From: Arenicola marina
Taxonomy: Eukaryota > Annelida > Polychaeta > Arenicolidae
Assembly: GCA_964019135.1 (NCBI GenBank)
Contig: OZ025261.1
Location: 30,984,029-31,048,028 of the forward strand
Length of the DNA stretch: 64,000 bases
Reading direction: 5' to 3'
Part shown: positions 1 to 64,000 of the stretch, in pieces
Layout: each line of letters starts with the position of its first letter
Position numbering within the stretch: position 1 is the stretch's first letter
The notes under the pieces: generated by a model
What the model was told of the DNA's origin: nothing
Database searches by the model: none
The model's input: only the letters and a program-made list of their open reading frames with translations
Position numbers and translations under genes: made by a program

Positions 1-741
1 CCTCTCCCTCACTATCCCCTCACCCGGCGGTTGCCCCACCCCCACCCCCACCCCCACCCCTCTCCCTCACTATCCCTTCACCCAACGGTTGCCTCACCCT
101 CACCTCTTTCCCTCACCCCTCTCCCTCACCCCTCTCCCTCACTATCCCCTTACCCGGCGGTTGCCCCACCCCCACCCCCACCCCTCTCCCTCACTATCCC
201 TTCACCCAACGGTTGCCTCACCCTCACCCCTCTCCCCCACTATCCCTTCACCCAACGGTTGCCTCACCCTCTCACCTCTCTCCCTCGCCCCTCTCCCTCA
301 CTATCCCCTCACCCGGCGGTTGCTTCACCCTCTCACCTCTCTCCCTCACTATCACCCCACCCAACGGTTGCCTCACCCTCACCCCTCTCCCCCACTATCA
401 CCCCACTCAACGGTTGCCTCACCCTCACCCCCTCTCCCCCACTATCCCCCCACCCAACGGTTGGCTCACCCTCGCACCCACCCCCAACCCTCTCCCTCAC
501 TATCCCTTCACCCAACGGTTGCCTCACCCTCAGCCCTCTCCCCCACTATCCCTTCACCCAGCGGTTGGCTCACCCTCACCCTCACCCCCAACCCTCTCCC
601 TCACTACCCCCTCACCCGGCGGTTGCCCCACCCTCAGCCCTTTCCCTCACCCCTCTCCCTCACCCCTCTCCCTCACCCCTCTCCCTCACTATCCCCTCAC
701 CCGGCGGTTGCCCCCTCAGCCCTTTCCCTCACTATTCCTCA
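1..741. repeat. C/T-rich minisatellite
   Basis: Imperfect units of CTCTCCCTCACTATCCC plus TCACCCGGCGGTTGCC or the variant TCACCCAACGGTTGCC fill this stretch and run in from before the window. Open frames across it are pyrimidine-rich repeats, not proteins. It abuts the next array at 742 with no unique DNA between them. Confidence 0.95.
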
Positions 742-3274
742 CATGGCAATAATACCGCCATGTGGTTTGGTGATTGTTAAACACGGCAATAATACCGCCA
801 TGTGGTTTGGTGATTGTTAAACTTGGCAATAATATCGCCATGTGGTTTGGTGATTGTTAAACATGGCAATAATATCGCCATGTGGTTTGGTGATTGTTAA
901 ACATGGCAATAATATCGCCATGTGGTTTGGTGATTGTTAAACACGGCAATAGTACCGCCATGTGTTCTAGTGATAGTTAAACACGGCAATAACACCGTCA
1001 TGTTTTCTGGTGATTGTTAAACATGGCAATAATACCGCCATGTGTTCTAGTGATAGTTAAACACGGCAATAATACCGCCATGTGTTCTGCTGACCGCTGG
1101 GCACGGCAATAATACCGCCATGTGTTCTAGTGATAGTTAAACACGGCAATAATGCCGCCATGTGTTCTGATGACCGCTGGGCACGGCAATAATACCGCCA
1201 TGTGTTCTGGTGACCGCTGGGCACGGCAATAATACCGCCATGTGTTCTGATGACCGCTGGGCACGGCAATAATACCGCCATGTGTTTTGATGACCGCTGG
1301 GCACGGCAATAATACCGCCATGTGCTCTGGTGACCGCTGGGCACGGCAATAATACCGCCATGTGTTCTGATGACCGCTGGGCACGGCAATAATACCGCCA
1401 TGTGTTCTGGTGACCGCTGGGCACGGCAATAATACCGCCATGTGTTCTGATGACCGCTGGGCACGGCAAAAGTGCCGCCATGTGTTCTAGTGATTGTTGA
1501 ACACGGCAATAGTACCGCCATGTGTTCTGATGGCCGCTGGGCACGGCAATAATACCGCCATGTGTTGTGGTGACCGTTGGGCACGGCAATAATACCGCCA
1601 TGTGTTCTGATGACCGCTGGGCACGGCAAAAGTGCCGCCATGTGGTCTAGTGATTGTTGAACACGGCATTAGTACCGCCATGTGTTCTGATGACCGCTGG
1701 GCACGGCAATAATACCGCCATGTGTTCTGATGACCGCTGGGCACGGCAATAATACCGCCATGTGTTCTGATGACCGCTGGGCACGGCAATAATACCGCCA
1801 TGTGTTGTGGTGACCGCTGGGCATGGCAATAATACCGCCATGTGTTCTGATGACCGCTGGGCACGGCAATAATACCGCCAAGTGTTCTGGTGACCGCTGG
1901 GCACGGCAATAATACCGCCATGTGTTCTGATGACCGCTGGGCACAGCAATAATACCGCCATGTGTTCTGATGACCGCTGGGCACGGCAATAATACCGCCA
2001 TGTGTTCTGGTGACCGCTGGGCACGGCAATAATACCGCCATGTGTTCTGATGACCGCTGGGCACGGCAAAAGTGCCGCCATGTGTTCTAGTGATTGTTGA
2101 ACACGGCAATAGTACCGCCATGTGTTCTGATGACCGCTGGGCACGGCAATAATACCGCCATGTGTTGTGGTGACCGCTGGGCATGGCAATAATACCGCCA
2201 TGTGTTCTGGTGACCGATGGGCACGGCAATAATACCGCCATGTGTTCTGATGACCGCTGGGCACGGCAATAATACCGCCATGTGTTCTGATGACCGCTGG
2301 GCACGGCAATAATACCGCCATGTGTTCTGATGACCGCTGGGCACGGCAATAATACCGCCATGTGTTCTGATGACCGCTGGGCACGGCAATAATACCGCCA
2401 TGTGTTCTGATGACCGCTGGGCACGGCAATAATACCGCCATGTGTTCTGGTGACCGCTGGGCACGGCAATAATACCGCCATGTGTTCTGATGACTGCTGG
2501 GCACAGCAATAATACCGCCATGTGTTCTGATGACCGCTGGGCACGGCAATAATACCGCCATGTGTTCTGGTGACCGCTGGGCACGGCCATAATACCGCCA
2601 TGTGTTCGGATGACCGTTGGGCACGGCAATAATACCGCCATGTGTTCTGATGACCGCTGGGCACGGCAAAAGTGCCGCCATGTGTTCTAGTGATTGTTGA
2701 ACACGGCAATAGTACCGCCGTGTGTTCTGATAACCGCTGGGCACGGCAATAATACCGCCATGTGTTCTGATGACCGCTGGGCACGGCAATAATACCGCCA
2801 TGTGTTCTGGTGACCGCTGGGCACGGCAACAATACCGCCATGTGTTCTGATGATCGCTGGGCACGGCAATAATGCCGCCATGTGTTATGATGACCGCTGG
2901 GCACGGCAATAATCCCGCCATGTGTTCTGATGACCGCTGGGCACGGCAATAATACCGCCATGTGTTCTGATGACCGCTGGGCACGGCAACAATACCGCCA
3001 TGTGTTCTGATGATCGCTGGGCACGGCAATAATCCCGCCATGTGTTCTGATGACCGCTGGGCACGGCAATAATACCGCCATGTGTTCTGATAACCGCTGG
3101 GCACGGCAATAATACCGCCATGTGTTCTGATGACCGCTGGGCACGGCAATAATACCGCCATGTGTTTTAGCGGGTGTTAAACATGGCAATAATACCGCCA
3201 TGTGTTTTAGCGGTTGTTAAACATGGCAATAATACCGCCATGTGTTCTAGTGGTTGTTAAACATGGTAATAATC
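742..3274. repeat. 40-bp satellite-like array with 600-bp higher-order period
   Basis: About 63 head-to-tail 40-bp units based on ACCGCCATGTGTTCTGATGA plus CCGCTGGGCACGGCAATAAT. A marker variant (GGCAAAAGTGCCGCC then TCTAGTGATTGTTGAACACG) recurs at about 1465, 2065 and 2665, exactly 600 bp (15 units) apart, with an extra copy near 1625. The TTGTGG variant shows the same spacing (1564, 2164). Flanking units carry ACATGGC..GCCATGT, a 7-bp hairpin. Long minus-strand open frames are periodic artefacts. Confidence 0.97.
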
Positions 3275-3949
3275 GTCAGGTCCTGGCTTTCGCACACCCC
3301 GCTTTAAAAAAAGAAGTAATCTCAAGGAAAACTTCACCCGGGGGGTGCAGGAAACATGAAATAAAATGACAAATGAAAGGACAAACGACCTTCGTCATAT
3401 TGTATTCTCTCTCTTCTAGGATTACCGCCAAAAACGTGTTCTCAGCCTACTAAACAAGGCTTGATGCGTCTGGGAATTATCTTTGTCCTTAATTTAATTT
3501 AATTATCCGATTCGCTTCTGCCGACAGCGGTGAGACACCATGGCACCAGACGAAGGTTCTCGAGACTGGCTTACAGCCCACCAGTTGTTGTCTCGTGGTT
3601 GTTGTCCCCTGCTGTGTCATATCTCATTCACTTACGTCTGCGGCACTTTTTTGTAAATCGGGCGTGTGGTGTCTTAACCCTTTTCTCTTCAAAGTCTCCG
3701 TAAATCAACCCTGTTTTTAACGTCTGTAAACTAACCATTTTATGATTTTTGTGGATTATCCCCTTGTCAATCAACATGTTGGCTGCCATCTCGCAAAATA
3801 TCAATCTTTCTGCGAAAGCCTTATACATTTGTGTTCTACCCTCACGCGAAGTTATAAAACTATGGTCACGGGACAACTGTCTTTACTGACATTTACCTGT
3901 GATGGTAATATAGAACTATATATTCATATATAGTCCTAGAGAAAAAACC
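3275..3949. other. Unique intergenic or intronic DNA
   Basis: Mixed-composition sequence with no coding similarity, repeat or RNA gene that I recognise. A minus-strand open frame at 3628-3876 has no family resemblance or supporting signals. Confidence 0.4.
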
Positions 3950-4322
3950 CAATATACACACAAGAGCTAAACCGGACCAAGGAACCTCCGGGAACGAGGA
4001 ATGATGAACCATGCCCCAGGTTACGTGCCCAGGCTCGAATGCGAGCCACACAGGAGAGCCTAACGGCACGTGGCTCGGTGGTTCGAGCCCCGCTGCGGTC
4101 AGGTCTGTGTGGTCGCAGGATAAAGATTCCACGTCCTTCTTCGCAAAGAGTAGGGGGTTACCCCCGGGGACATGGCTCCACTCTCCTTTACTTGCCCCAT
4201 TGACGCGATATGACCAAAAGAGATTAAAGCGTCCTGAATATACAACCAACCAACCAATGGATTCGAGGCAAAGACATATTGATCTGTGATCTGACGCGCT
4301 AACCACTACACCGTGGACCAGT
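3950..4322 (-). mobile_element. Family-1 tRNA-derived SINE, split by a later SINE
   Basis: Read on the minus strand, 4322-4260 gives a tRNA-like head with A box (GGTGTAGTGGTTAGCGC) and 4045-3950 gives the tail (TGGGGCATG, GGAGGTTCCTTGG, TTAGCTCTTGTGTG), as in the intact copy at 25208-25395. The two halves are separated by a family-2 SINE in the opposite orientation, so the family-2 insertion is younger. Family names are mine. Confidence 0.75.
4046..4259 (+). mobile_element. Family-2 SINE inserted into family-1 SINE
   Basis: It contains GGTTCGAGCCCC (B-box-like), then GGATAAAGATTCC, AAAGAGTAGGGG, GGGGACATGGCTCC, GCGATATGACC and a CAACCAACCAACC tail. The copy at 53660-53851 shares all these blocks. 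It interrupts the element at 3950-4322. Confidence 0.8.
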
Positions 4323-4547
4323 CATATTGACACTTCCCCCTTTCAATGTGATATCCACGTACCTGGTTCCAGGACTACTTTTTTTCCCTATACAGTTGAA
4401 GGGGGGATCATTTCGCATTCGCTCTCAACAAGGCAATGATTCTGATATATATGAACTGAAAAAAAGCCCTGGGTTATTGGGAGTTGGGTAGGACCATGGT
4501 AAAACTTTCGTTTCTAGCGACGAGAGAGTGTCTGCCGTGGATCTGGT

Positions 4548-5000
4548 ACTGTGGCCCATAGGTACAACGGTTGCGCTAAGGGTATTTCTTCGCTCCGCAC
4601 GGTATTTCTTTGCTCCGCGCGGTGAAACGGCTCCGCTCGCAGAGAAATGTAGGCTACCGCGCGGGGCGAAGAAATCCACTGCGCGGAGCTGAGAAATATA
4701 CTGCGCGGAGCGGAGAAATGTGCCGCGTGGAGCAGAGAAATGTACTGTGCGGAGCGGAGAAATGTACTGCGCGGAGCGGAGAAATCAACTGCGCGGAGCG
4801 GCGAAATGTACTGCGCGGAGCGGAGAAATATACCGCGCGAAGCGGAGAAATGTACTGCGCGGAGCGGAGAAATGAACTGCGCAGAGCGGAGAAATGAATG
4901 CGCGGAGCGCAGAAGTGTACCGCGCGGAGCGGAGAAATTTACCACGCGGAGCGAACAAATAACATCAGCGCAACCGTTGTACCTATAGGCCACAGTACTG
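4548..5000. mobile_element. Foldback/MITE-like element carrying a 22-bp array
   Basis: Ends are inverted repeats of over 30 bp: GTACTGTGGCCCATAGGTAC followed by AACGGTTGCGCT on the left, with the same sequence (one C/T change) inverted at about 4965-4997. The inside (4590-4960) is a 22-bp tandem array of GAGAAATGTACTGCGCGGAG plus CG. The left-most units are inverted relative to the rest. No coding capacity and no clear target duplication; likely a non-autonomous DNA transposon. Confidence 0.7.
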
Positions 5001-5208
5001 GTGCCCGGGTCTGGTGGTCACATACTGTCTGTGTAAAGAGACTCGCTGGGCCTGGACGGATGGTGCCAGTGTTAGGAGTCAGACGTACGACCTACTGGCC
5101 TCCCGCGATCAATCTCTGACGAGTGGCGCTCGCATCGCTGGGGAATTAACACAGAGCTGGGGACGTCTGTCTAGACGAACCTTTAATCACCACCACGAGG
5201 CCCCTCAA

Positions 5209-7129
5209 GTGGTCCAATATTGTGGCCGTCCAGTATTGTGGCGGTCTAATACTGTAGTTGTCCAACACTGTAGTGGTCCAATACTGTAGTGGTCCAATAC
5301 TGTAGTGGTCCAATACTGTAGTGGTCCAATACTGTAGCGGTCCAATACTGTTGTGGTCCAATATTGGGGCGCTCCAATACGGTAGTGGTCCAACACTGTA
5401 GTGGTCCAATACTGTAGTGGTCCAATACTGTAGTGGTCTAATACTGTTGTGGTCCAATACTGTATTGGTCCAATGTTGTAGTGGTCCAATAATGTAGTGG
5501 TCCAATACTGTAGTGGTCCAATACTGTTGTGGTCCAATACTGTTGTGGTCCAATACTGTAGTGGTCCAATACTGTAGTGGTCCAATACTGTAGTGGTCCA
5601 ATACTGTAGTGGTCCAGTACTGTAGTGGTCCAATACTGTAGTGGTCCAATACTGAAGTGGTCCAATACTGTAGTGGTCCAGTACTGTAGTGGTCCAATAC
5701 TGTAGTGGGCCAATACTGTATTGGTCCAGTATTGTAGTGGACCAATACTGTGGTCCAGTATTGTATTGGTCCAGTATTGTAGTAGTCCAGTATTGTACTT
5801 GTCCAGTATTGTACTGGTCCAGTATTGTACTGGTCCAGTATTGTACTTGTCCAGTATTGTACTGGCCCAGTATTGTATTGGTACAGTATTGTAGTGGTCC
5901 AGTATTGTAGTGGTCCAATACTGTAGCGGTCCAATATTGTAGTGGTCCAATACTGTAGTGGTCCAATACTGTGGTCCAGTATTGTATTGGTACAGTATTG
6001 TAGTGGCCCAGTATTGTACTGGCCCAGTATTGTACTGGCCCAGTATTGTACTGGCCCAGTATTGTATTGGCCCAGTATTGTAGTGGTCTAATACTGTGGT
6101 CAAGTATTGTATTGGTACAGTATTGTAGTGGCCCAGTATTGTACTGGCCCAGTATTGTAGTGGCCCAGTATTGTACTGGCCCAGTATTGTACTGGCCCAG
6201 TATTGTACTGGCCCAGTATTGTACTGGCCCAGTATTGTAGTGGTCTAATACTGTGGTCAAGTATTGTATTGGTCCAGTATTGTAGTGGTACAGTATTGTA
6301 CTGGCCCAGTATTGTAGTGGTTTAATACTGTGGTCAAGTATTGTATTGGTCCAGTATTGTAGTGGTACAGTATTGTACTGGCCCAGTATTGTATTGGTCC
6401 GGTATTGTACTGGCCCAGTATTGTATTGGTCCGGTATTGTACTGGCCCAGTATTGTATTGGTCCCGTATTGTACTGGCCCAGTATTGTACTGGCCCAGTA
6501 TTGTACTGGCCCAGTATTGTAGTGGTCCAATACTGTGGTCAAGTATTGTATTGGTCCAGTATTGTATTGGTCCGGTATTGTACTGGCCCAGTATTGTATT
6601 GGCCCAGTATTGTACTGGCCCAGTATTGTACTGGCCCAGTATTGTACTGGTCCGGTATTGTACTGGCCCAGTATTGTACTGGCCCAGTATTGTACTGGCC
6701 CAGTATTGTACTGGCCCAGTATTGTACTGGCCCAGTATTGTACTGGCCCAGTATTGTATTGGTACAGTGTTGTAGTGGTCCAGTATTGTAGTGGTCCAAT
6801 ACTGTAGCGGCCCAATACTGTAGTCATCCAATACTGTAGTGGTCCAATACTGTGGTGGTCCAATACTGTGGTCCAGTATTGTAGTGGTCCAATACTGTGG
6901 TCCAGTATTGTATTGGTCCACTATTGTAGTGGTAGAGTATTGTACTGGTCAAATATTGTATTGGTCCAGTATTGTACTGGCCCAGTATTGTATTGGTCCC
7001 GTATTGTACTGGCCCAGTATTGTACTGGTCCAGTATTGTACTGGCCCAGTATTGTACTGGCCCAGTATTGTAGTGGTCCAGTATTGTAGTGGTCCAGTAT
7101 TGTAGCGGTCCAATATGGTAGGGGTCCAC
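5209..7129. repeat. 16-bp minisatellite, two unit types
   Basis: About 120 units of 16 bp. The left part is dominated by GGTCCAATACTGTAGT, and the middle and right parts by GGCCCAGTATTGTACT, with mixed zones. The units lack stops in several frames on both strands, giving open frames up to 552 codons with a perfect 16-residue period. These are not genes. Confidence 0.97.
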
Positions 7130-7649
7130 TTGTAGGTTCTCGTCACTCTTCACCAGAGAGTAACGGGCATCTTTTTCTGGATAATCCTATACTCTTTACG
7201 AAACGGAATGGACACCGGTTGGGACAGCTGATACTGAAAAGGACAAGAATCCTGGATCGTGTGCAGCGACTGAGACTAAGCGAACACGGTACTTTCACTG
7301 GCTGAGCACATGCCAGATAATAGCTCTTAAGGGATAATTAGGCGGGACATTTTTGCTCCAGGGAAAGTCCCATTTGTACTTTAAACTGCCGCTAGCGCGA
7401 CATCTTCGGTGGTAAAAGCCACCGGAAGAACATTATTTTATTAAAGAATGCACTAATATTTTAGAAATATTAGTGCATTCTTTAACATAGAAGCGAGCCA
7501 GTCCGGCAAGATTTCGTCACCAACTCGTATCAGTTTTGCTGGCTTCATATACGTTTTAGCTTGTGAGTGTTCTGCTGTCCTGAAATGCCCAGCCCAGATG
7601 ATCAGCTGCATTCACAAGACACGCATAGCTACAAACAGGTGCACCAAGT
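7130..7649. other. Unique spacer with a perfect hairpin
   Basis: No gene seen. The only structure is the 21-bp inverted repeat at 7441-7485, listed separately. Confidence 0.5.
7441..7485. repeat. Perfect 21-bp inverted repeat, 3-nt loop
   Basis: TTAAAGAATGCACTAATATT plus T at 7441-7461 is followed by TAG and then its exact reverse complement at 7465-7485. Perfect arms and a tiny loop suggest a foldback remnant. A miRNA precursor would have a larger loop and mismatches. Confidence 0.9.
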
Positions 7650-8895
7650 TACACATGACAGCACATCGCTACACATAGGCACACATAGCTACACATAGGC
7701 ACACATGGCTACACATAGGCACACATAGCTACACATAGGCACACATCGCTACACATAGGCACACATAGCTACACATAGGCACACATGGCTACACATAGGC
7801 ACACATAGATGCACGTATCTACACATAGGCACACATGGCTACACGTATCTACACATAGGCACACATGGCTACACATAGGTACACATGACTACACATAGGT
7901 ACACATGGCTACCAATATCTACACATGGCTACCAATATCTACACATGGCTACCAATATCTACACATGGCTACCAATATCTACACATTAGCACATATCTAC
8001 ACATAGGCACACATGGCTACACATATCTATCCATAGGTAAACATGGCTACACATATCTACACATGGCTACACATATCTACACACAGGTACACATGGCTAC
8101 GCATATTTACAAATAGGTAAACATGGCTACACACAGGCACACATGGCTACACATATCTACACATAGGCACACATGGCTACACATATCTACACATAGGCAC
8201 ACATGGCTACACATAGGTACACATGGCTACACACAGGCACACATGGCTACACATATCTACACATAGGCACACATGGCTACACATATCTACACATAGGTAC
8301 ACATGGCTACACATATCTACACATAGGCACACATGGCTACACATATCTACACACAGGTACACATGGCTACACATATCTACACATAGGCACACATGGCTAC
8401 ACATATCTATCCATAGGTAAACATGGCTACACATATCTACACATGGCTACACATATCTACACATAGGCACACATGGCTACACATATCTACACATAGGTAC
8501 ACATGGCTACACATATCTACACATAGGCACACATGGCTACACGTATCTACACATAGGCACACATGGCTACACGTATCTACACATAGGCACACATGGCTAC
8601 ACATAGGCACACATGGCTACACGTATCTACACACAGGCACACATGGCTACACATATCTACACATAGGTACACATGGCTACACATATCTACACATAGGCAC
8701 ACATGGCTACACATATCTATCCATAGGTAAACATGGCTACACATATCTACACATGGCTACACATATCTACACACAGGCACACATGGCTACACATATCTAT
8801 CCATAGGTAAACATGGCTGCACATATCTACACATAGGTACACATGGCTACACACAGGTACACATGGCTACGCATATTTACAAATAGGTACACATG
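7650..8895. repeat. ACACATGGCT / ACACATATCT minisatellite
   Basis: Tandem array of 10-bp subunits (ACACATAGGC, ACACATGGCT, ACACATATCT), mostly organised as 30-bp trimers. Open frames of MATHIYTQ/THGYTYLHIG type are periodic artefacts. Confidence 0.96.
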
Positions 8896-9384
8896 AGATG
8901 TCGCTTTACATAAAAGTAGATGTACACAGCTACCCACAGCTATGGCACAATAATAAAGGCTATATCATGAGCGATAATAGGGGAAAACAAGTTTCCGTTG
9001 TCTGCATCCGGGGTCTCAAAACCGACACTATTTATTCCAATTGCAATTCCCCATCGGCCGAGTGTGGCCATATCTACCAACGTGACTGCTGCCATGGGAA
9101 CGCATGGCAATGCCATCGACGTTGGCCTATGCGATACCCGGACCACGTGATCTCTTTACAGCCAAGCAGCCTTGACGGGGTGACCACGTGACCGGAAGAG
9201 GAGGGGGGAAGGGTGGGGGGGTGAGTAGCGTTGCCTGTGTCAACCGCACTGATCTCTAGCCAGGCGCAAATTGAATTACTGTCTGAGAGCCTCGGGGTCT
9301 GGGGTCCAGACGATCGGATTTGGGTTGTGTGTTGACCGGCGAGATTACATTGGGTATTGGCCCCAGGGATATTGGCATGAACTA

Positions 9385-9775
9385 CGAGCGTATCGGGTGT
9401 GGCTGCCAAGCCGAGGAACCCGTCTTGGGTTCGAACTCCATCAGGGCATGGGGCCGTGTCATGCCGCCGACCGTTATTTGTGGCCGTCTCCTCCTGTTTC
9501 AGGTTATTTTCCCAGGACGCGGTTTATAGCTCTAGTGTGCACAGAAGTGGTCTAAAACACAGCCGTTGATTTGGTTATCGCGTCTTATTTCAATGTTGAG
9601 GACCAATGATTAGGCAATCGGGTCTGGCTGAAAAGTTGAGGAACCGGTGTTCGGGTTCAAATCGCAACAGTACGTTTGACCGCTTCATCGTTTACGCCTC
9701 GTCATCTCGATTTAGCTCAAGTATTGTAAAAGGTGGCCAAAGCGCCTCATGAAACTTGGACCGGTGACCCAACCA
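9385..9775 (+). mobile_element. Degenerate tRNA-derived SINE-like units
   Basis: Two successive units each have a B-box-like GGGTTCGAACTCC or GGGTTCAAATCGC, then a tail with a family-1-like block (TATAGCTCTAGTGTGCACAG, GTGGTCTAAAACAC). The second unit (about 9566-9775) has a diverged duplicate at about 10425-10615. 9240-9385 holds no other recognisable feature. Confidence 0.5.
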
Positions 9776-9776
9776 C

Positions 9777-10280
9777 CGTGTTTGGGTTCAACGCTAAGGA
9801 TGTATTGTGTCAGCCATCGGGTCTGGGTTTAACGTTAAGGATGTATTGTGTCAGCAATCTGGTCTGGTTTTAACGTTAAGGATGTATTGTGTCAGCCATC
9901 GGGTCTGGGTTCAACGTTAAGGATGTATTGTGTCAGCCATCGGGTCTGTGTTTAACATTAAGGATGTATTGTGTCAGCCATCGGGTCTGGTTTTAACGTT
10001 AAGGATGTATTGTGTCAGCCATCGGGTCTGGGTTCAACGTTAAGGATGTATTGTGTCAGCCATCGGGTCTGTGTTTAACATTAAGGATGTATTGTGTCAG
10101 CCATCGGGTCAGGGTTTAACGTTAAGGATGTATTGTGTCAGCCATCGGGTCTGGGTTTAACGTTAAGGATGTATTGTGTCAGCCATCGGGTCTGGGTTTA
10201 TTGTTAAGGATGTATTGTGTCAGCCATCGGGTCTGGGTTTAACGTTAAGGATGTATTGTGTCAGCCATCGGGTCAGGGTT
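9777..10280. repeat. 41-bp tandem array
   Basis: About 12 units of GGGTCTGGGTTTAACGTTAA plus GGATGTATTGTGTCAGCCATC, with few substitutions. The GGGTCTGG block occurs in the adjacent SINE-like units, which suggests the array grew from one of them. Confidence 0.95.
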
Positions 10281-10615
10281 CAAATTGTATGAACCGGTTG
10301 CGGGTTGAAATCTCACCACTGTGTTGGGCCGGCTCACGCCGACCGATTACTAGACGTGGCCGTTTTATTCTTTTTCCTTTCACTTTCTCAGGGCGCAGTT
10401 TCGCTCCAGTGTGGCCTTCAACAGACGTTGATTTGGTCATCGGCTCTTGTTTCGAAGTTGAGGACTAGTCACTCGCTGATAAGTTGAGGAACTGGTTGCG
10501 GGTTAAAACCCACCTATATATTACGGGGCGTTTAACCCTCTCATGTCATTTCTCCAAGCCTCGGTATAGCTCAAGTGTGCACAAAGATGGCATAAAGCGC
10601 TCCATCCAAGTTTAG
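10281..10615 (+). mobile_element. Second pair of SINE-like units
   Basis: 10281-10424 and 10425-10615 repeat the layout of 9385-9775: GAACCGGTTGCGGGTTGAAA or GAACTGGTTGCGGGTTAAAA followed by tail blocks ending GTGTGCACAAAGATGGC. They are diverged copies of the upstream pair, split from it by the 41-bp array. Confidence 0.5.
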
Positions 10616-12290
10616 GACCCAAGTTTAGGACCGTCGATTCGTCCATCGGGTCGTAGCTTCGATGAGGACGAATGACTACCATCAGGATTGGCATTAAAGC
10701 TGGGACCTTTTGACGCAGCTATCGGGTCGTACCTTTAGTCATGGGGACCAGTGACTGCCATCATGACTGACATTCAACCTGGGAGCTTCTGACTCAGCTA
10801 TCGGGTCGTAGCTTCAATGAGGACGAGTGACTACCATCAGGATTGGCATTAAAGCTGGGAGCTTCTGACTCAGCTATCGGGTCGTAGCTTCAATGAGGAC
10901 GAGTGACTACCATCAGGATTGGCATTAAAGCTGGGAGCTTCTGACTCAGCTATCGGGTCGTAGCTTCAATGAGGACTAGTGACTACCATCAGGATTGGCA
11001 TTAAAGCTGGGAACTTCTGACTCAGCTATCGGGTCGTAGCTTCAATGAGGACGAGTGACTACCATCAGGATTGGCATTAAAGCTGGGAGCTTCTGACTCA
11101 GCTATCGGGTCGTAGCTTCAATGAGGACGAGTGACTACCATCAGGATTGGCATTAAAGCTTGGAGCTTCTGACTCAGCTATCGGGTCGTAGCTTCAATGA
11201 GGACGAGTGACTACCATCAAGATTGGCATTAAAGCTGGGAGCTTCTGACTCAGCTATCGGGTCGTAGCTTCAATGAGGACGAGTGACTACCATCAGGATT
11301 GGCATTAAAGCTGGGAGCTTCTGACTCAGCTATCGGGTCGTAGCTTCAATCTAGTGAGAACCAGTGACTCTGCCATCAGGATTGGCATTAAAGCTGGGAC
11401 CTTTTGACGCAGCTATCGGGTCGTACCTTTAGTCATGGGGACCAGTGACTGCCATCATGACTGACATCCAACCTGGGAGCTTCTGACTCAGCTATCGGGT
11501 CGTAGCTTCAATGAGGACGAGTGACTCTGCCATCAGGACTGGCATTAAAGTTGGTAGCTTCTGACTCAGCTATCGGGTCGTAGCTTCAATCTGGAGAGGA
11601 CCAGGGGTGGAGGGGGTGTGGAGGGCGGGGGTGGAGGGGGAGAGGGGGCGTGGAGGGGGGTGGGTGTGGAGGGGATGAGGGGGTGTGGAGGGGGGGGGGT
11701 GGAGGGGTAGAGGGGGGATGCTATTCTCCATCTGTCGTTGTTAGTCCGTTTAACTCGCCATGGTTCAGTAGACTTTTTGGACGCTGTAAATATAGATGCG
11801 GCGGATGAATCTAATTGTGCCCGTTGCGACCCTGGTTGTTGCTGGCAACCGTCGTACGTATGGCGACTTACTGCCTTGGGGTCTGGTGCTTCAATCTGGT
11901 GAGTACCAGTGACTCTGCCATCAGGACTGGCATTAAAGTTGGAAGCTTCTGACTCAGCTATCGGGTCGTAGCTTCAATGAGGACGAGTGACTGCCATCAG
12001 GATTAACATTAAAGCTGGGAGCTTCTGACTCAGCTATCGGGTCGTACCTTCAATGAGGACGAGTGACTGCCATCAGGATTAACATTAAAGCTGGGAGCTT
12101 TTGACTCAGCTATCGGGTCTTAGCTTCAATCTAGTGAGGACCGGTGACTGCCTTCAGGACTGGCATTAAAGCTGGGAGCTTCTGACGCAGCTATCGGGTC
12201 GTAGCTTCAGTCATGGGGACCAGTGACTCTGCCATCAGGACTGGCATCAAAGCTGCAAGTTTCTGACTCAGCTACCGGGTCGGGTCTGGC
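10616..12290. repeat. 76-bp tandem array, interrupted
   Basis: Units of about 76 bp: TATCGGGTCGTAGCTTCAAT, GAGGACGAGTGACTACCATC, AGGATTGGCATTAAAGCTGG and GAGCTTCTGACTCAGC. The array is broken at about 11600-11890 by a G-rich tract and about 170 bp of unique DNA. Units at both edges are more diverged than central ones. Confidence 0.95.
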
Positions 12291-12664
12291 TTTCAGTTGA
12301 TGCCTGGCGTTCTGTCACTGCGACCATTTCCGTCATTTCCTCGGTACCAGCCGTTGCTAAAACGGGGCGGCATATTATGGGATAATAAAATAGCAGATGC
12401 AGAGGTCTGAGTGCTATGAGACAAACACAACGCACAGACACGCATTGCGGCGCCCCCCCCCCACCCACCTCCCCCCGCCCCACACCCCATATCTCATCAG
12501 TCATGTGTGGATGTGTCCTGGCGGGGGGGGGGGTCCAGCAATCAGGCACCTCATCACGGGACATCAACGATCAAGCCTCGTTTAACAAATGTCTATATGA
12601 TGTCTGTGGTTAGTGAGTTATTGGCCCTCTCGCTCTGGTGTGGAGATGTTTCTGTCATAGTGTT
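12291..12664. other. Unique DNA before assembly gap
   Basis: Contains C-runs and G-runs near 12455-12535. No supported gene. Confidence 0.4.
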
Positions 12665-12864
12665 NNNNNNNNNNNNNNNNNNNNNNNNNNNNNNNNNNNN
12701 NNNNNNNNNNNNNNNNNNNNNNNNNNNNNNNNNNNNNNNNNNNNNNNNNNNNNNNNNNNNNNNNNNNNNNNNNNNNNNNNNNNNNNNNNNNNNNNNNNNN
12801 NNNNNNNNNNNNNNNNNNNNNNNNNNNNNNNNNNNNNNNNNNNNNNNNNNNNNNNNNNNNNNNN
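12665..12864. other. Assembly gap of 200 N
   Basis: Exactly 200 N, a placeholder length. It abuts the 21-bp array, so the array is probably collapsed or truncated by the assembly. Confidence 1.
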
Positions 12865-14550
12865 CATGTTGGTAAGGCACCGTTACAGGTTGGTAAGGCA
12901 CCGTTACAGGTTGGTAAGGCACCGTTACAGGTTGGTAAGCCACCGTTACATGTTGGTAAGGCACCGTTACAGGTTGGTAAGGCACCGTTACAGGTTGGTA
13001 AGGCACCGTTACAGGTTGGTAAGGCACCGTTACAGGTTTGTAAGGCACCGTTACAGGTTTGTAAGGCACCGTTACAGGTAGGTAAGCCACCGTTACAGGT
13101 TGGTAAGCCACCGTTACAGGTTGGTAAGCCACCGTTACAGGTTGGTAAGCCACCGTTACAGGTTGGTAAGCCACCGTTACAGGTTGGTAAGCCACCGTTA
13201 CAGGTTGGTAAGGCACAGTTACAGGTGGGTAAGGCCCCGTTACAGTTGGTAAGGCACCGTTACAGGTTGGTAAGCCACCGTTACAGGTTGGTAAGCCACC
13301 GTTACAGGTTGGTAAGGCACCGTTACAGGTTGGTAAGCCACTGTTACAGTTGGTAAGGCACCGTTACAGGTTGGTAAGTCACCGTTACAGGTTGGTAAGC
13401 CACCGTTACAGGTTGGTAAGGCACCGTTACAGGTTGGTAAGCCACCGTTACAGGTTAGTAAGCCACCGTTACAGGTTAGTAAGCCACCGTTACAGGTTGG
13501 TAAGCCACCGTTACATGTTGGTAAGGCACCGTTACAGGTTGGTAAGGCACCGTTACAGGTTGGTAAGGCACCGTTACAGGTTGGTAAGGCACCGTTACAG
13601 GTTTGTAAGGCACCGTTACAGATTTGTAAGGCACCGTTACAGGTTGGTAAGCCACCGTTACAGGTTAGTAAGCCACCGTTACAGGTTAGTAAGCCACCGT
13701 TACAGGTTAGTAAGCCACCGTTACAGGTTAGTAAGCCACCGTTACAGGTTAGTAAGCCACCGTTACAGGTTGGTAAGCCACCGTTACATGTTGGTAAGGC
13801 ACCGTTACAGGTTGGTAAGCCACCGTTACAGGTTGGTAAGGCACCGTTACAGGTTGGTAAGGCACCGTTACAGGTTTGTAAGGCACCGTTACAGGTTTGT
13901 AAGGCACCGTTACAGGTTGGTAAGCCACCGTTACAGGTTGGTAAGCCACCGTTACAGGTTGGTAAGCCACCGTTACAGGTTGGTAAGCCACCGTTACAGG
14001 TTGGTAAGCCACCGTTACAGGTTGGTAAGCCACCGTTACAGGTTGGTAAGGCACAGTTACAGGTGGGTAAGGCCCCGTTACAGTTGGTAAGGCACCGTTA
14101 CAGGTTGGTAAGCCACCGTTACAGGTTGGTAAGCCACCGTTACAGGTTGGTAAGGCACCGTTACAGGTTGGTAAGGCCCCGTTACAGTTGGTAAGGCACC
14201 GTTACAGGTTGGTAAGCCACTGTTACAGTTGGTAAGGCACCGTTACAGGTTGGTAAGTCACCGTTACAGGTTGGTAAGCCACCGTTACAGGTTGGTAAGG
14301 CACCGTTACAGGTTGGTAAGGCACCGTTACAGGTTGGTAAGCCACCGTTACAGGTTGGTAAGGCACCGTTACAGGTTGGTAAGGCACCGTTACAGGTTTG
14401 TAAGGCACCGTTACAGGTTGGTAAGCCACCGTTACAGGTTGGTAAGCCACCGTTACAGGTTGGTAAGCCACCGTTACAGGTTGGTAAGCCACCGTTACAG
14501 GTTGGTAAGCCACTGTTACAGTTGGTAAGCCACCGTTACAGTTGGTAAAG
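12865..14550. repeat. 21-bp tandem array with about 840-bp higher-order period
   Basis: About 80 units of GGTTGGTAAGCCACCGTTAC plus A. Variants include GGTAAGGCACC and GGTTTGTAAGG. The rare block GCACAGTTACAGGTGGGTAA recurs at 13213 and 14051, showing duplication of a block of about 40 units. Because 21 is a multiple of 3, both strands show 7-residue periodic open frames (RLVSHRY and YQPVTVA) that are not genes. The sense strand has a GGTAAG donor-like motif in every unit. Confidence 0.97.
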
Positions 14551-15227
14551 TAGTTACTTTTACGACTGCTCCTAACGTTCTTTCACGTTACTGGGTCTTC
14601 TTATTGTATTGATTAGCACACTGGACAGATCAATAGTCCAGTTTACCCCTGTGCTCAAAATTGGCCAGAAACACGATTTCTCTTTATTTCACTTTATTTC
14701 ATGACATTACAATTCTTTTCATTGACGTTACTCAGTGTGAATGGCGACTGTGGCTACGTTTGCTGAAATGATGGCTTTCCCCCTACCACTGTGCTCCACC
14801 TCACCCACCCCCATAGCTACGGGAATAGCCCCCCCTCCCCCCCCCCACACACACACCCTTCACACAGTGCCATATTTATTTGACTGAGAGCGCCCGGCAT
14901 AATTTTTTCCGTGGGTGATTTCACGGTTGTCGATTTCACTCAGTGAGCAATGTGACGCCATCCTTCAGGCTCTGCGTCCTTCTGTCGTTCCGTCTCCGCA
15001 CATTCCTTTGTCTTCCGGGCCCTATCCTGGAGGTTGGTGCTGAGGGCACTGGGTGGTGGCATCCCATCTAATAAGTACCATCACAGGATAGTTAATGAGG
15101 GCTTATTGGGCGGTTTGGGGCCCTAAAAAGGATCGTGATGGATTTTTCGAGTGAAATACGGACGCGTGTTCGATCTTAGATCATTTTCGGGGACCAGGGA
15201 CTTGGGGCCATATAGCATTGATTTTAT
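14551..15227. other. Unique DNA
   Basis: No gene seen. C-runs occur near 14830-14850. Confidence 0.4.
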
Positions 15228-15310
15228 GGTCTCATGAGGTTCCGCTGCAGCGGTTTAACCCATGCGTGCGCAAGAGCTGCCGGAAACACCAAGTTAGCCC
15301 AATACGTCGT
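15228..15310 (+). mobile_element. Diverged family-1 SINE 3' fragment
   Basis: TCTCATGAGGTTCCGCTGC, TTTAACCCATGCGTGCGCA and GGAAACACCAAG align with the family-1 tail at 25318-25382, with many substitutions. Confidence 0.4.
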
Positions 15311-15364
15311 TCGTAATATGATGCGCGTCGTTTAAATTATTCAGTCTATGATTACTAATTAATT

Positions 15365-15835
15365 AACGTCTGGTGGCGGGACGGGTGGCGAGGGGCGGGA
15401 ACGGGCGGGGCGGGGCTGAGTGGGGAGGGGCGGGAACGGGCGGGGCGGGGCTGAGTGGGGAGGGGCGGAAACGGGCGGGGCGGGGCTGAGTGGGGAGGGG
15501 CGGGAACGGGCGGGGCGGGGCTGAGTGGGGAGGGGCGGGAGCGGGCGGGGCGGGGCTGAGTGGGGAGGGGCGGGAACGGGCGGGGCGGGGCTGAGTGGGG
15601 AGGGGCGGGAACGGGCGGGGAGGGGCGGAAACGGGCGGGGCGAGGCTGAGTGGGGAGGGACGGAAACGGGCGGGGCGGGGCTGAGTGGGGAGGGGCGGGG
15701 CGGGCTGAGTGGGGAGGGGTGGGAACGGGTGGGGCGGGCTGAATGGGGAGGGGTGGGAACGGGTGGGGCTGACTGAGGGGAGGGGAAGGACGGGAACGGG
15801 GGGCGCGGGGTTTAGTGAGGGGCGGGGTGGACCGG
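15365..15835. repeat. G-rich 36-bp minisatellite
   Basis: Units of GGGGCGGGAACGGGCGGGGC plus GGGGCTGAGTGGGGAG. The many G-runs could form G-quadruplexes on the + strand. Units near the 3' end are shorter and diverged. Confidence 0.95.
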
Positions 15836-16079
15836 GAAGAGCCGGGACGGTGTAAACAATAGATCAGAGAACCATCCCGCAAGGGACAAAACTTTTTTTA
15901 GGGTGGGGGTGGGGCGTGGGGGGTACGCAAGAAATGAACCAAATGATAAATGTGTGTGTTGGGCGGGTGGTTTGGGGTCACGTGCCGTGGTTCCGTTGAT
16001 GTCTCCATTGTGCAACTTCCCGGATTGTTACATCTATGTCTCCCCGATGGGGGGTGGGGCGGCTGGGCGAGAGGGTGTT
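15836..16079. other. Unique DNA between two G-rich arrays
   Basis: No supported feature apart from short G-runs. Confidence 0.4.
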
Positions 16080-16425
16080 GAATGGGGGGGGGGGTCGAGG
16101 GTACGGCGAGCAGGTGCGCGGGGGTTTGGGGGGTAGGGGGAGATGGTGGGCGGGCGGGGTGGAGGGTAGGGCGAGAGGGTTTGGGGGGTGGGATGGAGGG
16201 TAGGGCGAGGGTGCGTGGGGATTTAGGGGGTAGGGCGAGAGGGTGCGCGGGGATTTGGGGGGTAGGGCGAGAGGGTGCGTGGGGATTTGGGGGGTAGGGC
16301 GAGAGGGTGCGTGGGGGTTTGGGAGTTTGCGGGGTAGGACGAGAGGGTGTGGGGGTGTGGAGCTCCAGTGTAGCAAATTTGGGAACAAGCGGGAGGGGGA
16401 AGGAAGGGAGGGGGGGGGGGGGCAG
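16080..16425. repeat. G-rich minisatellite
   Basis: Units such as GGGGATTTGGGGGGTAGGGC plus GAGAGGGTGCGT, with the best periodicity between 16190 and 16340. G-rich throughout. Confidence 0.9.
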
Positions 16426-16949
16426 TCCCGGCTTGCTGTCACACTTCTACGGAATCTATGGTCGCCCCATATGTAATGGCGCTCACCGTCAAATACCCCG
16501 GATGGAAACCACGTGACCAGACTTTGATCGGACACGGATGGATGACCTTCACACAGTGACCCCTGTGGGTCGCGGTAACTCACGGCCGGCTTGACTAGGC
16601 ACCCAGTGCTGGGACCGGCATGTTTTACGAGGCGTGGTCTAAGAGGAATGGACCTCGACTGATGAACCTCAACAGCATAGCGGGTGGAGATGAGGTGGTC
16701 GGCTAATTCCAAACTGCCAGGATACCAGTTACTAATCAGTGTAGAGGTGAGAGGATCAGCATCAGTCGACCAACCAAATCATTGATGAGGCGGTCTTCAG
16801 GAGAAATGCCGGTGTATGCTGAGATAATTTATCTGCCCCCATCCCTCTATCTCGAAGAGAAATGGAAACAGAGATTTCGTAATCGTTCTCCTTCCATACA
16901 TCCGCCGTCAGCTTGGTGGGCCAGTCCAGCTAAGCAAAAAGAAGTGTCT

Positions 16950-17077
16950 TGACGTCATGCCGGATGTTGTGACGTGATGCAGGATGTTGTGACGTCATGC
17001 AGGATGTTGTGACGTCATGCAGGATGCTGTGACGTCATGCAGGATGTTGTGTCGTCATGCAGGATGCTGTGACGTCA
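16950..17077 (+). promoter_or_regulatory. Tandem array of CRE/ATF palindromes (20-bp period)
   Basis: Seven copies of a 20-bp unit (TGACGTCATGCAGGATGTTG) occur in strict register. TGACGTCA is intact at 16950, 16990, 17010, 17030 and 17070; two copies are altered at 16970 (TGACGTGA) and 17050 (TGTCGTCA). TGACGTCA is the full cAMP-response element bound by CREB/ATF bZIP dimers. A period close to two helical turns puts the sites on about the same DNA face. The array ends 290 bp before exon 1, so it could be an intronic enhancer or a chance minisatellite. Confidence 0.6.
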
Positions 17078-17159
17078 GGCGGAAACACGGGATGGCGATG
17101 TTGGTGTGGGAACCCTGGCACCCGCACCTGGGGCCACTGCTACCCAACCCCCATTCCCT

Positions 17160-17225
17160 TTCCCCGGGATATTTTTACCCCACCTTAGCCTGTTTGCACA
17201 CAAACGGCCTAAAATATCCGATATT
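17160..17225 (+). mobile_element. Diverged family-1 SINE 3' fragment
   Basis: CCCGGGATATTTTTACCCC, then TTAGCCTGTTTGCACACAAA and CGGCCTAAAATA, resemble the family-1 tail. It lies just before the T-rich tract upstream of exon 1. Confidence 0.4.
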
Positions 17226-17365
17226 TCAATTTTTAATTTTTTTTTTTTTTTTCAGGAGCTTTATTGACCATTTTTGTCGGTTTATTTGCCATTTTTTTCA
17301 GTTTATTCTACACAAAAGTGGCCTTAGACACCAGGATGTAATGTGTGTCGGTGTTGTTGTTTCAG

Positions 17366-17440
17366 AACCAGGATGGTGAGACCGCCCTCCACTGTGCCTC
17401 CCAGTACGGCCACACGGACAGCGTCAGCACGCTCCTAGAG
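17366..17440 (+). CDS. Exon 1 of the window: ankyrin repeat
   Basis: This is a 75-nt exon of 25 codons, phase 0 at both ends. It follows TTGTTGTTTCAG and precedes the donor GTAAGG. It encodes [16 protein letters not shown] and then TDSVSTLLE, a canonical first half of an ankyrin repeat (TALHCA..GH..V..LL). ANKS1 proteins have nearly the same sequence at the fourth repeat (ETALHCAAQYGH). No coding sequence resembling the earlier ankyrin repeats was found between 1 and 17365, so the preceding intron is more than 17 kb long if this exon is internal. Confidence 0.92.
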
Positions 17441-20400
17441 GTAAGGCAGTCATTTAAAGCTGCTCATACAGCAATTCTCCACTTGCAATATGATTTTCAT
17501 CCTATGCACAACTGTCTTGGATACCTTTTCCGACTCGGATAATATCAGCTCGAAATAGAAAATATGCGAAATGTTATCATATGTTAAAAGGCAAAAGACC
17601 GCGTGATTCCCGAAGTTAGATGACGTAGTACACAAGAAAGCCACATTTTCCCACACGTGATGCACTAATATTGGTGCCGCTTATCACGCGACTGCAGAAT
17701 CGGCTGTGATATCAATCTGACTGCATAGCAAGTACGAAAATAGCCGCTACATCTAAAGATTTAACTATACAGATAGAAGGATGATGTTGCACCGCGTGAG
17801 AGTTACAGCAGCGTAGCTTTTAAAGCCCATCAATTAGAAAGGTCCTAATTGAACTTGTAACATAATTATGCTGTAGTCATTAGGTTAATATTCCGAATTC
17901 CGACCGCCAATTTTAATGCAATTTGACGAAAATAGCCAAAACGTTTTTATGAGACAATAATTTCACGTTTTTAATAGGTTTTCAAGTAGGTAAATAAACA
18001 AGCCTTAGTTAAAGAAACGATAAAGTTAATAAATACATGGGTGGTAAATTATTAATCTTTTGGCCACCCACCCGTTCTCCACCGGACATAGCGTGAATTC
18101 CCAGATCGATGTAACCCAAAGGACCGAAACACTCAGCGAAAGGTCACCCCAGAAATACCCACAATTCAACCCCCACTTCCCTGCTCCATCGCCCCCCCCC
18201 CCTCTGCGCCCGCCCCCTTAAGACCAGGGGTGTTTTGGGTGACAGTTGCATTCTGTGAAAGATGGTGTGGGAGAGGAAGGGGTGGGGGGGGGACTCCACC
18301 CGCTTCACCCCACCCCCCGATCCCCTCAACTTTATTAAGTTACTGGCCGGGCTCTGTTGTCGCTGGCCTCAGCCACGTCCTCCATCATTCATCCTGGTAT
18401 TCAGCCCTCCTGTCTCCCCTTTGTGTCGTCCTTGTATGACCTTGACCTGGTTATCCCGGTGGTCGATATAGTACGGAGCGAGGTTACCCGGTGTGTGCGG
18501 CTTCTCTCTCGCGGCTCTCGTTCATTGTCGCAGTGAGCGTGACTCTCGCGAGATGTGTAATCCGATCCACGAGATCGAGGGCAGTGTGATTCCACCAGTG
18601 ATATCGCATCTGGATTGAACACTCTAAGGTGAGAGAACTACTGGGTTGGGGGATTAGCTAGGACTGACAATGAGTGGAGAAAGCTGTTCATTAATTCATC
18701 TTGACATAGCTACCATCCACTTGTCACAGCATATCAATCTTGTTAATGTAGTAGTTGTTACTATTCGGGCAAAGCTGTCACCTTTCTGGCAAGGTTGTCA
18801 CTATTCTGGCAAAATTGTCACTATTCTGACAAAGCTGTCATTCCTCTGACACAGTTGTCATTATTATGACAAAACTGTCAACATTCTGACAAAACTGTCA
18901 TTATGTTAACAAGGTTGGCAACTTTCTGACAAATCTCTGAACATTCTGCCTAAGCTGTCGACATTCTGACACATATGTGAACATTCTGTCATCCCGCTGG
19001 CACGGTCACCACCCATCAGTCTATTGCTATAGTGGCTGGGATTCGATTTTAACGCTACTTTCCATATAATGTAATGAAAGAAGAAAATGACGCCACCAAT
19101 TTGGCGAACCTTGTCATTAACAGAGTTGTCCCACGAAGGCGTTTACTGCTGAGCAACGTGGGCTGTTGTCGCCATGTTGATTGTCGTCATGACGACGCCG
19201 ATGTAATTAAACCGCCTCTGACGTAACACAGTAATGGCGACCGGGGTGAAAAACTTAGCGGAGGTTAACATACGGCGCCCTCTTTCGGATGAATGTCTGG
19301 GACCCTTGGTTGTCCAGGGGCCGCCAGTTGCCATGTGACTCGGGCCATGTTGCACGCCAGGCACGGCGGTGGGCTCCGGGACATGAATGGGCCGTTAAGA
19401 AAGGACCACGTGACGTTTATGACCCCGTTTTACGGCGTGACGTCACCACGCCCGGCTTGGTTTACGACACCGCGAATTTGTGACCTGAAACTGAGCTTCC
19501 ACCATCGGTTTTTGTCACTGTTTTTTTTTCTTTTTGTGACCTGTGGTGTCGTGTGTTTGTCACTGCTTCTTTGTGTGACCTCTGATGACGTGTCAGCACC
19601 TTGGCGGGCGTAGGGGGCGGGGGTCGGGGCGGGGGTCGGGGCGGGGGTCGGGGGGTGTCAAGGAAGAGAGACAATTGAAACCCGCGGGGACGAGTAAAGA
19701 ATGGCGTCTTCAAAATGTGCCGGTTTTGGAGAAGTTGATAACACCCGGCTCAGGTTTATGCGTAGGTTTGAGGGTTTATCTGGCTGTAAGGCTCTCGTCC
19801 TACTGCCTTGTGAGGACTCACAGGTCTAATGTCATCTCCACAATAACGACGGAGGTTGTCCTCTGATCGAGGAGAGATATTGAGCGTTGTACATATCCCC
19901 CGTAGTGGGAGGTGGTCAGGGAGAGTGAAGTGGCTGAGAGACCCCGAGACCCCGAGCGACCACGTGTTGCTAACGCTTTTGAACAATTGTTACCAGGCAT
20001 CATTAGCCTTTTATGTCGTCATTATCATGACGTCATCTTCTGGCGCGATACGTCGTTGGTCACTAGGCAACAGATTGCTAGTGGCCACAGTGTGACCACG
20101 TCAACCACGGTAGCGTCAATAACCTAGCCTGGTTCCGCTGTCCCAACTTCGCTCGCTCAGCAACTTGTGTGCAAAGCTCCCCACACGGTGACGCTACACA
20201 AGCTCCGCTTTTACTGCTGCGGTCGGCCGGAGGCAAATTTCAAGATTATTATTTTGGCTTTTACTCAATGTCAAGATGGCCTCACCGCATGACAACATTG
20301 TAACAGTTGTGTTACTTATTTCCGAGTGGCCGGAGTCACAAAAATGGCGAACGAATGGTTAGGCAATTATAGGCTTTATTTCCTGTAAATGACAACACAA

Positions 20401-22306
20401 GGCTTTAACACAGGGCGGTCTGCCTGTTATAATTCTCGCTTCGGTTGTGTTTATAACACTAAATATACACTTATCTAGTAACAGTTACTGAAAGTTACTC
20501 TAGGAAAACAAATTAAGATACATACCTGTAAATGACAACACAAGGCTTTAACACAGGGCGGTCTGTCTGTTATAATTCTCGCTTCGGTTGTGAGGACCAG
20601 TTTTTAGACTAGCCGCCACAACCATAGCATTGGCGCCTTATAATTATTAGCCAATCACAGCTAGCCACCAGGTGTCCCTTCACCCAATAGGAATTTAACT
20701 TTTTTAAAGCAGCGCGAAAAACAATACCACTCCCTATTTTCCTTCTACAACCGCCTCCCTTAACGCATTCCTGCCACATGTGTCTAGACAATGTAAAAAT
20801 CTATATTGTCGTCTATCTGAAGAAAAATATATAGCTGGAGGATGTAATTTAGACAGCTCGTTAAGTCTATGCATCCTATGCCATTGCGCTGGAACAATTG
20901 TCTATATATATATCCCCTATACAGTATCTTCGTGGAGAAATATAAAATAAAAGATAAAACCTTAATACTTCTCAGAACTCTGTGCGCCAGTTATGCTTTT
21001 TCCACGATGGCAGATATTTGCGAAGTCATGTATACTATGTGTCTGTGTCTAGGGAATCTGGTTCATTTATGATGCATTCATTATTTCGGGTTTGGTTCTT
21101 TGGCCCAGTTTAACCCATGTTTGCACAAAGGGCACCGAAAAGGGTTAATTCATTCATTGATTCCCCTTAACATCCAGCCCCCATAAGCCCCCCCCCCCAC
21201 CCCCGACCAGCACCCCCCACCACCCCTCCGGTAGGCCCCCACCTCACCCCCCCCCCATCCCCTCCCCCGTTTCCCTCCCGGCCACCACCCTACCCATGTG
21301 GGTCCCAGGGCGCCATCCAGGGTTTAACTATTGTCGTCTCAGACATAAACTGCGACTGTTTTAGTACACGTCTCGGGTGGTGTGGCCGAGAACTGGGTCC
21401 TTTGACAATATAGTCGCGTTGTCATGCCAACGGACACGTGATCAGCAGAGGATCAATACCTGTTTTCACCGTCTGGACACGTTGAATGAACCACAATGTG
21501 TGTCGGTGGAAATTTCCATTTAACTTCTTGATTTTATGATTATATATTATATTCTAGTTATATATATAAGTATATCTTACTCATAATCGTCTCGGAGAAG
21601 CGATATTCAGTTTACCATTTAGCAGTTTTTCATTACGCGATATTTAATTTATGTTGCCAGTTCCACGCGGACCCGTTGCTACGCAACCTGCGCAGTGAGA
21701 CGCCGCTGGCGCTCGCCGCGCAATACGGTCGCCTGGAGACGGTCCAGCTGTTGCTAAGGAAGCAGCCACACCTGCTGACGACAGAGGACCCGGATGAGAA
21801 ATCTGCCCTCCACCTAGCGGCGCGCAACGGCCACCGCCAGGTGGTAGCACTACTGCTCGAGGCCGGCTTCGACATCAACAAACGGGTGAGTAGAGCAGAG
21901 CGGGGCGCCCCCTGTGTGGTGAATGTCGCTATATGCCGTGATAAATGGGTCATTGCTACTAATGCCTGGTTGCCATGGGCGTCCGTCATAATGCGAGGAC
22001 AAAGCAACCCGCAATAAAACGCCCATAAAACCATGACCCTCTTCCTGGATTAAGGATAACGACGTTGGAATGTGGTGTTGATCTTTATGTGCATTTGACC
22101 TTGCGTGCCCCGCCCGCCGCTGGGCGATAATAGGCCGCCACGTACGGCCGACAATAGAATTAGAGGTGATGATTTCCCGGGAGAACCATTGCATGTTTAG
22201 TGACAGTTCCCGCGAGTCTGACCCTTGCGCGAGAGAGAACTAGGTGGGAAGGAGTGAGTTGGGGAAGGGGGTGGGGGGGGGGGTGAGAGGAAGAGAGATA
22301 GGAAGG

Positions 22307-22337
<31 letters not shown>

Positions 22338-25300
22338 GAGCGGGAGGGAGGGACCCAATATCCCGATTACTCCATGACAACAGATGGGTTTGCGATGGGT
22401 GTGAGCGGAAATCAAGCGGTTTCCGCTTGCTCCTGGTCTCTCCAGGGAGCGCGGGTTATGCGGCTTATCACGTGACCTTGAAGGCGGGCGTGATTGGTTG
22501 ATTCCAATCAGGTGACGTCCGCGTCCAGGGCCTGGCGCCCTTTGTCCGGTACCTGTGTCCAGCATGGGAGAGGGTGTGGGGTGTTGGGGGGAGGAGTAAC
22601 TCCTACGGCTAGAGACCCGTCGATTGAGTTATGGGGGTGGGCGTATAAGCATGACACTATTAGATCTGGCGTATTGATTGCTAGGTTAATGCATGAATGT
22701 GGACCTTATCACTGAAAAAATATATCGGACTATAGATCGAAATGTGGTTCTATCATAAATATCATACGAGTTATGGCAAGAGCTTCGCGTAACGGGTATT
22801 CCATATGGTATACGGTATGCTGGTATTCCATATGGTATACGGTATGCTGGTATGCCATAGGGTATTCGGGTATGGCGTGGGCCAAGGTAACTTCAAAGAG
22901 TCACGTTCGACAAAAGAGAAGGAGTAAAAGGAATTTGTTAGTTTGATTCGTATGTGTGCTATTATCGCCCTCATCTTCTTCTCGTTGACACCCCCCCCCC
23001 ACCCCCGCCCCCCTCTTCCTTCCTGTCCAGTCATTTCACGGTTTGTAATTCGCGAGATAATTTTCGCTGGATTTAATCATCCGGTTGCCTCTTCTGTTGC
23101 CTAACGAATACTTGTTAACAAATTGATGCCTTGTTCCCTGTTAATCCCCTGTTGATTATCTCCTCGTCCTGACAACCACCCCCACCTCCTACCCCCACCT
23201 CCTACACCCACCTCCTACCCCCACCTCCTACACCCACCTCCTACCCCCCACCCCCCTCCTCCCGCACCCGACTGGGCCGCTTTCCCAGGCTCTGTGACCT
23301 CGCTACCTTGCCATCAGCGTCCCATCAGCGGCCATTTTGTTTTGCGAAGGTCCCGTATGACGACGGTGACGGCGTTCCTGTTTATAGACGACAGCCATCA
23401 GCTGTCACGTGACAGGTGATCGCTCACAGTAATTTCCACTTCCGTCTCCCGCCGTTCTCTCGTAAGTTCTGTGATCTGGGCGCCGCGACGAGCGACTGAC
23501 CCAGTTAGCCCGATGTTCGGGGAATTATGACCAGGATCTGAGGTGTAAAGACCTGAGGTGTCAGCCTGATTTGTGATCCTGCTTTATTACAGCGACAGGA
23601 GGGCCGCTACCCGTGGCTCAGGGTGTCACGTGTCTCAAAAATTAAGTGAATAATCAACCGTGACGTCACTGGTCTAATGTGCGCCCTGTTGTGACGTGAC
23701 TGATTCATAAAGTGGGGTTGCCATTGTGTGACGTCACTTTTTTATGGTGTGCGGTTACCATTTGGTTGACGTCTGTGATTGATATTGTGAGGTTACCGTG
23801 ATATGACTTCACTGATTCCGATTGTGAGATTACCACGACGTAGAAACCTATAGTGATGTCACTGACTAAAGAGTGGTGAACACCCAACCGTTACGTCAGT
23901 TGCTATGGTGACTTGCTCGCAAAGTAACGCTACCTTGGTGATTACACATTCGTGACGTCGATTGGTGACGTCATATAGCCAGCAGATGCGTCCATGATCC
24001 ATTCCTGAAACACGAAGGGGGTCACCCCGTGGTCTAGTGGGTAGAGCGGTCGAGTGTGATCTGCTAGGCCAGCCCAACCGGCCGGTGCGCGGTTCGAATC
24101 TCACGCGTGCAATGCTTAGGCTTTCTTGATTCATAAAGAGTAGGGACCACTCCCGGGGAAATGGCTCCTCTCTAACATGACATTTCCCACAGTCGCGATA
24201 TGACCTTTGACATGGGTTAGAGCGCCCTAATCACCCTACCCCACCCCCTCGTGTCTTCCAGACGGAGACTGGTTCCGCTCTCCACGAGGCGGCGCTGTTC
24301 GGCAAGAAGGATGTGGTACGAGTGCTTCTCAAACGAGGTAAGAATCACAACCCATGGACAAAATGTCGGACTGAGTCGGAAATAACTTAGGCACCACGTG
24401 AAATATCCCATAATGCATGCAATGCAGTTTGATTTCTCGGAGTACGTATGCCAGGTAAGCGGTGCTACAATTTTTGGTCCACTGCCTTATGCCTTTATAT
24501 GTAACAGTTCATTCGCGTACTTTATACATTTTATTGATGTACGTTTCATTGATGTACATTTCATTGATGTACATTTCATTGATGTACATTTCATTGATGT
24601 ACATTTCATTGATGTACATTTCATTGATGTACATTTCATTGATGTACGTTTCATTGATGTACATTTCATTGATGTGCGTTTCATTGAGGTACATTTCATT
24701 GGTGTACATTTCATTGATGTACATTTCATTGATGTACGTTTCATTGATGTACATTTCATTGATGTATATTTCATTGGTGTACGTTTCATTGAGGTACATT
24801 TTATTGATGTACATTTCATTGATGTACGTTTCATTGAGGTACATTTTATTGATGTACGTTTCATTGATGTACATTTCATTGGAGTACATTTCATTTTGTT
24901 TATCCAATGAACAACGCAACAGGTATCGACGTCAACCTGACTGACTCCGAGAGCAGGACTCCTCTGGAGGTGCTGAGCGAACACCAATCGCAAATATCAC
25001 TGGACACCGGAAAACTCATCCTAGGTCAGCAACCACACCCCTCTTCCCCACACCTGTCCTCCGGCATCCCCTCCCCACCGCCGCATCACACGTTTTTTTC
25101 CATGGCGAAGCTTTCTACCACTGTGACCAAGGATAAAATCGCACTGTTTCTGCCCCCCCCCACCTCTCCTCCCCTTCACATGGCTGCCTCTGAGCCCAGG
25201 CGGGGGGGCCTCCCTGGTGTAGTGGTTAGCGCACTAGACCGCAGATCAATAGGTCCTGGGTTCGAATCCGGGCTCGGGCACCTAATCTGGGGCATGTTTC

Positions 25301-28300
25301 ATTCCTTCATCCTTCATCGTCTCGGGAGGTTCCTTGGCCCAATTTAGCCTGTATGTGCACAAAAGTGGCCCAAAACACCAACATTACATTCCTGAGCCCC
25401 GGCGGGTGATGTAGCCCATGAAAGGCCATGTCCTGTTCAGTCAGTGCGCCGCAGTCACTGAAGATTTTGATATACTTTGCTTGTCGGAATTGAATTAAGT
25501 TGAAATTGGATGAAGTGAATCCAATTTTACTTAGATATATTTTTTGCCTGATATTTCCTTTGTGTTGCTGGCGCGGAAGCTAGACGAGGTGTTCCCTGAG
25601 GACTTCTCGTTGTGTTACATAGTAATCCGCTGGAGCTCTGTCTGAAGGAGTCCTGTGAAACATTCTCAAGGGAAGCTGCCTTTGTGTTATTTTATAGGAG
25701 TTGCCATGGAAACCGCGTTACACATTTGTTCCTTCCAGAGTCTCCCTCAGTTCTTTGTGTGATGTCACTGATACTGGGCCAAGTTGATTTCATTTCGTCT
25801 TCCTCGTCGAATGGATGTCAGGCCGTTGTTATGGCCCCACCCTCTCCCCTCCCTCCATCTTTCCCGTTCCCTCTACTTTTTTCCCCGCTTTACCTCTCCC
25901 TCTGTGTCTACCCTTTACTCTCCACCTCTCCCTCTGTGTCTACCCTTCTCTCCACCTCTCCCTCTGTGTCTACCCTTTACTCTCCACCTCTCCCTCTGTG
26001 TCTACCCTTCTCTCCACCTTTCCCTCTGTGTCTACCCTTTACTCTCCACCTCTCCCTCTGTGTCTACCCTTTACTCTCCACCTCTCCCTCTGTGTCTACC
26101 CTTTACTCTCCACCTCTCCCTCTGTGTCTACCCTTTACTCTCCACCTCTCCCTCTGTGTCTACCCTTTACTCTCCACCTCTCCCTCTGTGTCTACCCTTT
26201 ACTCTCCACCTCTCCCTCTGTGTCTACCCTTTACTATCCACCTCTCCCTCTGTGTCTACCCTTCTCTCCACCTCTCCCTCTGTGTCTACCCTTTACTCTC
26301 CACCTCTCCCTCTGTGTCTACCCTTCTCTCCACCTCTCCCTCTGTGTCTACCCTTCTCTCCACCTCTCCCTCTGTGTCTACCCTTTACTCTCCACCTCTC
26401 CCTCTGTGTCTACCCTTTACTCTCCACCTCTCCCTCTGTGTCTACCCTTTACTCTCCACCTCTCCCTCTGTGTCTACCCTTTACTCTCCACCTTTCCCTC
26501 TGTGTCTACCCTTTACTCTCCACCTCTCCCTCTGTGTCTACCCTTCTCTCCACCTCTCCCGCTGTGTCTACCCTTTACTCTCCACCTCTCCCTCTGTGTC
26601 TACCCTTTACTCTCCACCTCTCCCTCTGTGTCTACCCTTCTCTCCACCTCTCCCTCTGTGTCTACCCTTTACTCTCCACCTCTCCCTCTGTGTCTACCCT
26701 TTACTATCCACCTCTCCCTCTGTGTCTACCCTTCTCTCCACCTCTCCCTCTGTGTCTACCCTTTACTCTCCACCTCTCCCTCTGTGTCTACCCTTCTCTC
26801 CACCTCTCCCTCTGTGTCTACCCTTCTCTCCACCTCTCCCTCTGTGTCTACCCTTTACTCTCCACCTCTCCCTCTGTGTCTACCCTTCTCTCCACCTTTC
26901 CCCCTGTGTCTACCCTTCTCTCCACCTCTCCCTCTGTGTCTACCCTTCTCTCCACCTCTCCCTCTGTGTCTACCCTTTACTCTCCACCTCTCCCTCTGTG
27001 TCTACCCTTTACTCTCCACCTCTCCCTCTGTGTCTACCCTTCTTTCTTCCTCTTCCTCTTCCGCTACCCCTGTCTCTGCGCCTCTCTTTCTATCCCAATA
27101 CCTCTCCCTCCACCCGTCCTTTTCCCCTCCTCGCTCTGTACCCTTCTCCCTCTACCCCTCGCCCTCTACCCCTCGCCCTCCGCCTCCGCCACTCCCTCCA
27201 GCCCCTCTTCCTGCCTTGCTGTCCCCTTGAGGAATGACTCGATACCCCAAGATGGGTACAGACAAGATACTTCCCCGCAAAACTTCAACCCCAAAGTCGT
27301 TTTCTTGCAATCTATATCACGGGTCGCTGAGTTTGTGTTATAGGAGTAACCGGACTGATTCCCCGATATGGGTGCTTGCCCAGCTGGGCAGGGAAGGCAT
27401 TAAAACTATCCTCTGGCTGTGCAGGTATTTCAGAGGGCTGTCCGTAAAGCGATGCCCTAAGAATCCCTGCCGCTCCGGGTCGACTAACCTCCCACATTTC
27501 AGACATGGTCTCCCTGTCACTGACATGATCTCCCTGTCCCTGACATGGTCTCACTGTACCTGACATGATCTCCCTGTCCCTGACATGGTCTCCCTCTCCC
27601 TGACATGGCCCCCCTGACATGGTCTCCCTGACATGGTCTCCCTGTCACTGACATGGTCTCCCTGTCTCTGACATGGTCTCCGTGTCCCTGCCATGGTCTC
27701 CCTGTCACTGACATGGTCTCCCTGTCCCTGGCATGGTCTCTCTGTCCCTGACATGGTCTCTTTGTCCCTGACATGGTCTCTGTCCCTGACATGGTCTCCC
27801 TGTCCCTGACATGGTCTCCCTGTCCCTGACATGGGCTCCCTGTCCCTGACATGGTCTCTCTGTCCCTCACATGGTCTCTCTGTCCCTGACATGGTCTCCC
27901 TGTCCCTGACATGGTATCACTGTCCCTGACATGGTCTCCCTGTCCCTGGCATGGTCTCCCTGTCCCTGACATGGTCTCCCTGTCCCTGACATGGTCTCCC
28001 TGACATGGTCTCCCTGACATGGTCTTCCTGTCACTGATATGGTCTCCCTGTCTCTGACATGGTCTCCGTGTCCCTGACATGGTCTCCCTGTCCCTGACAT
28101 GGTCTCTCTGTCCCTGACATGGTCTCTCTGTCCCTGACATGGTCTCTCTGTCCCTGACATGGTCTCTCTGTCCCTGACATGGTCTCCCTCTCCCTGACAT
28201 GGTCTCCCTGACATGGTCTTCCTGTCACAGATATGGTCTCCCTGTCTCTGACATGGTCTCCGTGTCCCTGACATGGTCTCCCTGTCCCTGACATGGTCTC

Positions 28301-31300
28301 TGTCCCTGACATGGTCTCCCTGTCCCTGACATGGTCTCTCTGTCCCTGACATGGTCTCCCTGTCCCTGACATGGTCTCCCTGACATGGTCTCTCTGTCCC
28401 TGACATGGTCTCTGTCCCTGACATGGTCTCTGTCCCTGACATGGTCTCCCTGTCCCTGACATGGTCTCTCTGTCCCTGACATGGTCTCTCTGTCCCTGAC
28501 ATGGTCTCTGTCCCTGACATGGTCTCCCTGTCCCTGACATGGTCTCCCTGTCCCTGACATGGTCTCCCTGACATGGTCTCTCTGTCCCTCACATGGTCTC
28601 TGTCCTTGACATGGTCTCCCTGACATGGTCTCCCTGTCCCTGACATGGGCTCCCTGTCCCTGACATGGTCTCTCTGTCCCTGACATGGTCTCCCTGTCCC
28701 TGACATGGTATCCCTGTCCCTGACATGGTCTCCCTGTCCCTGACATGGGCTCCCTGTCCCTGACATGGTCTCTCTGTCCCTGACATGGTCTCCCTGTCCC
28801 TGACATGGTATCCCTGTCCCTGACATGGTCTCCCTGTCCCTGACATGGTCTCCCTGTCCCTGAAATTGTCTCTCTGTCCCTGACATGGTCTCCCTGTCCC
28901 TGATATGGTCTCCCTCTCCCTGACATGGTCTCCCTCTCCCTGACATGGTCTCCCTGTCCCTGACATGGTCTCTCTGTCCCTGACATGGTCTCTTTGTCAC
29001 TGGCATGGTCTCTGTCCCTGACATGGTATCCCTGTCCCTGACATGGTATCCCTGTCCCTGACATGGTCTCCCTGTCCCTGAAATGGTCTCTCTGTCCCTG
29101 ACATGGTCTCCCTCTCCCTGACATGGTCTCCCTCTCCCTGACATGATCTCCCTGTCCCTGACATGGTCTCCCTGTCCCTGACATGGTCTCCCTGTCCCTG
29201 GCATGGTCTCTCTGTCCCTGACATGGTCTCTCTGTCCCTGACATGGTCTCTCTGTCCCTGACATGGTCTCCCTGTCCCTGACATGGTCTCCCTGTCCCTG
29301 ACATGGTCTCCCTGTCCCTGGCATGGTCTCTCTGTCCCTGACATGGTCTCTCTGTCCCTGACATGGTCTCTCTGTCCCTGACATGGTCTCCCTGTCCCTG
29401 ACATGGTCTCCCTGTCCCTGACATGGTCTCTCTGTCTCTGACATGGTCTCTCTGTCCCTGACATGGTCTCTGTCCCTGACATGGTCTCCCTGTCCCTGAC
29501 ATGGTCTCCCTGTCCCTGACATGGTCTCTCTGTCCCTGACATGGTCTCTCTGTCCCTGACATGGTCTCTGTCCCTGACATGGTCTCCCTGTCCCTGACAT
29601 GGTCTCCCTGACATGGTCTCTCTGTCCCTGACATGGTCTCTGTCCCTGACATGGTCTCCCTGTCATTGACATGGTCTCCCTGTCCCTGACATGGTCTCTC
29701 TGTCCCTGACATGGTCTCCCTGTCCCTGACATGGTATCCCTGTCCCTGACATGGTCTCCCTGTCCCTGACATGGTCTCCCTGTCCCTGAAATGGTCTCTC
29801 TGTCCCTGACATGGTCTCCCTGTCTCTGACATGGTCTCCCTGTCCCTGACATGGTCTCCCTGTCCCTGACATGGTCTCCCTCTCCCTGAAATGGTCTCCC
29901 TTTCCCTGACATGGTCTCCCTGTCACTGACATGGTCTCCCTGTCCCTGGCATGGTCTCTCTGTCCCTGACATGGTCTCCCTGTCCCTGACATGGTCTCCC
30001 TGTCCCTGACATGGTCTCCCTGACATGGTCTCCCTGTCACTGACATGGTCTCCCTGTCCCTGGCATGGTCTCTCTGTCCCTGACATGGTCTCCCTGTCCC
30101 TGACATGGTCTCCCTGTCCCTGACATGGTCTCCCTGACATGGTCTCCCTGTCCCTGGCATGGTCTCTCTGTCCCTGACATGGTCTCCCTGTCCCTGACAT
30201 GGTCTCCCTGACATGGTCTCTCTGTCCCTGACATGGTCTCTGTCCCTGACATGGTCTCCCTGTCATTGACATGGTCTCCCTGTCCCTGACATGGTCTCTC
30301 TGTCCCTGACATGGTCTCCCTGTCCCTGACATGGTATCCCTGTCCCTGACATGGTCTCCCTGTCCCTGACATGGTATCCCTGTCCCTGACATGGTCTCCC
30401 TGTCCCTGACATGGTCTCCCTGTCCCTGAAATGGTCTCTCTGTCCCTGACATGGTCTCCCTGTCTCTGACATGGTCTCCCTGTCCCTGACATGGTCTCCC
30501 TGTCCCTGACATGGTCTCCCTCTCCCTGAAATGGTCTCCCTTTCCCTGACATGGTCTCCCTGTCACTGACATGGTCTCCCTGTCCCTGGCATGGTCTCTC
30601 TGTCCCTGACATGGTCTCCCTGTCCCTGACATGGTCTCCCTGTCCCTGACATGGGCTCCCTGTCTACGTCATGGTCTCCCTGTCTCTGACATGGTCTCCC
30701 TCTTCCTGACATGGTCTCCCTGTCCCTGACATGGGCTCCCTGTCCCTGTCATGGTCTCCCTGTCCCTGTTATGATCTCCCTGTCACTGACATGGCCTCCC
30801 TGACATGGTCATGCGTTCACTGACATGGTCACCCTGTCCCTGACATGGTCACCCTGTCCCTGACATGGTCTTCCTGTCCCTGACATGGTCTCCTTGTCCC
30901 TGACATGGTCTCCCTGCCCCTGACATGGTCTCTCTGTCCCTGACATGGTCTCTCTGTCCCTGACCTGGTCTCTCTGTCCCTGACATGGTCTCCCTGTCAC
31001 TGACATGGTCTCCCTGTCCCTGACATGGTCTCCCTGTCCCTGACATGGTCTTCCTGTCCCTGACATGGTCTCCCTGTCCCTGACATAGTCTCACTGTCCC
31101 TGACGTGCAATATGACATGGTACTTAGGCAAACGGTAATGACATGTCTTGTACTGTGGGCAGACCATAAAAAGAGGCGGCAAATGAGCAATTAATAAAGG
31201 GGACCACAGAACACAGAACCGCCTTCTTCCTGCTTCGCGTTCGCCACATTTCCTGCACGCCATACTGATCTTTGAATGTATTACTCCGCCGTATTTATCA

Positions 31301-34300
31301 CGACGTGGCCCCACCGCCATAAAAATAGTTCCCCCGCGTAATCATCTTCCGCCGAATGTGGTAAGCTCGTAATTAGTTCCGGTGCGCTCATTGACCTTTA
31401 CAGGCACGTGACCCTTGTGAAGTCTCGCTCGCATGGCCAGCGAGATTGTCTATGAGCTCTCGCGAGATGTGGCCGGGAGGATGGCGAGGCTGGCTGTCCG
31501 TTATTGAGATGTACGTTGTAACGGCTGTCGGATCTGAGGACGCCATGGGGCGTGACTTGCGCGGCGGTGACCGTGACCTTGATGGAGGGTGGCAGCTAGT
31601 GGCCAGGGACGGTGGGGTGGTGGGGGGGGGGGTGACCCTGAGAGAGGGGCAAGCTGTGGGGTGGAGGGCGGGGGAGATGCTTTTGTGTGGTGGGGGCGTG
31701 GGTGATGTGTGTGTGTTTACAAGAGCAGAAGTGGGGGCGACCCCGCGAATGATCAAATATCCATGTTTGTTTTTTTCCATGATATGCTTATCTAATAATA
31801 CGCGAAATCACCGATGGAAGTGTATTAGAATTATTCATTTAAACATTGATCGACATTTTTTTTTTTTCGTGTTTTTTTTTTAGGGGTTGGGTGGGGGGGT
31901 GAGGAGAAATGCTCTTTTTTTGCACGTCCTAATCCGTGCCTCGGGAGGAAAAAAATGACATAGTGTAGGACACCCGAGGCAGCAAAGACCGCGAGTGGCG
32001 CCACTGTGATATCAATCTGCAGGTCAAGGCCGCATCCCCCCCCCCTCCTCATCCTTACCCCCTGACCCATCCCACCTCACCCACCCCTCCACACACACAC
32101 ACACACACACACCCAACCGCCAGTGGCGCCACCAGGCGGCACGATATGACATAGTGGCTCCCGACTGTGGAGACTAATTGGCGCCAATGCGGCGCTGCGA
32201 TTGGACAGCAGACATTGATCGCTTCTGATTGGTTGTCACTGAGCTGGATGTCACCTCGCGGGGTGACGTCACTGTCGTAAAATGTGAACTAAAAAAACAG
32301 TAATTGCCTCGGTACGTCATTCCCACTTCCGTTTCCCGTCCCTAAGGCAGTAAGCCTATTATTGACTTACAGAGAATATCTGCCGAGCCAGCCATGGTGG
32401 GCTAGCTAGGGGGTTACGTGAGGTCATTTTTGGTGAACCGCCGCGGATAATGAGGGGTGAGGGTGGGGGAGGGGGAGGGGGAGGTATGATGAAGGAAAAC
32501 CTCAAAAGTCTGACCGCGAGGCGGGGTGGGGGTGGATGTTGGAAGGGGGGGGGCAGGTTCTCAGTTCGAGGCTGAAACCCGGGCGTATCGATCTTCAGCT
32601 TGCGACTGGTCTACCACCCACAGCCTCCATAGTAGGAGATCAAATGGATGGGTTTGTGGTTTTATCAATGAATAACGGTTATAATGAGACGTAACTGTAC
32701 TGCTACATTGTGTGTATGTGTCACGTACGCTGACCTGTCGCCATATCGCTGCCTTGCAGACTTCCTAGAGGGCAGCAGCATCGACACGAAGCGGTCGTCT
32801 GCTCACTCGGGCTCCTCTGACCTTCTGGGAGACTCTGACCTCTACGACTCCGTGCCCAGGCCGCGGGCCATCAGCTCCTGCACAACGAGGTCAGAGGTCA
32901 CTTCCTGGACGGAGAGTCTGAGCGCGCAGTCCAGTGTGTTCAGCGGACCGAATGATACCGGAGCGGATACCGTGAGCCAAGGCTCGTTCAGAGACAGGTA
33001 GGCCAGGAGCAGGGAACCAGCCTTTACCAGGGTTGGTGCAGTGACAGAGTGGGTACCGTGAGCCAAGGCTCCCTCAGAGACAGGTAGGCCAGGAGCAGGG
33101 AACCAGCCTTTACCAGGGTTGGTGCAGTGACAGAGTGGGTACCCTAAAACCCAAGACTCCCTCAGAGACAGGTAGGCCAGGAGCGGGGAACCAGCCTTTA
33201 CCAGGGTTGGTGCAGTGACAGAGTGGGTACCGTGACCCAAGGCTCCCTCAGAGACAGGTAGGCCAGGAGCGTGGAACCAGCCTTTACCAGGGTTGGTGCA
33301 GTGACAGAGTGGGTACCGTGAGCCAAGGCTCCCTCAGAGACAGGTAGGCCAGGAGCAGGGAACCAGCCTTTACCAGGGTTGGTGCAGTGACAGAGTGGGT
33401 ACCGTGAACCAAGGCTCCCTCAGAGACAGGTAGGCCAGGAGCAGGGAACCAGCCTTTACCAGGGTTGGTGCAGTGACAGAGTGGGTACCGTGAGCCAAGG
33501 CTCCCTCAGAGACAGGTAGGCCAGGAGCAGAGAGTCAGCCTTTACCAGGGTTGGTGCAGACAGAGTGGGTACCGTGAACCAAGGCTCCCTCAGAGACAGG
33601 TAGGCCAGGAGCAGGGAACCAGCCTTTACCAGGGTTGGTGCAGTGACAGAGTGGGTACCGTGAGCCAAGGTTCCCTCAGAGACAGGTAGGCCAGGAGCAG
33701 GGAACCAGCCTTTACCAGGGTTGGTGCAGACAGAGTGGGTACCGTGAACCAAGGCTCCCTCAGAGACAGGTAGGCCAGGAGCAGGGAACCAGCCTTTACC
33801 AGGGTTGGTGCAGTGACAGAGTGGGTACCGTGAGCCAAGGCTCCCTCAGAGACAGGTAGGCCAGGAGTAGGGAACCAGCCTTTACCAGGGTTGATGCAGT
33901 GACAGAGTGGGTACCGTGAGCCAAGGCTCCCTCAGAGACAGGTAGGCCAGGAGTAGGGAACCAGCCTTTACCAGGGTTGGTGCAGTGACAGAGTGGGTAC
34001 CCTAAAACCCAAGGCTCCCTCAAAGACAGGTAGGCCAGGAGCAGGGAGCCAGCCTTTACCAGGGTTGGTGCAGTGACAGAGTGGGTACCGTGAGCCAAGG
34101 CTCCCTCAGAGACAGGTAGGCCAGGAGTAGGGAACCAGCCTTTACCAGGGTTGATGCAGTGACAGAGTGGGTACCGTGAGCCAAGGCTCCCTCAGAGACA
34201 GGTAGGCCAGGAGTAGGGAACCAGCCTTTACCAGGGTTGGTGCAGTGACAGAGTGGGTACCCTAAAACCCAAGGCTCCCTCAAAGACAGGTAGGCCAGGA

Positions 34301-37300
34301 GCAGGGAGCCAGCCTTTACCAGGGTTGGTGCAGTGACAGAGTGGGTACCGTGAGCCAAGGCTCCCTCAGAGACAGGTAGGCCAGGAGCAGAGAGTCAGCC
34401 TTTACCAGGGTTGGTGCAGACAGAGTGGGTACCGTGAACCAAGGCTCCCTCAGAGACAGGTAGGCCAGGAGCAGGGAACCAGCCTTTACCAGGGTTGATG
34501 CAGTGACAGAGTGGGTACCGTGAGCCAAGGTTCCCTCAGAGACAGGTAGGCCAGGAGCAGGGAACCAGCCTTTACCAGGGTTGGTGCAGACAGAGTGGGT
34601 ACCGTGAACCAAGGCTCCCTCAGAGACAGGTAGGCCAGGAGCAGGGAACCAGCCTTTACCAGGGTTGGTGCAGTGACAGAGTGGGTACCGTGAGCCAAGG
34701 CTCCCTCAGAGACAGGTAGGCCAGGAGCAGGGAGCCAGCCTTTGCCAGGGTTGGTGCAGTGACAGAGTGGGTACCGTGAGCCAAGCTCCCTCGGAGACAG
34801 GTAGGCCAGGAGTAGGGAACCAGCCTTTACCAGGGTTGATGCAGTGACAGAGTGGGTACCGTGAGCCAAGGCTCCCTCGGAGACATGTAGGCCAGGAGCA
34901 GGGAACCAGCCTTTACCAGGGTTGGTGCAGTGACAGAGTGGGTACCGTGAGCCAAGGCTCCCTCAGAGACAGGTAGGCCAGGAGTAGGGAACCAGCCTTT
35001 ACCAGGGTTGCTGCAGTGACAGAGTGGGTACCGTGAGCCAAGGCTCCCTCGGAGACATGTAGGCCAGGAGCAGGAAACCAGCCTTTACCAGGGTTGGTGC
35101 AGTGACAGAGTGGGTACCGTGAGCCAAGGCTCCCTCGGAGACATGTAGGCCAGGAGCAGGGAGCCAGCCTTTACCAGGGTTGATGCAGTGACAGAGTGGG
35201 TACCGTGAGCCAAGGCTCCCTCGGAGACATGTAGGCCAGGAGCAGGGAACCAGCCTTTACCAGGGTTGATGCAGTGACAGAGTGGGTGCCGTGAGCCAAG
35301 GCTCCCTCATAGACAGGTAGGCCAGGAGCAGGGAACCAGCCTTTACCAGGGTTGATGCAGTGACAGAGTGGGTACCGTGAGCCAAGGCTCCCTCAGAGAC
35401 AGGTAGGCCAGGAGCAGGGAACCAGCCTTTACCAGGGTTGGTGCAGTGACAGAGTGGGTACCGTGAGCCAAGGCTCCCTCAGAGACATGTAGGCCAGGAG
35501 CAGGGAGCCAGCCTTTACCAGGGTTGATGCAGTGACAGAGTGGGTACCGTGAGCCAAGGCTCCCTCGGAGACATGTAGGCCAGGAGCAGGGAGCCAGCCT
35601 TTACCAGGGTTGATGCAGTGACAGAGTGGGTACCGTGAGCCAAGGCTCCCTCAGAGACAGGTAGGCCAGGAACAGGGAACCAGCCTTTACCAGGGTTGGT
35701 GCAGTGACAGAGTGGGTACCGTGAGCCAAGGCTCCCTCAGAGACATGTAGGCCAGGAGCAGGGAGCCAGCCTTTACCAGGGTTGATGCAGTGACAGAGTG
35801 GGTACCGTGAGCCAAGGCTCCCTCGGAGCCATGTAGGCCAGGAGCAGGGAACCAGCCTTTACCAGGGTTGATGCAGTGACAGAGTGGGTACCGTGAACCA
35901 AGGCTCCCTCAGAGACAGGTAGGCCAGGAGCAGGGAGCCAGCCTTTACCAGGGTTGATGCAGTGACGGAGTGGGCACAGTGAGCCAAGGCTCCCTCAGAG
36001 ACAGGTAGGCCAGGAGCAGGGAACCAGCCTTTACCAGGGTTGGTGCAGTGACAGAGTGGGTACTGTGAGCCAAGGCTCCCTCAGAGACAGGTAGGCCAGA
36101 AGCAGGGAACCAGCCTTTACCAGGGTTGATGCAGACAGAGTGGGTACCGTGAGCCAAGGCTCCCTCAGAGACAGGTAGGCCAGGAGCAGGGAGCCAGCCT
36201 TTACCAGGGTTGATGCAGTGACAGAGTGGGCACAGTGAGCCAAGGCTCCCTCAGAGACAGGTAGGCCAGGAGCAGGGAACCAGCCTTTACCAGGGTTGGT
36301 GCAGTGACAGAGTGGGTACTGTGAGCCAAGGCTCCCTCAGAGACATGTAGGCCAGGAGCAGGGAGCCAGCCTTTACCAGGGTTGATGCAGTGACAGAGTG
36401 GGTACCGTGAGCCAAGGCTCCCTCGGAGACATGTAGGCCAGGAGCAGGGAGCATGGAATATAATATTGCATTAATGAGACCTAATATAACAATATGTTGC
36501 GCTGCAAATATGTTGTTCTAACGTTACAATACGAATATGGAGCGCTTAACGCTATACGACGAGCGGACGTCACAATCCAACATGACAAGATAACTCCTCC
36601 TCTATGTTGCCCTGCGCGTGTGTTACGCCGCCGCCCATTGTGTCAGATTAGCAGTGTGAGACCTTCACTCGCCGTATGTTGCAGTATAACCAGCGAGGGA
36701 GATATCGGCTTGGCGGCAGACCCCCCCGGTGACGTCACGAGACCTCGCAGCGTTCAGAGCCCACCAATAGCCATCGTCGTGCCTAAGGGTGAGTCATGTA
36801 ACCCCGTGACCCCCTGTCCCCGTGACCCACTGACCCTGTGACCTGACCCCTTTAAGCACTTGACACATATTCACTAACCTGACCCCTGTAAACCCTTGGC
36901 GCACATTCACTGACCTGCCCCTTGTTAGCCATTGACCCAAATTCACTGACCTGCCCCTTGTTAGCCATTGACCCAAATTCACTGACCTGCCCCTTGTTAG
37001 CCATTGACCCAAATTCACTGACCTGCCCCTTGTTACCCATTGACCCACATTCACTGACCTGCCCCTTGTTACCCATTGACCCACATTTACTGGTCTGACC
37101 CCTGTTAGACCTTTTGACCAAGATTTACATACCTGATCCCCGTGTGCCTTTGACCCACATAATATGTTTCTTCCCATTGTTAATGCATTGAATTCCCGCC
37201 CCTAACATACGGCGCCTCTCGTCACAAATCTCTCATAAACGAACCTGTTATTCCTCTGAAACCTACAAAAAAAAACGAGTGGCTACACTCTCGTTAATAA

Positions 37301-40300
37301 TAAGTCGGTTGAGAATCAAATTAAGTGTCCGTTGTGTCGTAGTTTTGACTTCGTTCTGGTTTGTTGTCTGCAGGAAGTCTTCCATCGCGTGCTAGTTATC
37401 ACAGTAGTTCTCCCGGGAGTTCCAAAGATGGCGCCACCAGTCACTCACCTGGCAGCAAGTCCTCGCTACGCGACAGTCCCGGCGTGAGCTCCGTGAGTGA
37501 CACTCTCAGCCTGGCTTCAGGCCATGTACCAGCCCGTGAGGAATGGACTGCTATGGGCCATTGGGAAACCGTTGACAAAAAAAACTTGTTTATCTGTTGG
37601 TGATGCTGCCATTGGTCAGGGGAAAGTTTCCTAACCATGCGCTGAGAACGCGAGAAGTCAACGAAACATATATTGCAAACAATACTCTATTATTTCATTT
37701 ATTTATGGTTAAAAAAAACAGTTAGAGTGACACCAGTTATGATGAGGAGCTTTCAAATGGCTTTGCAACGGTTAATGATGAAGGAACTGATGCAGAAAAA
37801 TAATTTCTTTTCAGGAAACCCCGAAGAAGCCCCCTCGTCGGAAACCGCCCGGCAAGGCGGCCTCCCTCTCCTCCTCCCCCCGCGCCCCCTCCCACTCCCC
37901 GCCCAGGATGGTCAGGACCGTCAAATCCTCGTTGTCACGGCAACAGCCCGTGCCGCCACCCGCGGCCGATGACGCACATCCGGCAGACGCGCGCAGCCAA
38001 TCGTCGACGGACACTAAGCAACACGTGACCTCTGACGTCACAAAGCAAAGCGACTCTTCTTCTGGCGTTGCCATTGACAACGCCAGCTTCCTGCGGGATA
38101 AAAAGACATCGTCTGGGCTGCGTCTGTCCAAACATGGCGCCCAAGAGGACAATGCCAACAACTCCGAGAGGCCAAATACGGAAAGCGCTTCTTGTACCGG
38201 ACAACTCGCTAGGCAAACGGCACGCAGTAGTTCGCATGGAAATAGTAAAGAAGGCAAAACGCAAGTCAAAACTCAAAGTAGACAAAGTACCACCTCGTGC
38301 ACGACCTCGACCTTGGACAACAACAATGAGGTGAAGGTCACAGGTTCCGTAGACAATCAGGAATACCTCAATCCTACGGATAACGGCAATTCGGCAGCCA
38401 TGGGACAAGTCGTGGCGGCGTGCAGAGAACAAGGTAAGTGGGGACAGTGCGGTCTTCAACAGAAGGGTCTTTCTCGTGTCAAAATTGTGTTCTGTTGTGC
38501 AGACTATGAGAGTGGATTCCGCGTCATTACATTGCTGAAGTCTGTATATCGCATTGCCACTCCCCACTTGGCCGTTCAAAGTTACTCATGCGTAAAAAGG
38601 CAGGTCTATGTAATGTGTACACATGGGTGACTTCTTCACTAGATGGCGCCACTATTCTATAATGTAATCTCGACGGCATTCAGCATGGATATGAGGATCA
38701 TTCTGCACACATCCCATTACTATGTATCGGCTGTGGTACCCAGCGCCTGATGTGGCTGTGAACAGGTGCTTTCTGTCGCGGTGTCCTGTCGTTTTGTGGT
38801 AACCATTAAGCGGGTACAATGCACGGACTCTCCCCGTGGCCTTGGTGGACGTTCCTTTTTCCGTAGAGTGTGTGTGATCTGCTAGGCCAGCTCCACCGGC
38901 CGGTGCTTAGTTCGAGTCCCCCCTGTGCACATGTCAGTGTTTGTGCAGGATAAAGACCCCATCTCTCTGCCCACAAAGAGTAGAGGGTTCCTCCCGTTGT
39001 ACCTACCCATTGTCACATGCCACTTAACGCCAACCAACGCACCGTGCATAAGTTGCCACAAGCAGAGACGTTATGATGATGTCGCGTTTCATTGCTCTTG
39101 ACGACCAGCGTAGATGACGTTATGACTGCACGACATCTTTAGTGGAGGAGTGAGAGAGTATAGCGTGCTTCGCGTATTAACTATTTTGCTGTCTAGCAAA
39201 CTTTATCGAGGAAATGGCGGAAGGCAAAGGGTTTACAGTAAAGTTTATGATCACTAATATGACCGAGAGGGGGAGTGGGAGGAGGGGGGGGGGCATGGCG
39301 GAAGGTACATGCTGTAACATGGCGTGTGGCTACTTCTAAGGTGATGATGGTAAAACTAAGTGCAGTCATCATTATACGTAGACTATGGAACAAACGTTGG
39401 CTGTAGTATTGGGTATAGCCCCACGCTGGATAGAGGTAGGTCAAGTTGGAGGGAAGGGGTAAGCTAATGAAGTGATACCGCTAAATCAAAGCCTAGGGAT
39501 AGGGTACGCGAGGACGTCATAAACTATTGTTACGTCATGTTATCCCTCAAGTTTTTAACCCTTAATTGTGACGTCACGTGACATCATTTTGTGACGTCAA
39601 ATGCTGACACCACATTATGACGTCATGTCAACGTTGTCCCGGGAGGTGTCTTGGGCCAATTTAGCCTTCATGTGCACAAAAGTGTCCTAAAACACCAACG
39701 GTTCATTTCAACTCCTTTGTCCTTTGTCGCTAGGGGGCGTGCAAACCCGCTATGTAGGCGTAGGTCAACCCCGGGATCCGGTTTGTCAGTGTTTTTTGAG
39801 TCCAAGTGACATCCGTGTTGTGAGAAGAAGCACCCGTCGAAAGTCAGTTCACCAGTTTGCAGTTAGGTTCAGCAATGGATTTTTGAATTTACAAACTGCA
39901 AGTGGATATTTTACTCTAACGCATTGTTTACATCTATGTGCGGGAGTTTTGAGTTGGAACTAAGAATTCGCTCCAGCGGTGACGCTGTGGTAAGGTCTGG
40001 AGTATGAATGTGTAGCCATTATGTAGGTTTATCGTTGAACCGTGAGACCATGTATGCGTCAGACTTATAATATACTCGACCATATAGGATACGTACTTAT
40101 ATTGTAGCGTTAGAATGACACTGAACTAGAGCGTAAATATTATCATTCGATATTAATCTCACCGTGGACGTCAGTCTAATCGGGATGACCTTGGAATGAC
40201 CCTGAACCGGATCTTTTCGTGGTGAATGATCCCATTGCGTTAAAATCGACATCGCTTATGACGACGATGTCAATTTGGTTGATTATCGCCCACTAGGTCC

Positions 40301-43300
40301 CGACTCGGCGACCAGCGGACCGAGTATCCAGACGGTTGGCCACCCTCAGACCCCGGAGCCGGAACACACACAGCAGGGAGCAGTCGTCCGCCAGAAAGAC
40401 CCGGATGCTCGGCGGAGATCCGGATCGCGAGATTCTTCTGGATCTGGGGCTGGCGAGTGCAGGACCACCCTGGTCAACATGAGGGTGTCCGGGTCCGGGT
40501 CGCACGAGTCCGGGCGGTCCACCCCCTCCTCCTCCAGACCCCCCTCTCTGGAGCTGTCCGGATCCAGCAGCAAGAGGGGCAGCAGGGAGGTGCCGCTGAG
40601 CCCCACGGGATACCAGCAGCCCCCCACCCCCGACCACCCCCCACCCTCCCCCATGACGGCAGCCATCGGGATTCAAGAGAAAATCAACCCCAAGGTGAGG
40701 GCCGAGGCTATAGCTGCTTTGTGTTGAATTGGAAAGTTTGTATTTTAGGTGAGGGCCGAGGCTATAGCTGCTTTGTTTTTAATTGGAAAGTTTGTATTAT
40801 AGGTGAGAGTGAGGTGAGGGCCGAGGCTATAGCGGGTATGGTTTTAATTGGAAAGTTTGTATTATAGATGTGGGCGTGGTGAGGGACGAGGCTATAGCTG
40901 GTATGTGTCTATTGGAAAGTTTGTATTATTGGTGAGAGTGAGGTGATGGCCGACGCTATAGTTGGTATGTGTTTAATCGGAAAGTTTGTATTATGAGTGA
41001 GGTGAGGGCCGAGGCTTTAGCTGGTATGTGTTTAATTGGAAAGTTTGTAATATAGATGAGAGTGTTGTGAGGGGAAAGGCTTATCTAGTATGTGTTTAAT
41101 TATAAAGTTTGTATTATAGGTTTTCTTTATTGCATGACTACCAATACATAATATGTAAAACATGTTACTAAAGACACTTTGTTGGACTATCAAATGCAGT
41201 ACGGAAAGTGTGGCATTCGTCAAATAGACCGATCCAGGCTGTCAATCTTTCATTGACGTCACTGTTACTTTTATCCAATCGTGAGGCGAAAAAAGGTCTT
41301 CCATGTGCGTTATGTCGGACAAATAAGTCGGACAAACAAAGCAGCATGGCACTTTGTTGTCAGTTTCAGAGAAGAGTACTTCTCATTTGTACCCGCCATC
41401 AGCAATGATTGTCAATTTCATACTCACAATTAAGGGAAAAGGACTCAAACGTGGGCGGAGCTTAGTGTCGGAGTATGGATCGGTCTATTGGGACATCGCT
41501 GCGGTTTTTGTTTCTACCTTACCACGTTCAGATAAATACTTAAACAATAATGCTAAGCAAGATCACACAATATAAGCTAATGTAACGTAATATAGTCGTA
41601 ATGGGTGGAAAATAGCTGGGCTGCTTTAAGCTCTACTGGTGACTGATTACAATGTTACAATTAAACAAATTACAATGGGGCGTGAATATATAGTGACGTA
41701 GTTTAGATACCGCTGTAAGCGTCCTGAGCTGAAACTCATCCATCAGCTGAAGATCATGACCAACGGACCATTTGTTGAAAACCTGGCGTCTGCCTCTAGG
41801 GCACCTTTCATGTAACTTAATATCATTGTCTCGGGAGGTTCCTTGGCGCACGTGTGCACAAAAATGGCCTAAAACACCAAAGAGTTATTTCTGCCGGTAA
41901 TCGCGATGCCGTCTCGCGAGTTTCGTTGATGGCTTCTCAGATTGTAGAGAGTTCAGTTTTAATCATCTATATACGAGAACTCTGTAACGTCTTCTAGGCT
42001 TCCGGTCGAATAAAACTGTTCACCGTTGTAGACAATGGATCGAGGTGAGATTGGTTCGATCTTGTTCTCGTTGTAATCGTTGATCGAGGAACACGTCCGT
42101 GTTTGCAGGAGAAGCGTCGATCACGTGATATGGAGACGATCACGGAGGCTGAGTATCTGGCGCGGGAGGCGGAGAGATATCTGGGACCTCGCACCAGCAC
42201 CCCCGCCACCAGCACCCCCGCCACCAGCACCCCCGCCACCGCGGACCAGGAAGCCGGAACTGGACTTCCCGCCGATTGCGCTGCGACGGCGAAAGCCGCT
42301 GATGGAACGCAATCCGGGGAGGACGGAGCGGGCGGTGATCCGGACCAGGAGACTGGCGACTGCTCACCTGGGGGAGCCACCGCCACAGCTTGCATCCTCC
42401 GCCGTAAGAAGGCGCCACCGGCCCACCACGCGGATCTGCTGCCTAATGGCGAGAATCCATTTCTAGGTCAGTCATTGTTTTTAGTGTGTCATCAGTGTGC
42501 GCTTATTTATTCTATTATGTACTGTATTTGTGTTCTTTTCACTACAAGTGAATATAATAACATTTATTCTTATTTCGTATTACTTTGTTATGTTTTGAAT
42601 GTCTGCGTGTAATATGCTATTGTTCCCATGCCATCATACATCTTTTGGTGCAATTTCGCTTCACCTTGATATTTCAATCATTGTGTTTATTCCTCCTTCT
42701 AGCATTATGATGTTACTATTTTAGTTGTGTTGTTTTGTGCATGCGTGTGCCGCCGGAGTGGACCGGTAGAGGCGCGGCAGTAGATATCACGACCTGTGTC
42801 CGTAATTTCATTCTTTGCCACATTGGTCGCATTTGTCACACGGGACCGAAAACCTGGAGACTTTCTGAGATAAACTAACCAAGCTCTGTGTTTTGGGAGA
42901 TTACTCAAAACCCGGGTCTTCCCAATGGCGCCCGCTTTGTTGCCCATGGCAACGGCGGTCCTCTGTCCCGGGTTATGATGGAAATCCAATTGGCTTCAAA
43001 TTCAGGAACGCGTTGCATTGTGGGAGTGCCGGACGCTGCGAGCTCGCCATGTCACGTGACCTTGATCTTGGATATTGCACTGGTGGTAAGGAATACCTGG
43101 GTCCCTGCCTAGCGCAGGACAAAGCAGGGAACGAGCTTGGTGCAAGTTTACCCATAACATAGTTGACCTTACCCAATCCACGTTCCCTCAGGTCCAGGTT
43201 CACTTCCCCTTTACTAACCGCGATGTGACTATGTAGATGTGGACCGTTTGTTTGCTCTGTATTCCTTTTTTTTACCACCACTGGCTTTGTCGATAATTCA

Positions 43301-46300
43301 GTTCCGTGAGATTCGTTTGTTGTTGGTGTTTTAGTTGCGTTGTTTTTGTATGATATAGTTTTGTATTACCACCGTTGTTTAGTTCCATTTCTTCTGGTGT
43401 TCATTCCCTCAAACCGACTTGGCTTTATTCCGTTCTTTAGTTACCACCGTTTTCGTTCCTTTGGCGAATGAATTATTTTTGTGTTTTTGTTTGTATGATA
43501 TTTATTGCCTACGTATTGCTCCCCTACTTACTGACCTGCATCGTTATCAGGTACACCCCAAAGTGAGGCTCACTGCGTGTGTGTTGACACCCATTGGGTT
43601 TCCTGGAGGTGGCAGTCTGTGTTGTTATGTCCTGTACGGGTACGTTGTGACGCTCCCGGTACGCACGGGCTCGCTATGACGCTGGTTGCTTTCTGGGGGG
43701 TTTACTGCGGCACTTTCAATTTGTAAGGCTTTATATCGCTTGTGTCGGTACCATTCATTCAGTTCTGGAAGTGTTGGTGGGATGTCCCAAAAATATTCTG
43801 GTGCCGATGAAGTATCGCCCGCATCTTCAGGTTAGCTGCAGACATGGGGTAATCATAATCAGTAATCGTAATCGATTGTAATCGATTACATTTTTCAAGT
43901 AATCGTAATCGTAATCGATTACATTGGTTTTTAAAGCAATGTAATCGTAATCGTAATCGGTTACATTGCTAATGTAATCGTAATCATGATTACTTTTGAT
44001 GATTACTTTGCTATGTTCACTGGGCCTGTTGGATCTTCAATTGATCGTCATACTTTCCATGTCGCCTGTATCATATACGGAAACTCGCCACTGCAGTCTT
44101 ACTGTAGAGATCCGACCCCCCTCGAAACCACCCTGGCCCTTCCTGCCCCACCCGACAAATAACCAGACATAACCAATTAAGCTGGCTGGGGGTGCCACAT
44201 TCTAATCCCCTCATTATCTTGTTTGCATTGAATAGCTAGAAATAGTCCAGAGCGACTTAGGGGTCTATATGTTGGGAGCAGGTAGGTGGGTGGGGGCTGC
44301 GATGGGTAGGTAGATGCTTGTGTTATTGTTCTCTATGTACTAGTTAAAGAACGAGCTGGAGTGCATTCGCCAAAATAAAGCACGAGACGCGATAGCGTCG
44401 AGTGGTTTATTTGGGGAATGCACGACAGCGAGTTCTTTAACGTACTTATAAAATTGTTATAACAAGGCATGACATGTGCTCACGTTTGGACACAGGAATT
44501 GACTATTGTGTCAATTGCGCTGCCCGACGAATACATGAGCCACATTGTGGACACAACGGTTCGTCATTGTGAAGCCCCAGGGGGTAGGGTAGGAGTGGAA
44601 AGGCGTGGATGAAGTAGAAATTTTGGAAGTCATTGCTTCTTAGTTTCGTGAAAACATCGCCCCCTCAACAGTGATATGACGGATATAATGAGAAAGGTAT
44701 GCAATCGATAACTGTGGAATTTCCCTATATTTTGAGATTTCTGATCTAACCCCCGCCCCTTTGGTGCTTAACATTGACTTATGCATTCCATTGTTTGTCT
44801 TGAAATTGGCAAGTTCTTTCAACACCAGCCAACTCGGCTCCGCTCAGCTCAGCTCGACTGATTATACCGTGACACTTGACGAGTCAATATTAACATTTGT
44901 TCTTTATCTAGATAATGCACAGTTTTTTCGGTCATTATTCAAATAAAGCACTGTTTTACCGTTCTTTATTTGAATAACGCACACTTACGTTAATACAACA
45001 CGGCTAGGTCTGTTTTTCGATCCATTCTTCAAGATAATGAACACTTAAGACAAAGGCGTGACGTCACACAGTTTTTTAAATAGATAGATTGGAAGAGGTG
45101 TTGTTATAAAACGAACTCGATTCGGTCAGGACAGGTGCACGGCGATGTATGGTGTGGTGGCTGGACTAGATTCCCTTGTGTCATATATCTGTGTGGCTTC
45201 CTTTAGTTCCATGGTATTTAACATAGAGGTAATAAGTTTTTACGCGGGACACCTCCCTCTCCGGGGAGAATCCTAAAGTTCTAAAGTTTAAATGAATCCA
45301 GCAAGATAAAGGTGCGATTATCCGTCAGTGTTGTGTTTTTTATTTCAATTACGTCGAAAAACAGTCCATGTAATCACGATTGTAATCATGATTACATTGA
45401 ATGTAATCGTAATCGAGTACCGTAATCGATTACTTTCATATTTCCTGTAATCGTAATCGTAATCATGAAATTCCCAAGTAATCGTAATCGTAATCGATTA
45501 CATTTACAATGTAATCACCCCATGCCTGGTTAGCTGTGACAAATAATGGTATCAATAAACCAATAGATTACTTACAATTTACGTTCTCTGCCTAATTTAT
45601 TAAAAAGTATAATTTGCAATTTCATTACCTCAAAGACATGCTAGATTGGATCCTATGTTCGAAAGCAAAATGTCGCTTTTCACAACGACAGAACATGCTA
45701 TGGAGTATTTCTCCGTCATTGCCCCCCCCCCCCCCCTTGTGTTTTCACCATCTGACCTTACATCCAGCCCACGCGTCGCCCCCTTTCTCCCCTCACACCC
45801 CAACCCCTAGACCATAACCGTGCTGTTGTATCACAATACACACTCGCTCGTCTCCTCTGACTGCCACCAGAGGCGCCACCTGCCGGGAACCGGATCACCC
45901 ATTGTTGTGTGAAGCTTGGTCGATACGAGGCCTGAAACATCTCTCCCCTCCCCCCGCCACCACAGACGTCACCGCCGCTACCGCCCCCACCATCGACCTC
46001 CCTCCCCCTCTCTCCTCTCTCCCCAATGCGCTGTTTCTACCTAAGTAAACGTTAAGAGTACTAGGAACGGATTTGTTTTTGTTCGACGAAGCGCAGAGTT
46101 GCCTTCGGATGACATACTGTCCTGGTTTAAGGACACCTTGTGCGTATATTTAGCTCTGTTTATCTGATATAAATATCACTACACACTATTCTTTTATTAC
46201 AAATCGTCCAGTATTCGGTCCGTTCAGGAGAACTAGTTCAGGCGTTATGTAACTGAAGATATTGATGTGGGTATGAACGGTATGCGCAGAGCGCGCCCCC

Positions 46301-49300
46301 TCCATCCTCCGCCCTCACCCCCCTCCCCCCCCGCCAGCCCTTCCATCAACCTCCCCCCCCCCCCACTCACCCCGCTCTTCATCCGGCCCCATCAACCAAT
46401 GTCTGTTTGTGTTAATTCTTTATTGCTGATTGTTGTTCTTTGTTGTTTCCATGCCAACAGACGATCGCTCACAATGTAAGTGCCACTACCATATATTTTT
46501 TGCTTGTTTACCTTGTTAACCACAAGATAGTCCATGCTGTGTCAGTACGGCTCTTGTCGACCACGAGGGCCACCGTTGGCGCTTCCATGTTGTTGTCGCA
46601 TGCTCCTGTTCCACAATACACGTGATATTACGGACGAATTATGTAATTACTGTTTCCATTGGATGATAATGTAAAGACTTTCCATTGGCCGGTAATGTAG
46701 GGACTGTTTTCATTGGACGATAAGGTAAGGGTTGTTTCCATTGGAGTGTTTTTGACTGGATGATAAGTACATGTGCCGATGTACCACACCGCCAGTATAG
46801 TTATTATATGCAGTATAGTTGTTAGTTGGTTCAGTTTAGTTTAGTTTACCTGTATGTGTCATAACAAAGCCCTGCCATCGAGTTCAGCCACTCTCGTCTT
46901 TAGTGGTTGGTGTGGCACACATATCACAGTCTTGCCATCGAGTTCAGCCACTCTCGTCTTTAGTGGTTGGTGTGGCACACATATCACAGTCTTGCCATCG
47001 AGTTCAGCCACTCTCGTCTTTAGTGGTTGGTGTGACACACATATCACAGCCTTGCCATCGAGTTCAGCCACTCTCGTCTTTAGTGGTTGGTGTGGCACAC
47101 ATACCGCAGTCTTGCCATCTAGTTCAGCCACTCTCGTCTTTAGCGGTTGGTGTGACACACATATCGCAGCCTTGCCATCGAGTTCAGCCACTCTCGTCTT
47201 TAGTGGTTGGTGTGGCACACATATCACAGTCTTGCCATCGAGTTCAGCCACTCTCGTCTTTAGTGGTTGGTGTGACACACATATCACAGCCTTGCCATCG
47301 AGTTCAGCCACTCTCGTCTTTAGTGGTTGGTGTGGCACACATACCGCAGTCTTGCCATCTAGTTCAGCCACTCTCGTCTTTAGCGGTTGGTGTGACACAC
47401 ATATCGCAGCCTTGCCATCGAGTTCAGCCACTCTCGTCTTTAGTGGTTGGTGTGACACACATATCACAGCCTTGCCATCGAGTTCAGCCACTCTCGTCTT
47501 TAGTGGTTGGTGTGGCACACATATCACAGCCTTGCCATCGAGTTCAGCCACTCTCGTCTTTAGTGGTTGGTGTGGCACACATACCGCAGTCTTGCCATCT
47601 AGTTCAGCCACTCTCGTCTTTAGCGGTTGGTGTGACACACATATCGCAGCCTTGCCATCGAGTTCAGCCACTCTCGTCTTTAGCGGTTGGTGTGACACAC
47701 ATATCACAGTCTTGCCATCGAGTTCAGCCACTCTCGTCTTTAGCGGTTGGTGTGACACACATATCACAGTCTTGCCATCGAGTTCAGCCACTCTCGTCTT
47801 GGTTGGTGTGGCACACATATCGCAGCCTTGCCATCGAGTTCAGCCACTCTCGTCTTTAGCGGTTGGTGTGACACACATATCGCAGCCTTGCCATCGAGTT
47901 CAGCCACTCTCGTCTTTAGCGGTTGGTGTGACACACATATCACAGTCTTGCCATCGAGTTCAGCCACTCTCGTCTTTAGCGGTTGGTGTGACACACATAT
48001 CACAGTCTTGCCATCGAGTTCAGCCACTCTCGTCTTGGTTGGTGTGGCACACATATCGCAGCCTTGCCATCGAGTTCAGCCAATCTCGTCTTTAGTGGCT
48101 GGTGCCGTGCTCGGCTATCAGTCATCCCGTCAGGGTGTTGGGCGTGTACCGTTGGTCTGGGGACCGGCAGGTCAGCGCACTACTGCACCGCGAGGAGAAA
48201 ACATGGGCTATCTTTGTACTCCACACACCCGGTGATGGCAACAAACATGTGTTGTTTGTAACCGGAAACAAGTGTTTTTTGCCCCCCCTCTTTGTTTTGT
48301 TCTCTGGAATTCTCATGATGACGTCACCCGGGCAAGACCTGTGCCTTGGCTCAATCTGTCTCACATCTGTCGTGGTTTATGGCAGACCGTCAGGAAAACG
48401 ATCTCACCTGTCTCTAAGCGCATGAAATAGACACCTAATACTACGAAATAGACCACTATTACTGGAAGAACGTAGGTGGCGCAGTTTTTATGGACGCATA
48501 ACCAGACTTCGAGATTTGCTTTCTCATATTTGTCGATTCGTTGTTGCAGACACTATTTATTAAACATTTCACCCAGAAAACCGGCGCAAAACTGGAAAAG
48601 ACAGTCCGGGAATGTATTAGTATTGGTTACAAGAAGCTAAATGAACGGACCACTCTGTCAGTCCCTTGACTGATAGCTTCATTTTAGATTAGTGTCTCTC
48701 TATAGGTTTACATTCATGGCTTACTCCGTGAGGGTCAGGTTGCGTCCTCCGTGGGTTTGTTAATGGGCTATGATGGCTGAGGGTCTGGTTGAAGATTGTG
48801 ACACCGGCTCGGTTGCAAATCGACTGTTTTTGCTGACTATTAAATGTCACTCGCGAGCAATTGCAGACATTCCCGTGCACTGCTTGTAAGATTCGTGCCA
48901 CGGCCGGTGATGAACTTTGAGACTACGTTTTAGTCCCCGCAGCCCTCAATTATGTGTTACCTAACCAATAACATTCACACTCCGTCCCGCCCGCCAACCA
49001 ATGAATGTCAACCATGGGGTGACAATCTAACCCTATACTACCTGTGGTTGACCATCCTCCACCCGCAGCTCACTACCCACCGCAAACTGACCCTCTAGCC
49101 CTCTACCCACCACATACTGACCCTCTAGCCCACTACCCACCACACACTGACCCTCCAGCCCACTACCCACCACACACTGACCCTCTAGCCCTTTTCCTTA
49201 CCACATACTGACCCTCTAGCCCATTACACACCACACACTGACCCTCCAGCCCTCCACCCACCACACACTGACCCTCTAGCCCACTACCCATCACACACTG

Positions 49301-51643
49301 ACCCTCTAGCCCACTACCCACCACACACTGACCCTCCAGCCCTCCACCCACCACACACTGACCCTCTAGCCCACTACCCACCACACACTGACCCTCTAGC
49401 CCTCCACCCACTACACACTGACCCTCTTTCCCACTACCCACCACACACTGACCTCTAGCCCACTACCCACCACACACTGACCCTCTAGCCCACTACCCAC
49501 CACACACTGACCCTCCAGCCCTCCACCCATCACACTGACCCTCCAGCCCTCCACCCACCACACACTGACCCTCCAGCCCACCACTTACCACACACTGACC
49601 CTTTAGCCTTCTACCCACCACACACTGACCCTCCAGCCCTCCACCCACCACACACTGACCCTTCAGCCCTCCACCCACCAGACACTGACCCTCCAGCCCA
49701 CCACTTACCACACACTGACCCTTTAGCCTATTACCCACCACACACTGACTCTCTAGCCCTCTACCCATCAAACACTGACCCTCCAGCCCACTACCCATCA
49801 CACACTGACCCTCTAGCCCACTACACACCACACACTGACCCTCTAGCCCTCTATCAACCACACACTGACCCTGTAGCCCTCTACCAACCACACTCTGATC
49901 CTGTAGCCCTCTACCAACCACACACTGACCCTCAATCCACCAGTGTCACGCCTCTTGCCCTCTACCACCCATACTTACCTGACCCCATTGCCCTTTTATT
50001 TTCCCTCCTCGGTGTTTTCAGATCGAAAACATGACATAACTGTGGTTTATGTTTGACAGACGAGGTGTAAAAAACAGCCACCTAGTTCTGGCCTTGCCGC
50101 TGGAAGGCAGCACCGGCTTCCCTCTGTGCCTGAGGAGCAAAACAGCAATAAGCCCGGGAGGTGATGAAACACGAAGGGGAAGATATCCGTCTCACAGGGA
50201 CGGGGAATGCAGGAGGTGTTGGGCCTTGTCTTCCCCTCCGAGATTCTCCTACTGGGGGAGTGCGGGGGAGGGTGGTGGGGTGGGAGGGGGGGGGAGTGGG
50301 GGCAGAAGTGATAGAGCCGGGCCGGGGAGGGTGGGGATGAAGAGTTTGGAGGGAAGGGAAAGAGCAGGGGTGGGAAAGCCGAGGCGGGGGAAGGGAGAGA
50401 CAGAGGAGGGTGGCGTGAGGGGTAGAGGCGGGGGCAGGGGGGGGGGGTGCTGTTGCTCAAGGCATCCCATGGATTATCTTTAGAACGTCTTTTTTGGGGG
50501 GCAGGCGGGCGGGGGGGGGGGGCTCTTCCTCTAAATTTGAGGAGCTAGCGCATGGGATTATTTTTTCTCTGCGCCGCCCGTTGCGGCATCACAAGCTTCT
50601 CCCCATCTAATTACACCCCGACCCCTTAGTGGATGTCGGCCCCTCCAGGGCGTCGGGGAGGGGGGGGGGGGGCACACTGGAGGTAGTGGGGACGCGGGCA
50701 CCCCACCAGCCAGGGTCGGGTGTAACCAACACGCTCCCCCCCCCCCCCTTCACCTCATCCCACAGTTTTGAGCAAGAACATGCTCTGTGGTTTTTGTTTG
50801 GGGGGCATGTTTGAAATGTCGTTACTAAACAGAATGGGAAAGATGCTTTCCTCTTCGTAACAGCTTTGGAATTCTGTTTTCTTTCTTTCTTTTTTTCAAC
50901 AGGGCAGATTTAATGGTGTTCACGGGCGATGGGTTATTTCACTGGTGCACGTGGTCCGTGTCTGCGATGATCGTATGTGTACCCGGTGGCTGATAGTTAG
51001 GAGCCAAATGTCTGCTGGCTCTTGTCATTCGACTCGATTAGTGTTCATCACGGACATTTAAATAGTTTAATATATCTTTGGGGTTGTACTTGACTTCTTC
51101 AGGCTAGGATAAAACGCTTCATTTCGTAATCGGAACGCGCGGAACACTGTAGCCATTTAATTATTTAATTAATTCGATTACTACAACGTGATTGGTTGGT
51201 TAACAAGGGTTGGTATGGTAAGTTACCGGAGATGGGCTAGTCTTGTACGTTGACAGTGATTAGTCGGTATGTTACGTGGGCGGTGATTGGCTAATTTATT
51301 ACAAATACGCGATACCGATTGGTTAATGGGTTAGGCGTCTCATTACGCCACGGGGAGCTCAGTTGGCAAGCAGGCTGAGCTGCAGATCAAGAGGTCCTGG
51401 GTTCCAACCCTGACACACGGGAGTAACTCTCATCGAATGCCATTTCTCGGGAGGTTTCTCGGCCCGCATCCATGTCCACAAAAGCGGCGTAAACCACAAA
51501 CATTTCATGTCATTACGTCAGAGGGTGGGCGGTGGGGGTGGGGGTGAGGATGAGGTTCACTGATGCCTTGCCGCAGATCTCAGGAGATGTACACGTCAGC
51601 TGACACCGCTGACGAGGGCTTTGACACCCAGTCGGGCCTATGA
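17366..51643 (+). CDS. ANKS1-like ankyrin-repeat protein gene (5'-partial, 13 proposed exons)
   Basis: This entry spans the only well-supported gene. Thirteen proposed coding exons (2475 nt) join in consistent phase to give 824 residues and a TGA. Residues 1-159 are ankyrin repeats, with motifs such as [12 protein letters not shown] and [20 protein letters not shown] that closely match ANKS1A/ANKS1B; Caskins are a weaker match. ANKS1 proteins are cytoplasmic adaptors of receptor-tyrosine-kinase signalling. Residues 160-824 are rich in Ser, Pro and Thr and look disordered. The N-terminal ankyrin repeats expected in the family are missing, so upstream exons should lie before the window. The SAM and PTB domains of ANKS1 were not found. 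This may be a lineage-specific architecture, an isoform with its own terminal exon, or a missed splice. Gene identity is strong for the ankyrin part and inferred for the tail. Confidence 0.85.
18755..18990. repeat. Degenerate 24-bp repeat
   Basis: About ten units of the type CTGTCACTATTCTGGCAAAG with considerable divergence, in intron 1. The block ACAAARYTGTCA is the best conserved part. Confidence 0.8.
20382..20592. repeat. 68-bp direct repeat pair
   Basis: 20382-20449 and 20525-20592 are nearly identical (one C/T change noted). Both start CCTGTAAATGACAACACAAG and end TTCTCGCTTCGGTTGTG. They flank about 75 bp of AT-rich DNA and could be remnants of a small terminal-repeat element or a local duplication. 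Confidence 0.85.
21085..21150 (+). mobile_element. Diverged family-1 SINE 3' fragment
   Basis: TTCGGGTTTGGTTCTTTGGC, then CAGTTTAACCCATGTTTGCA and CAAAGGGCACC, aligns with the family-1 tail. Confidence 0.45.
21661..21885 (+). CDS. Exon 2: two ankyrin repeats
   Basis: This 225-nt, 75-codon exon is phase 0 at both ends, with acceptor TTATGTTGCCAG and donor GTGAGT. It starts [20 protein letters not shown] and contains two TPL/ALHLAA..GH/GR..V..LL ankyrin cores, ending [12 protein letters not shown]. The segment [20 protein letters not shown] is close to the ANKS1 repeat that precedes the [11 protein letters not shown] repeat. Codon usage is GC-rich at third positions, unlike the AT-rich flanking intron. 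Confidence 0.95.
22795..22872. repeat. 27-bp repeat with internal palindromes
   Basis: About three copies of GGTATTCCATATGGTATACG plus GTATGCT. Each copy has CCATATGG and GTATAC palindromes and can form small hairpins. Confidence 0.85.
23165..23262. repeat. C-rich simple repeat
   Basis: Repeated CCCCCACCTCCTAC/ACCCACCTCCTA units of about 14 bp, followed by C-runs. Confidence 0.85.
23661..23973. promoter_or_regulatory. Dispersed CRE-like cluster in intron 2
   Basis: TGACGTCA occurs at 23661, 23729 and 23966, with several one-base variants between (TGACGTGA, TGATGTCA, TTACGTCA). The stretch alternates with unique sequence and looks like a degenerate repeat. Function is not shown. Confidence 0.3.
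24024..24245 (+). mobile_element. Family-2 SINE with tRNA-like head
   Basis: Head: CCCCGTGGTCTAGTGGGTAG (A box) and GCGGTTCGAATCTC (B box), with an extended spacer TGATCTGCTAGGCCAGCCC. The tail has AAAGAGTAGGG, CCCGGGGAAATGGCTCC and GCGATATGACC, as in the copies at 4046 and 53660. It ends about 15 bp before the exon 3 acceptor, so it may influence that splice site. Confidence 0.8.
24262..24337 (+). CDS. Exon 3: ankyrin repeat
   Basis: This 76-nt exon is phase 0 in and phase 1 out, between CCTCGTGTCTTCCAG and GTAAGA. It encodes [19 protein letters not shown] followed by RVLLKR. The [18 protein letters not shown] signature is diagnostic of the ANKS1/Caskin ankyrin block, and the FGK form favours ANKS1. 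The last base is completed in exon 4 as glycine 126. Confidence 0.95.
24338..24922 (+). other. Intron 3 (585 bp)
   Basis: More than half is a 15-bp tandem array (24520-24897). The rest is unique. Confidence 0.85.
24520..24897. repeat. 15-bp tandem array next to exon 4 acceptor
   Basis: About 25 units of TTTCATTGATGTACA. Open frames on both strands (IDVHF, and the minus-strand CTSMK/NEMYI types) are artefacts of a 15-bp unit. The array supplies the sequence in which the exon 4 branch point should lie. Confidence 0.96.
24923..25024 (+). CDS. Exon 4: last ankyrin repeat
   Basis: This 102-nt exon is phase 1 at both ends, with acceptor ACAACGCAACAG and donor GTCAGC. It encodes [20 protein letters not shown] and continues [14 protein letters not shown], matching the final, less canonical repeat of ANKS1. 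Joined to exon 5 it reads KLILDFLEG, equivalent to the LLQEYLEG of ANKS1B just after the ankyrin block, which supports the exon 4-5 junction. The acceptor lies only about 25 bp downstream of a 15-bp tandem array. Confidence 0.93.
25208..25395 (+). mobile_element. Family-1 tRNA-derived SINE (best copy)
   Basis: tRNA-like head with A box (TGGTGTAGTGGTTAGCGC), the anticodon-arm-like CGCAGATCAATAGGTCC and B box GGGTTCGAATCC. The tail is TGGGGCATGTTTCATTCC, then CTCGGGAGGTTCCTTGGCCC and GTGCACAAAAGTGGCC. Tail pieces recur at least six times in the window. Confidence 0.88.
25895..27045. repeat. Pyrimidine-rich 28/31-bp array
   Basis: About 39 units of CTCTCCACCTCTCCCTCTGT plus GTCTACCCTT, with or without TA (the unit alternates between 28 and 31 bp). 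The sense strand of the gene is almost all C/T and essentially lacks AG dinucleotides over 1.1 kb. Open frames up to about 540 codons on the + strand are repeat artefacts. Confidence 0.97.
27500..31105. repeat. 20-bp tandem array, 3.6 kb
   Basis: Roughly 180 units of ATGGTCTCCCTGTCCCTGAC, with shorter units (ATGGTCTCCCTGAC) mixed in. Marker variants (TCCCTTTCCCTGAC, CCCTGAAATGG) recur 640 bp apart at about 29890 and 30530, showing a duplicated block. The minus strand shows a 921-codon open frame with period [20 protein letters not shown]; this is not a gene. Confidence 0.97.
32129..32142 (+). promoter_or_regulatory. CTCF-like motif in intron 4
   Basis: CCACCAGGCGGCAC fits the core consensus with one mismatch, 0.6 kb upstream of exon 5. 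Weak evidence on its own. Confidence 0.25.
32760..32997 (+). CDS. Exon 5: start of Ser-rich linker
   Basis: This 238-nt exon is phase 1 in and phase 2 out, after CGCTGCCTTGCAG and before GTAGGC. It encodes residues 160-238, beginning [20 protein letters not shown]. It contains [10 protein letters not shown] with Tyr188 in a YDxV context suited to Nck/Crk-type SH2 domains, and ends [14 protein letters not shown]. The last 38 or so nt plus the splice donor are the parent sequence of the 86-bp array that fills the next intron. No domain is recognised; the segment is probably disordered. Confidence 0.87.
32998..36452 (+). repeat. 86-bp array derived from the exon 5 / intron 5 boundary
   Basis: About 40 units of 86 bp. 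Each unit contains ACCGTGAGCCAAGGCTCCCT and CAGAGACAG|GTAGGCCAGG, which copy the last 38 or so nt of exon 5 plus its splice donor, then GAGCAGGGAACCAGCCTTTA and CCAGGGTTGGTGCAG. Some units carry 2-bp indels (CCCTAAAACCCAAG; GCAGACAGAG). Larger blocks of 260 and 860 bp are themselves duplicated. The array fills nearly all of intron 5. Confidence 0.97.
36685..36788 (+). CDS. Exon 6: linker segment
   Basis: This 104-nt exon is phase 2 in and phase 1 out. The acceptor is CGCCGTATGTTGCAG and the donor GTGAGT. It encodes [18 protein letters not shown] followed by [17 protein letters not shown]. The phase fits exon 5 exactly (AG plus T gives Ser239). No known domain is seen. The exon sits about 230 bp after the end of the exon-derived array. 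Confidence 0.8.
36845..37160. repeat. 36-bp array in intron 6
   Basis: Eight or so units of TTCACTGACCTGCCCCTTGT plus TAGCCATTGACCCAAA. It starts about 55 bp after the exon 6 donor; outer copies are diverged. The rest of intron 6 (37161-37373) is unique. Confidence 0.93.
37374..37492 (+). CDS. Exon 7: Ser-rich linker segment
   Basis: This 119-nt exon is phase 1 in and phase 0 out, with acceptor TTTGTTGTCTGCAG and donor GTGAGT. It encodes [20 protein letters not shown] and then [20 protein letters not shown], low-complexity Ser/Pro/Gly sequence with several SP sites that proline-directed kinases could phosphorylate. An alternative GTGAGC lies six bases upstream of the chosen donor; it would also keep the frame and remove two residues. 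Confidence 0.82.
37493..37814 (+). other. Intron 7 (322 bp)
   Basis: Unique AT-rich intron; no repeat or RNA gene seen. Confidence 0.85.
37815..38433 (+). CDS. Exon 8: large disordered exon with SH3-ligand and EYLNP motifs
   Basis: This 619-nt exon is phase 0 in and phase 1 out, after TTTCTTTTCAG and before GTAAGT. It encodes residues 314-519. It opens with [14 protein letters not shown], where PKKPPR fits the class II SH3-ligand pattern PxxPxR. Near its end [11 protein letters not shown] places Tyr497 in a YxN context, the pattern bound by the Grb2 SH2 domain. The rest is Ser/Thr/Asn/Gln-rich with no fold recognised. The reading frame is open throughout, and both splice sites are strong. 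Confidence 0.92.
38636..38651 (+). promoter_or_regulatory. CTCF-like motif in intron 8
   Basis: TCACTAGATGGCGCCA matches the CTCF core apart from its first base. It is about 200 bp after exon 8 and opposite in orientation to the motifs near the gene's 3' end. Confidence 0.35.
38830..39045 (+). mobile_element. Family-2 SINE, diverged
   Basis: CCCCGTGGCCTTGGTGGACG, TGTGATCTGCTAGGCCAGCT, CTTAGTTCGAGTCCC, GGATAAAGACCCC and AAAGAGTAGAGGGTTCCTCC follow the same order as the copies at 24024 and 4046. Confidence 0.75.
39569..39625. promoter_or_regulatory. Three CRE palindromes in intron 8
   Basis: TGACGTCA occurs at 39569, 39592 and 39618 within 57 bp, the first directly followed by CGTGACATC. It precedes a family-1 SINE fragment. 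Confidence 0.3.
39635..39712 (+). mobile_element. Family-1 SINE 3' fragment
   Basis: CGGGAGGTGTCTTGGGCCAA, TTTAGCCTTCATGTGCACAA and AAGTGTCCTAAAACACCAAC match the family-1 tail closely; the tRNA head is missing. Confidence 0.75.
40297..40694 (+). CDS. Exon 9: Ser/Pro-rich exon
   Basis: This 398-nt exon is phase 1 in and phase 0 out. The acceptor is TATCGCCCACTAG and the donor GTGAGG. It encodes residues 520-652, with [36 protein letters not shown] and [16 protein letters not shown] (Tyr625 in a YxxP context suited to Crk-type SH2 domains). It ends [14 protein letters not shown]. The donor GTGAGGGCC is also the first base of a 54-bp tandem array in the next intron. Confidence 0.9.
40695..41118 (+). 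repeat. 54-bp array starting at the exon 9 splice donor
   Basis: Seven or so units, the first two exactly 54 bp. Each begins GTGAGGGCCGAGGCTATAGC and ends GGAAAGTTTGTATTTTAG or the ATTATAG form. The first unit begins on the first intron base, so every junction places an acceptor-like TTTTAG or TTATAG against a donor-like GTGAGG or GTGAGA. Later units diverge and some gain GTGAGAGTGAG. Confidence 0.93.
41119..42108 (+). other. Rest of intron 9
   Basis: Unique AT-rich DNA with a short family-1 SINE fragment at 41826-41885 (CTCGGGAGGTTCCTTGGCGC, then GTGTGCACAAAAATGGCC). No gene seen. Confidence 0.7.
42109..42466 (+). CDS. Exon 10: charged and Ala/Thr-rich exon with TSTPA repeat
   Basis: This 358-nt exon is phase 0 in and phase 1 out, after GTCCGTGTTTGCAG and before GTCAGT. 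It encodes residues 653-771. It begins [20 protein letters not shown] followed by AERYLG, a short segment likely to be helical. Then come three copies of TSTPA encoded by a 15-bp coding minisatellite. It ends [12 protein letters not shown]. No domain is recognised. The frame is continuous with exon 9 (NPK then EKRR). Confidence 0.87.
42188..42239 (+). repeat. Coding 15-bp minisatellite in exon 10
   Basis: Three identical units of ACCAGCACCCCCGCC encode TSTPA three times. The unit keeps the frame, so copy-number change would alter protein length only. Confidence 0.95.
42467..43838 (+). other. Intron 10, upstream of transposon
   Basis: AT-rich unique sequence with T-runs. No exon with matching phase was found. 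The last 8 bp are the left target duplication GTTAGCTG (43831-43838). Confidence 0.6.
44343..44441. mobile_element. 99-bp foldback element inside the hAT-like transposon
   Basis: GTTAAAGAAC at 44343 pairs with GTTCTTTAAC at 44432-44441, and imperfect pairing continues through GTGCATTCGCC/GGGGAATGCAC to a centre at GACGCGATAGCGTC. The flanks GTACTA and GTACTT may be a target duplication. It could be a nested MITE or an internal hairpin of the host element. Confidence 0.65.
44935..44977. repeat. 14-bp perfect inverted repeat
   Basis: TTATTCAAATAAAG (44935-44948) and CTTTATTTGAATAA (44964-44977) are exact reverse complements around a 15-nt loop. It shares AATAAAGCAC with the foldback at 44343. 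Confidence 0.85.
45537..45965 (+). other. Intron 10, downstream of transposon
   Basis: Unique DNA with C-runs at 45721-45738 and a pyrimidine tract before the exon 11 acceptor. Confidence 0.5.
45966..46044 (+). CDS. Exon 11 (proposed), possible alternative terminus
   Basis: This 79-nt candidate is phase 1 in and phase 2 out. It follows a strong pyrimidine tract and CCGCCACCACAG; the donor is GTAAAC. Read from exon 10 it encodes [20 protein letters not shown] followed by NALFLPK. If the donor is not used, the same frame reaches TAA at 46046-46048, giving a 798-residue partial protein. It sits downstream of the hAT-like transposon. Support is phase and splice signals only. Confidence 0.6.
46461..46475 (+). 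CDS. Exon 12 (proposed 15-nt microexon)
   Basis: This 15-nt candidate is flanked by a T-rich acceptor ending CATGCCAACAG and a strong donor GTAAGTG. In phase 2 it reads KRSLTI across the flanking exons. Since 15 is a multiple of 3, skipping it keeps the frame and turns the next junction into KSQEM. It has no support beyond the splice signals and compatible phase, so it could be a chance match. Confidence 0.45.
46476..46865 (+). other. Start of intron 12
   Basis: Contains four related CATTGG(A/C) units (46656-46750, such as TTTCCATTGGA with GTAATGTA), a weak short repeat, and TTTAGTTTAGTTTA near 46835. Confidence 0.5.
46871..48105. repeat. 60-bp tandem array with 240-bp higher-order period
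   Basis: About 21 nearly identical 60-bp units: TTGCCATCGAGTTCAGCCAC, TCTCGTCTTTAGTGGTTGGT and GTGGCACACATATCACAGTC. The marker TCTAGTTCAGCC recurs at 47117, 47357 and 47597, four units apart. Two units lack 6 bp. 60 bp is 20 codons without stops, so open frames up to 413 codons appear on both strands; they are artefacts. Confidence 0.97.
48106..49064 (+). other. Unique part of intron 12
   Basis: No gene, SINE or tandem array recognised. Confidence 0.5.
49065..49950. repeat. 30-bp tandem array
   Basis: About 29 units of CCACACACTGACCCTCTAGC plus CCACTACCCA. Variants include CTCCAGCCCTCCACCCA. Minus-strand glycine-rich frames ([10 protein letters not shown]) are artefacts. Confidence 0.96.
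49951..51344 (+). other. Distal intron 12
   Basis: G-rich tract 50230-50460, G- and C-runs near 50505 and 50660-50750, then unique AT-rich DNA. A possible 50049-50150 open frame was considered but has no matching phase. Confidence 0.5.
51345..51510 (+). mobile_element. Family-1 SINE, diverged
   Basis: GGGGAGCTCAGTTGGCAAGC (A-box region), CTGCAGATCAAGAGGTCCTG, GGTTCCAACCC (B box), TCTCGGGAGGTTTCTCGGCC and TCCACAAAAGCGGCGTAAAC follow the family-1 order. It ends 66 bp before exon 13. Confidence 0.75.
51577..51643 (+). CDS. Exon 13 (proposed terminal coding exon)
   Basis: This candidate follows TTGCCGCAG and, in phase 2, encodes [20 protein letters not shown] and a final Leu before TGA at 51641-51643. 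The acidic, Ser/Thr-rich peptide resembles a natural C-terminus and the frame matches exons 11-12. The other two phases give a quick stop or an implausible Arg/Leu-rich peptide. No SAM or PTB sequence follows. Confidence 0.65.
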
Positions 51644-51939
51644 CGTCACTAGCCGTCTGCTGGACCAATCAGTCGGGCCTGAAGATCACTCTCTGACAGT
51701 GGGCGCTCCCTAGAGTGAGTTGCGCGAGCGCCTTCTGCTGGGAGAGTGGCCTGAGATATCTTTGGCGCGCCGTTCCACGCGGCTATTAGAACACTTGTTT
51801 GGTACTTTAAGGCTTTTCACACTTGTTCAGATGGAGTGCGCAGCCCATTTTGTGGCATTTCCTTCCTCAGGACTCGAAACCTTGGGATCCCGCCTTCGAG
51901 AGTGTCTTCGCTGGCCCATCTTATACCTCTCGAGTATCG

Positions 51940-51955
51940 TAGCGCCATCTGCCGG
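51940..51955 (-). promoter_or_regulatory. CTCF-like motif in probable 3' UTR
   Basis: The minus strand reads CCGGCAGATGGCGCTA, one mismatch from the CTCF core consensus. It has the same orientation as the motif at 53240, 1.3 kb away. Confidence 0.35.
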
Positions 51956-52940
51956 CTTGAGACCATTCTTAATGGGGGCGCCATCTCCCGAAAGGTGCAT
52001 GAACTTCCCAGATTATGAGGCGGCAGTTTTTGGTGGTTGAGGGTATATATTGTATTGCTTCGACCTTCTGTGTGGCAGAGATTCCATGCTGATCCCGTCT
52101 GGAACACTCGCCAATGGAATACATTGTTTGACATTAGGCACCCTACTGTAAGCGATTATTGGGTACTATTCCGCTGAAAGTCAGCAGTTATTCAAAACAG
52201 CTCTCGACGAGAGTGAGATCCGTATCGACCAGGTGACAATAACGACCGCCCTGACGCCCCCCCCCCCACCCAATCCAGACAAAAAAAATGTCCCACAAAA
52301 AAAAAAAAAAAAAACTTCCATAGCACACCCACAAACGCTTTTGATATTATTTGATCTTTGGTTACCGTGGCAACCCCCCCCCCCCCTCATCCACACACAC
52401 ACACCTCCCTTCACAACATATGTGGCCGTCCTGGCGACCCTCGAGCTTCCACCCAACACATGTCCCTGTATGAGCACTCAGATGACCCCACATGTAACCT
52501 CTCCTTGAACACTGAGACGGCTGTGTCCGCCCCCCCCACCCCTCCACCCCCTATCTAACCCACCCACCCACCCGCCCGCCCATGATCACTCCCCCACTTA
52601 CCCCCACCCCACGCCGCCGACCTTCTTCTTTCTAACCTTGCCTTCGTCCTCGCTAATCAACTGCGGCAGCTCCACCCTGCCCGGGACTTTGATGCCAAAT
52701 CCGGAGCGTTAAACCGGTCCTTGAGTGAAGCCAAGTGTGGAATCTCCATGGGGACAGATCCTGGATCAGGGAACCAGGCCTGAGGGGTGGGTCTGGGTCA
52801 ATCTCTCCCAGTGGGAGGGGGGCACGGGGGGAGGGGGCAGGCACAGAGAACCCGGATGGAGACTGGAGACCCACGTGGCCCCCCCCCGATCTAGCCGCAA
52901 GGCATGCCGGGAGCGGCTCTTACTGACCTTGTGTTGTCTT

Positions 52941-52946
52941 AATAAA
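52941..52946 (+). terminator. Candidate polyadenylation signal
   Basis: A canonical AATAAA lies 1.3 kb after the proposed stop. A GT-rich stretch (GATGGTGGTGCC, then TTGTAGTTGTTGTGTCTG) follows within about 60 bp, as expected for cleavage and polyadenylation. Confidence 0.45.
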
Positions 52947-52965
52947 TGATCTGTTGGCATAAGTC

Positions 52966-53646
52966 ATGATGGTGGTGCCTCCTTTGTAGTTGTTGTGTCT
53001 GTTTAGGTGCTTAATATACACAATGTGACTTATAAATATGAGGTCAAAAGTGACCTAAAACACTAACCATCTATCACCGGAGATCTCGACTCGGCGAGGC
53101 CTGCATGTCACACAATCTCCTCCTACGTCACCGCTCTCATCTCATTCCCCTCACCCCTCACCCCCTCCCTCCTTACCCCCCCCCCCCCCCCTCACGCTGC
53201 ACACCGCGGGGCATGTCGGGAAAGCCCCGAGATCACCCTTAGCGCCCTCTAGTGGAGGTGTATTTGGATCCCCACGTGTCGGAGAGTTTATTGATGAGGT
53301 GTGTCCCTCAACCACCGGAAGTGGAGTATGGAGTAAGCTACATCGCTCACGTAGGTCTCTCTCCCATCCTGTGGCATCTTCACATTCGGATTATTTCCAG
53401 AAATAGTATCCCTGGTTACTTGTGGTGAGTGAGGTGAGGGTGATATCTGTCAATACATTGACCTTGAGGGATGACCTTCTGTATCCGCCCGTAACCTGTA
53501 AGCTGCTTATCGGGGGGGGTGGGGGGGGGATGTGTAAGACGTCATGGTCTTACAATGGTTCTCATGAGTAGTTGGAAACACTCGACCTACGATATGTCAC
53601 ATTTAACAACCGATTATGTAACCGGGATAAGCGATGGTAAGCTGGA
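52966..53646. other. Intergenic DNA after the gene
   Basis: Contains a possible SINE-tail remnant near 53040-53068 (AAAAGTGACCTAAAACACTA), C-runs at 53178-53192, the CTCF motif at 53240 and G-runs near 53512-53530. No gene seen. Confidence 0.5.
53240..53255 (-). promoter_or_regulatory. CTCF-type motif
   Basis: The minus strand reads CCACTAGAGGGCGCTA, agreeing at every core position with the bilaterian CTCF consensus CCASYAGRKGGCRS. It lies about 300 bp beyond the candidate poly(A) signal, a position suited to an insulator between this gene and its neighbour. Binding is inferred. Confidence 0.5.
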
Positions 53647-53659
53647 CCCATGTTTAATG

Positions 53660-53851
53660 GTTGGTTGGGTGTATATTCAGGACGCTTTAACCACTTTTGG
53701 TCATATCGCGTCAATGGGAGAAGGAAGGGAGAGCGGAGCCACGTCCCCCGGGGGTAACCCCATACTCTTTGCGACGAAGGTCATGGGATCTTTATCCTGC
53801 GACCACACAGGAATGGCCGCAGCGGGCTCGAACCACCCGACCCACGTGCCG
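53660..53851 (-). mobile_element. Family-2 SINE with 13-bp target duplication
   Basis: On the minus strand it reads CGGGTGGTTCGAGCCCGC, GTCGCAGGATAAAGATCCC, AAAGAGTATGGGGTTACCCC, GCGATATGACCAAAAGTGG and a CCAACCAACCAT tail. It is flanked by exact 13-bp direct repeats CCCATGTTTAATG at 53647-53659 and 53852-53864, the signature of LINE-mediated insertion. Confidence 0.9.
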
Positions 53852-53864
53852 CCCATGTTTAATG

Positions 53865-54859
53865 TGATAACGTCATAAAATAACGGGCAAGCCGTCTATT
53901 TCATGTGTGCTGCGAAAAGAGATCAACTACCGACCTGCACCCATCAGGTATGACTGCAGGTTGCAGCACCCGATGCGTTCAGCTACTGTTGCGATGCATA
54001 CTCTTGTCTCACATGGTAAACAAGCTGACAATGACGATGGAAGCTTTGATTTGGTGTGATTGCGATATCTTACCGCTCACCTTTCTGTTCTCGTGGAGGT
54101 CACGTTCGGCAGCGAGACGACCTTGGAACGCAACGCTGAAATAACAACTTGAGAGTTGGGCGGCGGGAGGAGAGGGAGAGGTGGGGGGGGGGAGGGGGGG
54201 AGGGAGGGGAGGGGGGTAGAGTGGTGGTGGGGTGAGGTGAGGTGAGTGTTGGCGAGGCGCCCAAGAGAGCCGGTGGATGAGGCGGGGCGGGTGGGGGGTG
54301 ACTGGAAAGAGGTGTGGAACGGATAGCTCGAGAGGGGTACGGATAGGGTGGGGTGGAAGTATGGGGGGGAGGGGTCTGGAGAAGGAGGCCCAGATGGGGT
54401 GGGGCTAAGGGGTATAAACGTTGGCATGGCAGAACCCCTCGATGCCCGAGGGGATGGGCTGTTGCTTAGCCCCCCTCTGGCAGCGAACCCCATATCAACA
54501 TGGTGCATCGCCGGACGCCCTTCTACCCTTGACCACCCCTCTCCCCCGCCCTCTGCCTCCACCCCCTCTCTCTCTCCCCACCCCCCTCTCCCCCCCACCC
54601 CCCCCATCTCCCATCTCCTCTCCTATCCATTTCCCTACATCTCCCCCCCCTCCTCCGCTCGTTTCCGTCCCCCTCACTTACTCTCCCCTCCCCCTCACCT
54701 TCCCCACGTCCTCCCCCCCCCTCCCCCACGCCTTTATTACCCCGGCGCCTCCACGGTAGCTGCCGGCTGGGGTCTGGTAGCGTTTGACCCCAGTGGTCAG
54801 TCAGCGAGCGGCCTGTGTGTATGTGTAGGAACATCCCACGCCGGGCTGTTCCCGCCGCT
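53865..54859. other. Low-complexity intergenic DNA
   Basis: G-rich (54155-54260) then C-rich (54530-54730) tracts give long proline- or glycine-rich open frames on both strands with no family resemblance. No gene is supported. Confidence 0.5.
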
Positions 54860-55032
54860 ACGGCTCTGCTGGCCTCAGCCCCTCGCCCCCTCGCCCCCCT
54901 CGCCCCCTCGCCCCCTCGCCCCCTCAGCCCCCTCGCCCCTCAGCCCCTCGCCCCCTCAGCCCCTCGCCCCCTCAGCCCCTCGCCCCCTCGCCCCTCGCCC
55001 CCTCGCCCCTCGCCCCCTCGCCCCTCGCCCCC
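54860..55032. repeat. C-rich CCCCTCGCCCCTCG array
   Basis: Irregular CCCCTCG/CCCCTCAG units of 7 to 16 bp. Confidence 0.92.
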
Positions 55033-56917
55033 CACCTGCGGAAAGAGCAAGATTAAAGATTACCACGAAAAACCGCGCTCGCCTCTTACCTGTGGCGATT
55101 GTCTGGTGTAGGCCAGGGAGAGGGGTAGGGGGTTGGGTTGGGGGTAAGGGGGTGGGGTGGGGGGGGGCTTGAGGGGGCGAACGGTCGTAGAGCAAAGTGA
55201 AGGGGATGATCCCCCAGGAAGAGTGTAGGGTGGGGTGGGGTGTGGGGTGTGGGGGGGGAGATGGAACATTGGAATACCATGGACGAAGCTAGGCGAGAAA
55301 AAATGGGGGCAATTTGCCCCAAAAACATGAAATATCAGCAAAATTGCCAGATGGTTGGTTGGCATGTCTCTCCCTGCATATCCCATAGGGCAGATGGCAG
55401 CCTGCAGTTTTGTTGTTTGTAAATTACGATGGCTCTAGCAGTTTTGCAAAGGTATGTGCACTGTTAAGAGATATGGTGGAGCTGCAATACAATCTATCAT
55501 GGCATGGGAGGTGGGCGGGAGGGGGGGAGGGGGGGTACGTACGCCATAACCCGTTGCATTTCCTTGGTTACGTCTGTTTATATTAGGATAGGCTGCCGCT
55601 ATAGGGGGCGGTTTCAGAATTTTTTCTTGTCTATTAATCGGGAAAGAGTGGCGGGTTTTATTTCTCATGTAGGCCTGCGTCACGTACAGCTGGATCCCGG
55701 TGCTGGATAGCCGTGTGAATCCGTGAATATCTGGCTGAGATGTGAAGCGTGGCAATAGATTACATCAGAGGTAGAGCTGTGGGACGCGACGAACGAGCAG
55801 GCAGTGTCCAGCCATCTACGGAATGTCCATCTTCTCTGCCACGTGGTGTGGTGTGTCCCGCTTCGGAACATTCGTGTCTGGTCTCGTTTCTCGTTGATGT
55901 ATTTCAGGATCTGTATCAGGACAAGCACTGCTACGGGTTAAGAATGTATTCACGTGGTATAAATCAATGGCTAATGTGATCTCCCAAAGGGTGGGTGGGG
56001 GGTTTGATATGATGCGGTGGTATGGTATAGTTGTTCTTGTCTGTAAAATCATGTCGTATGAAACCCCCCCCCCCCCCTGATCCGCCACCCTTCTCGGCAC
56101 TCTACAACCCCCCTCCCCCCTCACCCCATCTTTCTCTTTCCCCTCGGTACTCCACAAGAGAGGAGGCTTCACTTCCCTCTCTGAGACTAGCTGCGGATTC
56201 CTGTAATACATACACCGCGCGAGATCACAACCCTTCTGTTTTCTCCCCGCGAGACCTTGCTGCCTGGTCTCCCGACTTCCTCCCACGAATATACGCGTCG
56301 ACCCGGGGCAGTCTCCGTTCGCCAGAGGGCGCTGGTAGTCGGTTGCATCATGACCGTCGCTTGCCTGCCGACCCCGCTGCCGGCAACAGACGGCGCAACA
56401 CAACGACCACACCCTCCCCCCCCCCCCACCCGCCACCACCACCAACTCTCCTCTCATCCACCCCCACTCCCTACTAGCGGATTCCCTCTGGCACTAACCC
56501 CTCCCCCCACCCCCACCCCATCCCCACTCTCTGTCTCACGCGCTGCCATGATAACACTCCGGACTTAGGTCTGGCTTGATCTTCCGTGCGGCCACTAAAT
56601 CATATCACTTATCATAAGGTACATCGCGGTTGGGGTGGGGGGCGGGGGTGAGGGGGGGGGGTAGGAGTTGATCCGTCTCTGGGTCAGGCCTCCCTCCCTC
56701 CCTCGCTCTGTGCCGCCAGCGGACTGCTGAGTGACGTCAGGATGGGTTAGATGTCCTACACTTCTTTTCCTCCGTCCCTCTCTCCTCCATCTCCTCCCTC
56801 CCCTCCTCCTTCTTCTTCGGGATTCCCGGAGCTGGGATCCCCGGCGGGTGAACCAGTCTGACCTGTAACTCGCGCAGTGTTCATTCAAGCGCTGCCACAC
56901 TGGGGGAGTCCGCGGCT
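55033..56917. other. Intergenic DNA
   Basis: Alternating G-rich, C-rich and unique sequence. A partial CTCF-like site (GCCAGAGGGCGCTGG) is at 56325-56339. No gene recognised. Confidence 0.45.
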
Positions 56918-57345
56918 CCGAAACCCTAGCCTACGTCTCGCCTCGCAGACCCCAGCCAAGGTCTCACATCGCAGACCCTAGCCTAGGTCTCGCCTCGCAG
57001 ACCCTAGCCTTGGTCTCGCCTCGCAGACCCCAGCCTAGGTCTCGCCTCGCAGACCCTAGCCTAGGTCTCGCCTGGCAGGCCCTAGCCTAGGTCTTGCCTA
57101 GCAGACCCTAGCCTAGGTCTCGCCTCGCAGACCCTAGCCTTGGTCTCGCCTCGCAGACCCTAGCCTAGGTCTCTCCTCGCAGACCCCCGCCTAGGTCTCG
57201 CCTCGCAGGCCCTAGTCCAGGTCTCGCCTCGCATACCGTAGCCTAGGTCTCGCCTCGCAGACCCTAGCCTAGGTCTCGCCTCGCAGACCCTAGCCTTGGT
57301 CTTGCCTCGCAGACCCTAGCCTAGGTCTCGCCTCGCCTCGCAGAC
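56918..57345. repeat. 26-bp tandem array
   Basis: About 16 units of GCAGACCCTAGCCTAGGTCT plus CGCCTC. The TAGCCTAGG palindrome is conserved in most units. Confidence 0.96.
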
Positions 57346-60300
57346 CTTGGTTGCGCAGACCCTGGCTTTGGCGGTCAAACAGTATAGATAGATATGCCAC
57401 TGACTAATCCTTGTAGATATGTTTACCACCACGCGGATACCGTTATCGTTGGGAACGAGATAAAGGGCTGTGCCCTTGTGGATATGTGTTGAGGTAGCAC
57501 CGGCTTCAATCAGTGTTTGGATACTGGAGAGGCCAGCCAGTGACACGTCCGTGATATAACAGTGACAGACAGACAGGTAAGAGACAACCAAACACACAGG
57601 GGGGTGTGTGTGTGTGTCAACTGGAGTGGGTTGTGATGGGTGGGTTCTATCCAAAACGCCCCCTCCCCTCCCCTCCAACAGACTTATACACCCCATCCCC
57701 CTGCCTCCCCCATTGTGTTGGGCGCCCCGGGTTGGCGCCACACTCTGCCAGTGTTTTTAACTGATTAAATGGTCCATGCGACCACTTTTATCGGTAGTTC
57801 CCAGAAATATGACATGTGATGTGTTTTTTGCGGCGCCCCGTCATACTCTGGGTTTGCCTCTTGTGTGTGCTAGGCCGACTCAATCATCTGGTGAGAGAGA
57901 GATTAACGATGCGTTCCTTGTCGCACGCGTAATCGGATTTTCATAAAATGTTGTTTTCGGCATTCAGTCGCACGTCTCGTGTCGCGATATGATCTCACAT
58001 CGCGCGTGTTTGGCGACAGCAATCCCCACGGCGGGACACTCTCCCATAATAGGGGTCGCCACTGTTTGCTTTTCACTCTCCAAGTGGCCGTGGCGCTGCG
58101 CAATCAACGGCGGGTATGAGAACCGCGAAAACACTGCTAGAGCTACTGGAGTGCCATGCGCTGGTGGCGCCGTCTAGCGGGGACTGAATGAGTGTCTCGG
58201 TTGCGACTCGAACCTAGTTGGTTGGGTAGGTGGGTGGGCAGTGGCGTCTAGCGGTCATGCTACATCCACCCCTCCTTCCTCCTCCACTCCACCCCTCCAC
58301 ACCCCACTACCACACACAACCCGATAGACGTTGTGACGACGGCCTAACCCCAGAATCTCCCCCTCCCCCTCTCCCCCACCCTCCCGCCTCCATGTTCCCT
58401 CCTACCCGCCTGCCCTAGCCAGCTGTCCCAGAGACCGCACCCTGCCCCCCCGCACCACCTCCGCCCACCCCGTCCTGTCAACAGGCGGTGAAAAGACCCC
58501 TTATGCCGCGGGTTCCATGTGGAATGTGTGGCGCCTTGGGGTGGGATGGAGGGGGTGGGGGGTGGGGGGGGGGTGTCGGTGTCGTGGCTACCGTGCATAG
58601 ATAGATACCCCGGGCAGGCAGTGTGGTACCCCCGGCAGTCAGTCTGTCCCGCAGTGTGTCCCGGCGGCAGTGGTTGTTAGGCAGGCGGGCGGGACGACAC
58701 GCGGACGGATCGCTCCTTGTTATAGGATCGCAGGCTGCGTGCAGGCACCCTACCTACCTACACACCCACACAGCCACCTACCAACTAAACCGCGATATTA
58801 TTGTCGTCACGTGAGCGCCGGTCGCCATAGCATCACTACTACTAAATACTACTACTACCAGACGCCAGTCAGTCAGGCCGTGCGCTCGCCAACCCGCGGC
58901 TTGTGGTTTGTGGCTTGCCCGTGTCACCACTGCCTTCTTATGTGGCTGGTGGCACATGGTCACTGACCGGGTGATATTTAAGCCGGGAGCCCCATTAAAA
59001 CCTGACGGTGACGCCACACTGGTTTGACCCACATATGTCGAGCGCTTGACGCATATAGCCTTACCGTGACGTCACGCCCCTTTGATCCTGCTCGCTGGTC
59101 AGTGGCCATTCCTTCGTGCAGATCAGCCGATCTGTACAGTGCTGCCACCTATGGCTTCCATCTGAGGAGTTGGATAACCTGGATAATCCGGATTAGCAGC
59201 CATCCGTGAAGACGCATACTGTAAGTGTCTGGATCCACGTGGATTTAATAATGGTAGTGGTTTTTTCCTGTCTTTTTATTAACGGTACATATCGGTGTTA
59301 ATGTGGTTGCTATGGTAGCATGCGCTCTCGAGTCGTTTGGACAATGGTACATTACCTTGTTGAATTGGTTGCCAAGGATACGTTGCGATGGTGGGATGGT
59401 TGCTAAGGGCACCTTTCCCTCTCGGGTCGATTACCATAGTTACTTTCAGCTCTAACGACGATGGTTGTTAGTCGTGTTGGCGTGGTCCTCTGTCCATCAT
59501 GTATTTCGGATTATCTCTGGTCTATCGTGCCATCAGCTTGGTTGCTGCTAAGGGTTGCAAAGGATCAGGCACAAGAGATCTGAGATATATTGAATGCAAA
59601 GCAATTGACCTTGACTTGACCTTGCCGTGGCCGAGACCTTCGGCTTTACGGCATGGAACGAATGAGATTCTCGCGGTTCCCAGAATCATCGGTGTTGTCA
59701 TGGAGACGTCGTCAAGGCCGTTTCCAATCTCCACCGACACCTGGTGAGATACATGTTTCCTTAGTTTAGAGGGGAGTATATGTACCTCACGATATCGGCT
59801 GCTAGTGGACACCTACTCCCAGGGAAGATCGGGGGCTCGAACCCGTGACTTCGGTGATCATTTGACCCCCATTGTCATAAGCGTCGGGTTGCGGGATCTC
59901 ACTCTCCATCCAGCTAGGGGGCGCTGCGTTGAGGCTGGCGTGACTGGTGGCCACAACTTCAATGCAGTAGATGAGGGGGGGGGGGGAGGGGTGCACTGAC
60001 CCCATGCGCGAGGAAGACGTTCTGGAGAGGGGTGATGGGGATGGGGATTAGGAGGGGAGGCAAATGGGGGCGGTATGCGGCGGAGGGGTGAGGAGAGGGA
60101 ACCAGCCTGCCGCTGGGACAGCCCCCCCCCCCTCCCTCCCCCTCTAAACATAACCGCTCCCTGAAGACGAAGTTATCGACTGCGGAAATTTAGGGCTCCC
60201 TTCACGGGGTGAGCGATCGATGAGGGGTCACATAGGGTGCCTGTGAGGATGGGGGGGGGGGGTGTAATATACTTCCCTTGCCCTCACCGCGCCACCCACC

Positions 60301-60475
60301 CTCATTCGGGGCTTGGACCAGCCCGGGCGTATTAATACGGTGTGTGTTGGGTCGGTGCAGCGCGTGGTTGCCATGAAGGTGAATGTCATAAAGTGAAAGT
60401 CATGAAGTGAAGGTCAGAAAGTGAAGGTCATGAAGTAAAGAAAGACAAAAAAAGGTCCAGGTGACCTTCAGGGTA
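57346..60475. other. Intergenic DNA
   Basis: Mostly unique sequence with C- and G-runs. A possible SINE-like B box on the minus strand (GGGTTCGAGCCCC, about 59830-59843) lies near 59800-59940. No gene with family resemblance was found on either strand. Confidence 0.45.
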
Positions 60476-60713
60476 CGATTTGACCTCTGTGTAGGTCGTA
60501 TGACGACAATTAGGGCGAAAGGGGAGGTACAGAGGAGCCATGTCTTCGGGCATAACCCTACACTTCACGAAGACATGAGATATTTCGCTGCACAAACACA
60601 GGCATTTACACCGATGGGGCTTGAACCCCTCACCGGCCACTTGGGCTGGCCCAGTCGAGCACTGGAGGCAATAGGCGAAGGCGCTACCCATTCGGCTACG
60701 GGGTGATCCCCTC
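60476..60713 (-). mobile_element. Family-2 SINE with tRNA-like head
   Basis: The minus strand reads ATCACCCCGTAGCCGAATGG (A-box region), GCTCGACTGGGCCAGCCC, GAGGGGTTCAAGCCCC (B box), then AAGTGTAGGGTTATGCCC and GACATGGCTCCTCTG. Layout is as in the copy at 24024. Confidence 0.8.
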
Positions 60714-61239
60714 CCCTCCCTCTTTGGGAGGTGGATTGGTGTTCTATGCCGCCGTTTAGGAGATACGTGTCGTACATGAGAGGGGGATGGGTGGGGGGGG
60801 GGGGGCTCTGGGAATGATGGGATAAATCATGCATGAGGCCATCACCGGATCGTAGGGTCAGGCTCCGTGCCATGGGATTAACTGTTGGGGAACAGTCTCC
60901 ACAGTATCCATGCTGCACATGGTATACCAACCCTGCCGCAGCCTGTGCCTGTCACACCCCATGCCCAGTACGGTGTCAGTGACCGGTTTCATCTGACACC
61001 CAACATCCGCTAGCGTAGCAAAGTGCGAGACTTCAACATCGGGTGTTTGAATATGGCTTGTGTATTGCTACAGAGGTCAAGGTCAGGGCAGCCGTGACCA
61101 ATGGACGTCTCCACTGCACGCTCACGCGCCTCTCTAGCCACCCCCGCCCCCCATACACTCTCTCCAATCACCCCATGACGCATACTCATCGATATTCCGC
61201 CCCTTCCCACCCTAACCTCGTTACGAGCTTTATATGGTG
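60714..61239. other. Intergenic DNA
   Basis: Unique sequence with one long G-run near 60795. No gene seen. Confidence 0.45.
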
Positions 61240-61870
61240 GAAACCTACCCCCGCTGATACCCGTAGTCCTGGCTGGTACCCTGACCCTTGCCTGGCTGGT
61301 ACCCTGACCCGTGGGTGATACCCATAGTCCTGGCTGGTACCCTGACCCTTGGATGCTACCCACAATGCCGGCTGATTCCCTGATACTTGCCTGGCTGGTA
61401 CACTGACCCGTGGGTGATACCCATAGTCCTGGCTGGTACCCTGACCCTTGCCTGGCTGGTACCCTGACCCTTGGGTGATACCAATAGTCCTGGCTGGTAC
61501 CCTGACCCTTGGATGCTACCCATAATGCCGGCTGATTCCCTGATACTTGCCTGGCTGGTACCCTGACCCTTGGGTGATACCAATAGTCCTGGCTGGTACC
61601 CTGACCCTTGGATGCTACCCATAATGCCGGCTGATTCCCTGATACTTGCCTGGCTGGTACACTGACCCTTGGGTGATACCCATAGTCCTGGCTGGTACCC
61701 TGATCCTTGGATGCTACCCATAATGCCGGCTGATTCCCTGATACTTGCCTGGCTGGTACACTGACCCTTGGGTGATACCCATAGTCCTGGTTGGTACCCT
61801 GACCCTTGGGTGATACCCATAGTCCTGGCTGGTGCCTGAACCACAATTTTGGCTGGACCACAATTTTGGC
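61240..61870. repeat. GGCTGGTACCCTGACCCTTG composite array
   Basis: Units of 38-40 bp (GGTGATACCCATAGTCCTGG, CTGGTACCCTGACCCTTG and GGATGCTACCCATAATGCCG types) arranged in larger repeats of about 115 bp. Minus-strand frames of the type YQPGLWVSPKGQ are artefacts. Confidence 0.95.
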
Positions 61871-62337
61871 TGGTACCCAGAGCTCTGACTGTGTAGTTAA
61901 CCCCGAGATCTGAGTGATACCAAAGCGTTCACCCTGGCCACTGGTACCCTTACCCCTAGTTAACTTCCTCTGTTCATGTTCATGGTAACTGCATCGTATC
62001 CTGTCTATTGCCTTTAGGAGCGGTGGGTAGAGGTCGAGTGGACAGGGGTGGGCAAGTGGGGTAATGATAATCTATTTGACGAGATTGGTGTGGGGGGTAG
62101 GGGGTGGGGGTAAGGACCATGACCCCTGTCACACACGGCCGTACGCCCGGGCTGGTGCTGGTGCAGTTGATTTATTTCACCGTGGCACGGACATTCTGGT
62201 CCGCTACAGCACAACCCTCACAGAATGAAAGTCACAGAATGAGGGTGCGGGCGGTGTGAAATCGTCCTGAGGGGTAGCTCTGTAAGAAATCGCTTAGAGC
62301 AAGCGACCCCGTGGCGGGGCAACGTGCAGCGGTGTCG
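61871..62337. other. Intergenic DNA
   Basis: No feature recognised. Confidence 0.4.
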
Positions 62338-62555
62338 TAAAGCAATATATTCTGTAATTTTTTTTAATTATCAGCCTCTTCCCTATGTCAAATAAGTATA
62401 GTCTGCCTTGAATTTAAATCCTGAAAGCCTGTGGGCTATCCGGAGAAAAGCAATTTGATCACCGGAGCAGAAGTGCGTCATAATTTTGAGATACTTTTAG
62501 TCTTGATTTTATAATGTAAAAAATATAAGATGGCGCATGTAAGTATATTGCTTTA
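62338..62555. repeat. Possible small inverted-repeat element
   Basis: TAAAGCAATATA (62338-62349) and TATATTGCTTTA (62544-62555) are exact reverse complements 194 bp apart around AT-rich DNA. It could be a MITE of 218 bp; no clear target duplication was found. Confidence 0.4.
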
Positions 62556-62855
62556 TAGGGAACCGCCAGCCTGGCCTCTAACGCTGCTTTACCGATTCAT
62601 ATAATACCCAATTGTCTATCCTCCAAATTACAGATTTTTTCGTCCTATCTATAGCTCGCAATAAAATTTAGAAGTGACCGCCGGGCACGATTTCGCCGCC
62701 TACCCAGGCGGCAACCCTTTTTGGAGGTGTGTCCGCGATTGACCAATCAGGAGGCGATACTCTAATTTATTCAAACCGGAAATTGCGCCTATTGTGTGAG
62801 CAAAACAAGAGCGCATGGTCATCGTTAATATAAAGAGCTGCGATTCTAACTCCAA

Positions 62856-63260
62856 TCATGGCATTGTTGCGGAGTCCATCGTCGCAAGACGTATATCAAT
62901 TTGTTTGGACGGTACTTTTCCATGAAGCACTAAGATCTTGCGCAACTGCACGGCTTGGAACTGCCGCTGTTCATCTGTAAATCGCGGTCCTGATCTCTCT
63001 CTCCGCGAGTTATAACGTAAGGCGGCGCCATATGAATAGTCACAATATGCGTCACTGCTCCCCGCAAAATGGCGCTCTGCTCGACATTGCTGGGGGCGGG
63101 TTGCCCTAATTTTGTTCTCCTTACCAGTCGGCCGAAACGAAGCGTTAACACTCGCCAATTTAACTTTAACATGTAAACTTTCGGTGCAGATCGCGATTAA
63201 ATTAAGTTGGACACCCGCTTTAATGAAATCCACAATATATCGGTGCACGAGTATTTGCAA
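62856..63260 (-). CDS. Unidentified open frame, possibly a transposon remnant
   Basis: A 134-codon minus-strand frame in non-repetitive DNA. Its C-terminal half (RFTDEQRQFQAVQLRKILVL followed by HGKVPSKQIDIRL) is charged and helical and vaguely recalls helix-turn-helix segments that open some DNA-transposon proteins. No family is confidently recognised. There is no splice or promoter evidence for this strand, and the start is simply the first Met. Confidence 0.2.
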   Translation of the reverse strand: MQILVHRYIVDFIKAGVQLNLIAICTESLHVKVKLASVNASFRPTGKENKIRATRPQQCRAERHFAGSSDAYCDYSYGAALRYNSRRERSGPRFTDEQRQFQAVQLRKILVLHGKVPSKQIDIRLATMDSATMP

Positions 63261-63599
63261 TTCGAAGATTATCGTCGGATCAATGTCCAGTTGGATTTTA
63301 TATTGGAACTTTGGAACTTTGGCTCCAGCAGACAGAATACAGTCCGGTTAAATAGTTCTTTGTTACCAAGAAGTGTGAGGGATTGGAATATTTCAGATGT
63401 GAAAATAGTTTGTTTACTCCAATAAACTTCTACAAGAAGTACAATTGATAAAAACAACAATGGCATGTTCTTTACCCTAATATAGAATGCATATGTAATC
63501 TGCTTTACTTTACTGAAATTTGCGGGGAGCGAATTCAAAGACAGGATATAGGTGGAAGATGAGGGGGAGGGGCACATTGATCGCTAGAGGTCATGGGTA

Positions 63600-63789
63600 A
63601 TGTCCGACGGAGGGAAAACGGGAACACCTGGACCGAGGGAGCGGGGAGGGGGGGGGGGGGGGCTAGTCACGGTCAGTGCAGCATATCACTTTGAGGGTTG
63701 TAGCAGATCACTTTGACGTGTGTAGCAGATAATTGCAATGAGAGCACAGGTCCTGTTTCCACGGTTGTTAACCCGCTGTCTTCGTTATA
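63600..63789. other. Intergenic DNA
   Basis: Unique except for a G-run at 63645-63662. Confidence 0.4.
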
Positions 63790-63844
63790 TTTGTTCCATG
63801 GCTGTTGCTCTTTCCTCAGCCCCGCCGCCCCCCACCCACCTCCA

Positions 63845-64000
63845 CCGCCCCCTCCCTCCCCCGCAACCCTCTACCCCGTCCTCCCTCCTTCGCACCCCTC
63901 TTACCCATATCACCCTCTTTTCCCGCCTTCCCTCCCCCACAACCCTCTAACCCACCCTCCCTCCTTCGCACCGCCCTTCCCCTATCACCCTCCTCTCCCG
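63845..64000. repeat. C/T-rich repeat of about 75 bp running off the window
   Basis: Two copies of CCCTCCCCCACAACCCTCTA, CCTCCCTCCTTCGCACC and TATCACCCTCTTTTCCCG, about 75 bp apart. It is cut by the window end, so the copy number is unknown. Confidence 0.8.

What the first reader, a model, noticed from the sequence alone, without database searches (positions are those of the whole stretch)
32760..36452. Minisatellite built from an exon 3' end and its splice donor, with potential 42-nt cassette exons
The 86-bp unit copies about 38 nt of exon 5 plus GTAGGCCAGG. In the standard unit, GTTGGTGCAG is followed by 42 nt ending CAGAGACAG and then GTAGGC. Those 42 nt are 14 codons and, entered in the phase left by exon 5, read SDRVGTVSQGSLRD, close to the exon's own end DTVSQGSFRD. 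The intron between cassettes would be 44 nt. So the array could supply about 40 decoy donors or a variable number of in-frame mini-exons. Units with 2-bp indels would break the frame. Seen: the duplication and phases. Inferred: any use in splicing. The very short intron and weak pyrimidine tract argue for caution.
Basis: partly seen in the sequence, partly recalled or inferred. Interest (0 to 1): 0.85.

Follow-up and report, generated by a model that had tools for sequence, protein, structure and literature searches.

The report
Repeat array copying a splice donor
A 3.5-kb run of about 40 copies repeats the end of one exon together with its splice signal inside an animal gene; it is probably spliced out as intron, but similar arrays sit on the same side of exons in other genes sampled from this genome, which makes it a natural experiment on how cells choose splice sites.

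Summary
An 86-bp minisatellite (32961-36450, 40.6 copies) starts 37 nt inside exon 5 and repeats the exon end plus donor: 41 GTAGGC donors, 40 potential cassettes, 31 of 40 in frame and open. The cassette reading is not supported: the acceptors score no better than ordinary AGs, nine of 40 units break frame, variation shows no coding constraint. Extending exon 5 to a downstream donor hits a stop at once. Best reading: a "mirage", a tandem duplication across a 5' splice site, first donor used, the rest intronic. Mirages are described in amphioxus; the human CBS 31-bp VNTR has the same anatomy. The organism is unidentified; one test does not support lancelet. New part: of 62 myosin/kinesin exons sampled elsewhere in this genome, 8 have arrays spanning the donor, 0 the acceptor. 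Genome-wide, donor-motif pairs are 4.0-fold above a reversed control, acceptor-motif pairs 1.2-fold. Donor-copying arrays look common and one-sided here, consistent with splicing that tolerates extra donors but not extra acceptors. No transcripts were available.

The parts
32760..32997 (+). Exon 5 of an ankyrin-repeat gene (238 nt, leaves 2 nt of a codon)
   Evidence: open frame FLEGSSIDT...DTVSQGSFRD between CTTGCAG and CAG|GTAGGC; phases chain with exons 3, 6 and 7
32961..36450 (+). 86-bp minisatellite spanning the exon-5 splice donor (mirage), 40.6 copies
   Evidence: TRF; unit parsing
32998..33003 (+). First donor CAG|GTAGGC, which keeps the reading frame to exon 6; read-through gives AGG TAG, an immediate stop
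33042..33083 (+). First of 40 potential cassettes (42 nt, SDRVGTVSQGSLRD); use in splicing not supported
33789..34387 (+). Recent internal duplication: 339 bp exact at 33789 and again at 34049 (units 11-13 = units 14-16)
36685..36788 (+). Exon 6 (SITSEGDIG...), acceptor GTTGCAG
40693..41121 (+). Second donor-abutting array in the same gene (54-65 bp units AG|GTGAGGGCCGAGG...TTTGTATTATAG) at the end of exon 9; starts two bases before the donor

Best explanation
The array is a mirage. A short tandem duplication once covered the last ~37 nt of exon 5, its donor and ~49 nt of the intron. The downstream copy drifted and was then amplified to about 40 copies by slippage or unequal exchange. Splicing uses the first, exon-proximal donor joined to exon 6; the other 40 donors and the exon-like pieces are removed as intron. 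Such arrays survive at donors because the first donor transcribed is the correct one, whereas extra acceptors would be met before the correct one. Shown: anatomy, phases, donor and acceptor scores, neutral-looking variation, other examples in the genome and the donor/acceptor asymmetry in the sample. Inferred: actual splice use, the mutational route, and selection as the reason for the asymmetry.
For: Array edge 37 nt inside the exon. Joining donor 1 to exon 6 keeps the frame, while reading past donor 1 gives a stop at once. All 40 units share the same four differences from the exon end, so amplification came from a diverged copy. No coding constraint seen: 12 distinct substitutions in the 44-nt half (40 units), 12 in the 42-nt half (31 units), and length changes only in the exon-like half. 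Acceptor percentile 57.7-77.9. Eight of 62 sampled myosin/kinesin exons have arrays spanning the donor with 13-58 nt of exon end; 0 of 62 span the acceptor; 2.06 expected of each by uniform placement; sign test p=0.0078. Donor-motif pairs genome-wide 8480 vs 2146 for the reversed control; acceptor-motif pairs 339 vs 276. Of 85 distinct arrays in these loci, 16 carry a strong donor on the sense strand, 3 on the antisense, 3.35 expected from shuffles. Amphioxus mirages are reported not to disturb normal splicing (PMC3087553, PMC3902484, passages).
Against: No transcript was seen. The splice matrices were written from memory, not trained on this species. Exon ends in the survey are the best-scoring site near an HMM match (12 of the first 45 donors fell below my cut of 6 bits). 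Six of the 8 spanning cases have donors above that cut; L055 (ACC|GTGAGT) and L078 (CAA|GTGACG, perhaps a GC donor) do not. Exons share genes (L026 and L075 probably lie in one myosin gene), so 62 is not 62 independent draws. Arrays that merely abut a boundary are not one-sided: 5 at donors, 6 at acceptors. Genome-wide pattern counts are inflated by single large arrays. In the window and its flanks, 71 arrays, strong donors were 3 on this gene's strand to 10 on the other, 1.92 expected by shuffles; the strands of neighbouring genes are unknown. Amphioxus mirages are also reported at 3' (acceptor) boundaries.
Confidence: 0.85

Rival explanations
1. Some array units are used as in-frame 42-nt mini-exons, adding a variable number of 14-residue repeats to a disordered stretch of the protein.
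For: 31 of 40 units are open, in phase and bounded by AG and GT. Non-adjacent units leave introns of 130 nt or so and more, so intron length alone does not forbid it. TTTAC upstream of TGCAG could serve as a branch point (my reading).
Against: Acceptor no better than an ordinary AG (57.7-77.9th percentile); the best-scoring AG of the unit examined is another one, at offset 33 (80.1), which would give 53 nt, out of frame. 9 of 40 units break frame. No sign of coding constraint. In 7 of 8 other donor-spanning arrays the first unit has no acceptor above the 90th percentile.
Confidence: 0.04
2. The donor array is functional as a decoy or brake: downstream donors are sometimes used or bind U1, giving transcripts with an early stop or slower splicing, tuned by array length.
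For: 31 of 41 donors are strong (98.9th percentile), 10 are CAT|GT at the 90.8th. Read-through gives an immediate stop. Donor copies keep GT in 119 of 120 counted copies across 9 arrays. The CBS VNTR is the analogue; its reported effects on splicing are recalled, not read.
Against: The 120 copies were found by likeness to the donor context, and GT retention is expected from array homogenisation. Amphioxus reports say mirages do not disturb splicing. Ten distal units (22-40) have lost the -1 G of the donor.
Confidence: 0.08
3. The array is an assembly artefact.
For: 339 bp of exact internal duplication.
Against: 29 distinct unit types among 40; unrelated arrays of the same design at eight other exons on six contigs.
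Confidence: 0.02

Closest known systems
Amphioxus 'mirages' (Adh3, globins BflGb6 and BflGb9, troponin C; imperfect ones in PGBD5)
   Same: Minisatellite-like tandem duplications of an exon-intron boundary, many units with AG/GT signals; the exonisation idea is already proposed there (PMC3087553 and PMC3902484, passages read; the original 2002 Adh paper is not held)
   Different: Those cover both 5' and 3' boundaries, and few copies in the case whose count I read (3 and 6 units of 150-160 bp in BflGb6). Here there are 40 copies at a donor, and a sample of one genome in which 8 of 62 donors and 0 of 62 acceptors are spanned. This genome showed no GFP-family match, so lancelet is not supported, nor excluded.
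Human CBS 31-bp VNTR c.1444_1467+7(16_21)
   Same: By its name the unit is the last 24 nt of an exon plus 7 nt of intron, repeated 16-21 times and polymorphic (PMC2630376, passages)
   Different: Shorter unit, more exon than intron, no 44-nt intron part; a single human gene
Intron gain by tandem duplication of splice-site-bearing segments
   Same: Duplication across or near a splice site supplies extra splice signals (PMC2812944 passages; PMC4974935 title and start of abstract only)
   Different: No new intron or exon is shown here

Membership tests
mirage | tandem repeat spans an exon-intron boundary | tested here: met
   array starts 37 nt inside exon 5 and runs through the donor
mirage | repeat units carry splice signals | tested here: met
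   41 GTAGGC donors, 31 of 41 strong
mirage | regular splicing is undisturbed | not testable with these tools
   no transcripts; frame continuity only
mirage | length instability | tested here: inconclusive
   339-bp exact internal duplication; one genome only
mirage | found in cephalochordates (where described in the papers seen) | tested here: inconclusive
   no GFP-family match and no Chitin_bind_4 match, but nothing rang in the control genomes either; organism unnamed
tandem cassette exons | usable acceptor before each unit | tested here: not met
   57.7-77.9th percentile of AGs in 40 of 40 units (recalled matrix)
tandem cassette exons | frame kept and coding constraint | tested here: not met
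   9 of 40 break frame; 4 synonymous to 7 non-synonymous
CBS-type exon-end VNTR | unit = exon 3' end plus donor, many copies | tested here: met
CBS-type exon-end VNTR | copy number polymorphic among individuals | not testable with these tools
   one assembly

The most novel reading that the evidence does not exclude
In this animal genome minisatellites seeded across 5' splice sites are a common and one-sided feature (8 of 62 sampled exons; 95% interval 6-24%). The lack of acceptor-spanning arrays would be a selection footprint of splice-site choice in order of transcription: extra donors after the real one are harmless, extra acceptors before the real one are not. Mirages would then be a genome-scale natural experiment on splice-site competition, possibly outside cephalochordates.
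Probability: 0.5. Interest if true: 0.72.

Novelty: new member of a known kind. Interest (0 to 1): 0.52.

Why it matters
Some forty donors in a row, most of them strong, with only the first one keeping the protein intact, is a severe test of how a spliceosome picks a 5' splice site. If such arrays are as common and as one-sided in the whole genome as in this sample, the asymmetry lets one measure splice-site competition rules from genome sequence, and gives a continuous supply of raw material for new introns and exons.

Tried and rejected
Tried without result: protein homologues of a joined 743-aa query, residues 95-310, covering part of exon 3 to exon 7 (1785 candidates, none at E <= 0.001); Rfam on the window (0 matches at gathering thresholds); Pfam on L009 (only DUF4744, no single stretch passing) and L011 (nothing); GFP and chitin-binding families as taxon markers (0 matches, controls silent too). 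Paper searches for mirages and exon-boundary minisatellites (one search found no paper) listed the amphioxus globin and PGBD5 papers and a survey of internal repeats in human segmental duplications (PMC2812944); no title or abstract start in those listings describes a genome-wide survey of donor-spanning arrays. The original Adh mirage paper is not held.

Considered and rejected: dispersed repeat (exact core only here); the weak pyrimidine tract as the decisive argument (the exon-6 acceptor is not strongly pyrimidine-rich either; the full score was used instead); treating the two arrays of this one gene as proof of enrichment (two cases, chosen after the fact), which led to the 62-exon survey. 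Rows dropped from the survey: 5 of 50 loci (L039, L040, L042, L043, L048; small contigs with several in-frame stops), and 3 myosin matches with an in-frame stop skipped when choosing the next ten. The first orientation of minus-strand loci was wrong and redone; double-counted overlapping loci and was redone with duplicates removed.
Full report
What is there. The window lies in an 867-Mb genome (C14:30984029-31048028) with spliced animal-type genes. The gene on the + strand has ankyrin-repeat exons in the window (Pfam Ank, Ank_2) and two SAM-domain matches about 17 and 18 kb beyond its end (L010, E 1e-7 and 1.3e-5). Ankyrin repeats followed by two SAM domains suggest an ANKS1-like scaffold gene; that name is recalled, not tested. 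Exon 5 is 32760-32997; exon 6 is 36685-36788; phases chain across exons 3, 5, 6 and 7. Between exons 5 and 6 lies an 86-bp minisatellite, 32961-36450, 40.6 copies, 94% matches.

The unit. The array begins 37 nt inside exon 5; the exon end and the unit consensus agree at 33 of 37 positions up to the donor. There are 41 GTAGGC donors: 31 preceded by CAG and 10 by CAT, the latter ending units 22-40 only. Each of 40 units has a 44-nt GT..AG part and an exon-like part of 42 nt (31 units), 40 (5), 44 (3) or 41 (1). The 31 are open and in phase; 19 of them read exactly SDRVGTVSQGSLRD. All 40 units share the same four differences from the exon, so a copy diverged first and was amplified afterwards. 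Units 11-13 and 14-16 are an exact 339-bp duplication, so the array has changed recently.

Cassettes or not. With a splice matrix written from memory and ranked against 4328 GT and 2862 AG sites of the window outside the array, the CAG donors stand at the 98.9th percentile and the CAT donors at the 90.8th; this gene's other donors stand at 99.6-100 (exons 1, 2, 6, 8, 9), 91.9 (exon 3) and 84.8 (exon 7), with exon 10 misindexed and unscored. The TGCAG acceptors stand at 57.7-77.9, while acceptors of exons 1, 2, 5, 6, 7, 8 and 10 stand at 90.9 or more (exon 3 at 57.8 has an uncertain edge, and my exon-9 edge was off by two bases and unscored). Distinct substitutions number 12 in the 44-nt half (40 units) and 12 in the exon-like half (31 full-length units); in the latter 4 are synonymous, 7 non-synonymous and one lies in the split last codon, against about 30% synonymous expected; length changes fall only in the exon-like half. 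Reading past donor 1 gives AGG TAG. So the array multiplies donors rather than exons, and among plain extensions of exon 5 only the first donor keeps the protein.

Is it alone? No. I sampled exons by searching the same genome with the myosin-head and kinesin families (77 and 133 matches) and reading 62 exon loci: 45 of the 50 loci cut out by the two searches, then 10 myosin and 7 kinesin exons more in rank order. Eight of 62 have a TRF array that begins 13-58 nt inside the exon and runs through the donor: L026, L033, L049, L055, L074, L075, L078, L084; none of 62 has an array running through the acceptor. Uniform placement of the 95 arrays predicts 2.06 of each; Poisson P(>=8)=0.0013, P(0)=0.13; Fisher 8/62 vs 0/62 P=0.006; sign test P=0.0078. 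The sequences are plain to the eye: in L026 the exon end ...CTGGAGAAG|GTAGGCTTGTTCCC recurs 24 times downstream in the stretch held. Arrays that merely abut a boundary are balanced, 5 at donors and 6 at acceptors.

Further checks. Of 85 distinct arrays in those loci, 16 carry a strong donor on the sense strand, 3 on the antisense strand, 3.35 expected from shuffled units; for acceptors 6, 1 and 4.27 (the L054 and L084 arrays are probably one). Across the whole genome CAGGTRAGT pairs 30-58 nt apart number 8480 against 2146 for the reversed pattern, TYTTGCAGG pairs 339 against 276; these counts are inflated by long single arrays. Against this, in the window and its 100 kb of flanks (71 arrays) the donor-bearing arrays are 3 on this gene's strand to 10 on the other, against 1.92 expected by shuffles; the strands of neighbouring genes are unknown.

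Known relatives. Tandem repeats spanning exon-intron boundaries are called mirages in amphioxus: Adh3, globins, troponin C, and imperfect ones in PGBD5. Many units carry AG/GT signals, clusters vary in length, both boundaries can be involved, and RT-PCR suggested that regular splicing goes on; exonisation of a mirage unit is already proposed there (PMC3087553 and PMC3902484, passages only). Human CBS has a 31-bp VNTR named c.1444_1467+7(16_21), that is 24 nt of exon end and 7 nt of intron in 16-21 copies (PMC2630376, passages). The present array is the same kind of thing. Whether the organism is a lancelet is open: no GFP-family match was found (that lancelets carry many such genes is recalled) and no arthropod-type cuticle domain either; in both searches the control genomes were silent too.

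Mechanism. Shown: a duplication across the donor, later amplification, mostly strong donors, weak acceptors, no visible coding constraint, and the same design at other exons with a donor-only bias in the sample. Inferred: the first donor is used; extra donors are tolerated because the right donor is transcribed first and pairs with its exon; equivalent acceptor arrays would place wrong acceptors ahead of the right one and be lost. A mutational preference for donors would also give the bias and is not excluded.

A second array in the gene, 40693-41121, begins two bases before the exon-9 donor; its units run AG|GTGAGG...TTTGTATTATAG. Eleven GTRAG sites in it score at 87.1-99.9; five unit-end acceptors (TATTTTAG, TATTATAG, TAATATAG) score at 78.0-98.1, six CTATAG/CTTTAG-type sites inside the units at 15.5-41.7. 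At two places (40748 and 40802) such an acceptor meets a GTGAG donor without an exon between them, as in recursive splice sites; this was not pursued.

Noticed in passing
window 40693-41121: Second array starting at the exon-9 donor; units are 54-65-bp mini-intron-like pieces, and at 40748 and 40802 their end (TATTTTAG, TATTATAG) meets the next GTGAG, like recursive splice sites.
   Followed up: partly
L033 (C7:32812639-32815821), donor at 1686 on the reverse complement: 37-bp array at a myosin donor with a 12-nt in-frame exon copy behind a C-rich acceptor (95.3rd percentile): a better cassette candidate than the one reported, though the mini-intron is only 25 nt.
   Followed up: partly
window 1-64000 and L009-L018: Tandem repeats of score 300 or more cover 36% of the window and 20% of the 100 kb around it.
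   Followed up: yes
window 24525-24895: 15-bp array ending 27 nt before the likely exon-3 acceptor.
   Followed up: no
window 42192-42240: 15-bp repeat inside coding exon 10 (TSTPA repeats).
   Followed up: no
G000:C4:380231-384073: Five myosin matches over overlapping profile positions (89-154) with open frames of 63 to 666 aa; perhaps another array or repeated exons.
   Followed up: no
G000 contigs C390, C504, C536, C720: Small contigs with strong kinesin or ATPase matches interrupted by TAA/TAG only; perhaps contaminants with a ciliate-like code.
   Followed up: no
G000:C1:605781-612276: Array of 39-bp spacing with CAGGTAAGT in its units, dozens of pattern matches in a row.
   Followed up: no
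window 12665-12864: Run of 200 N beside the 21-bp array GTTGGTAAGCCACCGTTACAG.
   Followed up: no
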